From contig NZ_CP027194.1 of the NCBI RefSeq assembly GCF_002970935.1, positions 620,001-684,000 on the forward strand: a stretch of DNA of 64,000 nucleotides. Reading direction: 5' to 3'. The position numbers and the translations under genes are program-made. The DNA comes from Lactobacillus sp. CBA3606. GTDB lineage: Bacteria > Bacillota > Bacilli > Lactobacillales > Lactobacillaceae. This document shows positions 1-64,000 of the stretch, one piece after another (position 1 is the first letter of the stretch; the number at the start of each line of letters is the position of its first letter). The notes beneath the pieces were generated by a model, which saw only the letters and a program-made list of their open reading frames with translations, was not told where the DNA came from and made no database searches.

Positions 1-150
1 CAAAATCGTTGACTTACCGGCACCGCTTTTACCAAAAATAGTTGTCAATTCATGGGAATTAATTGACAAGTCCAAGTCGTCGAAGAGCACCCGCTCTCGA
101 TAATGCTTATTAACGTGCATCATTTCAACTGCGATTGGTTTATTTGTCAT
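1..150 (-). CDS. ABC transporter ATP-binding protein (N-terminal fragment, cut by window edge)
   Basis: Only the first 50 codons are inside the window. They run from the ATG at 148-150 to the left edge, with no stop. The product begins MTNKPIAVEMMHVNKHY and reaches a Walker A motif (GKSGAGKST) at about residues 41-49, so it is the nucleotide-binding subunit of an ABC transporter. Its start overlaps the 3' end of the upstream permease gene by 11 bp, which implies translational coupling and one transporter. The substrate cannot be read from this fragment. By context with a bacteriocin-associated-type permease, a MacB/LolD-like export or immunity ATPase is likely. Seen: Walker A and the overlap. 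Inferred: partner and class. Confidence 0.9.
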   Translation of the reverse strand, partial: MTNKPIAVEMMHVNKHYRERVLFDDLDLSINSHELTTIFGKSGAGKSTIL

Positions 151-2236
151 TTAAAAGCTCCTTCATATTCTGACGCTCTAATCTTTTAACTGTTAAACAA
201 ACGATGCCAAACTCAATAATTGTTATCAAACCGGTTAGCGCCCAATAATAGAAATTATTTTGATGCTGGCTAACTGTTAGATAACTCATTACACCTGCCT
301 GGGTCATTAGCATTACCATTAAGGGATGATATGTTTTAAACAAACTATAGCCGTTGACGCGTTTAATTGTCAGCGAATTTTTATTAACTTTGAAATAGAG
401 TAATGTGATATAGCCAGTTAGAAAGAACGTAACAATCGCACTAATCGTCACTGCCACGCTGTTGTGAAGCAGGTTACCAACAGCCATCTTTAAGTCTTCC
501 ATCGGTAAATCATTCAACTTAACCAGCTGTGGATAGTTATCCAAATAATTATTTTTAACCAAAATCGGCCTAAGAGACATATAGGTTTTACGTACATTAC
601 CTTTAACCGGTACTTTTAAACCATCCCTAGCACCTTGACCGTTCATCACAGAACGATAGGCACTGCCAGTATTATTTTGTGTGCTAATTAACATCGGCCA
701 TGCTTTGATTGTTTTGCCATTGGTTAAATCAACCAATGCTTGGTTAGCAGGATAATAAACGACCTTTACAACGGGCCGATATCCGAAATCATAAACAAAA
801 TTTGTTTTGATACTGGCAACCATTTTTGTTGTCAATGGCTTAGCTGTAGTTGGCATCAACATCCAAATTGAAGACGTGTTTTCGGCGATGGTAATTCGCT
901 GACCTGACGTGTCATAAAGTGGATATTGGCGCAAATAATTAGGATTAACTGATAGATACTGATAGCGCTTAAGGATTGCTTGATAAATGCTGTCATCATT
1001 AAAAAATAGGCCACCTCGTTTATTAATAGCAGTGTACATTGTCGTATCCAATTGATTTAATTCTGCCCAGGTGATATTACCCGCAACAAAATCATTGCCA
1101 GTGACATGGGGATAAAAGACTGCATACTGGTTTCCTACTATTGAAGCCTCCGTATGCCCTTTAAGAACATTATAGGAACCAGTAGCAACTTGTAATAATG
1201 GAATTAGACCTAAAAACATGTACACAATAAAAAATGCTTTGACCACATATAGCCCTAAAAAGGTCCAACGATTATAATTTCGGCGTCGCACTTGATTCGT
1301 TAGAGATAAAGACGTCATCCCCCAGATAGTTAACCAGGAAATAATCAGTATCGGTACTAATCCAAGTAATAACGTACCCATTTCTATAATTGAAATTTTC
1401 CAACCAATTAACATCGTTATCACGAATTCAACACCCAATATGGCAATCGTAACCATAATTATTTTGCTAAAAAAACTAGTAAAAATCTTAAAAACAGTAA
1501 ATCCATTTAAGCGATAAGCCGCAATTATTTGACTACTATCAAGTAGTAAAATAACGATAAAGATGCCTAGGAAACACAATATTGTAACTTGATACCCCGC
1601 TAAATCAGTTGCTTCAAGTACTAGCAGTACAGCTTTATCCTGTTTGCTTGGCCTGAACTCTTTACTAGTGGTTTGCTCGTGAGTTTCTTGATTTAAATAG
1701 TAGGCGCTCAGCTTTAAGAAGCGATGATACGTCTTTGAATCTGAGCTTTCTAAGTAATAGTCTCCTTCACGTTGATCTTGTCGAACACTCTGCTCGATTG
1801 GTTCCATGGTCAGTTTGAAACCTAGGCGTGGCTTTTTTAGCAGGTAACGACGGCTTGTAACCCTTGCATGCGGTTGGTTGCCATTAGACAAAATCGTCGT
1901 TGGCTTGACCCCTGCAATCTGAAAAGTGACTCGTGTTAGCGACTGGCTATAATTAACTTGCTGGTTTTTGATCGCCCATCCGTATTTAATTTGTCTTTTG
2001 AAATAATTTGTATGCGTTTTTTTAGCCGCATGATTCAATGCCGCAATCAATTGACCATAATTTTTTTGAGAAGTTGGAACTTTCGGTACCGTAAATAATT
2101 GATAACGTTGTGAAGAAACCCTCGTTGCCCGCTGTGCCTGCCGAATATCAGTTTTAGATTGACTTTGGGTTAATCCAATAAACCCATAAAGAATCAACAA
2201 AATTGAGAGGATGGCGACTAGTATTTTCCGATTCAT
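140..2236 (-). CDS. Large FtsX-like ABC permease, bacteriocin-associated integral membrane type
   Basis: The product is a membrane protein of 698 residues. It has one N-terminal membrane segment (about residues 4-24), a roughly 190-residue extracytoplasmic part, a cluster of hydrophobic segments in the middle (about 215-350), a second soluble part, and three hydrophobic segments near the C-terminus. This is the layout of FtsX/MacB-like permeases and of the 'bacteriocin-associated integral membrane protein' family (DUF1430-like) in lactic acid bacteria. I chose the ATG at 2236 because GGATGTAAGGGGTGCC lies just upstream; a start 12 codons earlier has no ribosome site. The gene overlaps the ATPase gene behind it. 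Its leader carries a near-perfect cre/LacI-type palindrome. The family call comes from architecture, not alignment, and the substrate is unknown. Confidence 0.7.
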   Translation of the reverse strand: MNRKILVAILSILLILYGFIGLTQSQSKTDIRQAQRATRVSSQRYQLFTVPKVPTSQKNYGQLIAALNHAAKKTHTNYFKRQIKYGWAIKNQQVNYSQSLTRVTFQIAGVKPTTILSNGNQPHARVTSRRYLLKKPRLGFKLTMEPIEQSVRQDQREGDYYLESSDSKTYHRFLKLSAYYLNQETHEQTTSKEFRPSKQDKAVLLVLEATDLAGYQVTILCFLGIFIVILLLDSSQIIAAYRLNGFTVFKIFTSFFSKIIMVTIAILGVEFVITMLIGWKISIIEMGTLLLGLVPILIISWLTIWGMTSLSLTNQVRRRNYNRWTFLGLYVVKAFFIVYMFLGLIPLLQVATGSYNVLKGHTEASIVGNQYAVFYPHVTGNDFVAGNITWAELNQLDTTMYTAINKRGGLFFNDDSIYQAILKRYQYLSVNPNYLRQYPLYDTSGQRITIAENTSSIWMLMPTTAKPLTTKMVASIKTNFVYDFGYRPVVKVVYYPANQALVDLTNGKTIKAWPMLISTQNNTGSAYRSVMNGQGARDGLKVPVKGNVRKTYMSLRPILVKNNYLDNYPQLVKLNDLPMEDLKMAVGNLLHNSVAVTISAIVTFFLTGYITLLYFKVNKNSLTIKRVNGYSLFKTYHPLMVMLMTQAGVMSYLTVSQHQNNFYYWALTGLITIIEFGIVCLTVKRLERQNMKELLNDK

Positions 2237-2257
2237 ATTGGCACCCCTTACATCCAA

Positions 2258-2271
2258 AGAAAACGTTTTCA
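2258..2271 (-). promoter_or_regulatory. cre-like / LacI-family operator in front of the ABC permease
   Basis: The minus strand reads TGAAAACGTTTTCT. This contains the 12-bp perfect palindrome GAAAACGTTTTC and matches 13 of 14 positions of the CcpA cre consensus TGWAANCGNTNWCA. It lies about 22 bp upstream of the permease start codon, where a bound CcpA or LacI-family repressor would block transcription. Which regulator binds is inferred. Confidence 0.55.
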
Positions 2272-2285
2272 TTCAATGATGCACT
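2270..2285. repeat. Direct repeat copy 1 (16 bp)
   Basis: CATTCAATGATGCACT recurs as CATTCCATGATGCACT at 2341-2356, with one mismatch and 71 bp from start to start. Both copies are in the leader of the ABC permease gene. Copy 1 abuts the cre-like palindrome. The spacing is close to seven helical turns, so a regulator-binding pair is possible; it could also be a chance or old duplication. Confidence 0.6.
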
Positions 2286-2340
2286 ACTAAATATAAAAAA
2301 TCAATAACTCATAGATCAGAAAACACTTCAACGACCAGTT

Positions 2341-2356
2341 CATTCCATGATGCACT
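2341..2356. repeat. Direct repeat copy 2 (16 bp)
   Basis: Second copy (CATTCCATGATGCACT) of the repeat at 2270-2285, same orientation, 15 of 16 bases identical. Confidence 0.6.
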
Positions 2357-2611
2357 GAAATTTAATATAAATCCGGCTTAAAAATAAAGACTCAAATATG
2401 GCTATTGGGTACGTTTTACACCCTAGATTAATGTAAAAGCATGTTTTTTTGAGAGATTATTTAGATTAAGATTTGACTAAACTAGTGGTTCAGCGCAGTG
2501 GATGAAACCTTAGCAAAGATACCTATACGATACCGACCGAGTAATGTTTGGCAATGATAAAAGTAGTGTCTGCTGATTATCTATCGAAGGCTGGAAATTT
2601 TGAATAAATAT
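2357..2611. other. Gene-free stretch between ABC permease and tRNA-Ser
   Basis: No open frame with a ribosome site is visible on either strand. The stretch is AT-rich. It holds a 7-bp inverted repeat (TTTTACA at 2414-2420 against TGTAAAA at 2432-2438) followed by a T-run, too weak to call a terminator. The promoter of the permease operon (minus) should lie in the left part of this gap, but I cannot place it with confidence. Confidence 0.5.
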
Positions 2612-2639
2612 TTGTTCTGAACCAAAATTATGCTATACT
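2612..2639 (+). promoter_or_regulatory. Promoter of tRNA-Ser
   Basis: TTGTTC (2612-2617), a 16-bp spacer and TATACT (2634-2639) form a sigma-A-type promoter. Transcription would start a few bases before the tRNA at 2655. Confidence 0.65.
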
Positions 2640-2654
2640 ATTTAGGTACCTTTT

Positions 2655-2741
2655 GGAGAGTTGGCAGAGTGGTAATGCACCGGACTCGAAATCCGGCGAA
2701 CCGGCTAATACCGGCGCGCAGGTTCAAATCCTGTACTCTCC
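2655..2741 (+). tRNA. tRNA-Ser (anticodon CGA)
   Basis: The 87-base sequence folds as a class II tRNA. The acceptor stem pairs GGAGAGT (2655-2661) with ACTCTCC (2735-2741). The anticodon loop is CTCGAAA with CGA at 2687-2689. There is a long variable arm (CCGGC...CCGG) and a T-arm with GGTTCAAATC. The long variable arm together with CGA identifies tRNA-Ser decoding UCG. CCA is not encoded. The accessory segment begins immediately downstream, and tRNA 3' ends are common integration targets. Confidence 0.95.
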
Positions 2742-2775
2742 TTATTAGAACAGTAGAGACCAGATTAAAAAAACA

Positions 2776-2816
2776 AGAACCCTGACAAATCAACATTTGT
2801 CAGAGTTCTATTTTTT
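2776..2816 (+). terminator. Terminator after tRNA-Ser
   Basis: AGAACCCTGACAAAT (2776-2790) pairs with ATTTGTCAGAGTTCT (2795-2809), 14 of 15 positions, and is followed by TTTTTT. Confidence 0.85.
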
Positions 2817-2993
2817 AGAAAGGGCTAAAAAAGAAAAACATTTTGCGCATATTTTGCGCGTAGCATCGATTGATACGTATAGGGTTAGTCTTTGTTTGAA
2901 TTTAGCGTTTTGCGCAATCGGCTGAGTACAGGCTTTGATAACGTTGATATACCAACGTTTTGAAGGTGCGCGTGCAAAATTATTCAAACGAAA

Positions 2994-3031
2994 AATCCCC
3001 GTACCAGTCAATTAAGACCAGTATGGGGATT
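2994..3031 (-). terminator. Terminator of the membrane-Nudix gene
   Basis: An imperfect stem with G-U pairs joins AATCCCCGTACCAGTC (2994-3009) and GACCAGTATGGGGATT (3016-3031). On the minus strand a TTTTT run follows. It lies 5 bp past the stop codon of the gene at 3037. Confidence 0.8.
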
Positions 3032-3036
3032 AGTGT

Positions 3037-4227
3037 TTATTTTATGTTTCGGCTAAGCGTAATCGCACTTAATGTAAAACCATCGATGATTGTTCTTTTC
3101 TTGACTTCATTTGTAAGACTAGCTTCATTCATTAACCTGTACTCTACTATCTTCTCTGAGGACTGTAATTTAATTTCTTTCAATTCAGAGAGTTCTACTC
3201 GTACAACATGAATTGAACTTTTGATCAAACCAGAATCGGGTTCTACTTCTCCTAAATCAATCGTCTTTATTACAGTCGATAAATTTACATTTAGTTCTTC
3301 TTTCAACTCACGTTTGGCTGCTGCTGAATAGTTAACCACACTACCGTCTATTTCATCTGGCTCAACAAACCCTCTCGGAAACTCCCAATTAAACCGCCCG
3401 TCAGACCTTTTAATCTTAATCATTAAATACTGATTTCCAATAGTTGTAACAGTAATTACACCAGCTGTATTTTGTTTCAATGATAAAACCCCATGATTAA
3501 TATTGATATCATAATAACTGAAGTTTTTCCTACCATTACTGTAATAATCAAAGTCTAGTATCCAAGTTTTATAACTTTTTGCGCTTTCAACACTTTCATT
3601 TAAAAGTTTATACATATGACGAAAATAAACAATGAACACCAGAGAAAACGCCACTATTAGAATGGTAAATAATGCTGCCTGTTTACTTCCCCAATTAACT
3701 AGTTTGTAGATACTATGCTCAATCATAATCAGCGGAACCATTGAAAATATCCAAACCCCATAGAACATACTATCCTCAGTAGAATTAATAGTGTGTTTGA
3801 ACCATTTTATGATTGACCGCTTCTTACTCTTATTTTCCTTTCCATTTGCCCTATTATTTACCAGCATTTCCTGAATTGTATTTTTCAAATCATCAACTGT
3901 CACATACTGGTTTTGATGAGCCATGGCATAGTTAATCACATATATTGCATCCAGATACTGTGTATGCCACCCTCTTAAACTAGCAATTGAAATACATACT
4001 ATCGCACCAATAGCACAAAGTGCCAAGTCTAATATCATCATCATGACTGGCCCACCAAAATTCGCTTGAATCGTGTGATTTGCGGTTATTATGAAACTGA
4101 TTAATACTGCGTAAAAGGTAACCACCTGATCACGTTTATGTTCTTGTTCACGCAGATGCTCGTTCGTCTGATCATATATTTGCCTTAAGTAGTCTAGAAA
4201 TACTCTTTTATCTTCATTCATATTCAT
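3037..4227 (-). CDS. Membrane-anchored Nudix hydrolase-like protein (4 TM + Nudix)
   Basis: The 396-residue product has a charged N-terminus (about 1-35), two adjacent membrane segments (about 37-58 and 60-82), a cytosolic loop rich in Lys, two more membrane segments (about 153-175 and 184-203) and a cytosolic C-terminal Nudix domain (about 245-396). The Nudix box is readable: GFVEPDE, a longer than usual linker of 13 residues, then RELKEELNV, which keeps the metal-binding REXXEE core; the usual Gly after it is Asn. Nudix enzymes cleave nucleoside diphosphates linked to another group, so a membrane-tethered nucleotide hydrolase or sensor is likely; the substrate is unknown. The gene stands alone between a tRNA and an IS remnant and is visibly more AT-rich than its neighbours, suggesting transfer. 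Start: ATG 4227 with AAAGG upstream. Confidence 0.75.
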   Translation of the reverse strand: MNMNEDKRVFLDYLRQIYDQTNEHLREQEHKRDQVVTFYAVLISFIITANHTIQANFGGPVMMMILDLALCAIGAIVCISIASLRGWHTQYLDAIYVINYAMAHQNQYVTVDDLKNTIQEMLVNNRANGKENKSKKRSIIKWFKHTINSTEDSMFYGVWIFSMVPLIMIEHSIYKLVNWGSKQAALFTILIVAFSLVFIVYFRHMYKLLNESVESAKSYKTWILDFDYYSNGRKNFSYYDININHGVLSLKQNTAGVITVTTIGNQYLMIKIKRSDGRFNWEFPRGFVEPDEIDGSVVNYSAAAKRELKEELNVNLSTVIKTIDLGEVEPDSGLIKSSIHVVRVELSELKEIKLQSSEKIVEYRLMNEASLTNEVKKRTIIDGFTLSAITLSRNIK

Positions 4228-4330
4228 TAGATAACAACCTTTCGTTAAAGTAATTATACAATAGTCACTAAATCAAAAAAATCCCCACACCAGCCATTAT
4301 GAAGTGGACCCCATAAATTGGAGTGAATTT

Positions 4331-5158
4331 CTAAGCTGCTAATTGGCTGGTATGTTCCCGGTATTTTACCGGGGACATACCGGCTAATTTTGTTTTAATA
4401 CGGCGATGATTGTAATAGTCTACGTAGCTTGTAATGGCAAATTCTAGTTCTTTATAGGTTTCGTATTGATAATTGTGAACCGTGCCAACTTTAAGAATGT
4501 GAAAGATACTTTCAGCTACCGCATTATCTAGGCATGTGGTCTTACGGCTCATGCTTTGGAAAACACGAGCTTGTCGCAAAATATTTACGTACCGACAGTT
4601 CTGATACTGAAATCCCTGATCCGAATGAATTGTCATGCGGTATGGTAAGTCTGGACGCCTTGACACTAATCGTTCAAGGGGGCGTGTGACGAAGTCTACC
4701 GTTGGTCTACGACCAATGGCCCATTCAAGAATTTCTCCGTTATAAAGGTCAATATAAGCAGTAAAATATGCACGTTCATTGATAGTTTGATTCCCTCAAC
4801 GAACCTCAGTCACATCGGTAACGATTTTTTGAAATGGTCGGTCCGTTTTGAAACGACGGTTTAAAAGGTTATGGGCAACTGTACCAACGGTTCCTTTGTA
4901 AGAATTATATTTCTTAGTTCGGCGATTGAATGCCTGACAAAGGAGATTGTTTTCACGCATAATGCGAAGTACGGCCTTGTGGTTAACGTTGATACCCTTG
5001 TTTTTAGGCGCTAAGGTCACGGTTCGGTAACCATAATCGGGATTTTCCAAGCGAATGCTTTTAATCTCATCAACTAACATTAATGAGCCTGATTGATATT
5101 CACGGTGAAGTGCATCGTGGTAACTACTACTCGACATCTGTACTGCTTTTAAAACCAC
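4331..5158 (-). pseudogene. IS3-family transposase OrfB, interrupted by an in-frame stop
   Basis: Two pieces in the same frame make up one OrfB. The upstream piece (5158 to 4799) has the helix-turn-helix-like start of IS150-group OrfB and the first catalytic Asp (VTDVTEVR). The downstream piece (to 4331) carries the second Asp (IHSDQGFQYQ) and the Glu (NAVAESIFHILK) of the DDE site. They are separated only by a TGA at 4796-4798, where the family normally has Trp (TEV-x-W-G), so a single G-to-A change explains the break. OrfB has no start of its own: its frame opens upstream (AQLITELRR), overlapping the end of OrfA, as expected for translation by -1 frameshift. The copy is presumed inactive. 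Confidence 0.85.
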
Positions 5159-5196
5159 AACTAATTTAACATTGAATTTACGCCTTAGCTCAGTGA

Positions 5197-5679
5197 TTAG
5201 CTGGGCTTTTTCTTAGTTTGAGATTTTTTCTGTGCCAAGGCTTCGAGTTTTTCCAAGTATGCTACCCATATTCGTAAAAGCTCGTTTTCTTCTTGAAGTT
5301 GCTTTAAAGTTTTGGGTTGTTTAGATTTATCTGTCATTTTTAAAGACCGTCCTTTAGATGGCTTAAGACGTCCCTCAATCAGTTTGCATTCCCAGTCCCA
5401 AACCATCATCGGTTGCTTTAGTCTGAAATGAGTTGCCGTTACTGGATATGAGGCATGGTATTCTTGTCGCCATTTGATAACTTTAATTTTAAACGAATAG
5501 TCATAAAATGTCTTCCTACAACAATGCTCTAATCCTTGAATTCCAAAAATTTTAAATTGAGTGAGCCACTGATAAATCGTTGCACTGCCTTTAATGCCAT
5601 ATTTTTTCATAAGTAACAGGGACGAAGTTCCTTGGAGATATTCCCTTAATACTTGTTGCTTTATTTTAGCTGAAAACAT
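5197..5679 (-). CDS. IS3-family transposase OrfA
   Basis: The 160-residue product has a helix-turn-helix region near its N-terminus (KIKQQVLREYLQG...SATIYQWL), a second basic segment, and a C-terminal coiled stretch rich in Lys, Gln and Glu (LKQLQEENELLRIW) as in OrfA proteins of the IS150 group. It binds the element's ends and is normally fused to OrfB by frameshifting; the end of the frame contains the A-rich slippery sequence AAGAAAAAGC (about 5204-5213). The frame is open, but without functional OrfB the element should not move by itself. A protein provided from an intact copy elsewhere could act on its ends. Confidence 0.8.
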   Translation of the reverse strand: MFSAKIKQQVLREYLQGTSSLLLMKKYGIKGSATIYQWLTQFKIFGIQGLEHCCRKTFYDYSFKIKVIKWRQEYHASYPVTATHFRLKQPMMVWDWECKLIEGRLKPSKGRSLKMTDKSKQPKTLKQLQEENELLRIWVAYLEKLEALAQKKSQTKKKPS

Positions 5680-5882
5680 AGTAAAACCCCCGGAGTTTGG
5701 ATTTCCTCCAACTCAGGGGGTTCACTTTAAAGCCCAATTCGTAAATGAATTGAACCCCAATTTTCCTCATCAACACCGGTTGACAAAGAACCAGTATTCC
5801 TTTGCTTTTCTTAGTCGTTAAGTAGTTGTACTCGCTATGGATTTTTTATTCAGCTATAGATTGCACTTCAATTGTAAATTCG

Positions 5883-6302
5883 TCACCCTAATAATTGGGC
5901 CACCAAACCACGGCCATGCGTACTGCGACGCGAGACAGGTATTAATTCATCACAAACCACTACCGCTGAATCCACTGCGGCAACACTTAAGGTGCCCAAT
6001 AACGTAATGGGCGAAACTGTATCACCGACACGTACTTGCCAGTCAAATTGACCGGCTAATTGTGTCGCACCAGCCGCTAGCCGTAACCAATATTGGCGGC
6101 CATCCAGGGCTTGAAATTTAATTCGTTGACTGGTTATTGCCAAAACTTCACCATTTACCGGTGAATAAACTGCATCATTACTTGGTTGTAATGCTAAGAC
6201 TGCCGTCGCCGCCGTCATTGCTGGCACTGCGGTTAAATCTACCGTACGACCTTGAACCGGTGCCGAAAGTTTCGATAATTGCTGTTGTCGCCAGAATCCC
6301 AT
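5883..6302 (-). CDS. PTS EIIA-Glc-like protein lacking both conserved histidines
   Basis: The 139-residue product follows the beta-sandwich pattern of EIIA-Glc (Crr) domains: APVQGRTVDLTAVP near the start, then VYSPVNGEVLAI, and VRVGDTVSPITLLG toward the end. At the family position HAIGI it has QRIKF, and at the phosphorylated site LIHIGIDT it has WLRLAAGAT. Both histidines are therefore replaced and it cannot take part in normal phosphotransfer. It may be a regulatory or structural relic of the fold. The start is secure: AGGAGG lies 7 bases before the ATG at 6302. It stands alone between the IS remnant and pyruvate oxidase. Family by pattern reading; function unknown. Confidence 0.65.
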   Translation of the reverse strand: MGFWRQQQLSKLSAPVQGRTVDLTAVPAMTAATAVLALQPSNDAVYSPVNGEVLAITSQRIKFQALDGRQYWLRLAAGATQLAGQFDWQVRVGDTVSPITLLGTLSVAAVDSAVVVCDELIPVSRRSTHGRGLVAQLLG

Positions 6303-6386
6303 GAAATGACCTCCTCTATTTTTCTACACCTTCACCCTAACCTATGAAACCCGTATCAGGTCAAGGCAGCAATCCTACTTTCTCAA

Positions 6387-6422
6387 TAAAAAAAGCGAAT
6401 CGCTAATAAAACGCGATTCGCT
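6387..6422 (-). terminator. Terminator of pyruvate oxidase gene
   Basis: AGCGAATCGC (6394-6403) pairs with GCGATTCGCT (6413-6422). On the minus strand a seven-T run follows, 15 bp past the pox stop codon. Confidence 0.9.
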
Positions 6423-6436
6423 GATAGCTTCTTTAA

Positions 6437-8188
6437 TTAAGCTAATTGTTGCATTAACGTTGATAATGCTGGCTGAGTTGCCTCATCCAAGGCATATTGT
6501 TGCCGATAGCTGGCAATCGTGTCGGCATCAAAATTAGCCGGATCAACGGGCACAAAACTCGTGTCAATTGGATCAACATTCTTAATTTTAGCATCCAACA
6601 CGATTGGCAACTTGTTGCCAGCGGCTTGAAGTTGGGCAATCTTTGCCATTGCCACTTTCAATTCGCTCAAATTAGTCGCTTTCAAACCGATGGCGCCCAT
6701 GTTCTCCGCCATGCCAGCCCAATCGGCACCAATTAAATCAATCCCATATGGTGCTTGACCAGCTGCAAGCTTTTCATGACCGATATAGCCCAATGCCTTA
6801 TTTTCTAGGACTACATTGACTACCGGTAATTGGTATTTCACTTCAGTTAGTAAGTCTGGCATAACCATGGCATAGCCACCGTCACCAGAAATTGACCAAA
6901 CCTGTTGATCAGGATAGCTCAACTTGGCTGCTAAACCAGCTGGTAAGCCAAAGCCCATCGTGCCATACCAAGCCGACATGGCAAACCGTTGTTGCTGGTT
7001 AAATGGTAATTGCCGAATTGCCCATTCCGTATTATTTCCAACATCTAAGCCAAAGACTGCATCCGGTGTCGCAGCAGCTTTAATCGCTGCCATCACACCT
7101 TCAGCCGCTAAACCAGCTTGGTCATCTTCAGCTAATTGTGTCAGCCATTGATCCCAGTTGGCCTTATCTTGTTTAGCTGCCTGAACAAAGGTCGTTTCAG
7201 GACGTGTGACCTTCGTCGCAGCTAAGGCAGTTAAAAACTCACCTGCATCCGCCAAAACAGTTTGATCCGCATCCCGTTGCTTACCTAAATCCGCTAAATT
7301 ATTGTTAACTTGAATAAATTTAATGGTTGCTGGCAAAAACCGGGCAAAGGGATAATTGGTTCCAACAAAGAGAACTAAATCGGCTGCTTGCGAGACTTCA
7401 AAAGCAGCCTTAGTGCCTAAACGCCCACGTGAACCCATGAATAATGGATGATCAGTTGGCATGACACCAGTCGCAGGTGCAGTCGTCAATACTGGTAAAT
7501 TGAATTGTTCAGCAACTTGGACCACCGCTTCACGCTGACCACGAGCGCCCTGACCCACCCACAAAATCGGATGCTTAGCTGCTTGTAACTTAGCCGCAAC
7601 CGTTGTCACATCGGCTGAATTCAATACGGGTTTTTGCACCACTTTAGCTAACGGTGCCGTCTTAAACCCATCAAAATCAATCGTTTGACCTGATAAATCA
7701 TCCGGTAAAATCACGACTGAAACCGAATGAGTCGCATAGGCCGAACGAATTGCTTCGTCAACAACATATGGAATTTGCGCCGCATTTGTGACTTGCTTAT
7801 GAAATTCCGCAACATCCGCAAAGACGGGATCTTGATTCATTTCTTGGAAAAAGTTCGTGTTCATAATTTCCGTTGCGGATTGACCAACTAAGGCTAAAAC
7901 TGGCACTTTATCCATTTTGGCATCATAGAGACCATTTAATAAATGTACCGAACCAGGCCCGGCGGAACCAAAACTGACCCCAATTTTGCCGGTCAACTTT
8001 GCATCAGCCGCTGCAGCTAAAGCGCCAATCTCTTCATGGCGTACTTGAATATACTTAATTTGTTCACGTTCTTGGTATAACCCATCCACTGTGTTATTAA
8101 TCGAATCGGCTGTAATACCATAGAGATGATCAATTTGCCAACTTTCTAATACTTTTGCTACTGCTTGACCAGCTGTCATTTTTGTCAT
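6437..8188 (-). CDS. pox: Pyruvate oxidase (ThDP- and FAD-dependent)
   Basis: The 583-residue product is the length of Lactobacillus pyruvate oxidase, which converts pyruvate, phosphate and O2 to acetyl phosphate, CO2 and H2O2 in the cytosol. The ThDP-activating Glu sits in IQVRHEEIGALA (about residue 52), the FAD-domain region in the middle (about 190-340), and the C-terminal ThDP motif runs SGDGGYAMVMPDLLTEV ... NKALGYIGHEK (about 434-475). The start ATG at 8188 follows AGGAGG. L. plantarum has several Pox paralogues; I cannot say which this is. A sigma-A promoter lies just upstream, inside the end of the Rrf2 gene region, and a redox-type regulator gene precedes it, consistent with aerobic control. 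Confidence 0.92.
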   Translation of the reverse strand: MTKMTAGQAVAKVLESWQIDHLYGITADSINNTVDGLYQEREQIKYIQVRHEEIGALAAAADAKLTGKIGVSFGSAGPGSVHLLNGLYDAKMDKVPVLALVGQSATEIMNTNFFQEMNQDPVFADVAEFHKQVTNAAQIPYVVDEAIRSAYATHSVSVVILPDDLSGQTIDFDGFKTAPLAKVVQKPVLNSADVTTVAAKLQAAKHPILWVGQGARGQREAVVQVAEQFNLPVLTTAPATGVMPTDHPLFMGSRGRLGTKAAFEVSQAADLVLFVGTNYPFARFLPATIKFIQVNNNLADLGKQRDADQTVLADAGEFLTALAATKVTRPETTFVQAAKQDKANWDQWLTQLAEDDQAGLAAEGVMAAIKAAATPDAVFGLDVGNNTEWAIRQLPFNQQQRFAMSAWYGTMGFGLPAGLAAKLSYPDQQVWSISGDGGYAMVMPDLLTEVKYQLPVVNVVLENKALGYIGHEKLAAGQAPYGIDLIGADWAGMAENMGAIGLKATNLSELKVAMAKIAQLQAAGNKLPIVLDAKIKNVDPIDTSFVPVDPANFDADTIASYRQQYALDEATQPALSTLMQQLA

Positions 8189-8234
8189 ATTTAGTTCCTC
8201 CTACGTTGATTGTGTCTGTTATAAGCACATCATT

Positions 8235-8263
8235 ACTTTAAAGCTAACTGTCGGCCTTGTCAA
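8235..8263 (-). promoter_or_regulatory. Promoter of pyruvate oxidase
   Basis: On the minus strand TTGACA (8263-8258), a 17-bp spacer and TAAAGT (8240-8235) form a good sigma-A promoter. It sits between the stop of the Rrf2 gene and the pox ribosome site. Confidence 0.7.
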
Positions 8264-8272
8264 AATTTTTGT

Positions 8273-8698
8273 CTAAATCGATTGATAACTTGCCAAATCA
8301 TCTAGCACATCTTGTAAGGTGATTTTTTCCATGCGCCCTTCAGCACTACTTTGAATTTGTTGATAGTACGTCGTCATCACTTTCGGAATCACACTACCAA
8401 CCGGACAAGTGACTGACGTATCTCGATCAACCGATAATAACTCACGATGCGTGCTAACCGCCAGATAAATCGCTTTTAAGCTAATCTGAGCTGGCAGACA
8501 AGCAAGCTGTGGTTTAGCAATGCCACGGGTTGATTGTAATAAGCCAGCCTTTCGTAGCTTACTCATCAACCGCCGCACCATCGTCGGATCAGTATTTAAG
8601 CTGGCCGCAATCCGGTCACTTTTTAACTCATCCGCCTGATGGAGGGCCACATAAGCCATGATATGGGTGGCATCGCTCAATTGTGTATTTGCCATCAT
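8273..8698 (-). CDS. Rrf2-family transcriptional regulator
   Basis: The product of about 141 residues has the winged-helix layout of Rrf2 proteins: AYVALHQADELKSDRIAASL, then the recognition part TDPTMVRRLMSKLRKAGLLQSTRG (about 38-61), then a dimer helix. IscR/NsrR-type members carry three Cys for an Fe-S cluster; here I see only two (LACLPAQ and VTCPVGS), so the usual cluster is unlikely. The likely target is pyruvate oxidase, immediately downstream on the same strand. Start: either of two adjacent ATGs (8698 or 8695) after GAGGTG; an upstream GTG that is part of the ribosome site is unlikely. Confidence 0.85.
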   Translation of the reverse strand: MMANTQLSDATHIMAYVALHQADELKSDRIAASLNTDPTMVRRLMSKLRKAGLLQSTRGIAKPQLACLPAQISLKAIYLAVSTHRELLSVDRDTSVTCPVGSVIPKVMTTYYQQIQSSAEGRMEKITLQDVLDDLASYQSI

Positions 8699-8751
8699 CT
8701 TCACCTCAATTTCAGTTCCGTTGTTGTGGTTAATAATAGCACATCTAAATT

Positions 8752-8792
8752 AAAAAAACGAGCTTTAGCAACCTGCCAAAGCTTGTCTCGTT
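8752..8792 (-). terminator. Terminator of the MarR/DUF2316 operon
   Basis: AACGAG (8757-8762) pairs with CTCGTT (8787-8792), extended by CTTT/AAAG across a bulge. On the minus strand a seven-T run follows. Confidence 0.7.
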
Positions 8793-8805
8793 CAATCGGC
8801 CCCGC

Positions 8806-9102
8806 CTAAAGCCGTTCACGGTTAATACGCGCTTGATTTAAAAACCAATAATCCGCAGCATCTCCGACCAAATAATGATATGGTACTGGTGTAATCCCTT
8901 GTTGGGTCAACTGTTGCGCTAAATAATTTCGTAAGATCCAAGGATCTTCAATTCGCCGCACCTTCAACGCCAAAACCGCTTGCAGGTGTTCAGGTGTTGT
9001 TTGTAACGCTGTCGCAACTTGTGCGTCCGTTAACCCACTGCGTCTAAAATTCGTTTGTAGCTCTTGACTAGTCGTTTGCCGTTCAACTGGATTTAATGAC
9101 AT
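8806..9102 (-). CDS. DUF2316-like small protein
   Basis: The 98-residue soluble product (MSLNPVERQTTSQELQTNF...) has a central helix-turn-helix-like stretch (LTDAQVATALQTTPEHLQAVLAL) and a C-terminal part with PYHYLVGDAADYWFL. It resembles the DUF2316 family of lactobacilli and other Firmicutes, whose function is not established. Its ATG overlaps the stop of the MarR gene by one base (TAATG), so the two are translationally coupled and probably act in one regulatory unit. It may be a DNA-binding partner or a target of the MarR regulator. Family assignment is from memory of the sequence pattern. Confidence 0.65.
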   Translation of the reverse strand: MSLNPVERQTTSQELQTNFRRSGLTDAQVATALQTTPEHLQAVLALKVRRIEDPWILRNYLAQQLTQQGITPVPYHYLVGDAADYWFLNQARINRERL

Positions 9103-9536
9103 TAATCAGCAGTCCCTTCCAATAAAGCTTGCATAACTTGTAATAATGGCGCTGGTAACTGTGCCTGCTGTGCCATTGTTAGACCGCTTTTAACCTGTTG
9201 GTCCAAAGCAGCAAAACTCAACTTGATTTTTTGAATCAATGCCGTACCGGTGACCGTCAAAAATAGTTGTTTTTCGCGATCATTTGCTGGTGCCAGCCGC
9301 CGTTCAATGAGCTGTCGCTGGCTTAATCCTTTTAATAAATTAGAGGTACTGGCCGCTTGCCGATGCAGGTAATCCCCCACTGCTCGCTGGTTAGTACCAG
9401 GGTGATGATGAATATAAGTTAAGGTACGCGCTTGTTCAGGATTAACGCCCCATTGTTTCAATTGACGACTTAACTGCTGTTCTTCTAATTTGGCAATTTG
9501 ATAAATCAAACTCGCCAAAGATGGTTGTGTCTGCAT
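9102..9536 (-). CDS. MarR-family transcriptional regulator
   Basis: The 144-residue product is a MarR-type winged-helix repressor: an N-terminal dimerisation helix, a DNA-binding domain with GTNQRAVGDYLHRQAASTSN followed by LLKGLSQRQLIERR (about 50-82) and the wing PANDREKQLFLTVTGTA, then C-terminal dimer helices. The start ATG at 9536 follows AAAGGAGG. The promoter upstream overlaps a 7-bp inverted repeat (9577-9598), the classic MarR autoregulation layout. It is cotranscribed with the small DUF2316-like gene. The ligand cannot be read from sequence. Confidence 0.88.
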   Translation of the reverse strand: MQTQPSLASLIYQIAKLEEQQLSRQLKQWGVNPEQARTLTYIHHHPGTNQRAVGDYLHRQAASTSNLLKGLSQRQLIERRLAPANDREKQLFLTVTGTALIQKIKLSFAALDQQVKSGLTMAQQAQLPAPLLQVMQALLEGTAD

Positions 9537-9576
9537 GACTAGTGACCTCCTTTACAACTGTGACTATCATACCACC

Positions 9577-9598
9577 AACACTTTTAATTACAAGTGTT
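9577..9598. promoter_or_regulatory. Palindromic operator for the MarR regulator
   Basis: AACACTT (9577-9583) and AAGTGTT (9592-9598) form a perfect 7-bp inverted repeat with an 8-bp spacer. On the minus strand it overlaps a promoter with TTGTAA as -35 (inside the palindrome) and TATGAT as -10 just downstream, so a bound dimer would exclude RNA polymerase. The regulator is inferred from position. Confidence 0.6.
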
Positions 9599-9645
9599 TT
9601 GATTGAAACTGTTAATTTGCCTGATGGTTCTGAGCAACCGATTAA

Positions 9646-9689
9646 AAAAGTGTGCTACTTTGAGTTAATCTTCAAAGTAGCACACTTTT
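9646..9689. terminator. Strong bidirectional terminator behind apt
   Basis: AAAAGTGTGCTACTTT (9646-9661) pairs perfectly with AAAGTAGCACACTTTT (9674-9689), with A/T runs on both sides. It ends apt on the minus strand. Confidence 0.92.
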
Positions 9690-9698
9690 AATCATTCT

Positions 9699-10217
9699 TT
9701 AAAATTCCATCAAACTTAATTTATCGTAACCTTTTAGCTTGTCGTCACCATGTAACGCTTTTAATTCGACTAAGAAAGCTGTCCCGACGACGTTACCGCC
9801 CAACTCTTCTACGAGTTTGATTGTCGCAGAAATGGTCCCACCAGTCGCTAATAAATCATCCGTCACTAAGACGTTTTGACCTGGTTTAATCGCGTCTTTA
9901 TGCAAATAAAGGGCTGATTGGCCATATTCTAAGTCATAAGTTGCTTTCACGGTTGCCCGTGGTAACTTTCCCTTTTTACGGGCAGGTGCAAATCCCACGC
10001 CTAATTCATAGGCAACTGGACAACCCACGATAAAGCCCCGTGCTTCTGGTCCAACAATCATATCAACATGCTTATCACGTGCAAACTTGACGATTTGGTC
10101 AGTCGCTTCACGGTAGGCTTCACCATCCGCCATCAAAGGCGAAATATCCCGAAAGATAATCCCAGGTTCTGGATAGTCGGGGATACTTGCAACATACTTT
10201 GTTAAATCTAATGCCAT
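9699..10217 (-). CDS. apt: Adenine phosphoribosyltransferase
   Basis: The 172-residue product is the normal length for Apt, which makes AMP from adenine and PRPP in purine salvage. It carries the family start [21 protein letters not shown], the purine-site region [18 protein letters not shown] (about 58-75) and the PRPP-binding motif [13 protein letters not shown] (about 116-128). It lies 18 bp downstream of recJ on the same strand, an arrangement found in many Firmicutes. AAGGAG lies about 12 bases before the ATG, a rather long spacing. Confidence 0.96.
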
Positions 10218-10235
10218 TGCTTAATAACAGCTCCT

Positions 10236-12569
10236 TCAATTCTTCTCTGCGGCTTGATTTTTCACCCAGGTTTGGAGGGCCGCAGATTTACTATACAAAA
10301 GCGTTTCTTCAGCGACGATTTGTTGCTCACGTAACTGATAACTGGGGGCGTGATGTAGATCCGCTTTAGGCGGATTCGAAACGCCATTCATGACACCATC
10401 ATTTATTTTAACAAATCCGACCTCAAAAAACACCTGTATCATAAAAATAAGCAAATTTCGTTGTAAATGTAAGTGACTAGCCACCAATGATAATTGATGA
10501 TGAATATCCACATCTTGCTGAGTCATCGCAAATTTATACAGGTTCGCAAATTGAGTTCGGCTCGGCATTCCTGCCAAATAGAGCGATTCCCGCCGATATA
10601 AGTACAACGTTAACTGATTAAGGGGCAAGGCCGTTAACACCGCTGTTAAATCAGCCAAAGTATCCGGACAATCCACTATAAAGACCGGCTGATCAGGCTT
10701 AATCGCACTAAAGTCAGTGGTCTGATCACTCACTAAAATCGCTTGCGCAGTTGGCTTTAAATAATCCGACGACCGTTTCAGTAACGCGGCATGGAAAAAC
10801 AAATAAATACCCGGCGTACTAAAATTCTTGGCCGCCAAATGCTGCGTCCGCGCATCAATGACTTGTGATCCCGTAATAGCTAAATCTTTAATCATAATCT
10901 GTGGCGTCGTTCGACCATTCCACGTGTTAGCATTTAACTCGCCAACGACGCTCACAGCCGTCGGGCTAGCCTGAATAGCTGGCGCGACCGCTCCCATTGA
11001 AAAAGCAATCGCATCCACTTGTTGCTTACCATCACTTAATTGTAACTTTAAATGCTGATGTTCTGACCCAATAGCTCGCACTTGTGGAATGGCCGTCGGT
11101 TTCAATTCAAAGAGTGGCGCTGGATTATCCATACCAAACGGTGCGAGGCGTTTAATCGCCGTCAACGTTGCTAATGAAGCCGCCTCAATGGTCAATTCAC
11201 CGGCCAATTTTAGCTTTGGCTGTGCATTTTCAGCCAAATTTTGCGCCGTAGCCGCCGTCTCTAATGCCGCTTTAAGTTCAGCCAAATGGTCGGCCATCAC
11301 GGTTAACCCAACCGCCATATGATGCCCACCAAAAGCCACTAGTGCTGTCCGAATTGGATCAATCGCCGCAAACAAATTATAAGCCTCAATACTGCGTCCA
11401 CTGCCCTTCAAGCGACCATTTTCATCCGCATTTAAGACTAAGGTTGGTTTACCGGTGCTTTCCACAATCCGACTCGCTACAATCCCTAGCACCCCTTCGT
11501 GCCAATCGTGACCAGTAATGACCAACGTTTGTCGCGGTTGATTTTCCGCTGTTTGGGCCTGGGCCAACGCTTGATCTACAATATCATGAACTAAACTTTG
11601 CCGTTGTTCATTCAACTGATTGATTTGAGTGGCTAATTCGGTTGCACGTGCCTCGTCCAAAGTCGTTAACAGTTCCACACCGGTTTGCGCCGATTGTAGC
11701 CGCCCTAAAGCATTCAGCCGCGGTGCAATCCCAAAGCCAATACTGGTTTCATCGAGTTGATCCGGTGTAAGCCCGGCAGCCTTGATTAACGCCGCTAAAC
11801 CTGGCCGGGACGTTTGCCGTAAAACTTTTAACCCTAAGGTCACTAAGGTTCGGTTCTCACCAGTGAGGCTGACTAAATCAGCCACCGTCCCAATGGCGGC
11901 CAGATCCATTAATTCTTCTGGTATTTCTTCTAATAATGCAGTTGCCACTTTAAAAGCAACGCCGGCACCAGACAAGTCCCCAAAGGGGTAATGCCCTTCT
12001 GGGTGCCGCGGATGCACAATCGCATAAGCCTTGGGTAACGTGGTTGGCAATTCATGATGATCGGTCACCACGACATCAATCCCTTTGGCCTGTACCGCAT
12101 CAATCACGGCATTACCTGCAACCCCATTATCCACTGTAATAAAGAGTTGGGTACCTGCCGCAATCAAGCGGTCAAACGCAGCCTGATTGGGACCATAACC
12201 GTCTTTAAAGCGGTCAGGAATATAATAATTCACGTTAGCGCCAATTTGTTCCAGCGTTTCGTACATAATCGCCGTACTTGTCAGCCCATCGGCATCATAA
12301 TCCCCGTAAACCGTAATCTGATCATCCGCCATAATGGCCGTCTGAATCCGTTCAACCGCGCGTTCCATATCATGCATTTGTAACGGATCATGCAACGGTT
12401 GTGCCGCTGCATTTAAAAATTGTTCCGCTGCCGCTGTCGTCGTAAAACCACGCTCAATCAGTAGTTTTGCGACTAACGGTGGGACGTCGACCGCCGCTGC
12501 TAACGCCGTCACTGCAGTATCGTCAGTTATCGCTGCCGGTAAAATCCATTGTTTTTTAGCCGCTAACAT
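10236..12569 (-). CDS. recJ: Single-stranded-DNA-specific 5'-3' exonuclease RecJ
   Basis: The 777-residue product has the DHH phosphoesterase motifs of RecJ: VYGDYDADGLTSTA (about 82-95), VTDHHELP (about 159-166) and the DHHA1 motif FGGHHMAVG (about 412-420), followed by an OB-like domain and the extra C-terminal domain seen in Firmicutes. It degrades single-stranded DNA 5' to 3' in recombination and mismatch repair. The ATG at 12569 follows AAAGGAAG. It is at the end of a same-strand run (rnz, dehydrogenase, LapA-like, recJ, apt) and is probably cotranscribed with apt. Confidence 0.95.
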   Translation of the reverse strand: MLAAKKQWILPAAITDDTAVTALAAAVDVPPLVAKLLIERGFTTTAAAEQFLNAAAQPLHDPLQMHDMERAVERIQTAIMADDQITVYGDYDADGLTSTAIMYETLEQIGANVNYYIPDRFKDGYGPNQAAFDRLIAAGTQLFITVDNGVAGNAVIDAVQAKGIDVVVTDHHELPTTLPKAYAIVHPRHPEGHYPFGDLSGAGVAFKVATALLEEIPEELMDLAAIGTVADLVSLTGENRTLVTLGLKVLRQTSRPGLAALIKAAGLTPDQLDETSIGFGIAPRLNALGRLQSAQTGVELLTTLDEARATELATQINQLNEQRQSLVHDIVDQALAQAQTAENQPRQTLVITGHDWHEGVLGIVASRIVESTGKPTLVLNADENGRLKGSGRSIEAYNLFAAIDPIRTALVAFGGHHMAVGLTVMADHLAELKAALETAATAQNLAENAQPKLKLAGELTIEAASLATLTAIKRLAPFGMDNPAPLFELKPTAIPQVRAIGSEHQHLKLQLSDGKQQVDAIAFSMGAVAPAIQASPTAVSVVGELNANTWNGRTTPQIMIKDLAITGSQVIDARTQHLAAKNFSTPGIYLFFHAALLKRSSDYLKPTAQAILVSDQTTDFSAIKPDQPVFIVDCPDTLADLTAVLTALPLNQLTLYLYRRESLYLAGMPSRTQFANLYKFAMTQQDVDIHHQLSLVASHLHLQRNLLIFMIQVFFEVGFVKINDGVMNGVSNPPKADLHHAPSYQLREQQIVAEETLLYSKSAALQTWVKNQAAEKN

Positions 12570-12592
12570 GGCATGCTTCCTTTCAAACTGTT

Positions 12593-12943
12593 TTATTTAG
12601 TCGGTGTCGTTGGTTGTGCCGCACCTTTACCGCTAGTTTGCTTACCTTTATTATTTAAGCGTAACGTCAACCGTTTGTTTTCCGCCGTTAAATCAGCGAT
12701 TTTTGCTTGGGCATCCGTCAAAGTTTGCTTATATTCGTTATTCTTTTTCACTGAATTAAACGTCGCCATTAAAACCGCAATCGCAACTCCTAAAATCAGG
12801 GTAATTAAAATAACCAGAATTAACGGCCATTGAACTTTGGCTACCCCAAAATTAACTTGGACTGGATCCACATTTAAAATAGCAAAAACGACAATGACCA
12901 AAACAATCACTAAAGCACTCACTAACCGCCATTGATTCTTCAT
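12593..12943 (-). CDS. LapA-domain (DUF1049-like) membrane protein
   Basis: The 116-residue product has two membrane segments (about 9-28 and 38-60) separated by NVDPVQVNFGVAKVQWP, the characteristic LapA/DUF1049 pattern, then a basic cytosolic coiled coil (KQTLTDAQAKIADLTAENKRLTLRL) and a low-complexity tail. Members in other bacteria assist assembly of lipopolysaccharide or envelope proteins; the role in Gram-positives is unknown. It lies between the dehydrogenase gene and recJ with short gaps, so it is likely in the same operon. Confidence 0.8.
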   Translation of the reverse strand: MKNQWRLVSALVIVLVIVVFAILNVDPVQVNFGVAKVQWPLILVILITLILGVAIAVLMATFNSVKKNNEYKQTLTDAQAKIADLTAENKRLTLRLNNKGKQTSGKGAAQPTTPTK

Positions 12944-12955
12944 CTTACCAACCCC

Positions 12956-13747
12956 TTATTTAAAATTAAATACTGTCCCAGCTAACCAATCGCCAAGTTT
13001 GGGCGCCATCTGATACCCCAGATTAGCGGCAGCCATGAGCCGTGGGCGATTAAGTTCACGGCGTTGGTGCCCTACCTTACTCACAATTAATGCTGCCAAT
13101 TTAACCGGATTTAACGCAATTTTATCAACTTGTTCCAAATAATGACCCGTTGGATCGGCTGTTTTAAAGAAGTCAGTCGTGATTGGCCCAGGATTAACCG
13201 TCATCACATTGACTCGTGCCGGCTTCAATTCCAACCGAAGTGCATTGTCATAGGCAATCAAGGCCGCCTTAGTTGCGGCATAGACCGCCGACTTAGGCGT
13301 TGCCAACTTACCAGCAATTGACGCCACGTTCACAATTTCCCCGTGTCGTGCCAGCACCATGCGTTGAGCCGCTAATTGACTGACATACATGACGCCCAAA
13401 GTGTTGACCCGAAACATGCGGGTCATCATGGCCGGTGAAATCGCCACAGCTGGCGCCAAGTACCCAAAACCAGCCGCATTAATAACGATATCTAAGCGTT
13501 CGAACTGTTGATCAATCATCGTAAAAACCCGTTCAACCGCTGCCACTTGGCTAATATCACCGGCACAAACTAGTGCTTGTGCCTGCGATAACACCCGACA
13601 TTGCGCAGCCACCGCTTGTAACCGAGCTGCCCGTCGAGCCATCAAAACAACATGCGCCCCCTGTGCCGCCACCGCTAAAGCGAGCTGTTCACCTAGTCCA
13701 CTAGACGCCCCGGTAATGAGCACGGTTTGCCCCGTCAAATCTGGCAT
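12956..13747 (-). CDS. Short-chain dehydrogenase/reductase
   Basis: The 263-residue product is a classical SDR: the NAD(P)-binding motif VLITGASSGLGEQLA at about residues 9-23, the NAAG motif (INAAGFGYLAP, about 88), catalytic Ser in IVNVASIAGK (about 140) and the YAATK active site (about 155). These enzymes oxidise or reduce alcohols and ketones; the substrate is unknown. An Arg after the first glycine strand region (ARRAARL) suggests NADPH preference. I set the start at the ATG at 13747, which follows GAGGTGGC and avoids overlap with rnz; the longer frame adds 13 unsupported residues. Confidence 0.85.
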   Translation of the reverse strand: MPDLTGQTVLITGASSGLGEQLALAVAAQGAHVVLMARRAARLQAVAAQCRVLSQAQALVCAGDISQVAAVERVFTMIDQQFERLDIVINAAGFGYLAPAVAISPAMMTRMFRVNTLGVMYVSQLAAQRMVLARHGEIVNVASIAGKLATPKSAVYAATKAALIAYDNALRLELKPARVNVMTVNPGPITTDFFKTADPTGHYLEQVDKIALNPVKLAALIVSKVGHQRRELNRPRLMAAANLGYQMAPKLGDWLAGTVFNFK

Positions 13748-13766
13748 ATTAGCCACCTCAACTTTC

Positions 13767-14693
13767 TTATTTAATCGGAACTTCAATTAAATCAAAGTCA
13801 CGCACAACTTTGGTATTTTTAAATACTTGTTGGGCCTGCTTTTGGAGTTCTTTTGATAATTTACCCGTATAGCGAGCTGAAATATGCGTTAATAAAAGCT
13901 GCGTCACACCTGCTTGTTTAGCGACTTGTGCCGCTTGTGTACTCGTTGAATGATAATAATTACGGGCCAACTTGCCTTCATCTTTGCCAAAGGTACTTTC
14001 GTGAACTAACACGTTCGCATTTTCAGCCAGACTAATGGCATTCGCCGTTTTACGCGTATCCCCTAAAATCGTCACAATCCGACCAGGTTGCGGTGCCGCA
14101 ATGAAATCTTGACCATTAATCGTCCGACCATCAGGCAACGTCACTGTAAGACCGGCCTTTAATTGACCATATACCGGACCACTTGGAATCTGCATGGCTT
14201 TCAGCTTCTCAGCCTGTAACTCACCTGGATGTGCTGCCTCCTCGACCCGATAACCGACCGTTTCAATTCGATGTTCCAAATGCTGGAAAGAAACTTTAAA
14301 CGTGGCATCTTCAAAGATGACCCCATCATCACCCAGCTCTTCAAAATGGAGTGGATATGACAGCCGCGTGCCCGAAACCCGCAGTGCAGTCATCACAAAG
14401 TCACGAATCCCCTTAGGCCCATAAACCGTCAAGGCTTCATCACCGCCCTGAAACGAGCGTGAACTTAAAAAGCCTGGCAAACCAAAAATATGATCGCCAT
14501 GTAAATGTGTAATAAATATTTTAGTGATTTTACGTGGCTTTAACGTCGTTCGTAAAATTTGATGTTGCGTCCCTTCACCCACATCAAATAGCCAGACCTC
14601 ATTGCGCTCATCAAGTAATCGCAAGGCCGTGCTTGTTACATTTCTAAACTTCCCCGGCGAGCCGGCACCGGTACCCAAAAATTCTAATTGCAT
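13767..14693 (-). CDS. rnz: Ribonuclease Z
   Basis: The 308-residue product is a metallo-beta-lactamase-fold tRNA 3' endonuclease. It starts [21 protein letters not shown], has the metal motif [13 protein letters not shown] at about residues 63-75, the GDTRKT region (about 212) and the C-terminal LLTHISARY (about 267-275). Together these are specific for RNase Z. It removes 3' trailers from tRNA precursors that lack an encoded CCA, such as the tRNA-Ser in this window. It is the first gene of the run leading to recJ and apt and is divergent from the small gene at 14839. Confidence 0.96.
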
Positions 14694-14768
14694 AATTTTG
14701 TTCGTCCTTATCTGTACAGTCTGCTAACCATTTTACCGAAAATAATTGGATTCGACAACGATTAGTCT

Positions 14769-14797
14769 TTGTATTTAGTCTCAACCTATTGTATCAT
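14769..14797 (+). promoter_or_regulatory. Promoter of the 93-residue gene
   Basis: TTGTAT (14769-14774), a 17-bp spacer and TATCAT (14792-14797) lie 41 bp before the gene at 14839. Confidence 0.55.
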
Positions 14798-14838
14798 TTC
14801 AGACGGAATTATTAGTAACGAATTATTGGAGGTTCCCG

Positions 14839-15120
14839 ATGCGTTTAATTGATTTCAAACTTTCAACGGTGGATTTGGACCACCAGCTCCCACTCTATTG
14901 GGAACATGACCACCAACAGTTCCCAATTGACACCGTGACTTTAGTCGCATCACACTTGATTTTACAGTCGCACCCCCAAGCAAAACCCCTGACTTTAGAC
15001 CAATTGACGGCGCGCACGCGCCAAGTCAATGGTCAAGTCCAACTAATGGTGCGACCGGCGGCTGATCTCATGCCATTATTTGGCTATCGGTTAAGCCAAC
15101 ACCACCTACTACTAGGTTAA
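14839..15120 (+). CDS. Small conserved-looking protein of unknown function (93 residues)
   Basis: I do not recognise this protein. It is a soluble, His- and Leu-rich product (MRLIDFKLSTVDLDHQLPLYW...) with no membrane segment, Cys or obvious enzyme motif. The gene is well supported: a GGAGG site 7 bases before the ATG, its own promoter, a terminator right behind it, and codon use like its neighbours. It is the only plus-strand gene between rnz and obgE. Confidence 0.75.
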   Translation: MRLIDFKLSTVDLDHQLPLYWEHDHQQFPIDTVTLVASHLILQSHPQAKPLTLDQLTARTRQVNGQVQLMVRPAADLMPLFGYRLSQHHLLLG

Positions 15121-15132
15121 AATATGAAAGAA

Positions 15133-15158
15133 ACGTGAGCTCAAAAATGGGCTCACGT
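15133..15158. terminator. Bidirectional terminator between the 93-residue gene and obgE
   Basis: ACGTGAGC (15133-15140) pairs with GCTCACGT (15151-15158), with a CTCTTTTT run on the plus side and TTTCTTTC on the minus side. Confidence 0.85.
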
Positions 15159-15177
15159 CTCTTTTTAGGACTAGGTA

Positions 15178-16473
15178 TTAGTCCATGAATTGGAATTGAT
15201 AATCTAAAATTTGAATCGTATCACCATTCTTAGCACCAGCAGCTCGTAAAGCATCGTCGATTCCCATGCCACGAATCTGACGTGCAAACCGCATCAAGCT
15301 TTCTTCACGATCTAAGTTGGTCATCTTAAACAAGCGTTCCAATTTTTCACCAGCCAGCACAAACAAGCCTGGTTCTGGATTATCAACCGTAAATTCTTGG
15401 CTAGGTTCAGCTTGATACTCACGATGAGCCACATCATCGATCCCTTTGATTGGGAATTGAGGGGTGGTATCTAACAAGTCCGCCGTTTGTGCGAGCAAAG
15501 CTTTAATGCCTTGTTGCGTAATGGAGGAAATTGGATAAATTGCTGGCACGGTGGCCAACGTATCATCCGTTTTTAACTTAGCTTCAAACTCAGCTAAGTT
15601 TTCGGCTGAATCGGGCATATCCATCTTAGTCGCCACCACGATTTGTGGTCGTTTTAGCAATTCAGGGTCATAACTCGTTAATTCATGATTGATTTTTAAA
15701 TAATCTTCAAATGGGTCATTTTCTTCAACGCCACTCATATCAATCAAATGTAAAATAACACGGGTCCGTTCAATATGCCGTAAAAACTGAATCCCAAGAC
15801 CAACCCCATTTGCGGCGCCTTCAATCAGTCCCGGCAAATCTGCCATAACAAAGTCACGTCCGTCATCTAACCGGACCATCCCTAAGTTTGGCACCAACGT
15901 CGTAAAGTGATAAGCCGCAATCTTAGGCTTAGCACTGGTAACGACGGATAGGAGCGTCGACTTACCCACGGATGGGAACCCAACTAAACCAACATCCGCT
16001 AGCACTTTCAGCTCTAAACGAATCGTTAACTCAGCACCAGGTTCCCCATTTTCAGAAATTTCCGGTGCCGGATTTTTAGGACTGGCAAAGTGAATATTGC
16101 CACGACCACCACGACCACCTTTAGCAATGACGAGTTTTTGGTCCTTTTCGGTAATATCACCAATTAAGTCACCACTTTCGGCATCCGTGACGGTTGTCCC
16201 AAGGGGAACTTTGATGATACGATTCTTAGCGGAACGTCCCGTCATCTGCTTAATCATCCCGTTACCACCGGATTCTGCCTTGAACTTACGGGTGTACCGA
16301 AAATCCATTAACGTCCGTAAACCTTCATCAGCGACCAGCACGATACTCCCACCGCGACCACCGTCACCACCGGCTGGACCACCGTTAGGAACGAATTTTT
16401 CGCGCCGGAATGCGACCATCCCATTGCCACCGTTACCGGCCTTTACATCTACTTTTACTTGATCAACAAACAT
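15178..16473 (-). CDS. obgE: GTPase ObgE/CgtA
   Basis: The 431-residue product has the three Obg parts in order: the glycine-rich Obg domain ([23 protein letters not shown], about 1-158), the G domain with P-loop [11 protein letters not shown] (about 166-176), DLPGLIEGA and ATKMDMP, and the C-terminal OCT domain (about 350-431). Obg is a ribosome-associated GTPase needed for 50S assembly and growth control. The ATG at 16473 follows AGGAGA. It is a single gene with its own terminator. Confidence 0.96.
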
Positions 16474-16632
16474 CGTTTTCTCCTGTTTCTTCTATATTAT
16501 TTATCTACGAAATGGTTCGTGCGAAATTAGATACCTGACCTAGTATACAAATGTTCGGTGACTACGTCAAAGTATCCGCTGTAATTGGCGGTTAGCGCTC
16601 AGTTTTAAGCTTCAATGACTGCTTTTGAACTA

Positions 16633-16686
16633 AATTGACGTTTTTTGAAGCTTTTTGTTGCGTTTTGACGATTGAACGTGTATATT
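16633..16686 (+). promoter_or_regulatory. fruRKA promoter and putative FruR operators
   Basis: TTGCGT (16658-16663), a 17-bp spacer and TATATT (16681-16686, preceded by TG) form a promoter. Two similar elements, TTGACGTTTTTTGAAG and TTGACGATTGAACG, flank and overlap it about 30 bp apart. They may be sites for the DeoR-type regulator encoded next; this is inferred. Confidence 0.5.
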
Positions 16687-16707
16687 ATTCTTCGGAGGGA
16701 TTTGAAA

Positions 16708-17463
16708 GTGCTTACAGAAGAGCGTCAACAATACATTTTAAATACAATCCGTTTTAAGGGCATTATTAAGATCAAAGACATTTGTTCAAAAACTAATTGT
16801 TCGGAGTCCACGGCTCGCCGCGACCTTCAACAATTGGAAGAACAAGGTGATTTATTGCGCGTCCATGGTGGCGCTAAATATATGAACTCACTCCAAGAGG
16901 AACCCGCCATGAATGACAAAGTTTCTCGTAACGTGGATGCCAAAGATCGCATTGCCCAACAGGCCGTCGCCAATATCCAAGTGGATGACGTCATTTACTT
17001 GGATGCTGGGACATCAACTTTAGCGATGATTGCCCACCTCAGCCCGCGGTACAACTTGCGGGTTGTCACTAACGGGGTCGTGCACGCTTCAGTCTTAGCC
17101 GACATGGGCATCAAGACTTACCTGCTCGGTGGTAATTTAAAAAACACCACTAAGGCCGTCATCGGACCAGAAGCCGTAAAGTCCTTACAAGAATATCGTT
17201 TCAATAAAGTTTTCTTAGGCATTAACGGCGTCCATCCCAAGTTTGGGCTCACGACGCCTGATCCTGATGAAGCCATCGTCAAAAAGACTGCGATTGCACA
17301 AAGTGAAGAAAGTTTTATCTTAGTGGATAATACTAAATTTGACCATGTTTCCTTTGCGCGGGTTGGCGATCTCGCTAGTGCGACGATTATTACCGACCAT
17401 TTAACGCCAACTTTGGCGGAACAATATCAACCATTAACCACTATCCAGGAGGTCACATCATGA
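16708..17463 (+). CDS. fruR: DeoR-family regulator of the fructose operon
   Basis: The 251-residue product has the DeoR N-terminal helix-turn-helix (LTEERQQYILNTIRFKG, with the recognition part CSESTARRDLQQLEEQGDLLRVHGGA, about 25-55) and the sugar-phosphate-sensing C-terminal domain with LDAGTSTLAMIAHL and VVTNG. By family and position it represses fruRKA and is relieved by fructose 1-phosphate. I placed the start at GTG 16708 because GGAGGG lies 7 bases before it; the longer frame extends into the promoter. Its stop overlaps the fruK start (ATGA). Confidence 0.92.
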   Translation: MLTEERQQYILNTIRFKGIIKIKDICSKTNCSESTARRDLQQLEEQGDLLRVHGGAKYMNSLQEEPAMNDKVSRNVDAKDRIAQQAVANIQVDDVIYLDAGTSTLAMIAHLSPRYNLRVVTNGVVHASVLADMGIKTYLLGGNLKNTTKAVIGPEAVKSLQEYRFNKVFLGINGVHPKFGLTTPDPDEAIVKKTAIAQSEESFILVDNTKFDHVSFARVGDLASATIITDHLTPTLAEQYQPLTTIQEVTS

Positions 17464-18377
17464 TTTACACCATTACCGTCAATCCTTCGATTGATTACGT
17501 GGTTCAACTGCCCCATATGACACTCGGCAGTGTGAACCGCCTTGCCCATACCGCTAAATTACCTGGTGGTAAAGGTATCAATGTTTCACAAATCTTAAAC
17601 GAATTAGCCCAACCCAATATTGCGCTCGGTTTCTTAGGCGGGTTCACGGGTACTTTCATCAGCACGGCTCTAACTGCCAAAGGCTTGACCAGTCGCTTCA
17701 CGACGATCGCCGATGACACCCGCATCAATGTTAAAATCCATGCGGATGCTGAAACTGAATTAAATGGCGCCGGTCCACAAATCACCGCCACCGAAATCGA
17801 CCAATTCTATCAAGAATTAGCCCAATTAACACCAGCCGATGTGGTTGTCATGTCTGGGAGTTTAGCACCTAGTCTTCCTGACAGTTTCTACTATGACATC
17901 ATTCAAAAAGTAAAAGCTGCGGGCGCTAACTTCGTGATTGACACCACTGGCGAAGCCTTAAAGAAGACCTTGCCTAGTCAACCATTGGTCGTCAAACCAA
18001 ATAATCATGAATTGGCCGCTTATTATGACACGACTTTCAATAGTCAAGCCGACATTATCGCTGCTGGTCAACGGATGTTAGCCGCAGGTGCCCAACATGT
18101 CTTGATTTCAATGGCCGGTGACGGTGGCCTGCTCATCACACCAGACCACGTTTACTTTAGCCCCGCACCAAAGGGGCATGTTATCAACTCCGTTGGTGCT
18201 GGTGATTCAATGATTGGCGGATTTGTCGGTACTTTCGCTAAAACTCACGATGCGGTTGAAAGCTTCCGATATGGCCTAGCTTGTGGGTCCGCAACGGCCT
18301 TCTCTGAAGACATTGCTACCCGGGCTAAGATTGATGAGATTCTACCTTTAATTAAGATTGAAAATTTAACTAACTAA
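17460..18377 (+). CDS. fruK: 1-phosphofructokinase
   Basis: The 305-residue product is a PfkB-family kinase: N-terminal NPSIDYVVQL, the substrate-binding GGKGINVSQIL (about 37-47) and the C-terminal catalytic motif GAGDSMIGGFVG (about 249-260) with the base Asp. It phosphorylates fructose 1-phosphate, made by FruA, to fructose 1,6-bisphosphate for glycolysis. Tagatose-6-phosphate kinase is the main alternative in this family, but the position between fruR and the fructose PTS gene decides it. It overlaps fruR by 4 bp. Confidence 0.95.
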   Translation: MIYTITVNPSIDYVVQLPHMTLGSVNRLAHTAKLPGGKGINVSQILNELAQPNIALGFLGGFTGTFISTALTAKGLTSRFTTIADDTRINVKIHADAETELNGAGPQITATEIDQFYQELAQLTPADVVVMSGSLAPSLPDSFYYDIIQKVKAAGANFVIDTTGEALKKTLPSQPLVVKPNNHELAAYYDTTFNSQADIIAAGQRMLAAGAQHVLISMAGDGGLLITPDHVYFSPAPKGHVINSVGAGDSMIGGFVGTFAKTHDAVESFRYGLACGSATAFSEDIATRAKIDEILPLIKIENLTN

Positions 18378-18404
18378 CCAGTTCAGAAAGGACTGTTACA
18401 CCAC

Positions 18405-20357
18405 ATGGATATTCGCGACTTATTACTAAAAGACGTCATGATCATGGATATGACTGCCACGACCAAAGACGAAGCCATTGACGAATTAGTTCATAAATAC
18501 GCTGAACAAGGCGTCATCAATGACGAAGCACTGTATAAAAAAGATATTATTAAACGTGAAGCCGAATCAACTACTGGGATTGGCGACGGGATTGCAATGC
18601 CCCACGCTAAAGATAAGGCTGTTCAACGCGCGACTGTCTTGTTCGCCAAGAGCGACGCCGGTGTTGACTTTAATGCTTTAGACGGTCAACCCGTCCACTT
18701 ATTCTTCATGATTGCTGCGCCTGAAGGAGCCAACAACACACATTTGCAAGCTTTAGCTGCCCTTTCAAGTCTCTTGATTGATCCGGACCTAGTCGCTAAG
18801 TTGAAGCAAGCCCAAACACCAGCCGACGTGCAAACGTTATTCGGTGATGCTCAAGCTGCTAAAGAAGCCAAGGACGCTAAAGATGAAGCGGCCCGCGCTG
18901 AAAAGGCCGCAGCACCCGCTGCACCAACTAGTCACTATGTCGTCGGCGTCACTGCTTGTCCAACTGGGATTGCGCACACTTACATGGCCGAAGCTGCTTT
19001 AATCAAACAGGCAGAAGCAATGGGTGTTGATATTAAAATTGAAACCAATGGTTCTGAAGGGGTTAAACATCTTTTAACCGCTGACGAAATCGCCAAAGCT
19101 GATGGCGTCGTCATTGCCGCTGATAAAAAAGTTGAAATGGCTCGTTTTGATGGCAAACATTTAGTTAACCGTCCAGTGACCGATGGGATTAAAGAACCAG
19201 AAAAATTAATCAACGAAGCTATCAGTGGTGATGCCCCAATTTATCATGCTGATAGTAGTGATGTTGCCGCTGATACGACCGGCAATGCTGGTAGCGGTGT
19301 TTGGAACGAAATCTACAAGAACTTAATGAACGGGATTTCACATATGTTGCCATTCGTCGTTGGTGGTGGGATCTTAATGGCCCTCTCCTTCGTCATTGAA
19401 CAATTTGCTGGTGGTGGCAAGAGCACAGCCTTTGTCTTCTTGAACCAAGCTGGGAACATGGCCTTTGCCTTTATGATTCCTGTATTAGCCGCCTTCATTG
19501 CCGAATCAATCGGTGATCGTCCAGCCTTAATGCCTGGGTTTGTTGGTGGGTTTATGGCAACTGTCTACACTGGCGCTTATGGTGGTGCTTATACGGCTTC
19601 CATCGTGGCTAATGCCAAGAGTCCGGCCGGCTTCTTAGGTGGTTTAGTCGCTGGGTTCTTAGCAGGTTACATCACCGTTTGGATGAAGAAAGCCACTAAG
19701 AATATTCCGGCTTCCTTAGATGGTATGAAACCAATGCTGATTTTCCCAATCTTGGGCTTACTATTAACTGCCCTCTTAATGTTCTTCGTTGTTAACCCAA
19801 TTTTCTCAGTCATTAACATCTGGATTACCAACTTCTTGGAATCCATGGGAACTGGGAATGCCATTCTCTTAGGGATTGTCCTGGGTGGGATGATGTCAAT
19901 TGATATGGGTGGTCCTTTCAACAAGGCTGCTTACGTCTTTGCAACTGGTGCCTTTACCGCAACCAACGATGGTAACTTAATGGCTGCCGTTATGGCTGGT
20001 GGGATGGTGCCACCATTGGCAACTGCCATCGCCACGGCCTTTTGGCCAAAGAAGTTTACGGATGACGAGCGTAAAGCTGGGATTTCAAACTGGTTGCTTG
20101 GGATTTCCTTCATTACTGAAGGGGCTATTCCATTCGCCACTGCTGATCCATTGCATGTCATTGGTTCAAGTGTCGTCGGTGCTGCTATTGCCGGTGGTTT
20201 AACTCAACTATGGCAAGTTTCCGTTCCTGCTCCTCATGGTGGCCTCTGGGTCGCACTCTTAGCCACTAATATTTGGGGCTACGTTGCCGCTACTGTGATT
20301 GGTGCGGTCATTGCCGGGGTAATTCTTGGTATTTGGAAGCCCGCTAAAAAAGCTTAA
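18405..20357 (+). CDS. fruA: Fructose-specific PTS enzyme IIABC
   Basis: The 650-residue product combines all three PTS domains. EIIA comes first, with the phospho-His at residue 67 (GIGDGIAMPHAKD). A linker rich in Ala, Lys and Glu follows (about 148-175). EIIB has the phospho-Cys at residue 185 (VGVTACPTGIAHTYMA). EIIC is a membrane domain from about residue 300 to the end, with Gly-rich helices and SIDMGGPFNKAAYVF. It imports fructose and phosphorylates it to fructose 1-phosphate, the substrate of the upstream kinase. The ATG at 18405 has AAAGGA about 12 bases before it and lies 27 bp after fruK. Confidence 0.97.
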   Translation: MDIRDLLLKDVMIMDMTATTKDEAIDELVHKYAEQGVINDEALYKKDIIKREAESTTGIGDGIAMPHAKDKAVQRATVLFAKSDAGVDFNALDGQPVHLFFMIAAPEGANNTHLQALAALSSLLIDPDLVAKLKQAQTPADVQTLFGDAQAAKEAKDAKDEAARAEKAAAPAAPTSHYVVGVTACPTGIAHTYMAEAALIKQAEAMGVDIKIETNGSEGVKHLLTADEIAKADGVVIAADKKVEMARFDGKHLVNRPVTDGIKEPEKLINEAISGDAPIYHADSSDVAADTTGNAGSGVWNEIYKNLMNGISHMLPFVVGGGILMALSFVIEQFAGGGKSTAFVFLNQAGNMAFAFMIPVLAAFIAESIGDRPALMPGFVGGFMATVYTGAYGGAYTASIVANAKSPAGFLGGLVAGFLAGYITVWMKKATKNIPASLDGMKPMLIFPILGLLLTALLMFFVVNPIFSVINIWITNFLESMGTGNAILLGIVLGGMMSIDMGGPFNKAAYVFATGAFTATNDGNLMAAVMAGGMVPPLATAIATAFWPKKFTDDERKAGISNWLLGISFITEGAIPFATADPLHVIGSSVVGAAIAGGLTQLWQVSVPAPHGGLWVALLATNIWGYVAATVIGAVIAGVILGIWKPAKKA

Positions 20358-20366
20358 TTCAACCCA

Positions 20367-20413
20367 AAAAGTGATTGCCGAAAATCTTTTGATTTTCAGC
20401 AATCACTTTTTTT
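20367..20413 (+). terminator. Terminator of the fruRKA operon
   Basis: AAAAGTGATTGCCGAAAATC (20367-20386) pairs with GATTTTCAGCAATCACTTTT (20391-20410), one mismatch, followed by more T. Confidence 0.92.
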
Positions 20414-20464
20414 GTTCCCCAGCCACTACTACCTCGGGCCAACATCTTTATTTTGCCACATCGG

Positions 20465-20492
20465 TTCAATCCTGCAATCAAACGGTTATAAT
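20465..20492 (+). promoter_or_regulatory. Promoter of the phosphoesterase lipoprotein gene
   Basis: TTCAAT (20465-20470), a 16-bp spacer and a perfect TATAAT (20487-20492) lie about 40 bp before the gene. Confidence 0.55.
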
Positions 20493-20533
20493 AAAAGTAT
20501 AAATTAATTTATTATTGAAATGAGACGATACTT

Positions 20534-21832
20534 TTGAAAGTCAAAGCAACAGTCCTTGGTAGCCTAGTAATCGCTGCCCTACTCCTATTAACCGGCTGTC
20601 ATCAGGCGACCGTCACCACCCTGCCAGCAGTCAAGAAGCCTACGATCACAGCCATGGTGATTAGTGACGACCATGTGATTGCGCCCCGTCTGCATGATAA
20701 TGGTCCGGCCTTCAAATCCTATGCAGCCAGTGACGCCGGTGCTGACTTAAAATATAGTGCGACTATTTTTAAGGCCTTTATTGCGACTGCCTTAACTAAA
20801 AAACCAGATGTCGTCATTGTCAGTGGCGACATTACCAACAATGGCGAAAAAGCTAGTCATGAGTACGTGGCACAGCAACTAAACCGGTTAATTCAGGCCC
20901 ATATTCGCGTCTATGTCGTTCCCGGCAATCATGATATTAATAATCCGCTAACTCGCCGTTTCAAAGGGAAGAAACAAGCAGAAACAGTTGCCGTGAGCCC
21001 CAGTGACTTTAAGCATATTTATAAAAACGCGGGCTATCAGCAAGCCACCGAGACTGACAAAAATTCATTAAGTTATCTGGTTAAACCGAGCCAGAAAACT
21101 TGGTTCTTAATGCTCGATTCGGCCATTTATCGCAGTAATTACCAGCAAGGTAGCTCAACCGTTGGTGGTGGCTTTAATGCCGGTACTTTGGACTGGATTG
21201 CCAAAGTCGGTCGTGCAGCTAAGAAACAACATGCCACGCTAATTCCAGTCATGCACCACAACTTAATGGATCACACCGCTATTCACCAAAATTACACTAT
21301 CGGATATGCCGATGAAGTTCAGCAAGTTTTCGCTAAAGCGGGCATTAAATTAGCTTTAACTGGGCACTTGCATGCGCAAAATATCAAGCAAATGACCACT
21401 AACGGCCAATCATTAACGGATATTGCCAGCGGTGCCCTCATTCTCGGTAGCCATTATTATGGGACGCTCAAGCTTAATCAGACGACCGGGACTGCCAGCT
21501 ATCAGGCACAAGCCACTAATGTTGACAATTATATTCGAACCCACCAAGGCGCAGCGGCAGTTCAGGCTTATCAAAAATATGATCACGACGTCTTATTTGC
21601 AGCCGGCTATAACGCCGCTTTACAATCATTACTAGAAGACCCTGATCTTAACTATTCAACTAAACAAACAAAAACGTTAGCAACGGGCATGGCTGCGGCT
21701 AACATTGCGGTCTTTCGTGGCACCGCTGTTCAAGCTAGTGCGAACATCACAGCTTGGGAAAAACTCCCAAAATCAACGCCACTACGCCAATTTGTATTAG
21801 CCACCCGCCATTTAAGTGGTAATCTCACTTAG
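20534..21832 (+). CDS. Metallophosphoesterase lipoprotein
   Basis: The 432-residue product has an N-terminal lipoprotein signal: basic MKVKA, a hydrophobic core, then LLTGC with the lipidated Cys at residue 22. It should be anchored on the outer face of the membrane. The rest is a calcineurin-like phosphoesterase: VISDDHV, VVIVSGDITNNG (about 93-104), VVPGNHDIN (about 133-141), PVMHHNL (about 237-243) and LTGHLHAQN (about 275-283), which supply the metal ligands. The family includes cyclic-nucleotide and other phosphodiesterases; the substrate is unknown. The start is TTG; the ribosome site before it is weak. It is a single gene with its own promoter and terminator. Confidence 0.85.
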   Translation: MKVKATVLGSLVIAALLLLTGCHQATVTTLPAVKKPTITAMVISDDHVIAPRLHDNGPAFKSYAASDAGADLKYSATIFKAFIATALTKKPDVVIVSGDITNNGEKASHEYVAQQLNRLIQAHIRVYVVPGNHDINNPLTRRFKGKKQAETVAVSPSDFKHIYKNAGYQQATETDKNSLSYLVKPSQKTWFLMLDSAIYRSNYQQGSSTVGGGFNAGTLDWIAKVGRAAKKQHATLIPVMHHNLMDHTAIHQNYTIGYADEVQQVFAKAGIKLALTGHLHAQNIKQMTTNGQSLTDIASGALILGSHYYGTLKLNQTTGTASYQAQATNVDNYIRTHQGAAAVQAYQKYDHDVLFAAGYNAALQSLLEDPDLNYSTKQTKTLATGMAAANIAVFRGTAVQASANITAWEKLPKSTPLRQFVLATRHLSGNLT

Positions 21833-21841
21833 ATGCCCACT

Positions 21842-21894
21842 AAAAAGCCAGGCACTGCAAGAAGTTGTGAATTCTTGCAGTGCCTGGCTTTTTT
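21842..21894. terminator. Bidirectional terminator between phosphoesterase gene and uvrC
   Basis: The perfect stem AGCCAGGCACTGCAAGAA / TTCTTGCAGTGCCTGGCT (21846-21889) is flanked by A and T runs. Confidence 0.93.
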
Positions 21895-21904
21895 GACCTA
21901 CGGA

Positions 21905-23719
21905 CTAAGTAGCCCCTTTTTGATAATGTTTGGGAGTCACGCCACCACCAGCTAACGAAAACTTAATGGTCTGTGCGACATTTTTTGCAACACCTAACTT
22001 CTGAATTTCTTCCACGGGTGCAGCCGCAATCTTCCCCATTGAACCGAATTGACGTAATAGCTTGTTACGCGTTTTCGGACCCACACCTGGAATCTCATCT
22101 AGGCGTGAACTTAATGAATGTTTCGTATGCACTTGCCGGTGGAACGTGATAGCAAAGCGATGGACTTCATCTTGAATACGTTGTAGCAAGTAAAATCCCT
22201 GACTCTTCGGATCAAGATTCAAATGAGCGTCACCTGCGGAGGCTAATAAATCCGCCGTTTTATGATGATCATTTTTAACCATGGCCGCCACCGGCGTAGT
22301 CAGGCCTAATTCGTTTTCTAAGACGTCTTTAGCAGCATCCAACTGAATGTCCCCGCCATCCATTAAAATCAAATCAGGTAAGGCTGCGTGCTCTTTTAGT
22401 AACCGCGTATACCGACGTCGGATGACTTCCCGTGTCGATGCGGCTTCATCCGCATGATCGACCGTTCGTAATTTATATTTTCGATACAGTTTCTTATTCG
22501 GTTGACCATCTGTGAAGACAACCATTGCTGAGACCAGATCCGTCCCTTGAATATGTGAGTGGTCAAAAGCTTCAATCTTATGACCAGCTGGGATCCCCAA
22601 TGCAGCCGTAATCTCTTGCATGGCCCCCGTCGTTTTTTGCTCATCCAACTCCAACAGGCGGAACTTTTCTTCTAATACGATCCGAGCATTCTTTTCTGCT
22701 AAGTCAAGCAAGTCACGCTTCTGTCCACGTTGTGGCGTCCGCACTGGAATCCCTAGAATCTCACTTAACACCGTCTTATCTAGCCCCGCTGGTACCAAGA
22801 CTTCCCGTGGCAAAACGTTATTTTTACGATTATAAAATTGCAAAATAAAACTCGTCATTTCTTCAGGCGCCGTTGAAACAATTGGAAACAAGCGTTTTTC
22901 ACGTTTCATTAACCGGGCCTGTCGAATAAAGAAGACTTGGATCGATAACCAACCTTTATCCAAATAAAAGTTGAACAAATCACGCGGGGTATTATCATTT
23001 GAAATGATTTTTTGTTTTTCAACGGTCATTTCAATGTACGTTAACTGATCCCGTAATTCAGCGGCCCGTTCAAATTCCAAAGCCGCTGCGGAACGCGTCA
23101 TCCGTTTCGTTAATTGTTGCTTAACGGTCTCAACATGCCCATTTAAAAAGGACTTAATCCGTTTGATTTGGGCCGTATATTCAGCCACCGGCACCGTCTT
23201 AAAACACGCGCCCAAACATTGTCCCATATGATAATACAAACAAGGCCGATGCTGAAAACCATTGCAACGCCGTAACGGATAAACCTTTTGAATAAAATTA
23301 ACCGTTTCTTGTGCGGCATAAACGTTTGGATATGGGCCAAAATAATACCCCCCATCTTTACGCACATCGCTTACAATCAAAATTTGGGGGTCTCGTTCAT
23401 TCGTGATTTTAATATACGGATAACCAGTGCCTTTTTTTAATTTGATATTAAAATATGGTTGATGCTTTTGAATCAACGTGATTTCCAACAAAAAAGCTTC
23501 TTTATCTGTCGAAGTTACGATAAATTCAAAATCAGCAATTTCAGAAACTAGGCGCGCGGTTTTACCGGTATGACTACTTTTAAAATACGACCGGACGCGA
23601 TTCTTTAAATTCTTCGCTTTACCCACATAAATAATCTGACTATTTAGATTTTTCATCAAATAACAGCCTGGTAAATCAGGTAGTAACGCAAGTTTATGTT
23701 CAATATGTGCCAATGCCAT
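21905..23719 (-). CDS. uvrC: Excinuclease ABC subunit C
   Basis: The 604-residue product has the UvrC domains in order: GIY-YIG nuclease (LPGCYLM...IIYVGKAKNLKNRVRSYF, about 14-45) for the 3' incision, a Cys-containing linker (RRCNGFQHRPCLYYHMGQCLGAC), the UvrB-binding UVR region (EFERAAELRDQL, about 205), the RNase H-like nuclease domain (IEAFDHSHIQG ... ILMDGG) for the 5' incision, and C-terminal helix-hairpin-helix motifs (IPGVGPKTRNKLLRQFG). It acts in nucleotide excision repair. I set the start at ATG 23719 after AGAGGAG; the longer frame adds 32 unsupported residues. Confidence 0.95.
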   Translation of the reverse strand: MALAHIEHKLALLPDLPGCYLMKNLNSQIIYVGKAKNLKNRVRSYFKSSHTGKTARLVSEIADFEFIVTSTDKEAFLLEITLIQKHQPYFNIKLKKGTGYPYIKITNERDPQILIVSDVRKDGGYYFGPYPNVYAAQETVNFIQKVYPLRRCNGFQHRPCLYYHMGQCLGACFKTVPVAEYTAQIKRIKSFLNGHVETVKQQLTKRMTRSAAALEFERAAELRDQLTYIEMTVEKQKIISNDNTPRDLFNFYLDKGWLSIQVFFIRQARLMKREKRLFPIVSTAPEEMTSFILQFYNRKNNVLPREVLVPAGLDKTVLSEILGIPVRTPQRGQKRDLLDLAEKNARIVLEEKFRLLELDEQKTTGAMQEITAALGIPAGHKIEAFDHSHIQGTDLVSAMVVFTDGQPNKKLYRKYKLRTVDHADEAASTREVIRRRYTRLLKEHAALPDLILMDGGDIQLDAAKDVLENELGLTTPVAAMVKNDHHKTADLLASAGDAHLNLDPKSQGFYLLQRIQDEVHRFAITFHRQVHTKHSLSSRLDEIPGVGPKTRNKLLRQFGSMGKIAAAPVEEIQKLGVAKNVAQTIKFSLAGGGVTPKHYQKGAT

Positions 23720-23814
23720 GACGCGCGCTCCTCTCATTAATTTAGCGATACTAGTATACCGCCTGACACTAGGCGTGACAAGCAATCTACTCGCTAAGCT
23801 AATTTTAATGAACA

Positions 23815-23852
23815 AACGGGCCCGACTGGACTATTTTCCAGCCGAACCCGTT
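23815..23852 (-). terminator. Terminator of the amino-acid ABC transporter operon
   Basis: AACGGGCCCGACTGG pairs with CCAGCCGAACCCGTT (some G-U pairs) around an 8-base loop; only a short T-rich tail follows on the minus strand. Confidence 0.65.
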
Positions 23853-23868
23853 GATCACTCATAGCAGA

Positions 23869-24609
23869 CTACATTAAAATTTTTGATAGAAAATCTTGTG
23901 CCCGTTCCGTTTTAGGGTGGGCAAAGAACTCTTCTGGCGTGTTATTTTCTTGAATATAACCATCCGCCATAAACCAGATTCGGTCGCCAACTTCTTTCGC
24001 AAAACCCATTTCATGGGTGACCACAACCATCGTCATCCCATCTTTAGCCAACTCCTGCATGACATTCAAAACTTCACCAACCATCTCTGGATCTAGCGCT
24101 GAAGTAGGTTCATCGAATAACATCACTTTGGGATTCATGGCTAAGGCCCGGGCAATTGCGACCCGTTGGGCTTGGCCCCCTGATAAGCTCGCTGGAAACG
24201 CCTCGGCATGGTCATCTAGTCCCACACGCTTTAACAACGTATGCGCCGTTTTAGTTGCAGTAGCATCATCGGTGCCCTTAACTTTCATTGGTGCCAGCTT
24301 AATATTTTCCAAAACTGTCATGTTCGGGAATAAATTAAACCCCTGAAAGACCATGCCCATTTTTTCGCGTAACGCATTAACACTCTTCGTATCGAGCGTC
24401 GTTAAATCTTGTCCTTCAAACGCTACTTTACCGCTAGTTGGGGTTTCAAGTAAATTCAAGCACCGCAAAAAGGTACTTTTCCCACCACCAGAAGGTCCGA
24501 TAACGACAATCACCTGGCCGGCATCCACCTGTTCGGTAATATTTTTTAAGACTTCATTTTCACCAAAGCTTTTCGCCAAGGCTTCAACTTCAATAACTGG
24601 TTTAGGCAT
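23869..24609 (-). CDS. glnQ: Polar amino-acid ABC transporter ATP-binding protein
   Basis: The 246-residue product has Walker [10 protein letters not shown] (about 38-46), the Q-loop, the signature [15 protein letters not shown] (about 142-156), Walker [15 protein letters not shown] and the switch His in [10 protein letters not shown], with the compact form of the GlnQ/HisP subfamily. It powers uptake through the fused binding-protein/permease encoded just upstream; the two genes overlap by 8 bp. Glutamine is the likeliest substrate given the fused partner, but glutamate, arginine or cystine cannot be excluded. Confidence 0.93.
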
Positions 24610-26077
24610 GTTGCATTCTCCTTTCGAAGTAGTTCAAGATCCGTGAGGCAGTGAAGGTCAAGATGAAGTATAAGACCATGATGACTACAATTGGTGCCAC
24701 CCCACGATAGGTATCTGAACGGACGATATTGCTTTGATAGATTAATTCGGTTACCCCAATAATTGACACAATAGAACTATCCTTAATTAAGGTAATAAAT
24801 TCATTCCCTAAGGATGGCCAAATGTTCTTCAAGGCTTGTGGTAAAATCACGTACCGCATAGTGCGCCCGTTTGACATTCCTAAACTACGAGCAGCTTCAG
24901 TTTGACCAACATCAACAGAATTAATCCCGCCCCGAATGTATTCGGCCACGTAAGCTCCAGAGTTTAATGAAATCGCAATAATCCCGGACGTTAATGCCGG
25001 TAGATTAACGAATAACCCTAAACCAAAGTAAACGAACATGACTTGAACCATCATTGGCGTCCCACGAATAAATTCAACGTAGGCCGTGGCGATCCACCGT
25101 AAGATGGTCTTGAAAACGCCACCTTTAGCCATCCGTGCTAAGGCCAAGATAATCCCAATGATAAATCCGAAGAAGACCGAACAAACGGTAATAATTAACG
25201 TATATTCAATCCCCGTCAAGAAAGCCTGCCAGTAATGACCCATTGAAGTATTAACCGTATTCGTTTTTAAGTATTTGCCGGCAGTTGGCAAGTACGTCTT
25301 TTTAACCAGCTTTTCCTGCTTAATTTCGGCAACAGTCTGATTAACTTTGTTAACTAAGCTTGTAGAACCCTTCCGAAAAGCAATTGCTGAACTTGTTGCG
25401 GAAGAACTCATATTAAATTTACTTGGAATCGCCGCTAATTGCTTGTTGTTAGCAACGTAGGCTTCTGCGGATGGTTTTTCCATCGCAACGCCGTCAATTT
25501 TATGACTTTGTAAGGCTAGGATTAAGTCTGACTGCGACGTCATCCCTTTAACTTGTGTATTTTTAGTTTGCTTTTTAGCAGCATTATATTGGGTCGTCCC
25601 GGTTTGCGCCCCTAGCGTTCCCCCATTAAATGAATCCTTATTCTTATACTTGGCCGCGTCCGTCTTGTTAATAACGATATCATAGCCACCTTGATAATAA
25701 GTATTCGTAAACGCGACATTTTTACGTCGTGCGGGCGTTGGATTCATCCCAGAAATAATCATATCAACTTTCCCTGTTTGCAGGGCAACCAATAGTGAAT
25801 CAAATGACATTGACTTGATTTTCAGCTTCACACCTAAATCTTTAGCCACTTTTTGTCCAATCTGGACATCCATCCCAACGACTTTACTCTTACCATTGAC
25901 CGTCGCTTGAAATTCATAAGGCGGATAGTCTGGCGAAGTTCCCATGACTAGGACACCCTTTTTTTGAATATCTTGTAACGAGGTATCAGCGGCCTGTGCT
26001 GATTGCGTCCCTAATGGGAGTACCAGCATGACTAACGCCGTTATAATTGCTAATAATAATCCAACTCTTTTTTTCAT
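24602..26077 (-). CDS. glnP: Fused amino-acid binding protein and permease (GlnPH type)
   Basis: The 491-residue product starts with a signal peptide (about 1-29, ending AQAA), followed by one solute-binding domain (about 35-265: [46 protein letters not shown]) and a permease domain of about five membrane segments (about 285-485) with the [22 protein letters not shown] coupling motif. This is the GlnPH arrangement of lactic acid bacteria, here with a single binding domain. It delivers substrate directly to its own channel and uses the ATPase encoded after it. Start: ATG 26077 after AAGGAGAA. An AT-rich promoter with repeated GCATAAATA-like elements lies upstream. Confidence 0.93.
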
Positions 26078-26111
26078 AAGCGTTCTCCTTGTTTTTGGTT
26101 TACAAGAACAA

Positions 26112-26140
26112 AGTATAAACGCTTATGATTATTTATGCAA
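26112..26140 (-). promoter_or_regulatory. Promoter of the amino-acid ABC transporter operon
   Basis: On the minus strand TTGCAT (26140-26135), a 17-bp spacer and TATACT (26117-26112). The -35 lies within one of three GCATAAATA-like repeats extending to about 26192. Confidence 0.65.
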
Positions 26141-26270
26141 GTAATTTTGATTATTTCTTTTCTTTATGCATAAAAATGCTATTTATACGATTTTTAATGT
26201 ATATAAAGCGGATAACTGACAAATGCGCTAAAATTTGCTATGATTAGCCATAATTGAAAGGAATGATTGG

Positions 26271-26444
26271 ATGAGTTTAAAAGTTCAGCGTCAAGACAAC
26301 CTCGACAAATTATTCGATAAATTTGCGATTGGTCCCGATGACAAGGATAAATTAACAACTAAAGCGATTCAAACAACAATTGATGAACATGCTAACCGGC
26401 AAACGGTTGAACCTAAGCCTAAGGATCAAACAACCAAAAAATAG
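26271..26444 (+). CDS. Small charged protein (57 residues), unknown function
   Basis: This short gene encodes MSLKVQRQDNLDKLFDKFAI and ends EPKPKDQTTKK. It is highly charged, probably helical in the middle, with no Cys and no membrane segment. GAAAGGA lies about 10 bases before the ATG and a strong terminator follows 10 bp after the stop, so it is a complete unit between the divergent transporter operon and the next minus-strand gene. I do not recognise the family. Confidence 0.7.
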   Translation: MSLKVQRQDNLDKLFDKFAIGPDDKDKLTTKAIQTTIDEHANRQTVEPKPKDQTTKK

Positions 26445-26452
26445 GCTAATTT

Positions 26453-26498
26453 AAAAAATGACAAGTTTAAGACGAAAGTCTCAAACTTGTCATTTTTT
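26453..26498 (+). terminator. Terminator of the 57-residue gene
   Basis: AAAAAATGACAAGTTT pairs with AACTTGTCATTTTTT around a GACGAAAGTC hairpin tip. Confidence 0.92.
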
Positions 26499-26630
26499 AG
26501 TCGGTCGATAACTGAACAACTTCACTGAATAGTGCCAGTTCAGCAAATTGCTTGGTCACTTTTAAATGTTGTGCATACTTTTGAGCTAGGTCTGGCTGAA
26601 CTGCATTAGTTCCCGGTGTAAATAAAAAAA
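26497..26630 (-). pseudogene. Possible 3' fragment of a lost gene
   Basis: On the minus strand an open frame without start reads LFTPGTNAVQPDLAQKYAQ and ends VVQLSTD before a TAA at 26497-26499. Its composition is protein-like but it begins inside the terminator of the gene at 26678 and has no ribosome site. It may be the tail of a decayed gene or a chance frame. No family recognised. Confidence 0.25.
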
Positions 26631-26650
26631 GCAGTGATTTTCATCACTGC
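26624..26650 (-). terminator. Terminator of the Fe-S-type protein gene
   Basis: GCAGTGAT (26631-26638) pairs with ATCACTGC (26643-26650); seven T follow on the minus strand. Confidence 0.88.
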
Positions 26651-26677
26651 CACTTAGTCCTTGAGTTAAATTTTTAA

Positions 26678-27085
26678 TTAGCAAATTTTGGTCCCAATAG
26701 TTTGCATCTTTTCACGCCGTTCAGCTTCTGTTTCAGGGCTAACGTTCCGCCAGTCAACTACTGATAACGCGCCGTCTAGCATCCCACTGTCATCTTTTAA
26801 GGCCAGGGCATTGTGCCAACGTGAGATAGTCAACCCATTACCAAGAAAATCTTCATCTGCTGGTGCGGTTGCCATGTCATAATCGGCATTATTTTCCAAT
26901 GCTATCGTATAATCTGGATCAGCCTGCTTCAAAATAACTAATTGGAACTTATTCCCAATTGCACAGCTACCACCCAAACTAGAGTATTTATTGGAACCAT
27001 CATCAGTCGTCAGAATAACACGGCTCCCAGCTGGAATCTTATCTGCCAAATAGGCCTGTGCGTCATCTTTAATGTTAATCTTCAT
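26678..27085 (-). CDS. HesB/IscA-like iron-sulfur cluster biosynthesis family protein
   Basis: The 135-residue product starts MKINIKDDAQAYLADKI and has the fold pattern of the HesB/YadR family of lactic acid bacteria (RVILTTDDGSNKYSS ... ALENNADYDM ... ISRWHNALALKDDSGML DGAL). The canonical IscA three-Cys set is not present: I see one Cys in GGSCAIG and one at the very C-terminus (TKIC). A role as cluster carrier is therefore uncertain. Start set at ATG 27085, 8 bases after AAAGGGTG; an in-frame GTG that is part of the ribosome site is unlikely. Confidence 0.6.
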   Translation of the reverse strand: MKINIKDDAQAYLADKIPAGSRVILTTDDGSNKYSSLGGSCAIGNKFQLVILKQADPDYTIALENNADYDMATAPADEDFLGNGLTISRWHNALALKDDSGMLDGALSVVDWRNVSPETEAERREKMQTIGTKIC

Positions 27086-27186
27086 CGTCAACACCCTTTC
27101 AATTACAACAATTTAGTTGTGCACAACTCTTCTACACTTAATAATATAACGCAGACCGGATGAAATTGCAAACAAGATGATTTCAG

Positions 27187-27233
27187 CAAAAAAAGCCATG
27201 ATTTCAACGCTTGTCTGCGTCGGAATCATGGCT
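27187..27233 (-). terminator. Terminator of the ysxC/MazG-like operon
   Basis: AGCCATGATTTC (27194-27205) pairs with GGAATCATGGCT (27222-27233) around a second small hairpin; a seven-T run follows on the minus strand. Confidence 0.85.
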
Positions 27234-27252
27234 AAACTAACTATTACGCCAC

Positions 27253-27549
27253 TTACTTGGGCGCTTTATCGTTAGGATATTTCTGATTAAGTTTGGCAAT
27301 ATTTTGTTGCGCAACGTCATCAAATGGAATATCAGCCCACTCGGCAACTTGCGACAGATACCATAAAACATCGCCCATTTGCTTCGTTAGCTGGTCTTTA
27401 TTCAAGCTCTTACCATGGAACGTATATTTTTTAACTAAATCAACTACTTGACCGGTCTCAGAAGCTAAGCCTAACGATAAATTCGTTAAAACTTGTTCAT
27501 TACCGTAAAGTGTTCGATTTGCTAAAGCTTGATAGTCATTAAATTCCAA
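27253..27549 (-). CDS. MazG-like nucleotide pyrophosphohydrolase-family protein
   Basis: The 98-residue product has the all-helical MazG core: YQALANRTLYG, then LGLASETGQVVDLVKKYTFHG (about 26-46) and QMGDVLWYLSQVAEWA (about 57-72). The family hydrolyses NTPs to NMP and pyrophosphate using an ExxE...ExxD set of metal ligands. Here the pattern reads E-T-G-Q and Q-M-G-D, so two of the four acidic positions are Gln, and activity is doubtful or altered. Its ATG lies 2 bp after the ysxC stop, so the two are cotranscribed. Confidence 0.75.
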   Translation of the reverse strand: MEFNDYQALANRTLYGNEQVLTNLSLGLASETGQVVDLVKKYTFHGKSLNKDQLTKQMGDVLWYLSQVAEWADIPFDDVAQQNIAKLNQKYPNDKAPK

Positions 27550-27551
27550 TC

Positions 27552-28145
27552 CTACTTGCCTCCTACTGTATGTGCTTCAATCCACTGCCAAACAGCGTCT
27601 TTACCATCTTTCGTCTTCGCAGAAAAGGCGATAAAGTCGTCCTTTGCTTGGAACCCTAGTGTCTTTTTAATGAGACTCTCTTGCTTGTTCCACTTACCCC
27701 GCGGGATTTTATCGCTCTTAGTGGCAACCACTAGTATTGGCATCTTATAGTAACCCATCCAGTCATACATCGCTACATCATCTTTGGTGGGTGCATGGCG
27801 GGCATCGACCAAGATAATGACACCACGTAAAGTTTCACGGTTAGTTAAATAAGTTTCAATCATCTGACCAAATCTCTCACGGTCTTTTTTAGAAACTTTC
27901 GCATAGCCATAGCCAGGAACGTCAACAAAGTACAGTTGTTCCTCAATTTTGTAAAAATTCAGCGTCTGCGTCTTCCCGGGTTGCCCCGACGTCCGCGCAT
28001 AGCTATTGCGGTTGATCAACACATTGATCAATGATGACTTTCCAACATTGGAACGCCCTGACAACGCAATTTCTGGATAGCCAGTCATTGGATATTGGCT
28101 GGGCGCGACCGCGCTCATGACAAGTTCTACGTTATGCACTTCCAT
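27552..28145 (-). CDS. engB: Ribosome biogenesis GTPase YsxC/EngB
   Basis: The 197-residue product is a small TrmE-Era-Obg-type GTPase: P-loop [15 protein letters not shown] (about 28-42), G3 [14 protein letters not shown] (about 73-86) and G4 [11 protein letters not shown] (about 144-154). YsxC is required for 50S subunit assembly. I chose ATG 28145 after AAGGGAGC; a TTG one codon earlier is less well placed. It follows clpX at a distance of about 170 bp on the same strand, the usual clpX-ysxC order in Firmicutes. Confidence 0.95.
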
Positions 28146-28244
28146 CAAAATAGCTCCCTTACCAAATAGTCTTTTTCCATTCTAACACATTTCGTCCGTC
28201 ACATATTGCATTCAAACTAAAGCAAAAAGGGCCTAAACAGCATT

Positions 28245-28278
28245 CAAGACCGTGATGCCCAAAGTCACCGCGGTCTTG
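28245..28278 (-). terminator. Probable terminator of clpX
   Basis: CAAGACCG (28245-28252) pairs with CGGTCTTG (28271-28278). The T-run on the minus strand is delayed, so part of transcription may read through into ysxC. Confidence 0.5.
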
Positions 28279-28313
28279 AAATTAATTTAATTCACTTTAA
28301 TTAATTTTGCTAC

Positions 28314-29579
28314 TTAAGACGCCTTCTGATCGGCCAAAACCAGTTCTGGTTCAGCGTGATCTTCGACTGTAGCCTCATTAATAATCACTTTTTTAACGTC
28401 TTTGCGACTTGGAATATCAAACATAATATCCCGCATTGTATCTTCAATGATTGACCGTAAGCCTCGCGCACCCGTATTACGAGCTAACGCTTCACGTGCG
28501 ATTGCTTGTAGGGCTTCTGGTTTAAAGTCTAACTCGGCATCATCTAATGCAATCAATCGTTGATATTGTTTAACTAAAGCATTCTTAGGTTCTGTTAAAA
28601 TCCGGACCAAATCAGTTTCAGTTAATCGTTCTAACGCCGTTAAGATTGGCAAACGTCCAATAAATTCAGGAATTAACCCAAATTGTAATAGATCTTCGGG
28701 AACAACTTGTTGCATCAAGCTCTTCGAATCATCCAAGATGGTATTCTTGCCATCAGTATCCGTCCCAAAACCAATCGTCTTGTCACCTAGTCGTCGCTTA
28801 ACGATGTCTTCAATCCCATCAAACGCGCCCCCTACGATGAATAAGATGTTCGTCGTATCAATCTGAATGAACTCTTGTTGTGGGTGCTTACGTCCGCCCT
28901 GTGGTGGCACATTGGCAATGGTTCCTTCCAAGATCTTCAAAAGCGCTTGTTGAACCCCTTCGCCAGAAACATCTCGTGTAATCGAAACATTTTCACTCTT
29001 CTTAGCAATCTTATCAATTTCATCAATATAGATAATACCCTTTTCAGCCCGTTCAACGTCATAATCGGCGTTTTGCAACAACTTCAAAAGAATATTTTCA
29101 ACATCTTCCCCAACATAGCCAGCTTCAGTTAAGGTCGTCGCATCCGCAATAGCGAACGGCACGTCCAAAATTCGCGCTAGGCTTTGGGCTAAGAATGTCT
29201 TTCCAGAACCAGTCGGACCAACTAAACTAATATTACTTTTTTGTAATTCAGGACCTTCGTTATCTTCGTCGTCGCTCTCAGCCATCGCTTTAACACGTTT
29301 GTAGTGGTTATAGACCGCTACTGAAAGCGTCCGCTTAGCTTCATTTTGACCGATGACATATTGGTCTAATTCGTCAACGATTTCTTTAGGCGTTGGCGTA
29401 TCTGTTAATTCGTGTGAGCGTTCTTCACTGAATTCTTCATCGATTATTTCCTTACATAAATCGATACATTCATTACAGATATAAACGCCGGGTCCGGCAA
29501 CAATTTTTTTAACTTGATCTTGTGACTTGCCACAAAATGAGCAGTTAACTGGGCCATTTGTCTCGGTATTCTCAAACAT
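28314..29579 (-). CDS. clpX: ClpX, ATPase subunit of the ClpXP protease
   Basis: The 421-residue product has the N-terminal zinc-binding domain with Cys13, Cys16, Cys35 and Cys38, then the AAA+ module: Walker A GPTGSGKT (about 121-128), Walker [11 protein letters not shown], sensor motifs and the arginine finger region GRLPILTAL, and the ClpP-docking loop IGFGTD. ClpX unfolds tagged proteins and feeds them to ClpP. It follows the trigger factor gene, as in most Firmicutes. No GTG, TTG or ATG alternative fits better than the ATG at 29579. Confidence 0.97.
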
Positions 29580-29751
29580 TCATTCTCACCTCATCGATGT
29601 ATTTACATAGTCTAATCATAACAGAAAATCCGGGTCAAAACCAGCTACGACCCGGTCATCTACGCTCATTACTATAACATGCGTTCATGAAAACAAAAAA
29701 TAATTTGTCCATTAAGTTTCAAAACCAACCAATTGCTTTTCAAGCAAAGAA

Positions 29752-29777
29752 AAAAGCCTTGAAGGCTAGCCTTCAAG
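29752..29777 (-). terminator. Terminator of tig
   Basis: CTTGAAGGCTAGCCTTCAAG (29758-29777) is a perfect palindrome able to form a hairpin; TTTTTTC follows on the minus strand. Confidence 0.85.
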
Positions 29778-29806
29778 ACCTCTCTAATTTTAGACCAATA
29801 AATTAA

Positions 29807-31123
29807 TTAGTCTTTATCGTCTTTTTTTTCATCAGCTTTAGCAGTTTGCTTAGCAGAATCAGTAATCATATCAACTGCTTGGCGAATTGCGATGTCATGT
29901 GACAACATATCATCAGTTAAAGCGCCACGAACAGCACCTTCTTCCATGTTGTATTGACCAGCTAAATCTTTAACTTCGGCATCAATTTCATCCTTAGATG
30001 GCTTGATGGCTTCCGCTTCAACGATGGCTTCTAAGACTAAGTTAGTCTTAACCCGACGTTCAGCGTCCGCAGCGAATTGTTGACGTAAATCATCTTCAGT
30101 TGTGCCAGTTAACTTATAATAAGTTTTAGCATCAATACCTTGTTGTTGCATGTTAGCCAAGTATTGATCCATTTGACGATGAATATCGTCTTCCTTCATG
30201 GCATCAGGAACGGCTTCAATTTCAGCATTGTCAACGGCTTGGTTTAAAGCTTCGTCTTCAATGGCATCATGAGCAGCCTTTTCTTTTTGATCTTTAAGTT
30301 CATCTTTGATTTTAGCTTTTAATTCTTCAAGTGTATCAACATCTTCGTCAACATCCTTGGCAAATTCGTCGTCTAAATCAGGGAGTTCCTTAGTTTTAAC
30401 TTCATGAACGGTAACCTTAAAGACGGCTTCTTTATCTTGAAGATCTTCAGCTTGATAATCTTTAGGGAACGTTACTTTAACGTCTTTTTCATCGCCGGCT
30501 TTAACGCCAACTAATTGGTCTTCAAAACCAGGGATGAATGAGTTAGAACCCAATTCAAGTGAATAGTTTTCTGATTCGCCACCTTCAAAAGGTTCGCCAT
30601 CAACGGAACCCTTGAAGTCAATGACAACAGTGTCGCCATTTTCAGCTGGTTGGTCTTCTTTCAAAACTAATTCAGCTTGCTTTTCACGCCGTGATTCTAA
30701 TTCAGCATCAACGTCCTTAGCATAAACACGCGTATTTTGACGCGTTACACTAAGTTCCTTGTAGTCGCCCAATTTAACATCAGGTTCAACCGTTACAACG
30801 GCCTTCAAAACCCAAGGCTTGCCTTTTTCCATGCTGTCAACATCAATCTTAGGTTGATCAACTGGTTCAATTTCAGTATCTTTAATGGCTTGTTCGTAAG
30901 CTTCAGGAAGCACAATGTTCAAAGCATCTTGATAAAGGGCTTCTTCACCATACATTTGATTGAAAATTTGACGTGGAACCTTACCCTTACGGAAACCAGG
31001 GACATTTAAGTTCTTCTTTGTGTTTTGGAAGGCTTTGTCGATTCCTTCTTTAATCTTGTCAGCACCAATTTCGAATGTTAATTCGCCTTCGTTGCCTGCT
31101 TTCTTTTCCCACTTTGCAGCCAT
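29807..31123 (-). CDS. tig: Trigger factor
   Basis: The 438-residue product is the ribosome-bound chaperone and prolyl isomerase. The N-terminal ribosome-docking signature [12 protein letters not shown] is at about residues 43-54, the FKBP domain at about 150-240 ([20 protein letters not shown]), and the C-terminal helical arms follow. The tail is rich in Lys and Asp. GGAGGA lies 8 bases before the ATG at 31123. It sits between tuf and clpX. Confidence 0.97.
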
Positions 31124-31261
31124 TATATTTCCTCCGAAACATTAATATTTTCTACAATTCAAGTCAATTGCATACTTGTTAAGTTTAACCTATCAAATCC
31201 ATAAAGTAAACCAAATCAGTTAAAAAAGCGCTAGATATGGCCGGCTTATTTGCGATTTTCT

Positions 31262-31297
31262 TAAAAAAAGAGACTTGGAAGAATCTCCCAAGTCTCT
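31262..31297 (-). terminator. Terminator of tuf
   Basis: AGAGACTTGG (31269-31278) pairs with CCAAGTCTCT (31288-31297); a seven-T run follows on the minus strand. Confidence 0.9.
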
Positions 31298-31328
31298 CTT
31301 AGATGAATCAATGAAAATCAATTAGAGA

Positions 31329-32516
31329 TTAGTCATCAATTTCAGAAACAACCCCGGCACCAACCGTATGGCCACCTTCACGAACAGTGAACTTAGTACC
31401 CTTTTCAATCGCAACAGGGGAAATTAATTCAACTGTAAATGTAACGTTGTCTCCAGGCATAACCATTTCAACGCCTTCTGGTAATTCGATAACACCAGTA
31501 ACATCAGTGGTATGGAAGTAGAATTGAGGACGATAGTTTGAGAAGAATGGCGTATGACGGCCTCCTTCTTCCTTGCTCAAGATATAAACTTCACCCTTGA
31601 AGTTCTTATGAGTTTGGATCGAACCTGGCTTAGCAAGAACTTGACCACGGACAACTTGTTCGCGGTTAACACCACGAAGTAAAGCACCAACGTTATCGCC
31701 GGCTTCACCAGTGTCAAGCGTCTTACGGAACATTTCAAGACCTGTAACAGTTGACTTGAGTGTTTCGTCATGCAAACCAACGATTTCAACTTCGTCACCG
31801 ACTTTAACAGTCCCACGGTCAATACGACCAGAAGCAACTGTCCCACGACCAGTGATTGAGAAGACATCTTCAACAGGCATTAAGAAAGGCTTTTCAGTAT
31901 CACGAACTGGAGTTGGGATGTATTCATCTACAACGTCCATTAAGTGTAAGATAACCTTCTTTTGTTCTTCGTCGCCTTCAAGCGCTTTAAGTGCTGAACC
32001 GCGAAGGACAGGAATATCGTCGCCAGGAAAATCGTATTCTGAAAGTAATTCACGTACTTCCATTTCGACCAAGTCAACTAATTCGTCATCATCAACAAGA
32101 TCAGTCTTGTTCAAGAAGACAACGATGTAGTCAACACCAACTTGGCGAGCCAACAAGATGTGTTCACGCGTTTGTGGCATAGGACCATCAGTTGCGGCAA
32201 CAACTAAGATAGCACCGTCCATTTGCGCAGCACCGGTGATCATGTTTTTAACATAATCAGCATGTCCTGGGGCATCGATATGAGCGTAATGACGCTTTTC
32301 TGTTTCGTATTCAACGTGGGCAGTATTGATTGTAATACCACGTTCACGTTCTTCGGGAGCAGCATCAATTGAGGCAAAATCTTGAGCTTGAGCTAAGCCC
32401 TTTTCAGATAATACCTTTGTGATAGCAGCTGTCAAAGTAGTCTTCCCATGGTCAACGTGGCCGATAGTACCAATGTTTACATGGGGTTTTGTTCTTTCAT
32501 AATGTTCTTTTGCCAT
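31329..32516 (-). CDS. tuf: Elongation factor Tu
   Basis: The 395-residue product begins [20 protein letters not shown] and has the GTPase motifs [10 protein letters not shown] (about 19-28), DAPGHADYV (G3), NKTDLVDD (G4) and SALKAL (G5), then two beta-barrel domains. It delivers aminoacyl-tRNA to the ribosome. The start is ATG 32516 after CAGGAGG; a longer frame adds nine unsupported residues. A strong sigma-A promoter lies about 130 bp upstream, leaving a long leader. Confidence 0.98.
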
Positions 32517-32649
32517 TAATGAAACCTCCTGTGATTTTCGCAAGAATGATGTCAGACCAAATTAATGCCCCGACAATTCTTTAGTTAATATTATACTACA
32601 TCCTAATGAAAAGGCCAAATCACTCGCCTATCACTAGGAATCCTTAAAC

Positions 32650-32678
32650 ATTATATATAGTACCATCTGGTTTGTAAA
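32650..32678 (-). promoter_or_regulatory. Promoter of tuf
   Basis: On the minus strand TTTACA (32678-32673), a 17-bp spacer and a perfect TATAAT (32655-32650). Confidence 0.8.
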
Positions 32679-32731
32679 CAGATATTATTCAAAAAGTTGA
32701 ATTTTTGTAAATTAAACGGCTTTGTTTTCAA

Positions 32732-33652
32732 TTATTGGGCAAAATCAAGGTTCAGTTGTTGAATTCGTTGCTGCATGTCAAGCATTTTCTGCCCAGTCAC
32801 CGTTAAGTTTTGGGGCACGGTCCCTGTTTGTGATGCCAATAATAAGGTCAACCAAAGTTGGGCATCCGTCATTATTTTTTCAGTTTCTGGGTATAAATAC
32901 ATCAATTGTAAGGCCAAAACTGCCTGTAAATTTTCAAACAATGTGACATCGGTTTGCGCAAATTGCTGCTGTAAGGCATGTTGAACCGTTTGACTCCCTG
33001 AATCTTGCCCCATTGCTGGCAAAGCTGCCGGAATGACTGCTAACCGCGTCTCATCGAGCCACAGAAACTGCACTGATGTTGTGACTCCCAAAGCTCGTAA
33101 GGTGTATAGGACCTCTACTCGTGACAATTGATGTAAAAATGGATCAATCAATAAAAATTTAGCAGCCGTCACATATTGCGCGTAAGTTAAATGTTGGGCA
33201 GCCAACAACTGATCATTTTGAGCGGCCACCGGTTGATCAGACAGGTGATAAAACTGGCGCATCGTCGTCTTTAAGGTTTGTTGCAAGGTCGTTGTTGCCA
33301 ATGTCTCAGCCGCCGTAATTTGCGCAAGCGTTTGCGTATACCAGCTGGTTTGGGCAATACGTAATTCTGCGGCCATACGTGCTTTAATAAATTGATGGCT
33401 TTCGAGTAAGGCGGTCAGATACAAACTCGCCGCCGCATCCGTTGCCAGATAGGTCTGTTCATATTCAGCCGCATAGGTGCTGGCCAAAGTATACTTTTGC
33501 GTAGCAACCAAGGCTGTGACTAACTGTAAATTCAACGGATAACTTTGTGTCGTTTGATAAACCGTTTCAAACAAGCTGGCGGCTGTCGACCAATCCGCTT
33601 GGTCAGCAGCAAGTTGGGCTGCTTTAAGCTGTTGTTCAGTGTTACGGGTCAT
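32732..33652 (-). CDS. TPR-like helical repeat protein
   Basis: The 306-residue product is soluble and almost entirely helical. Its N-terminal half reads as paired helices of the tetratricopeptide type (AAQLAADQADWSTAASLFETVY, then YPLNLQLVTALVATQKYTLAS). The C-terminal half is a Gln- and Leu-rich helical domain. No enzyme motif is visible, so a scaffold or binding role is likely; function unknown. The start is ATG 33652 after AAAGGAGG. It lies behind the RNase J2 gene across a short terminator-like hairpin, so it may be expressed by readthrough. Confidence 0.7.
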   Translation of the reverse strand: MTRNTEQQLKAAQLAADQADWSTAASLFETVYQTTQSYPLNLQLVTALVATQKYTLASTYAAEYEQTYLATDAAASLYLTALLESHQFIKARMAAELRIAQTSWYTQTLAQITAAETLATTTLQQTLKTTMRQFYHLSDQPVAAQNDQLLAAQHLTYAQYVTAAKFLLIDPFLHQLSRVEVLYTLRALGVTTSVQFLWLDETRLAVIPAALPAMGQDSGSQTVQHALQQQFAQTDVTLFENLQAVLALQLMYLYPETEKIMTDAQLWLTLLLASQTGTVPQNLTVTGQKMLDMQQRIQQLNLDFAQ

Positions 33653-33678
33653 TGGCGCCCTCCTTTCCATTAGTAAGC

Positions 33679-33702
33679 AAAAAAGCCGGGAAATTCCCGA
33701 CT
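33679..33702 (-). terminator. Terminator-like hairpin after rnjB
   Basis: Near-palindrome GCCGGGAAATTCCCGAC followed on the minus strand by a T-run, 12 bp after the rnjB stop and about 30 bp before the next gene; likely partial termination. Confidence 0.6.
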
Positions 33703-33712
33703 AATTGCTTGC

Positions 33713-35428
33713 TTAAGCTTCAGTTTCGGCTGGCGCTGGTTTCGCCTTTTTGGTTCGCCGATGATGTTGATTAACTTCCATAATCACGGGTAAAATCACA
33801 GGATGTCGCTTCGTCTGATCCCACAAATAGTGGTTCAATTTTTCACGAACTGCCTGCTTTAGATGACCCCAATCAAATTCTTTATTATCCAAGTTAGATT
33901 GGACGGTTTCTTTGACCAGTTCCGCACTCTCTTGCATCAAATCTTTACTCGTCTTCACGTACACAAATCCACGTGAAGTGATTTTCGGCGTTGCGATAAT
34001 TTTCTTTTTCTTACGATCAATCGTAACTACTGCGACAAAAATACCATCTTCAGATAAAATCTTACGATCACGCAAGACGATATTACCAATGTCGCCAACA
34101 CCAATGCCATCAATCATCGTGTCGCCAACTTCAATCGAGTTAGCAAGATGCATGTCGGTCCCATCATAAACGAATTGATCACCTTTAGCAGCGATGAAGA
34201 TATGATCAGCGGGAATGCCAACCTCTTTCGCATATTCAGCATGCGTATCTAATAAGCGATACTCACCTTGAATTGGCATAAAGTATTTAGGTTTCATTAA
34301 ATTCATCATCAACTGTAAATCAGTTTTAGTCGCATGACCTGAGGAATTCATTTCATCCGCAATTGCTTTTACATCTGCCCCGGCCCGATAAATCATATCA
34401 CGAGTCTTGGCAACCACTGTTTCCATTGAATGTGAAGGGGTCGTCGTAATAAAGACCAAATCACCAGTTTCAATATTCAACTTGCCCTCTTGTTTGTTGG
34501 CCATTCGTTGGAGGGCCTTAATTGGTTCACCCATCCGACCAGTTTGTAAAATAACCACTTGAGCTGGGTCTAACTTATCAATTGAGTCCAACGGTACGAC
34601 AACATCTGCTGGCATCCGTAACTTGCCGAGCTTCAAGGCTGTGTTAATAATACTTTCAACATCACCGGGCATCAAGGCCACTTTACGACCTGATTTTTCG
34701 GCAGCATCCAACACTTGCTGAATCCGCAAAATATTCGAAGCAACCGAAGCCACAATAATGCGACCAGTATGATATTTGAAGGTATCCAAAACGTAAGCCG
34801 CAATGGCATGTTCGCTGACAGGTTGATCAAAGTTTTCAGCACTCGCTGAATCACTCAATAGTGCCAAGACACCTTTGGAACCGATCTCAGCTAACCGAGC
34901 AAAATCAGTCTGGTAGTTGGTAATAGCTGTCTGATCAAACTTAAAGTCACCGGTATAGACGACTTGTCCGGCACTCGTTTGCAACACAATTCCCATAGAA
35001 TCTGGAATCGAATGTGTCGTCCGGAAAAATGATGCCGTCACCGTTCCAAAATCAATTTCAGTTTTTTCATCAATAATATGAAAATCATCGAATTGCTTCG
35101 CCTTAGGATCTTTTTGTAATTGAATCTTAGCCAATTCAACGGTTAATTTTGATCCAAAAACTGGCACACTAAACTCATTTAAAAAGTAGGGTAAGGCCCC
35201 AATTGCATCCGCATGACCATGGGTTAAGAAGACCCCGACAATACGGTCAGCATTTTCACGCAAATAACTGAAATCGGGAATCACGACATCAATACCGAGC
35301 AATTCATTTTCAGGGTATTTCAAACCACAATCCAAGATATAAATTTCTTCATCGACTTCGACTGCATACATATTTTTACCGTTTTCACGGACCCCACCAA
35401 AGGGGGTAATTTTAACTTCACTACTCAA
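33713..35428 (-). CDS. rnjB: Ribonuclease J2
   Basis: The 571-residue product has the RNase J layout: metallo-beta-lactamase plus beta-CASP domains (about 1-430), then the C-terminal dimer domain. It is the J2 paralogue: the metal motif HGHEDH of J1 is HGHADA here (about residue 71-76), HTSGH becomes NSSGH, and PIHGEYR becomes PIQGEYR, so several metal ligands are missing and catalysis must be weak. In Firmicutes J2 partners J1 in mRNA decay and 5'-end processing. The start is TTG 35428 (MSSEVKITPFGGVRENG) with AAGGTG before it; no ATG fits the conserved N-terminus. Confidence 0.93.
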   Translation of the reverse strand: MSSEVKITPFGGVRENGKNMYAVEVDEEIYILDCGLKYPENELLGIDVVIPDFSYLRENADRIVGVFLTHGHADAIGALPYFLNEFSVPVFGSKLTVELAKIQLQKDPKAKQFDDFHIIDEKTEIDFGTVTASFFRTTHSIPDSMGIVLQTSAGQVVYTGDFKFDQTAITNYQTDFARLAEIGSKGVLALLSDSASAENFDQPVSEHAIAAYVLDTFKYHTGRIIVASVASNILRIQQVLDAAEKSGRKVALMPGDVESIINTALKLGKLRMPADVVVPLDSIDKLDPAQVVILQTGRMGEPIKALQRMANKQEGKLNIETGDLVFITTTPSHSMETVVAKTRDMIYRAGADVKAIADEMNSSGHATKTDLQLMMNLMKPKYFMPIQGEYRLLDTHAEYAKEVGIPADHIFIAAKGDQFVYDGTDMHLANSIEVGDTMIDGIGVGDIGNIVLRDRKILSEDGIFVAVVTIDRKKKKIIATPKITSRGFVYVKTSKDLMQESAELVKETVQSNLDNKEFDWGHLKQAVREKLNHYLWDQTKRHPVILPVIMEVNQHHRRTKKAKPAPAETEA

Positions 35429-35443
35429 TTATTTCACCTTGAT

Positions 35444-36319
35444 TCATTTAATATTTAGAGTGACAAACAACTTAGCTTCTTGTTCGGAATTTAACGGTAA
35501 GATTGGTAACCTGGGATCGCCCACTGGTTGCCCTAAATAATTCAACGCTGCTTTCACCGGTGATGGCGATGGCGCACTGAACAAAGCGGCCATTTTAGGT
35601 GTTAAATCACGTTGATACTTAGCGGCTAATGCCACGTCACCTGTCGTGACAGCTTGATACATCGCGGTCATTTCATCACCGTATAAGTGACTCGCCACCG
35701 AAATAACGCCAGCACCGCCGATTTCTTTGGCAGCTAGGCTTTGCGCATCCTCACCGGTGTAAACTAAAAAGTCGGCCGGTGCTTGTTCAACTAAGGCCCC
35801 ATATTCTTCCATTGAGGCACACTGCTTTACCCCGATAATATTAGGCTGTTTGGCAAGCGTTAAGATGGTCGCCACCGTCATTTTCACAACAACCCGACCG
35901 GGAATATTATAAATAATCACAGGTAACCCACCCTGTTCGGCAACAGCCGTAAAGTGAGCAATCATCCCAGCTTGATCAGGTTTGTTATAGTAAGGGACAA
36001 CCACCAAGGCTGCATCAATGCCTTTAATTTGACTCACTTTTTGAGTAAATGCAATCGTTGCCGCTGTATTATTTGATCCAGTACCGGCAACAATTGGGAC
36101 CCGACCAGCCACAATCTTAGCGGTTTTAGTCAATAAGGCTAGTTTCTCTGCTTCTGACAACGTTGGGGCTTCGCCCGTTGTACCACCTACGATTAAACCT
36201 TGGGTCCCGTGAGCCAACAAATGTTCAATCAAACTAACTAATCGTTCGTCATCCAATTGTTGTTGCGCGTTAAACGGGGTCACCATCGCAGTCATTAAAT
36301 CAACATTTTCAAAGTTCAT
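35444..36319 (-). CDS. dapA: 4-hydroxy-tetrahydrodipicolinate synthase
   Basis: The 291-residue product is a class I aldolase-type TIM barrel. It has GGTTGEAPTLSEAEK (about 43-57), the YYNKP motif, the catalytic Tyr region VIIYNIPGR (about 132-140) and the Schiff-base Lys in IIGVKQCAS (about 160-168). DapA condenses pyruvate and aspartate semialdehyde in lysine and diaminopimelate synthesis. Neighbours are not lysine genes, so it is a stand-alone copy. AAGGAG lies 9 bases before the ATG at 36319. The 15-bp gap to rnjB implies cotranscription. N-acetylneuraminate lyase is a weaker alternative. Confidence 0.92.
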   Translation of the reverse strand: MNFENVDLMTAMVTPFNAQQQLDDERLVSLIEHLLAHGTQGLIVGGTTGEAPTLSEAEKLALLTKTAKIVAGRVPIVAGTGSNNTAATIAFTQKVSQIKGIDAALVVVPYYNKPDQAGMIAHFTAVAEQGGLPVIIYNIPGRVVVKMTVATILTLAKQPNIIGVKQCASMEEYGALVEQAPADFLVYTGEDAQSLAAKEIGGAGVISVASHLYGDEMTAMYQAVTTGDVALAAKYQRDLTPKMAALFSAPSPSPVKAALNYLGQPVGDPRLPILPLNSEQEAKLFVTLNIK

Positions 36320-36348
36320 GAATTAAAAACTCCTTATAATAAAAATTT

Positions 36349-36368
36349 ACAAGTACCATTGTACTTGT
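36349..36368 (-). promoter_or_regulatory. Perfect hairpin in the dapA leader
   Basis: ACAAGTAC (36349-36356) pairs with GTACTTGT (36361-36368) around a 4-base loop, about 30 bp before the dapA start. On the minus strand AAATTTTTATT follows, so it could be an attenuator or an operator. It does not resemble a lysine riboswitch. Confidence 0.4.
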
Positions 36369-36464
36369 GCCGAATAAGTAACTCACCCCAGTTTACCACA
36401 TTTTAAACTAAAGCAATAGCTAGACCTTTAACCACTCTAATTAGGCCCAACACGACCTTTTATG

Positions 36465-36494
36465 TAAAAAAAAGAACCGCCAGTTGGCAGTTCT
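36465..36494 (-). terminator. Terminator of rpsO
   Basis: AGAACCGCCA (36473-36482) pairs with TGGCAGTTCT; eight T follow on the minus strand. Confidence 0.9.
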
Positions 36495-36507
36495 CTCAAT
36501 TTCAATA

Positions 36508-36777
36508 TTAACGACGAAGACCAAGACTTTGGATTAAGTCACGGTAACGGTTAACGTCTTCCTTACGCAAGTAAGCTAATAAGTTACGACGATGACCAAT
36601 TTTCTTCATCAACCCACGTTGTGAGTGAAAATCTTTCTTATGAACACGTAAATGTTCGTTTAATTCGTTGATATCCTCCGTTAAAACTGCAACTTGGACT
36701 TCAACTGAACCAGTGTCGCCTTCGTGACGGGCATACTTAGTAATAAGTTCCGTCTTCTTTTCGCGTGAAATTGCCAT
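36508..36777 (-). CDS. rpsO: 30S ribosomal protein S15
   Basis: The 89-residue product [20 protein letters not shown] ... [21 protein letters not shown] is S15, which binds 16S rRNA in the platform of the 30S subunit. It has the usual length. The start is ATG 36777, after GAAAGGTGG; the frame is open for 41 more codons upstream but this is leader. The transcript leader of about 90 bases contains a foldable region that could serve S15 autoregulation. It is divergent from rpsT. Confidence 0.97.
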
Positions 36778-36871
36778 GTGTATCAACCACCTTTCGAATA
36801 ATTGCCCTAAACTGAGTAAGTCGTTGGTGGTGCACGATAAACTAAGTAAAGGGTTGCTGAACACTTGATAT

Positions 36872-36900
36872 AGTCTAGCAAAGTCACGTTTAAAAAGCAA
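36872..36900 (-). promoter_or_regulatory. Promoter of rpsO
   Basis: On the minus strand TTGCTT (36900-36895), a 17-bp spacer and TAGACT (36877-36872). Confidence 0.7.
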
Positions 36901-36941
36901 GTTTCAATGCATATCAAGTTAAATTACTTTACACATAACAG

Positions 36942-36970
36942 TTGCAATCAGGCCGGGCCTTATGTATAAT
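36942..36970 (+). promoter_or_regulatory. Promoter of rpsT
   Basis: TTGCAA (36942-36947), a 17-bp spacer and a perfect TATAAT (36965-36970). Confidence 0.8.
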
Positions 36971-37015
36971 AACATTTGTTGAAAAAAAGTTGGTCCTTGA
37001 TGGAGGTGAATCTAT

Positions 37016-37270
37016 ATGCCAATTATCAAATCCGCTATTGAACGCGTGAAAACAAACAATAAAGCAAATGCTCGTAATACCACTCAAATGAGTGCAATGC
37101 GGACTGCTGTTAAAAAATTCGAAACTGCTAAAACTACCGGCGCCGATAACGTCGATGATTTATACTTAGCAGCCGTTAGCGCGGTTGACAAAGCTGCTTC
37201 TAAGGGGCTTATCAAACGTAACAAGGCTGCCCGTGACAAGTCACGGATGGCTGTTCGTTACGCTAAGTAA
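37016..37270 (+). CDS. rpsT: 30S ribosomal protein S20
   Basis: The 84-residue basic helical product ([20 protein letters not shown] ... [19 protein letters not shown]) is S20, which binds 16S rRNA early in 30S assembly. TGGAGGTG precedes the ATG by 7 bases. It is a single gene between rpsO (divergent) and holA (convergent), with its own promoter and terminators; the holA-rpsT-rpsO neighbourhood is common in lactobacilli. Confidence 0.97.
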
Positions 37271-37281
37271 AGCGCAATTCG

Positions 37282-37310
37282 ACTCCCGAGCATTTGCTTA
37301 GGAGTTTTTT
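37282..37310 (+). terminator. Terminator of rpsT
   Basis: ACTCC ... GGAGT with inner AGC/GCT pairs (37282-37305), followed by a TTTTTT run. Confidence 0.75.
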
Positions 37311-37316
37311 AATACC

Positions 37317-37362
37317 TAAAAATGCTTCAAAACTCGTCTAACTGAGTTTTGAAGCATTTTTT
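37317..37362. terminator. Bidirectional terminator between rpsT and holA
   Basis: AAAAATGCTTCAAAACT pairs with AGTTTTGAAGCATTTTT around an 11-base loop; it ends at the holA stop codon. Confidence 0.92.
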
Positions 37363-38401
37363 AGTTTTGGACTAACGCCTGTCGTTCATTCACAAATTGG
37401 ACCATGAATAATTCAAATAATAATTCGGGATCACGTTGCGTCGTTTTCATTTGGACTTCCGTCTGCAACAAACCTAGATAAGCCGCTCGCAATGCGGGTT
37501 GGTTAAACTGTCGGACCGTTTGCAAGGCTAACTTCACCCGATACGGATGCACTTTTAAAGTGCTCGCCAAGCTTCCCTGGCTATACCCAGCGCGTGCCAA
37601 AATCTTAACTTGTAGTAACAAGCGGAATTGGCCCAGCAGAATCGCATTGATTTTTAATGGCGCCTCTTGGGCCGTCACTAACTCATGATAAAGTTCGACG
37701 GCCGCTTGCGTTTGATACCGTAAGACGTTATTGACCAAGTCAAATACATTTTGTGTTAATGATTTCGTGACTAAGGCATCCACAGCCGGTAAATCAATTC
37801 GTTGTGACTGAGCGGCGTAAATCATCAGTTTAGGTAGTTGTGCCATGATTAGTCCTAGTTGACCATCAGTCCGACTAACTAAAGCTTGTAGCGCATCTGG
37901 ATCAATCGAAATTTTTTTGGCCGTTAATTCCGATTGGACATACTTTTGTGTGTCGTGTTCTGAAACCTGATTGATTTCAACGATGGTCGCCTGTTTTTTT
38001 AACGATTTGACCAGTTTTTTCCGTGCATCTAACTTTTCATAAGGCGCCATCAAAACCATGATTGTGTCTGGTTCCGGATGGTCAAAATAACTTTGTAACG
38101 TGTCCAAATCGTGATCAATTTTATTTTTTTTCGTTTCACCGGTTAAAAAATAGGGATGATTAATAAAAACTAACCGACGTTCACCAAAGAAAGGCGCCGA
38201 CATGGCGTCGTCTAACGCGACCGCTACAGGCGTCGTTTCCATATCATAACTCCCCACATTCATGGTCTGTTCTTCACTGGGAATCACCTGCAGTAATTTG
38301 GTTTTCAGTTGATCTGCTAAATAATTAACGGTCCCTAAAACCACATAAATTGAGGCTAATTTACCGTGCTGAAGGTCCTGTATGGCCTGCTGTGCGTTGA
38401 T
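37361..38401 (-). CDS. holA: DNA polymerase III delta subunit, with a probable AUC start
   Basis: The product (346 residues from 38401) is the clamp-loader delta subunit: the N-terminal strand IYVVLGTVNYLADQLK, the ERRLVFINHPYFL region, and the C-terminal collar helices (about 215-346). The only canonical start in frame is a GTG at 38344, inside the conserved first strand, which would delete the usual first 19 residues. Upstream of it the frame stays open and family-like (NAQQAIQDLQHGKLASIY) back to a TGA. The only well-placed initiation site there is ATC at 38401-38399, 8 bases after AAGGAAGG. I therefore propose AUC initiation; AUU four bases earlier or a sequencing error are alternatives. 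It overlaps the end of comEC by 41 bp. Confidence 0.8.
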   Translation of the reverse strand: MNAQQAIQDLQHGKLASIYVVLGTVNYLADQLKTKLLQVIPSEEQTMNVGSYDMETTPVAVALDDAMSAPFFGERRLVFINHPYFLTGETKKNKIDHDLDTLQSYFDHPEPDTIMVLMAPYEKLDARKKLVKSLKKQATIVEINQVSEHDTQKYVQSELTAKKISIDPDALQALVSRTDGQLGLIMAQLPKLMIYAAQSQRIDLPAVDALVTKSLTQNVFDLVNNVLRYQTQAAVELYHELVTAQEAPLKINAILLGQFRLLLQVKILARAGYSQGSLASTLKVHPYRVKLALQTVRQFNQPALRAAYLGLLQTEVQMKTTQRDPELLFELFMVQFVNERQALVQN

Positions 38402-40649
38402 AGAAATTACCTTCCTTCAAAAATGTTTGCCAGGTGCTTGCGCGACCACCACCAAAACGATACGTAATCATCCCCTGTAACGCCGTTGAATACGTGATAA
38501 TATGTTGTTGTGCAAGCGTCGTCAATGTTTCCTGGTTGGGGTGACCATACCGATTATGCCGGCCAACTGACAGAATTGCCCGCCGGACTTGCAATTGTTG
38601 TAAGGCCTGATAATTTGAGGCAGTCTTACTGCCATGATGTCCTAATTTTAACACATCCACTCTTAACATCGGATACCGAGCCACAATGGCCCGCTCTCCA
38701 GCCTGATCCAGGTCACCGGTGAACATAAACTGTTGCCCCCCAAACCGCCCCGTTAATACTAATGAATCCGCATTCTCTGCACGACCGGGATGAAACGGAT
38801 GGACCGCAGTTAAGCCATCTGCAAACCGTTGTCCAGCAATAACTTCTCTAACCTGTGGTTGCCACCTTGCTTGTGCTAATAGTTGTTTAAATTTAGGTAA
38901 CCCAGCCATTCCAGCCGGAACCACCACTTGTCGCACCTTAATCAGCTGCAACAATCGGCCTAAATCGCCAATATGATCCACATCTTTATGCGATAAATAA
39001 ACCGTATCTAGATGATTTAGACCTAGCTGATGTAAATAATTAACTGTAATCGTTTCAACGCGTGCTCGCGCCGGTCCACCAGTTTGCCAGGCCGGGGTTG
39101 GAAACTGTAAGCGGCCGCCCGTATCAATCAGACTAACTTGTCGATTAAATGGTTGTCGAATTAAAATCGAATCACCTTGACCGATATCAATAAATTGCAC
39201 TGCGCCACGTAATGGCCATCTGATACTCAAAATCAGCCCAAAATAAGCTAACCCTAAGCGAATTGCCAGACGTTTAGTGGGGGTCCGTAATAACCATAGC
39301 GTGGTTAAAGTCAGCCCCCAAGCTAACCAAGGAGCCGGGCGACCGATCGTCAATAACCCCGGCAGCGTCCCGACCCAATCAATCCCCCGTTGAAAGAGCG
39401 CTAATCCCTGTTCACACCAAGTCGCAATGGTTAGCGAATATTGCCCCAGACTGGCACCAATTATGGTCAATGGCAGTAGCCCCCAACTGAATAGTGGCGC
39501 CACAATTAGATTGACTAGCAGCGTCAATAGATGCCACTGGGCAGTTGCCATTAAAATCACGGGCAAACTAAGCAGTTGTACCCAGCCACTTAACCGCCAA
39601 CCGGACATTGGTGGCGCTAAAATCAAGAGCAACGCTAACCCATAACTTAGTTGACCGCCTAATTGTAATAACACCAAAGGATTCGTCCAAATTCCAATCA
39701 ATAAGGCCAAACTCCAGCCCGCCAACGCACCACTAGCTTGCCGCGTCAGTAATTGCCACCCCAGCGGTAGCCAGGCAGTGATAACGGCGCGTTGTAAGCT
39801 ATCCGCACCACCGCCAAGCACCAAGTATACCGGCAATAAGCCTAATAGCCAGTAATCAATCGCCGTTTGGCTCAAGTGGCCCCGAACCAGTACCCACCGT
39901 AACATCTTAATTAGTAGAATGACGTGAAGCCCTGACAAACTAAATAAGTGCATTAGCCCCAACTGTTGCACACTCGTCATCTGCGTCCGAAAATTAACTG
40001 GCCGTAGTCCGACTAACAAGCTTTTAGCATATAATTGCAATGTCGGTGGTAATCGTTCCAATGCCAAGCTAAACCGCTGTCGCACTTGATGAATCCAATC
40101 CAATCCTCCCAGCCAACCAGTTCGTGGTGCCAAGGTTAAAGCTGTAACTTTTTTAATGGTTAATTGCCGATAAATCCCCTGGCTCCGATAATAGCTAGGT
40201 CCATCGAATTGACCAGGATTGGTTGGTGGCCCGATTGGCGCTAATTCGCCCACGACTTGCCACCGTGTTCGTTGCGTCAGCTGACTTAACTGTTGCTTTT
40301 CAGCAGCTGAGGTTAAGCGCCCATAACTGATTAACTGACCATGAGCACTCGTTGCCAGCAGCTGATACTGACCGCCTTTCAACCTAATTTGGTCCGGCTG
40401 AACCGTCATCGCTAATGTGACCGTTTGTGGTAATTCCCCACTAATCTGAGTAAACTGCCGATTTTTAAAAATCAGCCAGCTGGCCATGACCGCCATCACA
40501 CACACTGTCCCCATTAACAGCCGCCGCTGTCGCATGTAAACAAGCCGTAACCCCCACAGGCCTAACAACCCAGCTGCGGGCCACTGCTGGCCCACAAGCC
40601 AACTACTCAATAAGCCACTACCAATAGCCGCAAAAAACAAGCCCCGCAA
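38361..40649 (-). CDS. comEC: ComEC/Rec2 competence DNA-uptake channel
   Basis: The 762-residue product has N-terminal membrane segments, an OB-like extracytoplasmic region (about 50-180), the competence membrane domain (about 200-480; LVGLRPVNFRTQMTSVQQLG, LFSLSGLHVILL) and a C-terminal metallo-beta-lactamase-like domain (IDIGQGDSILIRQP, LSHKDVDHIGD, KLGHHGSKTAS). ComEC carries single-stranded DNA across the membrane. The start TTG at 40649 abuts the comEB stop (TAGTTG) without its own ribosome site, indicating coupling. The late-competence genes suggest transformability, though natural competence is not established for most lactobacilli. Confidence 0.94.
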   Translation of the reverse strand: MRGLFFAAIGSGLLSSWLVGQQWPAAGLLGLWGLRLVYMRQRRLLMGTVCVMAVMASWLIFKNRQFTQISGELPQTVTLAMTVQPDQIRLKGGQYQLLATSAHGQLISYGRLTSAAEKQQLSQLTQRTRWQVVGELAPIGPPTNPGQFDGPSYYRSQGIYRQLTIKKVTALTLAPRTGWLGGLDWIHQVRQRFSLALERLPPTLQLYAKSLLVGLRPVNFRTQMTSVQQLGLMHLFSLSGLHVILLIKMLRWVLVRGHLSQTAIDYWLLGLLPVYLVLGGGADSLQRAVITAWLPLGWQLLTRQASGALAGWSLALLIGIWTNPLVLLQLGGQLSYGLALLLILAPPMSGWRLSGWVQLLSLPVILMATAQWHLLTLLVNLIVAPLFSWGLLPLTIIGASLGQYSLTIATWCEQGLALFQRGIDWVGTLPGLLTIGRPAPWLAWGLTLTTLWLLRTPTKRLAIRLGLAYFGLILSIRWPLRGAVQFIDIGQGDSILIRQPFNRQVSLIDTGGRLQFPTPAWQTGGPARARVETITVNYLHQLGLNHLDTVYLSHKDVDHIGDLGRLLQLIKVRQVVVPAGMAGLPKFKQLLAQARWQPQVREVIAGQRFADGLTAVHPFHPGRAENADSLVLTGRFGGQQFMFTGDLDQAGERAIVARYPMLRVDVLKLGHHGSKTASNYQALQQLQVRRAILSVGRHNRYGHPNQETLTTLAQQHIITYSTALQGMITYRFGGGRASTWQTFLKEGNFYQRTAGHTGPSAR

Positions 40650-41135
40650 CTAGCTATTTTTTAATAGAATTTGATCTAAGCTTAATTTATCTAAATCAGC
40701 TTGGTTAAATTCAACTTGTTGTAATTCGACTTGCTTACGTTCAATTAATGACATCGCATAAGCATCATTATGATAATTTCGTAAATAATGGATCTTTTTA
40801 ATTCCCGCTTGCAATAACATTTTCGTACATTGTAAGCAAGGAAAATCCGTGACGTAAATTTCAGCACCATCCGTGGCAGCACCGAACTTAGCACACTGTA
40901 AAATAGCATTCATTTCGGCATGAATCGTCCGCATGCAATGCCCATCCACTAAGTAACAGCCTTCATCAATACAATGAACATCACCTGAAACTGAGCCATT
41001 ATAGCCACCGGCAATAATCCGTTTATCTCGCACAATCGTTGCACCAACTGATAACCGTTCACAGGTACTGCGCGTTGATAACAGTACCGCCTGCATCATA
41101 AAATATTGATCCCATGGAATTCGTTGATCTTGCAT
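40650..41135 (-). CDS. comEB: dCMP deaminase-family protein ComEB
   Basis: The 161-residue product is a zinc-dependent cytidine/deoxycytidylate deaminase: HAEMNAIL gives the zinc His and catalytic Glu, and PCLQCTKML the two Cys ligands; an extra Cys/His cluster (ECVDEGCYLVDGHC-like, DEGCYLVDGHCMRTIHAE) is typical for dCMP deaminase. It makes dUMP for thymidylate synthesis; it sits in the com operon but is not needed for uptake in B. subtilis. Start: ATG 41135 after GTGAGGAA; the longer frame overlaps comEA spacing without support. Confidence 0.94.
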   Translation of the reverse strand: MQDQRIPWDQYFMMQAVLLSTRSTCERLSVGATIVRDKRIIAGGYNGSVSGDVHCIDEGCYLVDGHCMRTIHAEMNAILQCAKFGAATDGAEIYVTDFPCLQCTKMLLQAGIKKIHYLRNYHNDAYAMSLIERKQVELQQVEFNQADLDKLSLDQILLKNS

Positions 41136-41188
41136 TAATTTTTCCTCACTTTCAATGACCGTAGTATACCAAATGGCAGCCAATCCGC

Positions 41189-41938
41189 CTAGACCGTGAG
41201 TTGATCACGGAATTTTGCTAACGTTTTATCGCCAATCCCACTAACTTGCTTCAAATCATCAACACTTTTAAACCCACCATGTGTGTCACGATAGGCAATG
41301 ATTCTTTCGGCTTTCTTTTGACCGACCCCCGCTAACTGTTGTAACGCACTGACATCCGCCGTATTTAAATTAATCGTCCCTGCACTCGTACTAGCGGTGC
41401 TCTGACTAGGCATCGTCGTTGTCGCGTGGCTGTCACTACTACCATTAGCTGCTGAACCAGCACCAGGTCCTGCCGGTTGTTTAGCCGTGGGCGGCACTGA
41501 TTCACCTTTTACTGGTACATAGACAACTTGTTGATCGGTAACCTTAGCAGCTAGATTGAGCTGCGTCTGATCGGCTTGCGGTTGTAACCCTTTCGCTAAG
41601 GCAATCACGTCCGCAATCCGCGTCGTGGCCTGGACCTGATAAAGTCCTGGTTGGTTGACCGCACCTTTAACGTCAACATACAGAGGGCCCGCCGAACTAG
41701 CCGTGGCGTTAGCTGGTGGTGTGGCACTGCTACTGCTAACCAAAGCAGGTGAACGGCTATGCTGACTGGCAACTGGTTGTGATTGACTGCTTAGCGCATC
41801 GTCAGCTACCGGTGCCGGCATTCTCGGGGAACGTAAACTCATCATCAATCCGATACTAATCAACCCTAAGCTCAAACCGCCTAGGGCAATGGCACCCCAA
41901 CGATGGGCTTTCAGCCATGCAAAAATTTCTAATCCCAT
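41189..41938 (-). CDS. comEA: ComEA, DNA receptor of the competence system
   Basis: The 249-residue product has one N-terminal membrane anchor (about 13-35), a Ser/Ala/Pro-rich linker, an SLBB-type domain (VDVKGAVNQPGLYQVQATTR, about 100-160), a second Ser/Ala/Thr-rich linker, and C-terminal helix-hairpin-helix DNA-binding motifs (INLNTADVSALQQLAGVGQ ... GGFKSVDDLKQVSGIGDKT). It binds incoming double-stranded DNA at the cell surface and hands it to ComEC. Start: ATG 41938 after GGGAGG. First gene of the comEA-comEB-comEC-holA run. Confidence 0.95.
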   Translation of the reverse strand: MGLEIFAWLKAHRWGAIALGGLSLGLISIGLMMSLRSPRMPAPVADDALSSQSQPVASQHSRSPALVSSSSATPPANATASSAGPLYVDVKGAVNQPGLYQVQATTRIADVIALAKGLQPQADQTQLNLAAKVTDQQVVYVPVKGESVPPTAKQPAGPGAGSAANGSSDSHATTTMPSQSTASTSAGTINLNTADVSALQQLAGVGQKKAERIIAYRDTHGGFKSVDDLKQVSGIGDKTLAKFRDQLTV

Positions 41939-41997
41939 AATAACCTCCCTTATAGTCATCAACTACGTGGAAGATTAGCTTTTCGTTTTAACTTCGC

Positions 41998-42025
41998 AAA
42001 AAAAGGACCGGTTCCCACCGAATCC
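41998..42025 (-). terminator. Terminator of the ylbG-rsmD-coaD-sepM operon
   Basis: GGACCGGT pairs with ACCGAATCC (42005-42025, one bulge), followed by a seven-T run on the minus strand; it abuts the stop codon. Confidence 0.75.
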
Positions 42026-43069
42026 CTAATATCGTGCTAAATAATTAACGGCTTGCTTAAATGACGTTACCGGTACGACCCGTAATTTAGGGGCATATCG
42101 TTTAGCCGTTGCCTTTGCAACCTGATAATTGGTTTGATGACCATCTTCTAATGCTAAGACGGCCTTGGTCGGCTTCACATAAGGCGCTAAAAAAATCGTC
42201 GCACCTGCTTTTTTAGCCGCAATGATTTTTTTATCAATGCCACCAATTTCACCGACTGACCCATCCGCACCAATCGTTCCAGTCCCAGCAATCTTACGAC
42301 CACGCCGTAAGTTCTGATTGGTTAGTTGTTGATAGATTTGGAGACTGAACATTAATCCTGCTGACGGACCACCAATTTCACCTGGATTAACCTTAACTGG
42401 AATTTTAGTCGTTACTTTAACATTATCGGTCAACGCAATCCCAATACCGGCCTGCTTAGTACTTAATTTAATTAAAGGAGCGGTAAAATGTTTAGTATGC
42501 CCATTATGCCGATACGTAATAGTCACCGACTGACCAACCCCCTGGTTCGCAATATAAGTCTGATAACCTTGGGCATTCGTAAAGTGGCGGCCATCGACTT
42601 TGGTAATCGTATCGCCTACTTTGACCGCGCGTTTAAATTTGGAATTTGCTTGAACTTCCAAAACATAAATACCACGATAAGTTTTATGAGCCGTTTGCTT
42701 AGCCGCCTGATAAGCCGTTGCAATCGCTTCATTAATTGCACTTTGCATGTAAAAAGTCTGGACTTTGTCATAGGTGGCGTCATCCTCGCCCCCACTAATT
42801 TCAGCCGCACTAACCACGGCATAATGTGGGTTCAATTGCGCATATAACCAAGTAATCGGCCGTGCCTTTGCCAAGGTGACCGAAGTCAACATAAATTTAC
42901 CGGCCCGCTTGTCTGGATGACCCTTGACCGTGACTAATGATTTCAAGTTATTAGCACTCCCGGGGCCTTCAATATAATCTGGTAAAGGCACTAAAAAAAG
43001 CCCTAAAACGACGATTACTGCTAGGATACCTAGCCAGTAACGCCGGATAAATTGACGGACATTTTTCAT
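42026..43069 (-). CDS. SepM/YlbL-type PDZ-Lon membrane protease
   Basis: The 347-residue product has one N-terminal membrane segment (about 13-30), a PDZ domain (about 125-200; YVLEVQANSKFKRAVKVGDTI) and a C-terminal Lon-type protease domain with catalytic Ser in GEIGGPSAGLMFSL (about 234-247) and Lys in GGIDKKIIAAKKAGATIF (about 276-293). Members such as SepM and YlbL cleave peptides at the outer face of the membrane, for example competence-signal precursors. It overlaps coaD by one base and lies before the comE genes. Substrate unknown here. Confidence 0.92.
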   Translation of the reverse strand: MKNVRQFIRRYWLGILAVIVVLGLFLVPLPDYIEGPGSANNLKSLVTVKGHPDKRAGKFMLTSVTLAKARPITWLYAQLNPHYAVVSAAEISGGEDDATYDKVQTFYMQSAINEAIATAYQAAKQTAHKTYRGIYVLEVQANSKFKRAVKVGDTITKVDGRHFTNAQGYQTYIANQGVGQSVTITYRHNGHTKHFTAPLIKLSTKQAGIGIALTDNVKVTTKIPVKVNPGEIGGPSAGLMFSLQIYQQLTNQNLRRGRKIAGTGTIGADGSVGEIGGIDKKIIAAKKAGATIFLAPYVKPTKAVLALEDGHQTNYQVAKATAKRYAPKLRVVPVTSFKQAVNYLARY

Positions 43070-43554
43070 TAGCCCTGCCCCTGTAACCGTTGTTGTAACT
43101 TAATTGCGACAGCGGTCGGCACATAGGTCGAAATATCCGTACCCATTTTAGCGATTTCTTTAATTAAACTTGACGAAAAATAGGCATACGGTGGACGGGC
43201 AACTAAACAAACCGTCTCAATCGTGGCATTCAAGGATTGATTCATCCAAGCAATGTCTCGTTCATACCCAAAATCCTGTTCATTACGTAAGCCACGAACT
43301 AAGACCGTAGCCTGTTCTGCAGCCATAAAATCAACCGTCAAGCCAGTCGCTGCCTTAACTTTAACATTGGGTAAATCCTGCACTTCAGCCGCAATCATGG
43401 CAACTTTTTCAGCAGGCGTAAATAGGGCTTGCTTACTGGTATTGACCATCACCGCTACGATTAATTGATCAAACAATCGACTTGCCCGTTGAATTAAATC
43501 TAAATGGCCGCGCGTAATCGGATCAAAACTACCAGGAAAAACCGCAATTGTCAT
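43069..43554 (-). CDS. coaD: Phosphopantetheine adenylyltransferase
   Basis: The 161-residue product is a nucleotidyltransferase: AVFPGSFDPITRGHLDLIQRA carries the HxGH-type motif (T-R-G-H, about 17-20) and YFSSSLIKEIAKMG the ISSTxxR-like site. CoaD adenylylates 4'-phosphopantetheine in coenzyme A synthesis. It lies 3 bp after rsmD and overlaps the protease gene, in the conserved ylbG-rsmD-coaD-ylbL order. Confidence 0.96.
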   Translation of the reverse strand: MTIAVFPGSFDPITRGHLDLIQRASRLFDQLIVAVMVNTSKQALFTPAEKVAMIAAEVQDLPNVKVKAATGLTVDFMAAEQATVLVRGLRNEQDFGYERDIAWMNQSLNATIETVCLVARPPYAYFSSSLIKEIAKMGTDISTYVPTAVAIKLQQRLQGQG

Positions 43555-43557
43555 GAA

Positions 43558-44121
43558 CTAGGCCTCCACTTCTACTTTTTGATAAATTGTAATGACTGTA
43601 ATCCCATAAGTTTGCCGCCGAACCAGCTCAAAACCAGGAATTAGCGTTGGTAAATCAGCCGTCGTGTCCGTTTCACAAACAATCCGACAGCCTGAATTTA
43701 ATAATCCTAGCGACTCAATCGTTTGAATCGTCTTCACGATTTGTTGTTTGGCATAGGGCGGATCTAAAAAAACCATATCAAAACGTTGCTGCTGTGTCGC
43801 TAGATGAGCAATTAACCGCTGCGCATCGCCCTTAATAATCTCAAACCGTTCAGGGGCCTTGGTCACTGCGACGTTATCTTTAATCGTCTTAATTGCTTGA
43901 TACTGTCGATCAATTAAAACAGCCGCAGCCATCCCGCGCGACACCGCTTCAATACTCAAACCGCCACTACCAGCAAACAAATCTAATGCCCGGCCGCCAT
44001 CAAAGTATGGGCCAATCATATTAAAAACAGCTTCTTTAACTTTATCCGTGGTCGGTCGGGTCTGCATGCCCGGTACTGCCTTTAAGCGGCGACCACCAAA
44101 ATCTCCTGCTACAATCCGCAT
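43558..44121 (-). CDS. rsmD: 16S rRNA (guanine966-N2)-methyltransferase RsmD
   Basis: The 187-residue product has the start MRIVAGDFGGRRLKAVPG, the SAM-binding motif ALDLFAGSGGLSIEAVSRG (about 45-63) and the N6/N2-methyltransferase motif VFLDPPYAKQ (about 118-127). It methylates 16S rRNA. The ATG at 44121 lies 15 bp after ylbG. The family and the neighbour coaD agree. Confidence 0.95.
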   Translation of the reverse strand: MRIVAGDFGGRRLKAVPGMQTRPTTDKVKEAVFNMIGPYFDGGRALDLFAGSGGLSIEAVSRGMAAAVLIDRQYQAIKTIKDNVAVTKAPERFEIIKGDAQRLIAHLATQQQRFDMVFLDPPYAKQQIVKTIQTIESLGLLNSGCRIVCETDTTADLPTLIPGFELVRRQTYGITVITIYQKVEVEA

Positions 44122-44136
44122 ATACTTTCACCAACT

Positions 44137-44436
44137 TTAATCATCATCATCTTCAGGTGCTACACCAGTTTGAGGTTTAAAGAACCCTTGATCAACCCGT
44201 TCACCAAAGTTCATATCGATATCTGGTCGGTAAGACGGTTCGACCCGCCGAACAAAATTGAGTTTTCTTAAACGAGCGGTTGCTGGTTGTACTTGGCTTT
44301 CATCTAAATAAATTACAACATAATGGCCGCGGCGCGATTGATATTGAATATTGCCAAAACGTTTCAATTGACGCACCTGTTTCATTGAATGCAAATACAC
44401 AATCAATGAGCGACGTGGTTTTACGGTAAATTCCAT
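44137..44436 (-). CDS. ylbG: YlbG-family (DUF2129) protein
   Basis: The 99-residue product has the YlbG pattern: RRSLIVYLHSMKQVRQLKRFG, then IQYQSRRGHYVVIYLD and a basic strand ending VRRVEPSYRPDI. The acidic tail (EDDDD) is short and variable. Function is unknown, though members always lie beside rsmD and coaD as here. The ATG at 44436 follows AGAGGTGA. First gene of its operon. Confidence 0.92.
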   Translation of the reverse strand: MEFTVKPRRSLIVYLHSMKQVRQLKRFGNIQYQSRRGHYVVIYLDESQVQPATARLRKLNFVRRVEPSYRPDIDMNFGERVDQGFFKPQTGVAPEDDDD

Positions 44437-44544
44437 CGAACGGTCACCTCTTTTAACTTTCTATCTTTTTAAATGTTAGGCTAGATTAGCAGTTTCGTCA
44501 ACTAAGAGTATGGCGATAACTTAAGTTTCATTTCATCGACCACT

Positions 44545-44574
44545 AAAAAAGCCTGAGAAGCGCTCTTCTCAGAC
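44545..44574 (-). terminator. Terminator of pyc
   Basis: GCCTGAGAAG (44551-44560) pairs with CTTCTCAGAC (44565-44574) around CGCT; a TTTTTT run follows on the minus strand, ending 11 bp after the pyc stop codon. Confidence 0.9.
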
Positions 44575-44584
44575 TTAATTTAGG

Positions 44585-47500
44585 TTATTTAGGTAACACT
44601 TCTAATAACAAATCATCTGTTTGAATGACATCGCCAGCTTGAACATAGACATGTTCAATCACGCCGGCCTCCGGTGCTTGAATTGTCGTTTCCATCTTCA
44701 TGGCTTCCGTTACGAGCAACGGTTCACCCTTCTTAACTGTTTGGCCTTTTTTAACCAACAGCTTTAAGACTGAGCCACTCATCGTTGCCCCAATTTCATT
44801 TTCATTCGTTGGTTCAGCTTTGCGTGTGCTTGCAGCCGTTTGATGCACGGCGTTATCTTTAATCGTGATTTCTTGGCTTTGACCATTGACACTAAAGTAC
44901 AAGGTCCGCATGCCATCAACATCGGGGTCACTTAATTGATTTAATTTCAAAATCATTACTTTCCCTTTAGCTAACGTCACGTTGACAGTTTCACCTAGCC
45001 GCATCCCTTGGAAGAAGGTGGGCGTATCTAATAGTGAGACGTGCCCATATTGTTTGTGTTGCGCCTGATAGTCTAGAAAGACTTTCGGATATAAGAGATA
45101 GCTCAAAACTTCTTGTTTCGACGGTGTATGCCCGATTAGTTTTGCTAAGGCCATCTTAGTTGCGTCAAAATCAGCCGGTTTCGCTAAACTACCCGGTCGC
45201 ACAGTCAATGCCGGATGACCCTTCAAAATAATTTTTTGTAATTTCTCTGGGAACCCACCAACCGGTTGACCAAGATTACCAGCGAAGAAATTAATAACAG
45301 ACTCAGGGAAATCTAACTTCTCCCCGTGATCGTAAATATCAGCCGTCGTCAACTGATTTTCCACCATGAATAACGCCATATCGCCGACCACTTTTGAACT
45401 CGGCGTCACCTTAATGATATCGCCAAATAAGTCATTGACCGTGGCATACATTTGTTTAACTTCTTCCCAACGATCGCCTAACCCTAAGGCCTTGGCTTGT
45501 TGTTGCAAGTTAGAATATTGGCCACCTGGCATTTGTGTTTGATAGATATCAGTTTGTGGTCCGGTCATCCCATTAGAGAAGTCCTGATAATAAGGGCGAA
45601 TACCTTGCCAGTAACGGTTAATCGCTTCAACTTGGTTAATATCGACTTGCGGTTGCCGGTCATTGTGCGCCAAAGCATAGTAAAGTGAACTCATCGAAGG
45701 TTGACTAGTCGTCCCAGACAAGGCACTGGCAGCCACATCGACCACGTCGACGCCAGCATCGACGGCCCGCGCATAGGTAAAGATACCGTTACCAGTCGTA
45801 TCATGCGTATGCAAGTGCACTGGGATATCCAAAGCATCCTTTAAAGTAGCGACCAATTCATAGGCGGCCTCTGGCTTCAAAACGCCAGCCATATCTTTAA
45901 TCGCAATCATATCTGCACCAACTGATTGCAAATCTAGTGCTAATTGCCGATAGTAAGCTAATGAGTATTTCTGTTGATGAGGGTCCATGATATCGCCCGT
46001 ATAACAGATTGTCGCTTCAGCGATTTTTCCGGTTTCCTTAACTGCCAAAATACTTTTTTCCATTTGCGGTAGCCAGTTTAAACTGTCAAAAATCCGGAAA
46101 ACATCAATCCCACTATGTGCCGCTTCTAGAATGAATTCCCGAATAACATTATCAGGATAATTCTGATAACCGACGGCATTACTCCCACGGAATAGCATCT
46201 GGAGTAACGTCCGTGGCATCGCTTGCCGTAACTTTTTCAATCGATCCCATGGGTTTTCATTTAAGAATCTAAAGGCAACGTCAAAGGTCGCACCGCCCCA
46301 CATTTCATAAGAGAAAAGTTGTGGTAATGCCTTTTGTGACGCCGCAGCAACGGCTAACATATCTTTAGTTCGCATCCGGGTTGCAAATAAGCTCTGATGG
46401 GCATCTCGCATAGTCGTATCCGTCAATAAAACATCCTTTTGACCCAACAACCAGTCCTGTAAGCCAGCAACGCCCTGCGCATCTAAAACATCTTTAGCCG
46501 TCACAATCTTTTTAGACAGTGGGGCAAAATTGTCTTGAAACTCAACGTCTGGATAGTATTTTTTAGCATGTTGTGCCACATCAGCAAACCCATTAACGGT
46601 CACATTGCCAATATACTTCAACATTTTATCTTCTTGTTGCGTGCCCTCAGGAAATTTAAAGAGTTCTGGCGTCATATCAATAAAGCGGGTATTGGCCTGA
46701 CCAGCTTGGAATGTCGGGTGATCAATCACATTTAACATAAATGGAATATTGGTCTTAACCCCGCGAATATCGAATTCAACTAACACCCGCCGCATTTTAT
46801 GCACGGCCGCCTTAAAATTACGGGCGACAACACAGGCCTTGACCAATAAGGAGTCAAAGTATGGCGTCACAATTGCACCTGAATACGTATTACCAGCATC
46901 TAAACGGACCCCGTTCCCACCAGGAGAACGGTACGTTTCGATCCGGCCGGTATCTGGCATAAAGTCATTGGCCGGGTCTTCGGTGGTCACCCGACATTGA
47001 ATGGCAACCCCCGTATACGTTAACTCAGATTGCTGTGGTAAATGCAAATCTTTAAATAAATCGCCACCTTGGGCAATTTTTAGTTGGGCGTGAACAATAT
47101 CAATTTCGGTAATCATTTCCGTCACGGTATGTTCAACTTGAACTCGAGGGTTAACTTCCATGAAGTAGAATTGATCCCCTTCAACTAAAAATTCAACCGT
47201 CGCAGCATTCAAATAATGGACGTGTTGCATTAACCGCACGGCTGCTTCACAAATGCGTTGGCGTAATGCCACTGGCAATGAAACGGCTGGTGCAAATTCA
47301 ATCACCTTTTGGTTCCGCCGTTGCACTGAACAATCCCGTTCAAATAAATGTAACATGTTGCCATGGGCATCCCCTAAAATCTGCACTTCGATGTGCTTCG
47401 GATGCGCAATAAATTTTTCTAAGTAAATTTCATCATCGCCAAAAGATTGCATGGCTTCAGAACGTGCTCGGTCAAAAGCTTCTTGTAACTCTGAAGCCGC

Positions 47501-48016
47501 CCGGACAATGCGCATGCCACGACCGCCACCACCCATGGCCGCTTTGATCATAATGGGGAAACCATATTTTTGAGTGAATTGAAGCGCTTCGTTCAAGCTG
47601 GTCACCGGGTGCGTGGTACTTGGAATTGATGCGACGCCAGCTTCCTGAGCAACTTTTTTAGCGGTAATCTTATCACCAAACATCTCTAAATGTTCGGGTT
47701 TAGGCCCCACAAAAGTTAGCCCTTCTTCAGCACAACGACGTGCAAAAGTGGCATTTTCTGACAAGAAACCATACCCAGGATGAATCGCATCCACTTGATT
47801 TTCTTTGGCAATTCGAATAATGTCTTCGATATCCAAATAAGCCGCAATTGGGGCTTGACCTTCACCAACCAAGTACGCTTCATCCGCTTTAAACCGGTGT
47901 ACCGAAAATTCGTCTTCTTTAGCATAAATCGCAACGGTTTGTAGGCCTAATTCATGACAAGCCCGAATGACCCGCGTCGCAATTTCACCACGATTAGCAA
48001 TCAATACTTTTTTCAT
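44585..48016 (-). CDS. pyc: Pyruvate carboxylase
   Basis: The 1143-residue product is a full single-chain enzyme: biotin carboxylase domain (about 1-450; MKKVLIANRGEIATRVIRA, the ATP-grasp loop AAMGGGGRGMRIV, MEVNPRVQVEHTVTE), carboxyltransferase domain (about 530-1000; LLTDTTMRDAHQSLFATRMR, the metal-site VHLHTHDTTGNG) and the C-terminal biotin carrier with the biotinyl Lys in VTEAMKMETTIQAPE (about 1109). It makes oxaloacetate for aspartate in lactobacilli without a full TCA cycle. Start: ATG 48016 after AGGAG. It follows ftsW on the same strand. Confidence 0.97.
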   Translation of the reverse strand: MKKVLIANRGEIATRVIRACHELGLQTVAIYAKEDEFSVHRFKADEAYLVGEGQAPIAAYLDIEDIIRIAKENQVDAIHPGYGFLSENATFARRCAEEGLTFVGPKPEHLEMFGDKITAKKVAQEAGVASIPSTTHPVTSLNEALQFTQKYGFPIMIKAAMGGGGRGMRIVRAASELQEAFDRARSEAMQSFGDDEIYLEKFIAHPKHIEVQILGDAHGNMLHLFERDCSVQRRNQKVIEFAPAVSLPVALRQRICEAAVRLMQHVHYLNAATVEFLVEGDQFYFMEVNPRVQVEHTVTEMITEIDIVHAQLKIAQGGDLFKDLHLPQQSELTYTGVAIQCRVTTEDPANDFMPDTGRIETYRSPGGNGVRLDAGNTYSGAIVTPYFDSLLVKACVVARNFKAAVHKMRRVLVEFDIRGVKTNIPFMLNVIDHPTFQAGQANTRFIDMTPELFKFPEGTQQEDKMLKYIGNVTVNGFADVAQHAKKYYPDVEFQDNFAPLSKKIVTAKDVLDAQGVAGLQDWLLGQKDVLLTDTTMRDAHQSLFATRMRTKDMLAVAAASQKALPQLFSYEMWGGATFDVAFRFLNENPWDRLKKLRQAMPRTLLQMLFRGSNAVGYQNYPDNVIREFILEAAHSGIDVFRIFDSLNWLPQMEKSILAVKETGKIAEATICYTGDIMDPHQQKYSLAYYRQLALDLQSVGADMIAIKDMAGVLKPEAAYELVATLKDALDIPVHLHTHDTTGNGIFTYARAVDAGVDVVDVAASALSGTTSQPSMSSLYYALAHNDRQPQVDINQVEAINRYWQGIRPYYQDFSNGMTGPQTDIYQTQMPGGQYSNLQQQAKALGLGDRWEEVKQMYATVNDLFGDIIKVTPSSKVVGDMALFMVENQLTTADIYDHGEKLDFPESVINFFAGNLGQPVGGFPEKLQKIILKGHPALTVRPGSLAKPADFDATKMALAKLIGHTPSKQEVLSYLLYPKVFLDYQAQHKQYGHVSLLDTPTFFQGMRLGETVNVTLAKGKVMILKLNQLSDPDVDGMRTLYFSVNGQSQEITIKDNAVHQTAASTRKAEPTNENEIGATMSGSVLKLLVKKGQTVKKGEPLLVTEAMKMETTIQAPEAGVIEHVYVQAGDVIQTDDLLLEVLPK

Positions 48017-48043
48017 CAGAATTCTCCTCATTTCCAGATTAAA

Positions 48044-49210
48044 TCAATCCGCCTCGCGAACGGCATTTGCTCGCGCCATCTTTTCTAACGCACTAATATT
48101 GAGCACTAGTCCAAGTGACAGTGTCAATACCATCATACTAGAACCACCATAACTCATGAACGGGAATGTGACCCCAGTAATCGGAATAATCCCCACAATC
48201 CCACCAACATTGATAAAGGCTTGAATAGTCAAATAAGCAGCTACGCCATAACATACGAGGGTATTAAACGTTGTCGTCGCTTGCACGCCAATATAAATGA
48301 TCCGTCCCACAATGACAAGCAATAAGCCCATGACAATTAATACCCCAATCAAGCCAAGTTCTTCAGCTGTAATCGACATGATAAAATCGGTATTAGGTTC
48401 TGGTAAGTAGCCGCGCTTTTGCAGGCTATTCCCGATACCGACCCCCGTTAAACCACCATTTGAAATGGCATAATACGAATTAACCAGTTGCGTCCCTGCG
48501 CCTGAAGCGGTGGTAAATGGATTCAAGAACCCTAAAAACCGTCGGAGTTGGTAAGAGTTAGATAACGTACTCTTCGGCAAATGGCTCATTAATGGCACTA
48601 AAACCCATTCAAAACCCACGACTACCGTCGCAAACGTCCCTATCCCAACGAGATAAGACATCCCAGTGGCAAATAAAATGACGGCCGCAATGGCCAAGTT
48701 AATCGTCGCCCCACCAATATCTGGTTGAATGACAATTAAAAAAATCATCATAGCTAACATCAAAATCTGCGCACCTAAATCACGAAACTTAGCAACCCCC
48801 AGCCGTGCTTCACGTTGGGCAATAATAGCTGATAAGTACACAATTAAGTAAAACTTACAAAACTCAGCCGGTTGAATCCCAATCGGTCCCAGCGTAATCC
48901 AGCCAGCGGCCCCATTGATCGTATGACCAACTAACCGTAAGATGACCAAGATTCCTAGCATAACAAATCCAAATATCCCCCATAAATTAGTGCGCTTAAA
49001 ATAAGTGATTTTTAGATTCATACTAAGCATCGTAATCATTAAGCCACCAATGACCCAGATTAACTGTTTTATCAAATAGCCGGTTGGCGACGAGCCATTG
49101 CTAGCAGCAACGTATGAACTTGACGAATAAACCATGATAATCCCAATCCCACATAGGATAATATACGGGATGAAAATGACATAGTCCAAGTAGTGCAACT
49201 TCTTCAACAT
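48044..49210 (-). CDS. ftsW: FtsW/RodA-family peptidoglycan polymerase (FtsW)
   Basis: The 388-residue product has about ten membrane segments and the SEDS signatures: GPIGIQPAEFCKFYLIVYLS, VIQPDIGGATINLAIA, NTDFIMSITAEELGLIG (about 275-291) and the end motif TFPFMSYGGSSMMVLT (about 345-360). SEDS proteins make glycan strands with class B penicillin-binding proteins. FtsW (division) is preferred to RodA (elongation) because it precedes pyc, the ftsW-pyc order known in L. plantarum-type genomes. Start set at ATG 49210; a GTG five codons upstream is the other option. Confidence 0.9.
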   Translation of the reverse strand: MLKKLHYLDYVIFIPYIILCGIGIIMVYSSSSYVAASNGSSPTGYLIKQLIWVIGGLMITMLSMNLKITYFKRTNLWGIFGFVMLGILVILRLVGHTINGAAGWITLGPIGIQPAEFCKFYLIVYLSAIIAQREARLGVAKFRDLGAQILMLAMMIFLIVIQPDIGGATINLAIAAVILFATGMSYLVGIGTFATVVVGFEWVLVPLMSHLPKSTLSNSYQLRRFLGFLNPFTTASGAGTQLVNSYYAISNGGLTGVGIGNSLQKRGYLPEPNTDFIMSITAEELGLIGVLIVMGLLLVIVGRIIYIGVQATTTFNTLVCYGVAAYLTIQAFINVGGIVGIIPITGVTFPFMSYGGSSMMVLTLSLGLVLNISALEKMARANAVREAD

Positions 49211-49354
49211 GACCTTTAATCCCACCTTAAAACGTTTAAATTCATGGCACGTTCGTCAATAATAATCATAAAAATTAACTTGCAATAATTATAGCATAGT
49301 CGCAATTACCACAACCCGTGAAATTATTAAAACCGCGTAGTTTTTATTTTTCTT

Positions 49355-49396
49355 TATAAAAAAAGATGGCACAACCCTTACAGGTCGTACCATCTT
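49355..49396 (-). terminator. Terminator of typA
   Basis: AAGATGGCACAACCC pairs with GGTCGTACCATCTT (49363-49396, one mismatch); a seven-T run follows on the minus strand. Confidence 0.9.
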
Positions 49397-49414
49397 GAGA
49401 CATCGACTGTTAAT

Positions 49415-51253
49415 TTACTTACCAGTCTTACGTTTTTTAGCTTCTTTTTCACGCATATTCGTGTTCAAAATTTGTTTCCGTAAACGAACATGGTCTGGCG
49501 TAATTTCACAGTATTCATCACTGTTCAAGAATTCCAAAGCTTCTTCAAGCGTCAAATGAGTTGGCGTCTTGATGCTGGCAGTTTGGTCCTTATTTGATGA
49601 ACGCACATTGGTCATGTTTTTACCCTTCGTGATATTAACTGAAATATCATTTTCACGACTATTTTGACCAACAATCATTCCTTCATAGACGTCCGTACCG
49701 GGATCAACAAAGATCGTCCCACGTTCTTCAACACCCATGGTTGCATAAGTCGTCGTCTTACCTAAGTTAATTGAAACTAAGGCACCGTTCCGACGACCAG
49801 GGTTCCAGTTCGTAATTACTGGCATGTATTTTGCAAACGTATGGTTCATAATCCCATAACCACGAGTTAATGATAGGAATTCAGTTGAATAACCAATCAA
49901 CCCACGTGATGGGGCTAAGAATGTCAAACGTGTCTGGTTGTTACCAGTGCTTTCCATGTTCTTCATTTCAGCTTTACGTTGTGATAACGTATCGATAATC
50001 GTCCCGGTATATTCATCAGGCGTATCAATCTGAACTGATTCGAATGGTTCGCTACGTTTGCCATCAATCTCACGATAGATAACTTCTGGACGAGAAGCTT
50101 GTAATTCATAACCTTCACGCCGTAACGTTTCAATTAAGATTGACAAATGCAATTCACCACGACCAGAGACAACCCAAGCACCGGGTTCATCAGTGTCTTC
50201 AACCCGTAAAGAAACATCAGTTTCCAATTCAGACTTCAAACGAAGTTCCAATTGACGAGCAGTGACGAATTTACCTTCTTTACCAGCAAATGGTGAGTTG
50301 TTGGTCCGGAAAGTCATCTGTAAAGTTGGTTCGTCAATCCGTAAGATTGGTAAAGCTTCAGGGTTGTCAGAAGCAGCGACGGTTTCACCGACGTTAATAT
50401 CTTCCATCCCAGAAACGGCAACTAAGTCACCAGCTTTAGCTTCGTTGATTTCAAGCCGTTGGAGGCCAAAGAAACCAAAGAGCTTCGTCACACGGAAGTT
50501 CTTCTTAGAACCATCAAGCTTCATGACTGAGACACTGTCACCAACCTTGATTGCGCCACGGAAAACCCGCCCAATCCCAACTCGACCAACGTAGTCATTA
50601 TAATCAAGTAAAGCAACTTGGAATTGTAATGATTCGTCTGAATTATCAATTGGTGCTGGAATCGTCTTGATGATGGTTTCAAAGATTGGCTTCATCGTAT
50701 GTTCTTGCTTTGCAGGATCTGATTCGTAACTTGAAGTCCCGTTTAAAGCTGAAACGTAAACGACTGGGAAGTCTAATTGTGATTCGTCGGCGCCTAATTC
50801 AATAAATAGGTCCAGAACTTCATCAACAACTTCTTCAGGACGTGCACCAGGACGGTCAATCTTATTAATCACAACGATTGGTGTCAAATGTTGTTCAAGG
50901 GCTTTTTTAAGCACAAAACGCGTTTGTGGCATCGTCCCTTCAAACGCATCAACAACAAGTAGTACCCCATCAACCATTCGCATGATTCGTTCAACTTCAC
51001 CACCGAAATCGGCATGTCCAGGGGTATCCAAAATGTTAATTTGTTTGTCGCCGTAACGTACGGCCGTGTTCTTTGAAAGGATCGTGATACCGCGTTCCTT
51101 TTCAATGGCATTAGTGTCCATCGCCCGATCGTCAATCTGGACATGTTCATCTAAGGTATCCGATTGTTTAAGCATTTCGTTAACCAAAGTTGTCTTACCG
51201 TGGTCAACGTGGGCAATAATGGCAATGTTGCGGATATCATCTCTAAATTTCAA
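49415..51253 (-). CDS. typA: GTPase TypA/BipA
   Basis: The 612-residue product is an EF-G-like translational GTPase: [18 protein letters not shown] (P-loop, about 12-29), the switch region [28 protein letters not shown] and [12 protein letters not shown], then EF-G-like domains III and V and the BipA-specific C-terminal domain. It helps ribosome assembly and stress adaptation. The start is TTG 51253 ([13 protein letters not shown]) placed 7 bases after AAAGGAAG; the six extra residues upstream include the ribosome site itself. Confidence 0.95.
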
Positions 51254-51406
51254 AATTGATCTTCCTTTCATCCTTCAAAATTCATACTATCCAATTGATA
51301 GCTGAAATCTTACATATATTAATACAAACTGGCGCTACTATCAAGTTAATGATGCGCACTGACTAACTCGTAACGACGCTTTCATCTGGTTTTCATCGTT
51401 TGGCAT

Positions 51407-51434
51407 AAAAAAAGCTGTGACGGATGGGTCACAG
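51407..51434 (-). terminator. Terminator of the inositol phosphatase operon
   Basis: CTGTGAC (51415-51421) pairs with GTCACAG (51428-51434); a seven-T run follows on the minus strand. Confidence 0.88.
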
Positions 51435-51443
51435 TCACACCGT

Positions 51444-52220
51444 TTACTTGACAATTGCCAAAATAGCACGTTGCGCACTTTTAGTCGCTATTAGTACAGC
51501 ACCAGATGATAACATATTTACAGGCGTGCCGTCAACTTGGGTCACGCTCAAACCGAGGGTCTCAGCGAGAACCCGACCAGCCGCAAAGTCCCACGGTCGT
51601 AGATATGACAGGTAGCCGACCAGCTCCCCAGCTAAAACTTGACTGATTTGAATACCGGCACTGCCAATGATGCGTGGACCTAAGCTAGTCGCCGCAATCG
51701 TCTGCATCTGATAGCGGTTATGAATCAGTAACGGCGCACTTGCACCAAATAATCCCGCTGACAACGCTAAATCCAGCGGTGCTGCAAGTGCAGTGCCATT
51801 TAAGGTTACCCCAATCGCTGGCCCACCGGCATACAATTTAGCTGCCATCACATCATAGATATAGCCCAGTGTGGGTTGACCATCAATATACAAACCAGCC
51901 ATGATGGCAAAATGATTACGTTGATGCACAAAATTCATGGTGCCGTCAATGGGATCTACAATCCAAACATGCCCCGCTAACGTGGTCACATGGTCACCAG
52001 ACCCTTCCTCGCCCAAAATTTGGGCACCGGGATCTAGTTGCTGTAACGCTTGCACTAAAAAATGCTCGTTGCTACGATCAACGTTGGTCACTAAATCTTT
52101 ACGACTCGTTTTTTCCATGACCGTCATGGCAGTCCCCATCTTAACTAATACCTGTGAGCGTGCTTGCTGCATCACCTTTTGGACGGCCTGATTAAGTTGC
52201 TGTAAGGCTGCTACTTCCAT
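51444..52220 (-). CDS. suhB: Inositol monophosphatase family protein
   Basis: The 258-residue product has the metal motifs of the family: GEEGSG (about 76), WIVDPIDGTMNFVH (about 90-103) and WDFAAGRVLAE (about 206-216, the third Asp motif). It is a Mg2+- and Li+-sensitive phosphatase that may act on inositol phosphate, PAP, NADP or sugar phosphates; the true substrate cannot be told. It follows the UPF0223 gene by 11 bp on the same strand. Start: ATG 52220 after AGGTGA. Confidence 0.9.
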   Translation of the reverse strand: MEVAALQQLNQAVQKVMQQARSQVLVKMGTAMTVMEKTSRKDLVTNVDRSNEHFLVQALQQLDPGAQILGEEGSGDHVTTLAGHVWIVDPIDGTMNFVHQRNHFAIMAGLYIDGQPTLGYIYDVMAAKLYAGGPAIGVTLNGTALAAPLDLALSAGLFGASAPLLIHNRYQMQTIAATSLGPRIIGSAGIQISQVLAGELVGYLSYLRPWDFAAGRVLAETLGLSVTQVDGTPVNMLSSGAVLIATKSAQRAILAIVK

Positions 52221-52231
52221 TATAGAATCAC

Positions 52232-52519
52232 CTAGATTCGATACTTAAAACGGCGGGTATTCGTTGCTTGAGCCGCTTGCATCGTCCGATAAATGTTTAA
52301 CCCAGCGACCGCTTCAAATTCCCGGGATAATTGTTTTTCTTCCGACTTAGCAGGTACCACCGTTTTAAACGCTTGATACGCGGCTAATAGTTCCGCCGTG
52401 ACAACGGTAGCTTCATTTGCCGCCTCAATTTGTCGATAAAAAGTCGTCACTGTAATAATTTCAGCGGTCGACCACATTTCATTCAATGGATATTGATAAT
52501 TTTCATGTCTAGCCGTCAT
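52232..52519 (-). CDS. UPF0223 family protein
   Basis: The 95-residue helical product starts MTARHENYQYPLNEMWSTAE and ends KYRI; the NYQYPL...W motif followed by EIITVTTFYRQIEAANE and LLAAYQAFKTVVPAKSEEKQ is characteristic of UPF0223 (YktA-like) proteins of Firmicutes, function unknown. I placed the start at ATG 52519 after GGGGAGTT; the longer frame runs into the upstream gene. The gene overlaps the LDH-like gene by 11 bp and precedes the inositol phosphatase gene, an arrangement common in the group. Confidence 0.88.
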   Translation of the reverse strand: MTARHENYQYPLNEMWSTAEIITVTTFYRQIEAANEATVVTAELLAAYQAFKTVVPAKSEEKQLSREFEAVAGLNIYRTMQAAQATNTRRFKYRI

Positions 52520-53441
52520 TTTGTTCAAACTCCCCTGCTTCAACCCGATCCAAGTCACGCCGGATTTGGCTCGCAATTTCAGCATATTCTTTTTGTTCCT
52601 CATCCGACAATACCATGTCAGCCAAGCGTTTAATGCCATTGGCACTCACCAGCACTGGTGACGCGAGCCCGACCAATTGTTCAGCGCTATCGCTTTGAAC
52701 ATTAGTTACAGTCCCAATAAATGGGGCTTGGTCATAAAATGCCCGTAAGACTTGCGTTAATGCTAACACATTCAACGTTTGATTGGTAACAACAGCCGCA
52801 TTATCAATCTGATCCAACGCCGTGCCCATCACTTCCGCACTAAAGTTCGTATCCTGATTAGCCACATAGGTTAGAACTGGCGCAGCGCCAATGTATGAGC
52901 GACTCCACGCAATCAATGGGGCCTGGGCCGTACCGACAACAAATGCATGCACATCATGTTGACCCACGTTTAATTGATCACGTAATAATTGTTCTAACAA
53001 TCGGCTCTGCGACAAGGTCCCTAATCCCAGTACGCGTTGATGATCTACACCGCTAAAACGGGCCGCCAGCACACTTAGCACCGCATCATTACTGCCAGCT
53101 AAAACTAACTTACCGTTAAACCCACCCGCCATCGCGAGATTAACAAACGTCCGAAATAACGGTAATGTTTGTTGTAAGTCAGCCTCAGGCCCGCTGTCGG
53201 TTGCTAACGGCGCCAAATTGCCGATAATTAAGCTATCGGCTTGCGAATAATCGGGTTTTGCTTGTGCCAATAACGAAAATTTCCGACAAGCCAGACTGGC
53301 CATAATCAAAGCTTGATACCGCGATGCGTCATCCGCATCGGTGGCAACGATTAAATTTACTGGTAAATCTTTAGCAATTGCAATTAATATGAGTTGTTGT
53401 ACAAATTCGAATAATCCACGAATAATAACTGTATTGTTCAT
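52509..53441 (-). CDS. LDH/malate-dehydrogenase-like pseudoenzyme
   Basis: The 310-residue product follows the LDH/L-2-hydroxyacid dehydrogenase fold along its length: LVLAGSNDAVLSVLAARFSG (about 112-131) and VLGLGTLSQSRLLEQLL (about 138-154) match the SNPVDVLT and GTxLDSxRxR regions, and HAFVVGTAQAPLIAW (about 168-182) matches the catalytic IGEHGDS stretch. The catalytic Asp is Gln, the catalytic His is gone (GTAQAP), and the N-terminal GxGxxG is absent (VIIRGLFEF). It cannot be a normal dehydrogenase. The C-terminal tail (about 280-310) is acidic. The gene is intact, with GGGAGG before ATG 53441, and coupled to UPF0223, so it is probably expressed. Function unknown. Confidence 0.75.
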   Translation of the reverse strand: MNNTVIIRGLFEFVQQLILIAIAKDLPVNLIVATDADDASRYQALIMASLACRKFSLLAQAKPDYSQADSLIIGNLAPLATDSGPEADLQQTLPLFRTFVNLAMAGGFNGKLVLAGSNDAVLSVLAARFSGVDHQRVLGLGTLSQSRLLEQLLRDQLNVGQHDVHAFVVGTAQAPLIAWSRSYIGAAPVLTYVANQDTNFSAEVMGTALDQIDNAAVVTNQTLNVLALTQVLRAFYDQAPFIGTVTNVQSDSAEQLVGLASPVLVSANGIKRLADMVLSDEEQKEYAEIASQIRRDLDRVEAGEFEQNDG

Positions 53442-53574
53442 GAAATCCCTCCCAACCTTCGCTAACAATTGTACCTAAGCTGTCAATGAATTCAAGTAAA
53501 TGTTAACGAAATGCTTACCCTTTTGTTATCTTAGCCAGTACCATTATCGACTAACCCCGCCAATTTTCACTAAA

Positions 53575-53612
53575 AAACAAAAGTTTGAGCCCACCCACGT
53601 GGCCTCAAACTT
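53575..53612 (-). terminator. Terminator of the pdh operon
   Basis: AAGTTTGAG (53581-53589) pairs with CTCAAACTT (53604-53612), with inner GCC/GGC pairs; T-rich tail on the minus strand. Confidence 0.88.
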
Positions 53613-53644
53613 CGCTTACACAACTTTAATTTAATTCAGTCGCT

Positions 53645-55057
53645 TTAAATATGCGTTGGGTAACCCATCGCAACATCAGCGGCTTCTTGAACCACTTCAC
53701 CCAAAGTTGGATGTGGATGAATCGTCAAAGCTAAGTCTTCTGCATTCATCCCACCATTAACGGCGACACTCAATTCAGAAATCAAATCACTAGCGCCAGG
53801 GCCAGCAATTTGGGCGCCCACAATCGTGCCTTCATCCTTAGTTGTCACTAAGCGGAAGAACCCTTCTGTGGTGTTCAACGAAATGGCCCGGCCGTTTCCA
53901 GCAAATGGGAATTTCGAAGTTGTCACACTCAAACCAGCTTTTTCAGCTTCGGCCTTAGTCATACCGACCGTTGCAAGTTCTGGGTCGGTGAAGCAAACCG
54001 CTGGCACGGAAACATAGTCGTTTGCCGTCTTTTTATCACTGATAGCACCTGCGGCAACCTTACCTTCAGCGAACGCTTTATGCGCTAAAGCTGGACCAGC
54101 AACGATATCACCAATTGCATAAATATCTTTAGCGGTTGTTTGGCCTTGTTCATCAACAGTAATCAAACCACGATCCGTTAATTTAACATCGGTATATTCT
54201 AAGCCCATGTCATCCGTATTCGGCCGCCGACCAACAGTAACCATTACATAGTCAGCGCGAACCGTTTGGGCCTTGCCATCAACTTCATAAGTGACGGTCA
54301 CACCTGAGTCATCCTGTTCCGAATTTTTAGCCATGGCATTAGTCACAACATCAACGCCTTTAGCTTTAAAGCTATTCAAAACTAGCTTAACCATGTCTTT
54401 TTCAAAGTTAGGTAAGATTTGAGGCGTTCCTTCCAGAATCGTCACGTGAGCGCCTAAGTTTGCATAGGCCCCTGCTAATTCTGAACCGATGTAACCGCCA
54501 CCAATTACAACTAACTCTTTAGGCACTACTGGCAAGTTCAAGCCACCGGTTGAATCCACGACACGACCATTAAACTTAAAGCCTGGGATTTCAACTGGGC
54601 GTGACCCCGTCGCAATGATTAAATGTTTGAATTTGTACGTTTGACCCGTATGATCACCATTCATAACTCGCAAAGTATGGTTATCATGCATGTAGGCTTC
54701 CCCACGGACAATTTCAACCTTATGCTTTTTGAGTAACATTGCCACCCCGCCAGTTAGCCGGTCGACTACTTGATGGTCTTTCCAATCCTGAGTCGTTTTG
54801 AAATCCAAAACAGGCGCTTGAATATTCTTAATACCAAAGATTTGACTATCTTTAACCTCTTGCAGCCGATGACCAGCGCTAATTAACGCTTTTGATGGAA
54901 TACAACCCACGTTCAAACAAACCCCACCGATATATTCTTTTTCGATTACGGTGACTTTTTGACCGAGTTCAGCGGCCCGAATTGCGGCGACATAGCCCCC
55001 AGGGCCGGCACCGATGATCATTGTATCGCGTTCTTCAGCAAAATCTCCTACAACCAT
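53645..55057 (-). CDS. pdhD: Dihydrolipoyl dehydrogenase (E3) of pyruvate dehydrogenase
   Basis: The 470-residue flavoprotein has the FAD motif [18 protein letters not shown] (about 17-34), the redox-active disulfide [15 protein letters not shown] (about 44-58), the NAD motif [19 protein letters not shown] (about 186-204) and the catalytic His in [12 protein letters not shown] near the C-terminus. It reoxidises dihydrolipoamide on E2 and makes NADH. Last gene of pdhABCD; 7 bp after pdhC. Start at 55057 is supported by AAGGATGAGG; an ATG at about 55018 is a shorter option ([10 protein letters not shown]). Confidence 0.95.
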
Positions 55058-55064
55058 TCTGACC

Positions 55065-56369
55065 TCATCCTTCCATCAAAAGTAATTCTGGATCATGCAA
55101 CAATTGTTTCAATAAGTTCATGGCTTTTTGCGCCGTTGCACCATCAATTAGTCGATGGTCAAAACTTAAGGACAATTTTTGCATCTTACCAACGACAATT
55201 TCGCCATCATCGTTGACATAGGGTTCTTTACCAATCCGTCCAACCCCAAGAATTGCAACTTCTGGCTGGTTAATAACTGGGGTAAACCAACCACCACCGA
55301 TTGACCCAATGTTACTGATGGTAATTGAAGCCCCACTCATTTCTTGTGACTTTAGCTTGCCGTCGTAGGCTTTTTGCGTATTGTCAGTAATTTCCTTGGC
55401 AATGGCAAATAACCCTTTACCTTCAGCATGCTTAATATTTGGTACTAGCAATCCACGATCGGTATCCGTCGCTACGCCAATATTGTAATAGTGCTTGTAA
55501 ACAATTTCTTTATTCGCATCATCAATTGACGCATTGAATTCTGGGAACTGTTGCAAGACTGCCACTAAAGCTTTGACAATGTATGGCAAGAACGTTAAAT
55601 GAATATCGCGATCTGCGGCTAAGGTCTTGTACTTCTTCCGATGAGCCATTAATTCGCTAACCTCAACTTCATCAAACAAAGTCACATGTGGCGCAGTATG
55701 CTTACTGTTGACCATGGCCTTAGAGATTGCCTTCCGAATTGGGGTCATCTTTTCACGGGTTTCTAATTCGGGGGTGTCAGACACATAAGGTTTCACTGGT
55801 TCTGGCGCCGCCGTTGGTGCGGGTGCTGCTTGCGCTGCAGCTGGCGTTGGTGCGCCGGTTGCGGCGAGGGCACCGGTATAATTATCAATATCTTGTTTGG
55901 TAATTTGACCATGGGCCCCACTGGCAGTCACAGCGGTAATTTCAACCCCTTTATCACGGGCATATTGCCGGACAGATGGCATTGCCAAAATCCGTCGATT
56001 AGGATCAGCAGGAACAACTGGCGCCGTAGCTGGAGCAGCTTTCGCTGGTTCAGTCGCCGCTGGTGTTGGTGCGGGTGTGGTAGCGGTTGCATTTCCAGCC
56101 GGTGCTGCAGCTGGTTCAGCATTAGTCCCAGAACCATCATCAATTTCAACAATTACGTCACCGATTTTAGCGGTTTCACCTTCAGGGATTAAAATTTTGA
56201 CAATCGTCCCATTAACTGGTGATGGTAATTCTTCAACAGATTTATCATTTTGAATTTCAACTAGAGAATCGTCTTCCTTGACTTGATCGCCAGGTTTAAC
56301 GAGCCATGATGCAATTTCGCCTTCCTCAAGTCCTTCACCAAGCTCTGGTAGTTTAAACTCGTAAGCCAT
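55065..56369 (-). CDS. pdhC: Dihydrolipoamide acetyltransferase (E2)
   Basis: The 434-residue product has a single lipoyl domain (about 1-80) with lipoyl-Lys in [14 protein letters not shown], an Ala/Pro-rich linker (about 82-125), the peripheral subunit-binding domain ([19 protein letters not shown], about 130-165), a second flexible linker, and the catalytic domain (about 200-434) with [12 protein letters not shown]. It transfers acetyl groups to CoA. ATG 56369 follows AAAGGAAG; the longer frame is leader. Many relatives carry two lipoyl domains; here one. Confidence 0.95.
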
Positions 56370-56425
56370 TGGATAACTTCCTTTCATAACAACCGTCACG
56401 GTTGCTTATCACGACCGTAAAATAA

Positions 56426-57403
56426 TTAATAGTTTAAAATTTCACGGGTTTTTGCTTCAATGTCGTCTTCAGCTGGTAGCCAGTCATCTTCGGCTAATCC
56501 AAATGGATAAACCGTATCAGGTGCGTAAACACGGCCAACAGGAGCACTTAAATAAAGCGCACCCTTTTCAGCAATCAATGAGGCCACATTAGCCGCAATC
56601 CCAGCTTGCCGTTGTGCTTCTTGAATCGCAACAGCCCGCCCGGTTTTCTCAACAGACTTCAAGATGGTGGTTTCGTCTAATGGAGATAAGGTTCTCAAAT
56701 CGACCACTTCAACCGAAATACCTTCTTTTTCAAGTTTCTCAGCAACTTTGAGTGACTGATTTACTTGGGCACTGTAAGCAATTAGCGAAATATCAGTACC
56801 TTCTCGAACCACGTTGGCTTTATCCAACGGTACCGTATAGGCTTCGTCTGGAATATCCGCCTTCATCGAACGATATAGTTTCAAGTTTTCAAGGAAGAAA
56901 ACTGGATCATTATTACGAATTGAGGCAATTAATAAGCCTTTAGCATCGTAGGGATTAGATGGTGTCACTACTCGGAGACCTGGAATTTGTGCTAAATAAC
57001 CTTCTAAGGAATCAGCATGCATTTCAGGGGTATGAGTCCCACCACCATAAGGTGACCGAATCGTAATTGGCATATGACGCGTGCCACCGGTCCGGAAACG
57101 TTCACGTGACATTTGACCGGCAATTGAATCCAACGTTTCAAAGATGAAACCTAAGAATTGAATTTCTGGAATTGGACGGAATCCTTCTAGGGCTAATCCG
57201 ATTGAAAGACCACCGATTCCGGATTCAGCTAAAGGAGTATCGAAAACTCGGTCTTCACCAAATTCAGCTTGGAGGCCATCGGTTGCTCGGAAAACCCCGC
57301 CGTTTTTACCAACATCTTCACCAAAAAGTAAGGTTTTTTCGTCAGACCCTAACTCTAATCGAAGTGCATCAGTAATCGCTTGAATATACGTTTTCTTTGA
57401 CAT
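56426..57403 (-). CDS. pdhB: Pyruvate dehydrogenase E1 beta subunit
   Basis: The 325-residue product [18 protein letters not shown] ... [18 protein letters not shown] ... is the transketolase-type E1 beta chain; [20 protein letters not shown] and RSPYGGG (about 112-118) and [11 protein letters not shown] near the end are family marks. It pairs with E1 alpha to decarboxylate pyruvate. ATG 57403 follows AAAGGAGT and lies 2 bp after the pdhA stop region. The frame is open for 24 more codons upstream but that overlaps pdhA. Confidence 0.96.
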
Positions 57404-57404
57404 G

Positions 57405-58517
57405 TTACTTCGACTCCTTTGCTTGATATTCCGTAATTTGTTGTTGAATGTTTTGTGGTTGTTCTTCAAAAACATTTTCCAAGAATTCGGTCATTTTTTG
57501 CTTAGGTGCATCATCCGCTTGTTTAACAGCGGCTTTAATATCAGTTTTAACTTGTTCAACATAGTCGTTTTCCAAATCTTCTGACCAAACGCCTTGGTCC
57601 GTTAAGTATTTGCGATAACGAATTAACGGATCATTGTCAAACCATGGTTGTTCTTCTTCATGCGTCCGATAACGTTTCGGATCATCACCGGCATTTGTAT
57701 GTGGGCCAAAGCGATAAGTTAAGGTTTCAATCATGACTGGACCATTGCCAGCTGCCGCATATTCGCGGGCAGCCTTAGTCACTTCATGGACAGCTAAGAA
57801 GTCCATCCCATCAACTTGAACACTTGGGATCCCAGCAGCAACTGCTTTTTGTGCCAACGTTCGCGCAGCCGTTTGCTTCCGTCGTGGAACTGAAATGGCG
57901 TAACCATTGTTTTGCACAATGAAGACAGCTGGGGCTTGGAATGCGCCTGCAAAGTTCATCCCTTCATAGAAGTCCCCTTGCGACGTCCCACCATCACCGG
58001 TGTAAGTATACGCAACTTTATCTTCGGTGCCGTTCTTTTTAATCCCTAAAGCGACCCCCGCAGCTTGAATATATTGCGCCCCAATAATAATTTGTGGTGG
58101 CATCGCATGCAATTCAGCTGGATATTCATTACCTAAGACATGTCCTCTTGACCAGAGGAACGCCTTATATACAGGTAACCCATGTTGAATCAATTGTGGA
58201 ATATCTCGGTAAGCCGGCATTAATACGTCCGTCGACTTCATGGCCGAGTTAGTCCCCATCTCACTGGCTTCTTGGCCTTCAGTTGGGGCATAAAAGCCTA
58301 ACCGACCTTGCCGAGTTAACGCATTGGAACGTTGGTGTAAAGTCCGTTCCCAAATCATTAGTTTTAAGAAATCAACTAATTCATCATTTGAATATTTAGC
58401 AATAATTTCTGGTTTAATCACTTTAGCTTGTCCATCCATCACTTGGACTGGCTTAAAGTCTTTTCCAAGTGCATCCCGGATCGCGCTAAAATCGACAATT
58501 GGTTTTTCGTTGTCCAT
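57405..58517 (-). CDS. pdhA: Pyruvate dehydrogenase E1 alpha subunit
   Basis: The 370-residue product contains the ThDP-binding motif [21 protein letters not shown]...NNGYAIS (about 166-200), the phosphorylation-loop equivalent [16 protein letters not shown], and the N-terminal region typical of Firmicute PdhA. With pdhB it performs the ThDP-dependent decarboxylation of pyruvate that feeds acetyl-CoA synthesis. ATG 58517 follows AAAGGGATG; a GTG three codons upstream is less likely. First gene of pdhABCD, with a strong promoter and a cre-like element upstream. Confidence 0.96.
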
Positions 58518-58570
58518 AAATGACACATCCCTTTCATGAACGTATGAGCCTTGAATTGGTTCGCTTAGCT

Positions 58571-58584
58571 CATAATCGTTTTCA
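58571..58584 (-). promoter_or_regulatory. cre-like site downstream of the pdh promoter
   Basis: The minus strand reads TGAAAACGATTATG, matching 12 of 14 positions of the CcpA consensus TGWAANCGNTNWCA (the last two differ). It lies about 14 bp past the -10, where bound CcpA would block elongation. Confidence 0.4.
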
Positions 58585-58597
58585 TAATTACAAGTCT

Positions 58598-58626
58598 AAT
58601 TTACCATTGGTTTTCAATTTTTGCAA
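58598..58626 (-). promoter_or_regulatory. Promoter of the pdhABCD operon
   Basis: On the minus strand TTGCAA (58626-58621), a 17-bp spacer and TAAATT (58603-58598). The rest of the 305-bp gap to def (58627-58822) holds AT-rich DNA with no gene; the def promoter should be at its right end. Confidence 0.7.
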
Positions 58627-58822
58627 GCCCTTTCAAAACGCTAAATAACGCCTTTTTAGCCGTTTTAGATTGTGAATTGTTTCATTAGGCTCAATCCAAT
58701 GATTTCAGCTTTTTTTCGAGAAACATTCTACTTTTTCATTTTTAGTTATGCTAAACTTATTTGGAAGTGTGAATTGTGAGTAGCAGTTCCTACCATAGAA
58801 TAGTTTTTGGAGGTAATTTGGG

Positions 58823-59383
58823 TTGATTAAAATGAAAGATATCATTCGTGAAGGTAATGATACGCTACGGGTAGAGGCCCAACCGGTCAAATTTCCACTA
58901 AGTACAACTGACCAGAAGTTGGCCACTGATATGATGGCTTACTTAGAAAATAGTCAAGATCCAGAATTGGCTAAAAAATATGGGTTACGCGCTGGCGTTG
59001 GGCTAGCCGCACCTCAAGTCGACGTTTCTGAACAAATGGCCGCCGTCCTAGTTCCTGGGGAAAATGATGGTGATGAACCCGTCTTTAAAGATGTCATCAT
59101 TAATCCCGTAATTATTAGTCACTCCGTTCAACCAGGCGCTTTGACAGAGGGCGAAGGTTGCCTTTCTGTTGATCGCGATGTCTCCGGTTACGTTGTTCGG
59201 CATGATCGCATCACCCTACGGTACTATAATATGGCCGGCGAACAAAAAAAGCTGCGCCTAAAGAATTATCCTGCGATTGTTTGCCAACACGAAATTGATC
59301 ATTTGCATGGTATTTTATTTTATGATCACATTGATACTAAGAACCCCTTTGGTGCCGATGACGATCTCGTCTTAATCTCATAA
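58823..59383 (+). CDS. def: Peptide deformylase
   Basis: The 186-residue product has all three deformylase motifs: GVGLAAPQV (about 57-65), EGEGCLSVDRD (Cys ligand, about 108-118) and CQHEIDHLHGILF (about 153-165). It removes the formyl group from nascent proteins. The start is TTG 58823 (MIKMKDIIREGNDTLR), 9 bases after GGAGG; the ATG three codons later would be 18 bases away. It lies divergent from pdhA. Longer than E. coli Def, as usual for type 2 enzymes of Firmicutes. Confidence 0.95.
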   Translation: MIKMKDIIREGNDTLRVEAQPVKFPLSTTDQKLATDMMAYLENSQDPELAKKYGLRAGVGLAAPQVDVSEQMAAVLVPGENDGDEPVFKDVIINPVIISHSVQPGALTEGEGCLSVDRDVSGYVVRHDRITLRYYNMAGEQKKLRLKNYPAIVCQHEIDHLHGILFYDHIDTKNPFGADDDLVLIS

Positions 59384-59392
59384 AAATAGCAA

Positions 59393-59436
59393 AAAAGCGC
59401 TCAGGACTGCGATTTTAATCGCACCTGAGCGCTTTT
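59393..59436. terminator. Bidirectional terminator between def and the unknown membrane protein
   Basis: AAAAGCGCTCAGG pairs with CCTGAGCGCTTTT around a second hairpin TGCGATTTTAATCGCA. Confidence 0.9.
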
Positions 59437-59443
59437 CTTGTCT

Positions 59444-59986
59444 TCACAACTCATCAGGCTTGTCGGCTTGAGATTTGCCCGCTGTCTTAGTCGTGACGGC
59501 CTCATGATTTAACCGCCGTAAGTCTTCTAAATATTCTAAAGTCGCTTCATTCATTAAATAAGCAATATCAAGGTGCAATTGACCAGCTCGTAACCAAGTA
59601 TCGGTCACTCGTAAAGCAGGTTCGCCGGCCTGAAAGGTGGCAAGCTGTTCATCACGAGCATAAGCCTGCAGATGATTATTCAAGATTCGTCGAATTTCTG
59701 GTAAATCAGCTTGGACCATGCCTGGTGCGGTTAAGACATATTCAAAGGCCATTACACCACGCCCCCAAACATCAGCAACCGGTGCCGAATGGACCGCCCC
59801 ACTAACAGTTTGTGCCGCCGTAACACTATTTAGCTGTTGCAAGACCGTCGTCATCGCTGCATCCGCCGTTCGTTGACCTTGCAAACGAATTTTAAAAGCA
59901 GCGCGTTTTAAAACCCGCCGTCGTAACACTTCATAGATTACGATTGCTAAAATCAGACCAATTAAGAGTGTTAGCCATTTGCCCAT
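59444..59986 (-). CDS. Membrane-anchored protein of unknown function (180 residues)
   Basis: I do not recognise this family. The product has one N-terminal membrane segment (MGKWLTLLIGLILAIVIYEV) followed by basic RRRVLKR, so the rest is cytosolic. The soluble part is helix-rich with a beta-like middle (VMAFEYVLTAPGMV) and an acidic, Lys-containing tail. No enzyme motif is seen. It is a single gene converging on def, with GAGGAAA before the ATG at 59986. Confidence 0.7.
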   Translation of the reverse strand: MGKWLTLLIGLILAIVIYEVLRRRVLKRAAFKIRLQGQRTADAAMTTVLQQLNSVTAAQTVSGAVHSAPVADVWGRGVMAFEYVLTAPGMVQADLPEIRRILNNHLQAYARDEQLATFQAGEPALRVTDTWLRAGQLHLDIAYLMNEATLEYLEDLRRLNHEAVTTKTAGKSQADKPDEL

Positions 59987-60162
59987 CACGATTTCCTCAC
60001 AATTCGATTGTTTATTTATTCACAATTTCAATAATAAACCCTTTTTTTAGTTATTATTAGCATAGCATGTTTGCAAAAAAAAAAGACATTCCCAGCATCG
60101 TTTTTGAGGAAAATTAACATTGTATACACCTATCCAAAATTATGCTAAAATGTAAGTTAATT

Positions 60163-60178
60163 GTTGTGTTTACACAAC
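60163..60178. promoter_or_regulatory. 16-bp perfect palindrome in the rpoY-rnjA leader
   Basis: GTTGTGT, two T, then ACACAAC form a perfect inverted repeat about 85 bp before rpoY. It could be an operator or an RNA hairpin in the leader. Confidence 0.45.
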
Positions 60179-60262
60179 CTAGTGTGCGGATCAAACTTTT
60201 ATTTTTGCTACTATTTAGAATCTTTAATTCTAAATAAATATTTTTTATAAGGAGTTTTGTTA

Positions 60263-60481
60263 ATGATTTACAAAATTTATTACCAAGAAAACCAAAAACG
60301 GAATCCTCAACGCGAAACCACGCAATCACTTTATCTGGAAGCGGATACTGAAGTTGCAGCTCGTGTTTTGGTCGAAGACAACACAACGTACAATATTGAG
60401 TTTATCGAACCGTTAGAAGGTAACTTCTTGGATTACGAACAAGAAAATCCAGAGTATCAACTAACGGAGTTTAATAAATGA
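60263..60481 (+). CDS. rpoY: RNA polymerase epsilon subunit
   Basis: The 72-residue product [20 protein letters not shown] ... [16 protein letters not shown] matches the DUF1447 (YkzG) family, now known as the epsilon subunit of RNA polymerase in Firmicutes, a small Gp2-like protein. It is encoded directly before rnjA, as elsewhere: the stop overlaps the rnjA start (ATGA). ATG 60263 follows AAGGAG; the two-codon longer frame has no support. Confidence 0.93.
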
Positions 60482-62154
60482 AACGCTTAAACGTCAAAAA
60501 TAACGAAACCGCCGTCTTTGCAATCGGTGGTTTGGGTGAAATTGGGAAAAACACTTATGGTGTCCAATTTCAAGATGAGATTATTCTAATCGATGCCGGC
60601 ATCAAGTTCCCTGAAGATGAATTACTGGGAATTGATTACGTCATTCCAGATTATTCTTATCTAGTTGCAAACCAGCAAAAAATAAAAGCATTGGTGATTA
60701 CGCACGGACATGAAGATCACATTGGTGGGATTCCATTCCTACTCCAACAGATTAACGTGCCAGTTTACGCTGGGCCCCTCGCCTTAGCCCTGATCAAGGG
60801 TAAGTTAGAGGAACACGGCTTATTAAAAACCACGGAACTCCATGAAATCAATGAAGACACTGTCTTGAAATTTCGTAAAACCCGAGTTTCGTTCTTTAGA
60901 ACAACCCATTCGATTCCAGATACTTTAGGAATTGCGGTTCAAACACCACCTGGTACCATTGTCGAAACTGGGGACTACAAGTTCGACCTGACACCAATTA
61001 CGAACCAGCCACCGAACTTGCAACGGATGGCACACTTAGGTGAACGTGGCGTTTTGGCATTACTATCTGATAGTACCAATGCTGAGCGCCCCATCTTTAC
61101 TAAGTCCGAACGATGGGTTGCACAATCTATTCGCAAAATCTTCGATCAAATCGAAGGGCGGATTATCTTTGCCACCTTCGCCTCGAATATTTCGCGGATT
61201 CAGGAAGCTGCCCAAGTTGCGCTCGAGCATCACCGTAAAATCGCTGTTTTCGGTCGTAGTATGGAAGCTGCCATTGTTAATGGTCGTGAACTGGGCTACC
61301 TCGATATTCCAGACGATGCGATGGTCGATGCCAACGATATTAAGTCCCTACCGGCTAACAAAGTGATGATTTTATGTACCGGCTCTCAAGGTGAACCCAT
61401 GGCGGCCTTATCGCGCATTGCGAACGGAACCCACCGCCAGATTTCAGTTCAACCTGGTGACACGGTCATCTTCTCGAGTTCGCCAATTCCTGGCAACACC
61501 TTAAGTGTGAACCACGTTATCAACGAGCTTGAAGAAGCCGGCGCCCATGTTATCCACGGGAAGGTCAACAACATTCATACTTCCGGCCATGGTGGTCAGG
61601 AAGAACAAAAATTAATGTTGCGCCTCATGAAACCGAAATTCTTTATGCCAATTCATGGTGAATACCGGATGCTTAAGATTCACACTGAATTAGCGGAACA
61701 ATGTGGCGTCCCATTAGATCACAGTTTCATCCTAGAAAATGGGGATGTTTTGGCACTCACTAAGGATTCTGCGCGTGTTGCCGGCCACTTTGGTGCGGGT
61801 GATGTTTACGTGGATGGTTCTGGGATTGGTGATATCGGTAACGTTGTGTTGCGCGATCGTCAAGTCCTTTCTGAAGAAGGTCTCGTGGTCGTAGTGGCAA
61901 CGATTGATCTGAACAAGAAAGAAATCCAGGCCGGACCAGATATCTTATCTCGTGGCTTTGTCTATATGCGTGAATCTGGTGACTTGATTAATGAAGCCAG
62001 ACGACACGTTTTCCGGACGATTCGTCGTAAGATGAAGAGTGATAAAGTCAGTGAAGCGACGATCCGAAATGCCATCATTGATGACCTTCAAAGCTTCTTA
62101 TTTGAGAAGACGGAACGTCACCCAATGATTTTACCGATGTTAATTATGAATTAG
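60478..62154 (+). CDS. rnjA: Ribonuclease J1
   Basis: The 558-residue product is the active RNase J: metallo-beta-lactamase motif [13 protein letters not shown] (about 75-87), then [11 protein letters not shown] and [10 protein letters not shown] (about 365-405), with the beta-CASP domain and C-terminal domain. All metal ligands expected in J1 are present, in contrast to the J2 paralogue earlier in this window. It is a 5'-3' exonuclease and endonuclease central to mRNA turnover and rRNA maturation. Translationally coupled to rpoY. Confidence 0.96.
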
Positions 62155-62161
62155 CCCCTTT

Positions 62162-62188
62162 GCCGGAACGCACCTGTTCCGGCTTTTT
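62162..62188 (+). terminator. Terminator of rpoY-rnjA
   Basis: GCCGGAAC pairs with GTTCCGGC (62162-62183), followed by TTTTT. Confidence 0.92.
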
Positions 62189-62236
62189 GTGGTGTAAGGG
62201 TCAGTTTTAACTGATCGATCTTTGTGAGGTGTAAAT

Positions 62237-63193
62237 TTGATTGCTGAATACAACATTATTATTAACGAACTAGCTGGCTCTGGTCATGGTAAAACCGTTT
62301 GGAAAACTGTTAAACCAATCTTGGAACAACGTCAAATCCGTTTCGAGTATCATGTGTCTGAATATGCTGGACACACCACCCTGCTAGCCACCCAATTTGC
62401 GAAAAATTTGCATCGGCAGCCAAATGTCACGCCCATTCTATTGGTGATTGGCGGCGATGGTTCGTTAAATGAAGCACTGAATGGCCTCATGCAGGTTCCA
62501 TTAGCAGAACCTATCCCAATTGCCTACCTCCCTGGTGGTTCCGGTAATGACTTTGCTCGCGGACTCGGGATGGCAACTGATCCAGAAATCGCACTTGCTC
62601 AAATTCTAAACAATTTACGTCCCCGACCTTTAAACATCGGTGTCTACCATGAAACGTTAAAAAATGACCACCGGTACTTTGTTAATAATGTCGGGTTAGG
62701 CTTTGATGCCCAAATCGTTGACGACACTAATCGCAGTAAACAAAAAGGCCGCTTAGGACGTTGGTCCTACTTGAGTAACGCCCTCAAAGCTTACTCCCAA
62801 CAGGTCGGTTATCCATTGACTGTTCATGTTGGCCGACAACGTGACACTTATCGGCATGCTTTTTTATGTACGGTCTCTAATCACCCGTACTTTGGTGGCG
62901 GCGTTAAGATTCTGCCCCACGCAAATATCCACGATGAACAACTAGAGTTAATTGTTGTAGAGGAACCACATTGGTGGATTATCCTATGGCTGTTTGCCCT
63001 CTTATTAATGGGTGGCCGGCATCTTAACTCACGCTTTGTCCATCATTACCGTAGCGCAAAATTACATCTACTAGTTAATTCCGTTGAAATCGGTCAAATG
63101 GATGGTCAAATTATCGGTAATCGAAATTACGATTTATATTTATCAACCCAAACCTATCCTTTTTGGATTGACACCAGCATTCATGATCATTAA
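62237..63193 (+). CDS. Diacylglycerol/lipid kinase family protein
   Basis: The 318-residue product belongs to the YegS/DagK/BmrU family: the phosphate-binding GGDGSLNEALNGL (about 74-86), PGGSGNDFARGLG (about 97-109) and FVNNVGLGFDAQIVD (about 150-164). It phosphorylates a lipid such as diacylglycerol; the exact substrate is not clear. The start is TTG 62237 (MIAEYNIIINELAGSG), 5 bases after GAGGTG. A single gene between two terminators. Confidence 0.9.
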   Translation: MIAEYNIIINELAGSGHGKTVWKTVKPILEQRQIRFEYHVSEYAGHTTLLATQFAKNLHRQPNVTPILLVIGGDGSLNEALNGLMQVPLAEPIPIAYLPGGSGNDFARGLGMATDPEIALAQILNNLRPRPLNIGVYHETLKNDHRYFVNNVGLGFDAQIVDDTNRSKQKGRLGRWSYLSNALKAYSQQVGYPLTVHVGRQRDTYRHAFLCTVSNHPYFGGGVKILPHANIHDEQLELIVVEEPHWWIILWLFALLLMGGRHLNSRFVHHYRSAKLHLLVNSVEIGQMDGQIIGNRNYDLYLSTQTYPFWIDTSIHDH

Positions 63194-63194
63194 T

Positions 63195-63244
63195 AAAAAA
63201 GTCGAACTTACGAAAGGAAATTTTTCGTAAGTTCGACTTTTTTG
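63195..63244. terminator. Strong bidirectional terminator after the lipid kinase gene
   Basis: The stem AAAAAAGTCGAACTTACGAAA / TTTCGTAAGTTCGACTTTTTT is perfect around the loop and serves both flanking genes. Confidence 0.93.
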
Positions 63245-63245
63245 A

Positions 63246-63449
63246 TTAATCTTCAGAAGCGTTAATTGCTTCCAGAAGCATATTAAGCTGTTCACATTTT
63301 TTTGAAAGATGACTAACCCGCTCATTCAAATGCGGGTAAATCGTGACCACTCGAGAACGATCACGTTGCCGATCAGCTAATCCTTTCAAATGATCCAATT
63401 CCGTATTAGCCTCTTGGTATTCTTCCAGAATTTCAAATCTGTTACTCAC
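63246..63449 (-). CDS. Small coiled-coil protein of unknown function (67 residues)
   Basis: The product is short and helical, with heptad-like charged and Leu positions in its C-terminal half (HLNERVSHLSKKCEQLNMLL) and a single Cys. There is no membrane segment or enzyme motif. The start is GTG 63449 (MSNRFEILEEYQEANTELD), 8 bases after AAGGGAG; a GTG three codons upstream is within the ribosome site. I do not recognise the family. The strong terminator behind it ends the transcript. Confidence 0.65.
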   Translation of the reverse strand: MSNRFEILEEYQEANTELDHLKGLADRQRDRSRVVTIYPHLNERVSHLSKKCEQLNMLLEAINASED

Positions 63450-63567
63450 CTTAAACACTCCCTTAAAACCATCATTCTTAATTTTTTAATTTAAAAACAG
63501 CAGATTTAATATACCACAACGCCGCTAAATAATAAATCAAAATTTTTGAAAAAATAACTAACGCAAA

Positions 63568-63608
63568 AACAGCCAAGCTAGCCCACTGATCGTAGGAAGC
63601 TGGCTGTT
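63568..63608 (-). terminator. Terminator of the NlpC/P60 gene
   Basis: AACAGCCAAGCT pairs with AGCTGGCTGTT (one bulged base) around a longer loop; a TTTTTGCG tail follows on the minus strand. Confidence 0.8.
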
Positions 63609-63625
63609 AGTTTTAACGTTAATTA

Positions 63626-64000
63626 TTAGTTCACCGTACCGGCAAAACTTGGGGCAAAATAAGTGCTGATTGTTTGAACTTGAACATTTTCACCTTCGGT
63701 TGGTGCGGCAACATATTGGTTGTTACCAATATAAATCGCGTCATGCCAAGTCGAACCCCGACTACCCCAGAATAAGATATCGCCTGGTTTAGCATCTGCA
63801 ACTGAATGCGTTGTCACATAACCTTCTTGTGAGACAGTGTTATGTGGCAAACTAATCCCAGCAGCATGCTGGAAGACGTAAGAAACTAAGCCAGAACAAT
63901 CCATCCCGGATAAGCTTGCGCCACCCCAAACATAAGGAATATTTGCATCAGCTAACTTCAAAGCAAGACTAGTCACTGAACCAGTCGTCAAATCAGACGT
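63626..64000 (-). CDS. NlpC/P60 cell-wall endopeptidase (C-terminal domain, cut by window edge)
   Basis: 125 codons are visible, open to the right edge, so the N-terminal part (usually signal peptide and a binding or low-complexity region) lies outside. The visible part is a complete NlpC/P60 catalytic domain: YVWGGASLSGMDCSGLVSYVF with the catalytic Cys, DAKPGDILFWG, and HDAIYIGNNQYVAAP with the catalytic His. Such enzymes cut gamma-D-Glu-diamino acid bonds in peptidoglycan, acting outside the cell in daughter-cell separation. An in-frame TTG at 63991 is not a real start, since the frame continues before it. Confidence 0.93.
   Translation of the reverse strand, partial: TSDLTTGSVTSLALKLADANIPYVWGGASLSGMDCSGLVSYVFQHAAGISLPHNTVSQEGYVTTHSVADAKPGDILFWGSRGSTWHDAIYIGNNQYVAAPTEGENVQVQTISTYFAPSFAGTVN

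What the first reader, a model, noticed from the sequence alone, without database searches (positions are those of the whole stretch)
3037..4227. Four-TM membrane protein with a cytosolic Nudix domain, alone beside a tRNA
The sequence shows two membrane hairpins separated by a Lys-rich cytosolic loop, then a Nudix domain whose box has a 13-residue linker in place of 7 and Asn where Gly is usual. Nudix enzymes are mostly soluble; a membrane-tethered one suggests local hydrolysis of a nucleotide signal or a nucleotide-sensing effector. Its place on an AT-rich accessory segment right after a tRNA fits a horizontally acquired, possibly defence- or stress-linked gene. The defence idea is inference.
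Basis: partly seen in the sequence, partly recalled or inferred. Interest (0 to 1): 0.6.

Follow-up and report, generated by a model that had tools for sequence, protein, structure and literature searches.

The report
Prophage-linked membrane protein with Nudix domain
A rare bacterial gene, carried as a self-contained cassette near virus insertion sites, joins membrane helices to an ADP-ribose-type Nudix domain, so it is a plausible but untested nucleotide-controlled membrane effector.

Summary
Window 3037-4227(-) is a real 396-aa gene under purifying selection: two predicted membrane hairpins, then a Nudix domain (PF00293, E=1.2e-9) with the box acidic residues intact, a 13-residue linker and Asn for Gly. 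The Asn is a family trait (Gln in one of six). The linker occurs only in the Lactiplantibacillus copies; three distant relatives have the normal 7.

Relatives with both parts are few: 6 of 397 Lactobacillaceae genomes (one with the halves split) plus one in a neighbouring family. They have no fixed neighbour. Two lie directly after a phage endolysin. The gene sits in a conserved promoter-ORF-terminator cassette. The adjacent tRNA-Ser is an attachment site: empty here, filled in a sister genome by a 46-kb phage-like element.

Among solved structures the Nudix domain fits ADP-ribose-pyrophosphatase types best. Membrane-Nudix effectors are known (CBASS Cap16), but this is not Cap16: no linked CD-NTase, no Sa_NUDIX match, no sequence similarity. 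No TIR partner was found.

Best reading: prophage cargo encoding an ADP-ribose-type nucleotide-responsive membrane effector, probably excluding other phages. Defence is inferred, not shown. AlphaFold models failed (pLDDT about 40).

The parts
3037..4227 (-). TM-Nudix gene, 396 aa
3991..4125 (-). first membrane hairpin (residues 35-79); weak PycTM / CBASS 2TM profile similarity over residues 11-84
3622..3765 (-). second membrane hairpin (residues 155-202; third helix weakly predicted)
3112..3474 (-). Nudix domain (residues 252-372), best fit to ADP-ribose-pyrophosphatase types
3286..3372 (-). Nudix box (residues 286-314): G-x5-E-x13-RELKEELNV
   Evidence: sequence
2992..4290 (-). cassette shared with L013 (85% DNA) and L014 (75% DNA): promoter-like -10, gene, terminator
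   Evidence: blastn
4253..4258 (-). conserved TATAAT (-10-like); weak -35, not listed by the promoter scan
2990..3032 (-). 3' terminator-like hairpin of the cassette, -21.8 kcal/mol, z -5.9, then T run; not listed by the terminator scan
2655..2742 (+). tRNA-Ser(cga)
2732..2744 (+). 13-bp attachment core TGTACTCTCCTTA; empty here, filled by a 46.2-kb integrase-bearing element in G211
4301..5800 (-). IS3-type insertion element (HTH_28, HTH_21, rve_2 ORFs), reading frames interrupted; ends inferred from loss of alignment to G211

Best explanation
It is a prophage-cargo gene, left at a tRNA-Ser attachment site, that encodes a membrane effector controlled by an ADP-ribose-type nucleotide. Shown: membrane-plus-Nudix architecture (helices predicted), intact Nudix metal-binding residues, purifying selection, a promoter-gene-terminator cassette kept in three different contexts, position directly after an endolysin in two relatives, and solved relatives of ADP-ribose-pyrophosphatase type. 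Inferred: the cytosolic Nudix domain binds an NAD- or ADP-ribose-derived nucleotide that rises during infection by another phage; binding clusters or opens the membrane part and de-energises the cell; slow hydrolysis by the same domain resets the signal. The outcome would be exclusion of competing phages by the resident prophage or by the cell that kept its cargo.
For: Architecture and box. Selection: dN/dS 0.095 and 0.137 against the two nearest copies, with residues 1-135 (0.059, 0.087) more constrained than the Nudix part (0.135, 0.215). Nudix profile against the PDB: the top three hits, E 1.0e-7 to 1.4e-7, cover positions 21-156 of 159; one is labelled methanol dehydrogenase activator, two ADP-ribose pyrophosphatase; other ADPR pyrophosphatases follow (1mk1, 19-149) and NUDT5 (17-107). 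Prophage cargo: endolysin directly upstream in L013 and L014 (phrog_1110 E=2.3e-59; phrog_291 E=8.7e-12), excisionase then tRNA-Arg downstream in L014. Conserved cassette. tRNA-Ser site empty in the window, filled in G211. Membrane effectors with nucleotide-binding domains are known: Cap16 TM-NUDIX (PMC10419184, passages) and ThsA TM-macro, which binds ADPR (PMC11204291, passages).
Against: No signal-making partner is linked. SMODS CD-NTase has no match in 6 of 7 carrier genomes; the seventh, the window's own, has one that is unlinked and paired with its own 4TM effector. TIR_2: no match over cut-off in 7 genomes, one sub-threshold hit in the own genome (E=0.0076). ThsB_TIR: 0 of 7. The membrane part shows no profile similarity to SLATT-like, S-4TM or Cap16 proteins. 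PycTM/2TM similarity is weak and absent in L006, L022 and L005. G269, G277 and G551 are not in prophages as far as I looked. No full-length relative was found in phage, viral-contig or plasmid collections; the membrane part alone found two Enterococcus phages only at E=2. In the PDB list some non-ADPR Nudix classes also match beyond the box: Dcp2 31-141, Ap4A hydrolase 19-116, DDP1 21-113. Against L022 the membrane part is more diverged than the Nudix part. No activity is shown.
Confidence: 0.4

Rival explanations
1. Counter-defence: the membrane-anchored Nudix hydrolase destroys NAD/ADP-ribose-type immune nucleotides so that the carrying phage or prophage survives host immunity; the helices only anchor it.
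For: Prophage-end position in two relatives; intact catalytic box; phage Nudix proteins are proposed to counter ADPr signals (PMC9503650, passages).
Against: A mere anchor should be freer to drift (inference), yet in the two nearest comparisons residues 1-135 are more conserved than the Nudix part; three relatives are not in prophages as far as I looked.
Confidence: 0.22
2. Envelope metabolism: a membrane-bound pyrophosphatase acting on NDP-sugars or similar precursors, spread by phages as lysogenic conversion that alters the cell surface.
For: One relative lies inside an exopolysaccharide-type cluster (G269; read by eye); NUDT5-type ADP-sugar pyrophosphatases are among the matches.
Against: Other relatives have unrelated neighbours; the gene is sporadic even within the genus (4 of 21).
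Confidence: 0.18
3. Simple superinfection exclusion: the membrane part blocks DNA entry and the Nudix domain is a structural or regulatory add-on.
For: Cassette next to endolysin; in G269 the two halves are separate ORFs, TAG TGA then a TTG start.
Against: Nudix metal-binding residues are invariant in the six aligned members.
Confidence: 0.12
4. A CBASS Cap16 that lost its operon, or that works with the cell's unlinked CD-NTase.
For: TM-NUDIX architecture; the own genome has a CD-NTase.
Against: No PF18167 match at E up to 1; no BLASTP similarity to L057 or profile similarity to L057 plus L058; four predicted TM segments against two; six of seven carriers have no SMODS match.
Confidence: 0.05

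Closest known systems
Cap16, CBASS TM-NUDIX effector
   Same: Membrane helices fused to a Nudix domain; membrane-damaging effector (PMC10419184, passages)
   Different: The two Sa_NUDIX proteins examined (L057, L058) have two TM segments, PF18167 and an upstream CD-NTase (read by eye); ours has four predicted segments, PF00293, no PF18167 match and no linked CD-NTase
ThsA TM-macro effector of Thoeris
   Same: Membrane helices plus an ADP-ribose-binding-type domain (PMC11204291, abstract and passages)
   Different: Nudix instead of macro; no TIR partner found
ADP-ribose pyrophosphatases (8wv3, 9jax, 1mk1, NUDT5)
   Same: Nudix profile match well beyond the box, best E about 1e-7
   Different: Those are soluble enzymes (recalled); ours is membrane-anchored, with Asn in place of the box Gly
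PycTM / CBASS 2TM effectors
   Same: Weak profile similarity of residues 11-84 (E 1.2e-4 and 3.4e-4)
   Different: Absent in L005, L006 and L022; reversed controls reach 0.007, so not established
Phage morons (promoter-ORF-terminator cargo; concept recalled)
   Same: Self-contained cassette after endolysin
   Different: No phage record carries it
TRPM2 channel with NUDT9-H domain (recalled)
   Same: Membrane part with cytosolic ADP-ribose-type Nudix domain
   Different: Eukaryotic channel; no sequence relation tested

Membership tests
Nudix hydrolase superfamily | PF00293 match over cut-off | tested here: met
   38.7 bits against 21.1; matched at E up to 1 by 6 of 6 members of A3
Nudix hydrolase superfamily | REUXEE metal-binding residues | tested here: met
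   R306, E307, L308, E310, E311 invariant in six members
Nudix hydrolase superfamily | catalytic activity | not testable with these tools
   needs assay
ADP-ribose pyrophosphatase subfamily | similarity across the whole domain, closer than to other Nudix classes | tested here: inconclusive
   second and third best PDB hits, positions 21-156 of 159, E about 1.4e-7; best hit bears another name; Dcp2 and Ap4A hydrolase also match beyond the box at worse E (60 of 119 hits shown)
ADP-ribose pyrophosphatase subfamily | substrate specificity | not testable with these tools
   needs assay
CBASS Cap16 | Sa_NUDIX PF18167 | tested here: not met
   not among families matched at E up to 1 by the six members
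CBASS Cap16 | adjacent CD-NTase | tested here: not met
   no SMODS match in 6 of 7 carriers; the seventh is unlinked
CBASS Cap16 | TM helices plus Nudix architecture | tested here: met
   but four predicted segments rather than two
SLATT | 2TM SLATT profile similarity | tested here: not met
   hhalign against SMODS-linked 2TM proteins that I labelled SLATT-like by eye: probability at most 0.3% (shallow alignments)
PycTM / CBASS 2TM | profile similarity of the TM module | tested here: inconclusive
   E 3.5e-5 to 0.015 in 3 of 5 members; reversed controls 0.007-0.012 and the second hairpin 0.023, on other models
Thoeris | TIR (ThsB) partner | tested here: not met
   PF08937 0 of 7; PF13676 none over cut-off in 7, one sub-threshold hit
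phage moron cargo | own promoter and terminator, among phage genes | tested here: met
   conserved -10 and hairpins; endolysin upstream in L013 and L014; the consensus scan listed neither signal

The most novel reading that the evidence does not exclude
A single-gene, prophage-carried membrane effector gated by an ADP-ribose-type ligand through its own Nudix domain, a bacterial analogue of TRPM2 that senses, acts and resets in one protein, distinct from Cap16 and TM-macro ThsA and needing no dedicated synthase.
Probability: 0.15. Interest if true: 0.75.

Novelty: new variant of a known kind. Interest (0 to 1): 0.42.

Why it matters
The nucleotide-gated membrane effectors I know of (recalled: CBASS, Thoeris, type III CRISPR) work with a dedicated synthase. 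An orphan membrane-Nudix protein carried as prophage cargo would suggest that such effectors can respond to general infection-linked nucleotides such as ADP-ribose or NAD breakdown products. It would also give lactobacilli a testable phage-exclusion gene.

Tried and rejected
SLATT, S-4TM and Cap16 homology of the membrane part: hhalign probabilities at most 1.9%, no better than reversed controls (up to 2.7%). Cap16 membership: rejected. Of four Sa_NUDIX matches in 3 of 250 genomes I examined L057 and L058 only. Thoeris: no ThsB. 8xMP PF24838: sub-threshold (E 0.05 whole protein, 0.008-0.07 for the first hairpin); the same model gave sub-cut-off hits in 26 of 108 genomes, so uninformative. PDC-S07 (PADLOC candidate) matches only the Nudix domain. 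AlphaFold on 3 rows: pLDDT 40.5 and 40.6, so no fold search was run. Viral contigs: four scans, no relative. Plasmid hits in Streptomyces, Embleya and Pseudomonas cover only the Nudix part; two lie beside CHAT genes, not pursued. G445 TM hit: no coherent remnant seen in three frames, dropped as chance. Of the 11 of 397 family matches, G130, G257 and G314 match only within the Nudix part and G283 from residue 185 with two stops; these four were dropped; G273 is a 55-residue C-terminal remnant. Script 58 looked for a Nudix box in ORFs beside SMODS loci and printed nothing; its pattern would miss Sa_NUDIX, so I draw nothing from it. Papers: the listings of searches showed none that I recognised as describing this protein or a comparable ADPRase-type membrane fusion outside CBASS; most subscription papers are not held.

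Full report
What is there. The ORF at 3037-4227(-) encodes 396 residues. PF00293 NUDIX matches residues 252-372 at E=1.2e-9. Hydropathy gives four membrane segments, 35-53, 61-79, 155-173 and 184-202, the third weak; at the same cut-off L014 and L006 show four, L013 and L022 three and the L005 membrane half two. The loop between hairpins (82-152) has 10 K/R to 7 D/E, which fits a cytosolic side; topology was not tested further. The Nudix box is G286-x5-E292-x13-RELKEELNV. The metal-binding REUXEE is invariant in six aligned members. The Gly position is Asn in five of them and Gln in G277, so that oddity is a family trait. The 13-residue linker occurs only in the Lactiplantibacillus copies; G269, G277 and G551 have 7.

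It is a functional gene by selection. Nei-Gojobori dN/dS is 0.095 against G211 and 0.137 against L013. In those two comparisons residues 1-135 (0.059, 0.087) are more constrained than the Nudix part (0.135, 0.215). Against distant members synonymous sites are near saturation, and against L022 residues 1-135 are the more diverged.

Distribution. In 397 genomes of the family 11 matched. Six have both parts: G000 (own), G211 (99%), G071 = L013 (Lactiplantibacillus modestisalitolerans), G258 = L014 (an uncultured Lactobacillus MAG), G269 (halves split) and G277. G273 keeps a 55-residue C-terminal piece on a contig that begins with eight tRNA genes. The other four match essentially the Nudix end. 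A TM-profile search of 395 genomes of the order gave 4 matches: own, G071, a new full-length relative in G551 (364 aa; another family of the order) and G445, which I dropped as chance. In 398 genomes of the phylum only the own genome matched. Within the genus 4 of 21 carry it. No full-length relative was found in phage records, viral contigs or plasmids; the viral scans rest on short peptide patterns and can miss distant ones. In G269 the two halves are separate ORFs: TAG TGA, with GTGAGG just upstream of a TTG start for the Nudix part. This may be a natural split or a broken gene.

Surroundings. In L013 and L014 a phage endolysin lies directly upstream on the same strand (in L014 only its C-terminal part is on the contig). 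In L014 an excisionase and tRNA-Arg follow. Blastn shows one shared block, window 2992-4290, at 85% with L013 and 75% with L014. It starts at the right arm of a hairpin that in L013 closes the endolysin (z -8.0) and more weakly in L014 (z -2.8, 2 of 200 shuffles as good). It runs through a fully conserved TATAAT and a ribosome-binding-like site to a conserved 3' hairpin and T run (-21.8 kcal/mol, z -5.9). The consensus scan listed neither this promoter nor this terminator; my claim rests on conservation and folding.

The attachment site. In G211 the DNA matches window 1-2744 up to the tRNA-Ser end, then about 46.2 kb intervene, ending with an integrase and a second copy of the 13-bp core TGTACTCTCCTTA, after which the match resumes at window 2732. 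I read this element as a prophage from its integrase and anti-repressor; the other roughly 37 kb was fetched but not annotated. So the window is the empty site, and the gene lies just outside that element. L013 has a core with one mismatch near its contig end, on the other side of the gene. The simplest account is repeated phage integration at tRNA-Ser, with the cassette left as cargo of an earlier element. That history is inferred. Three relatives (G269 in an exopolysaccharide-type cluster, G277 beside a ROK-type sugar kinase gene, G551 between genes I read as SprT-like and DUF72) are not in visible prophages (names by eye, recalled).

What the Nudix domain resembles. The profile of six Nudix domains gives three PDB hits at E 1.0e-7 to 1.4e-7 over positions 21-156 of 159: one labelled methanol dehydrogenase activator and two ADP-ribose pyrophosphatase (119 hits, 60 shown). 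NudE and NadM follow but match little beyond the box; 1mk1 ADPR pyrophosphatase (19-149) and NUDT5 (17-107) match further. Against a clean assignment, Dcp2 (31-141), Ap4A hydrolase (19-116) and DDP1 (21-113) also extend beyond the box at weaker E. A D-[ST]-G-L-I motif follows the box in all six. This suggests, and does not prove, an ADP-ribose-type ligand.

What the membrane part resembles. Residues 11-84 match PADLOC PycTM (1.2e-4) and a CBASS 2TM effector (3.4e-4; 3.5e-5 in L013), in 3 of 5 members tested; L005 had none. Three reversed controls reached 0.007-0.012 and the window's second hairpin 0.023, on other models. The similarity is suggestive only. Profile comparison with SLATT-like, S-4TM and Cap16 proteins gave nothing above reversed controls.

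Comparison with known systems. A membrane-Nudix effector is known: Cap16 of CBASS, which stays toxic when its Nudix domain is mutated (PMC10419184, passages). Two Sa_NUDIX proteins found here (L057, L058) have two TM segments and sit directly after an ORF that I read by eye as a CD-NTase. Ours fails PF18167, linked CD-NTase and sequence similarity. ThsA TM-macro effectors bind ADP-ribose and are proposed to cluster TM helices (PMC11204291, passages), but no TIR partner was found. The own genome does have a CBASS pair, with its own 4TM effector, elsewhere.

Verdict. The architecture and mobility are real. The gene is best read as prophage cargo encoding an ADP-ribose-type Nudix membrane effector (0.40), with counter-defence, envelope metabolism and simple exclusion as live rivals. 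It may work like Cap16 or TM-macro ThsA, but is not a member of either family by the tests made here. New variant of a known kind.

Noticed in passing
G000:C1 1774000-1785000 (L056:5084-6955): CBASS pair, CD-NTase plus 4TM effector, with a serine-recombinase-like gene just upstream and several transposase-like ORFs around (by eye); a closely similar pair beside a similar recombinase is in G019, another genus (L047, L053), suggesting transposon carriage.
   Followed up: partly
L015:4727-7563 (G211 element): Between repressor region and integrase: a DNA cytosine methyltransferase-like gene, a DUF262-like gene and a third gene, a possible defence cargo module (read by eye).
   Followed up: no
window 140-2272(-): 710-aa relative of bacteriocin-associated integral membrane proteins (TIGR01654, 135 bits, below its 189-bit cut-off).
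   Followed up: no
L093:937-4447 and L096:1-3555: Actinobacterial plasmid Nudix proteins of similar sequence lie directly beside CHAT-domain genes, in 2 of the 4 plasmid records whose surroundings I viewed (L092, L093, L095, L096).
   Followed up: partly
L005:1465-2637: In G269 the membrane and Nudix halves are separate ORFs within an exopolysaccharide-type gene cluster.
   Followed up: partly
L018:2369-2533: 55-residue C-terminal remnant of the same family on a G273 contig that starts with a cluster of eight tRNA genes.
   Followed up: no
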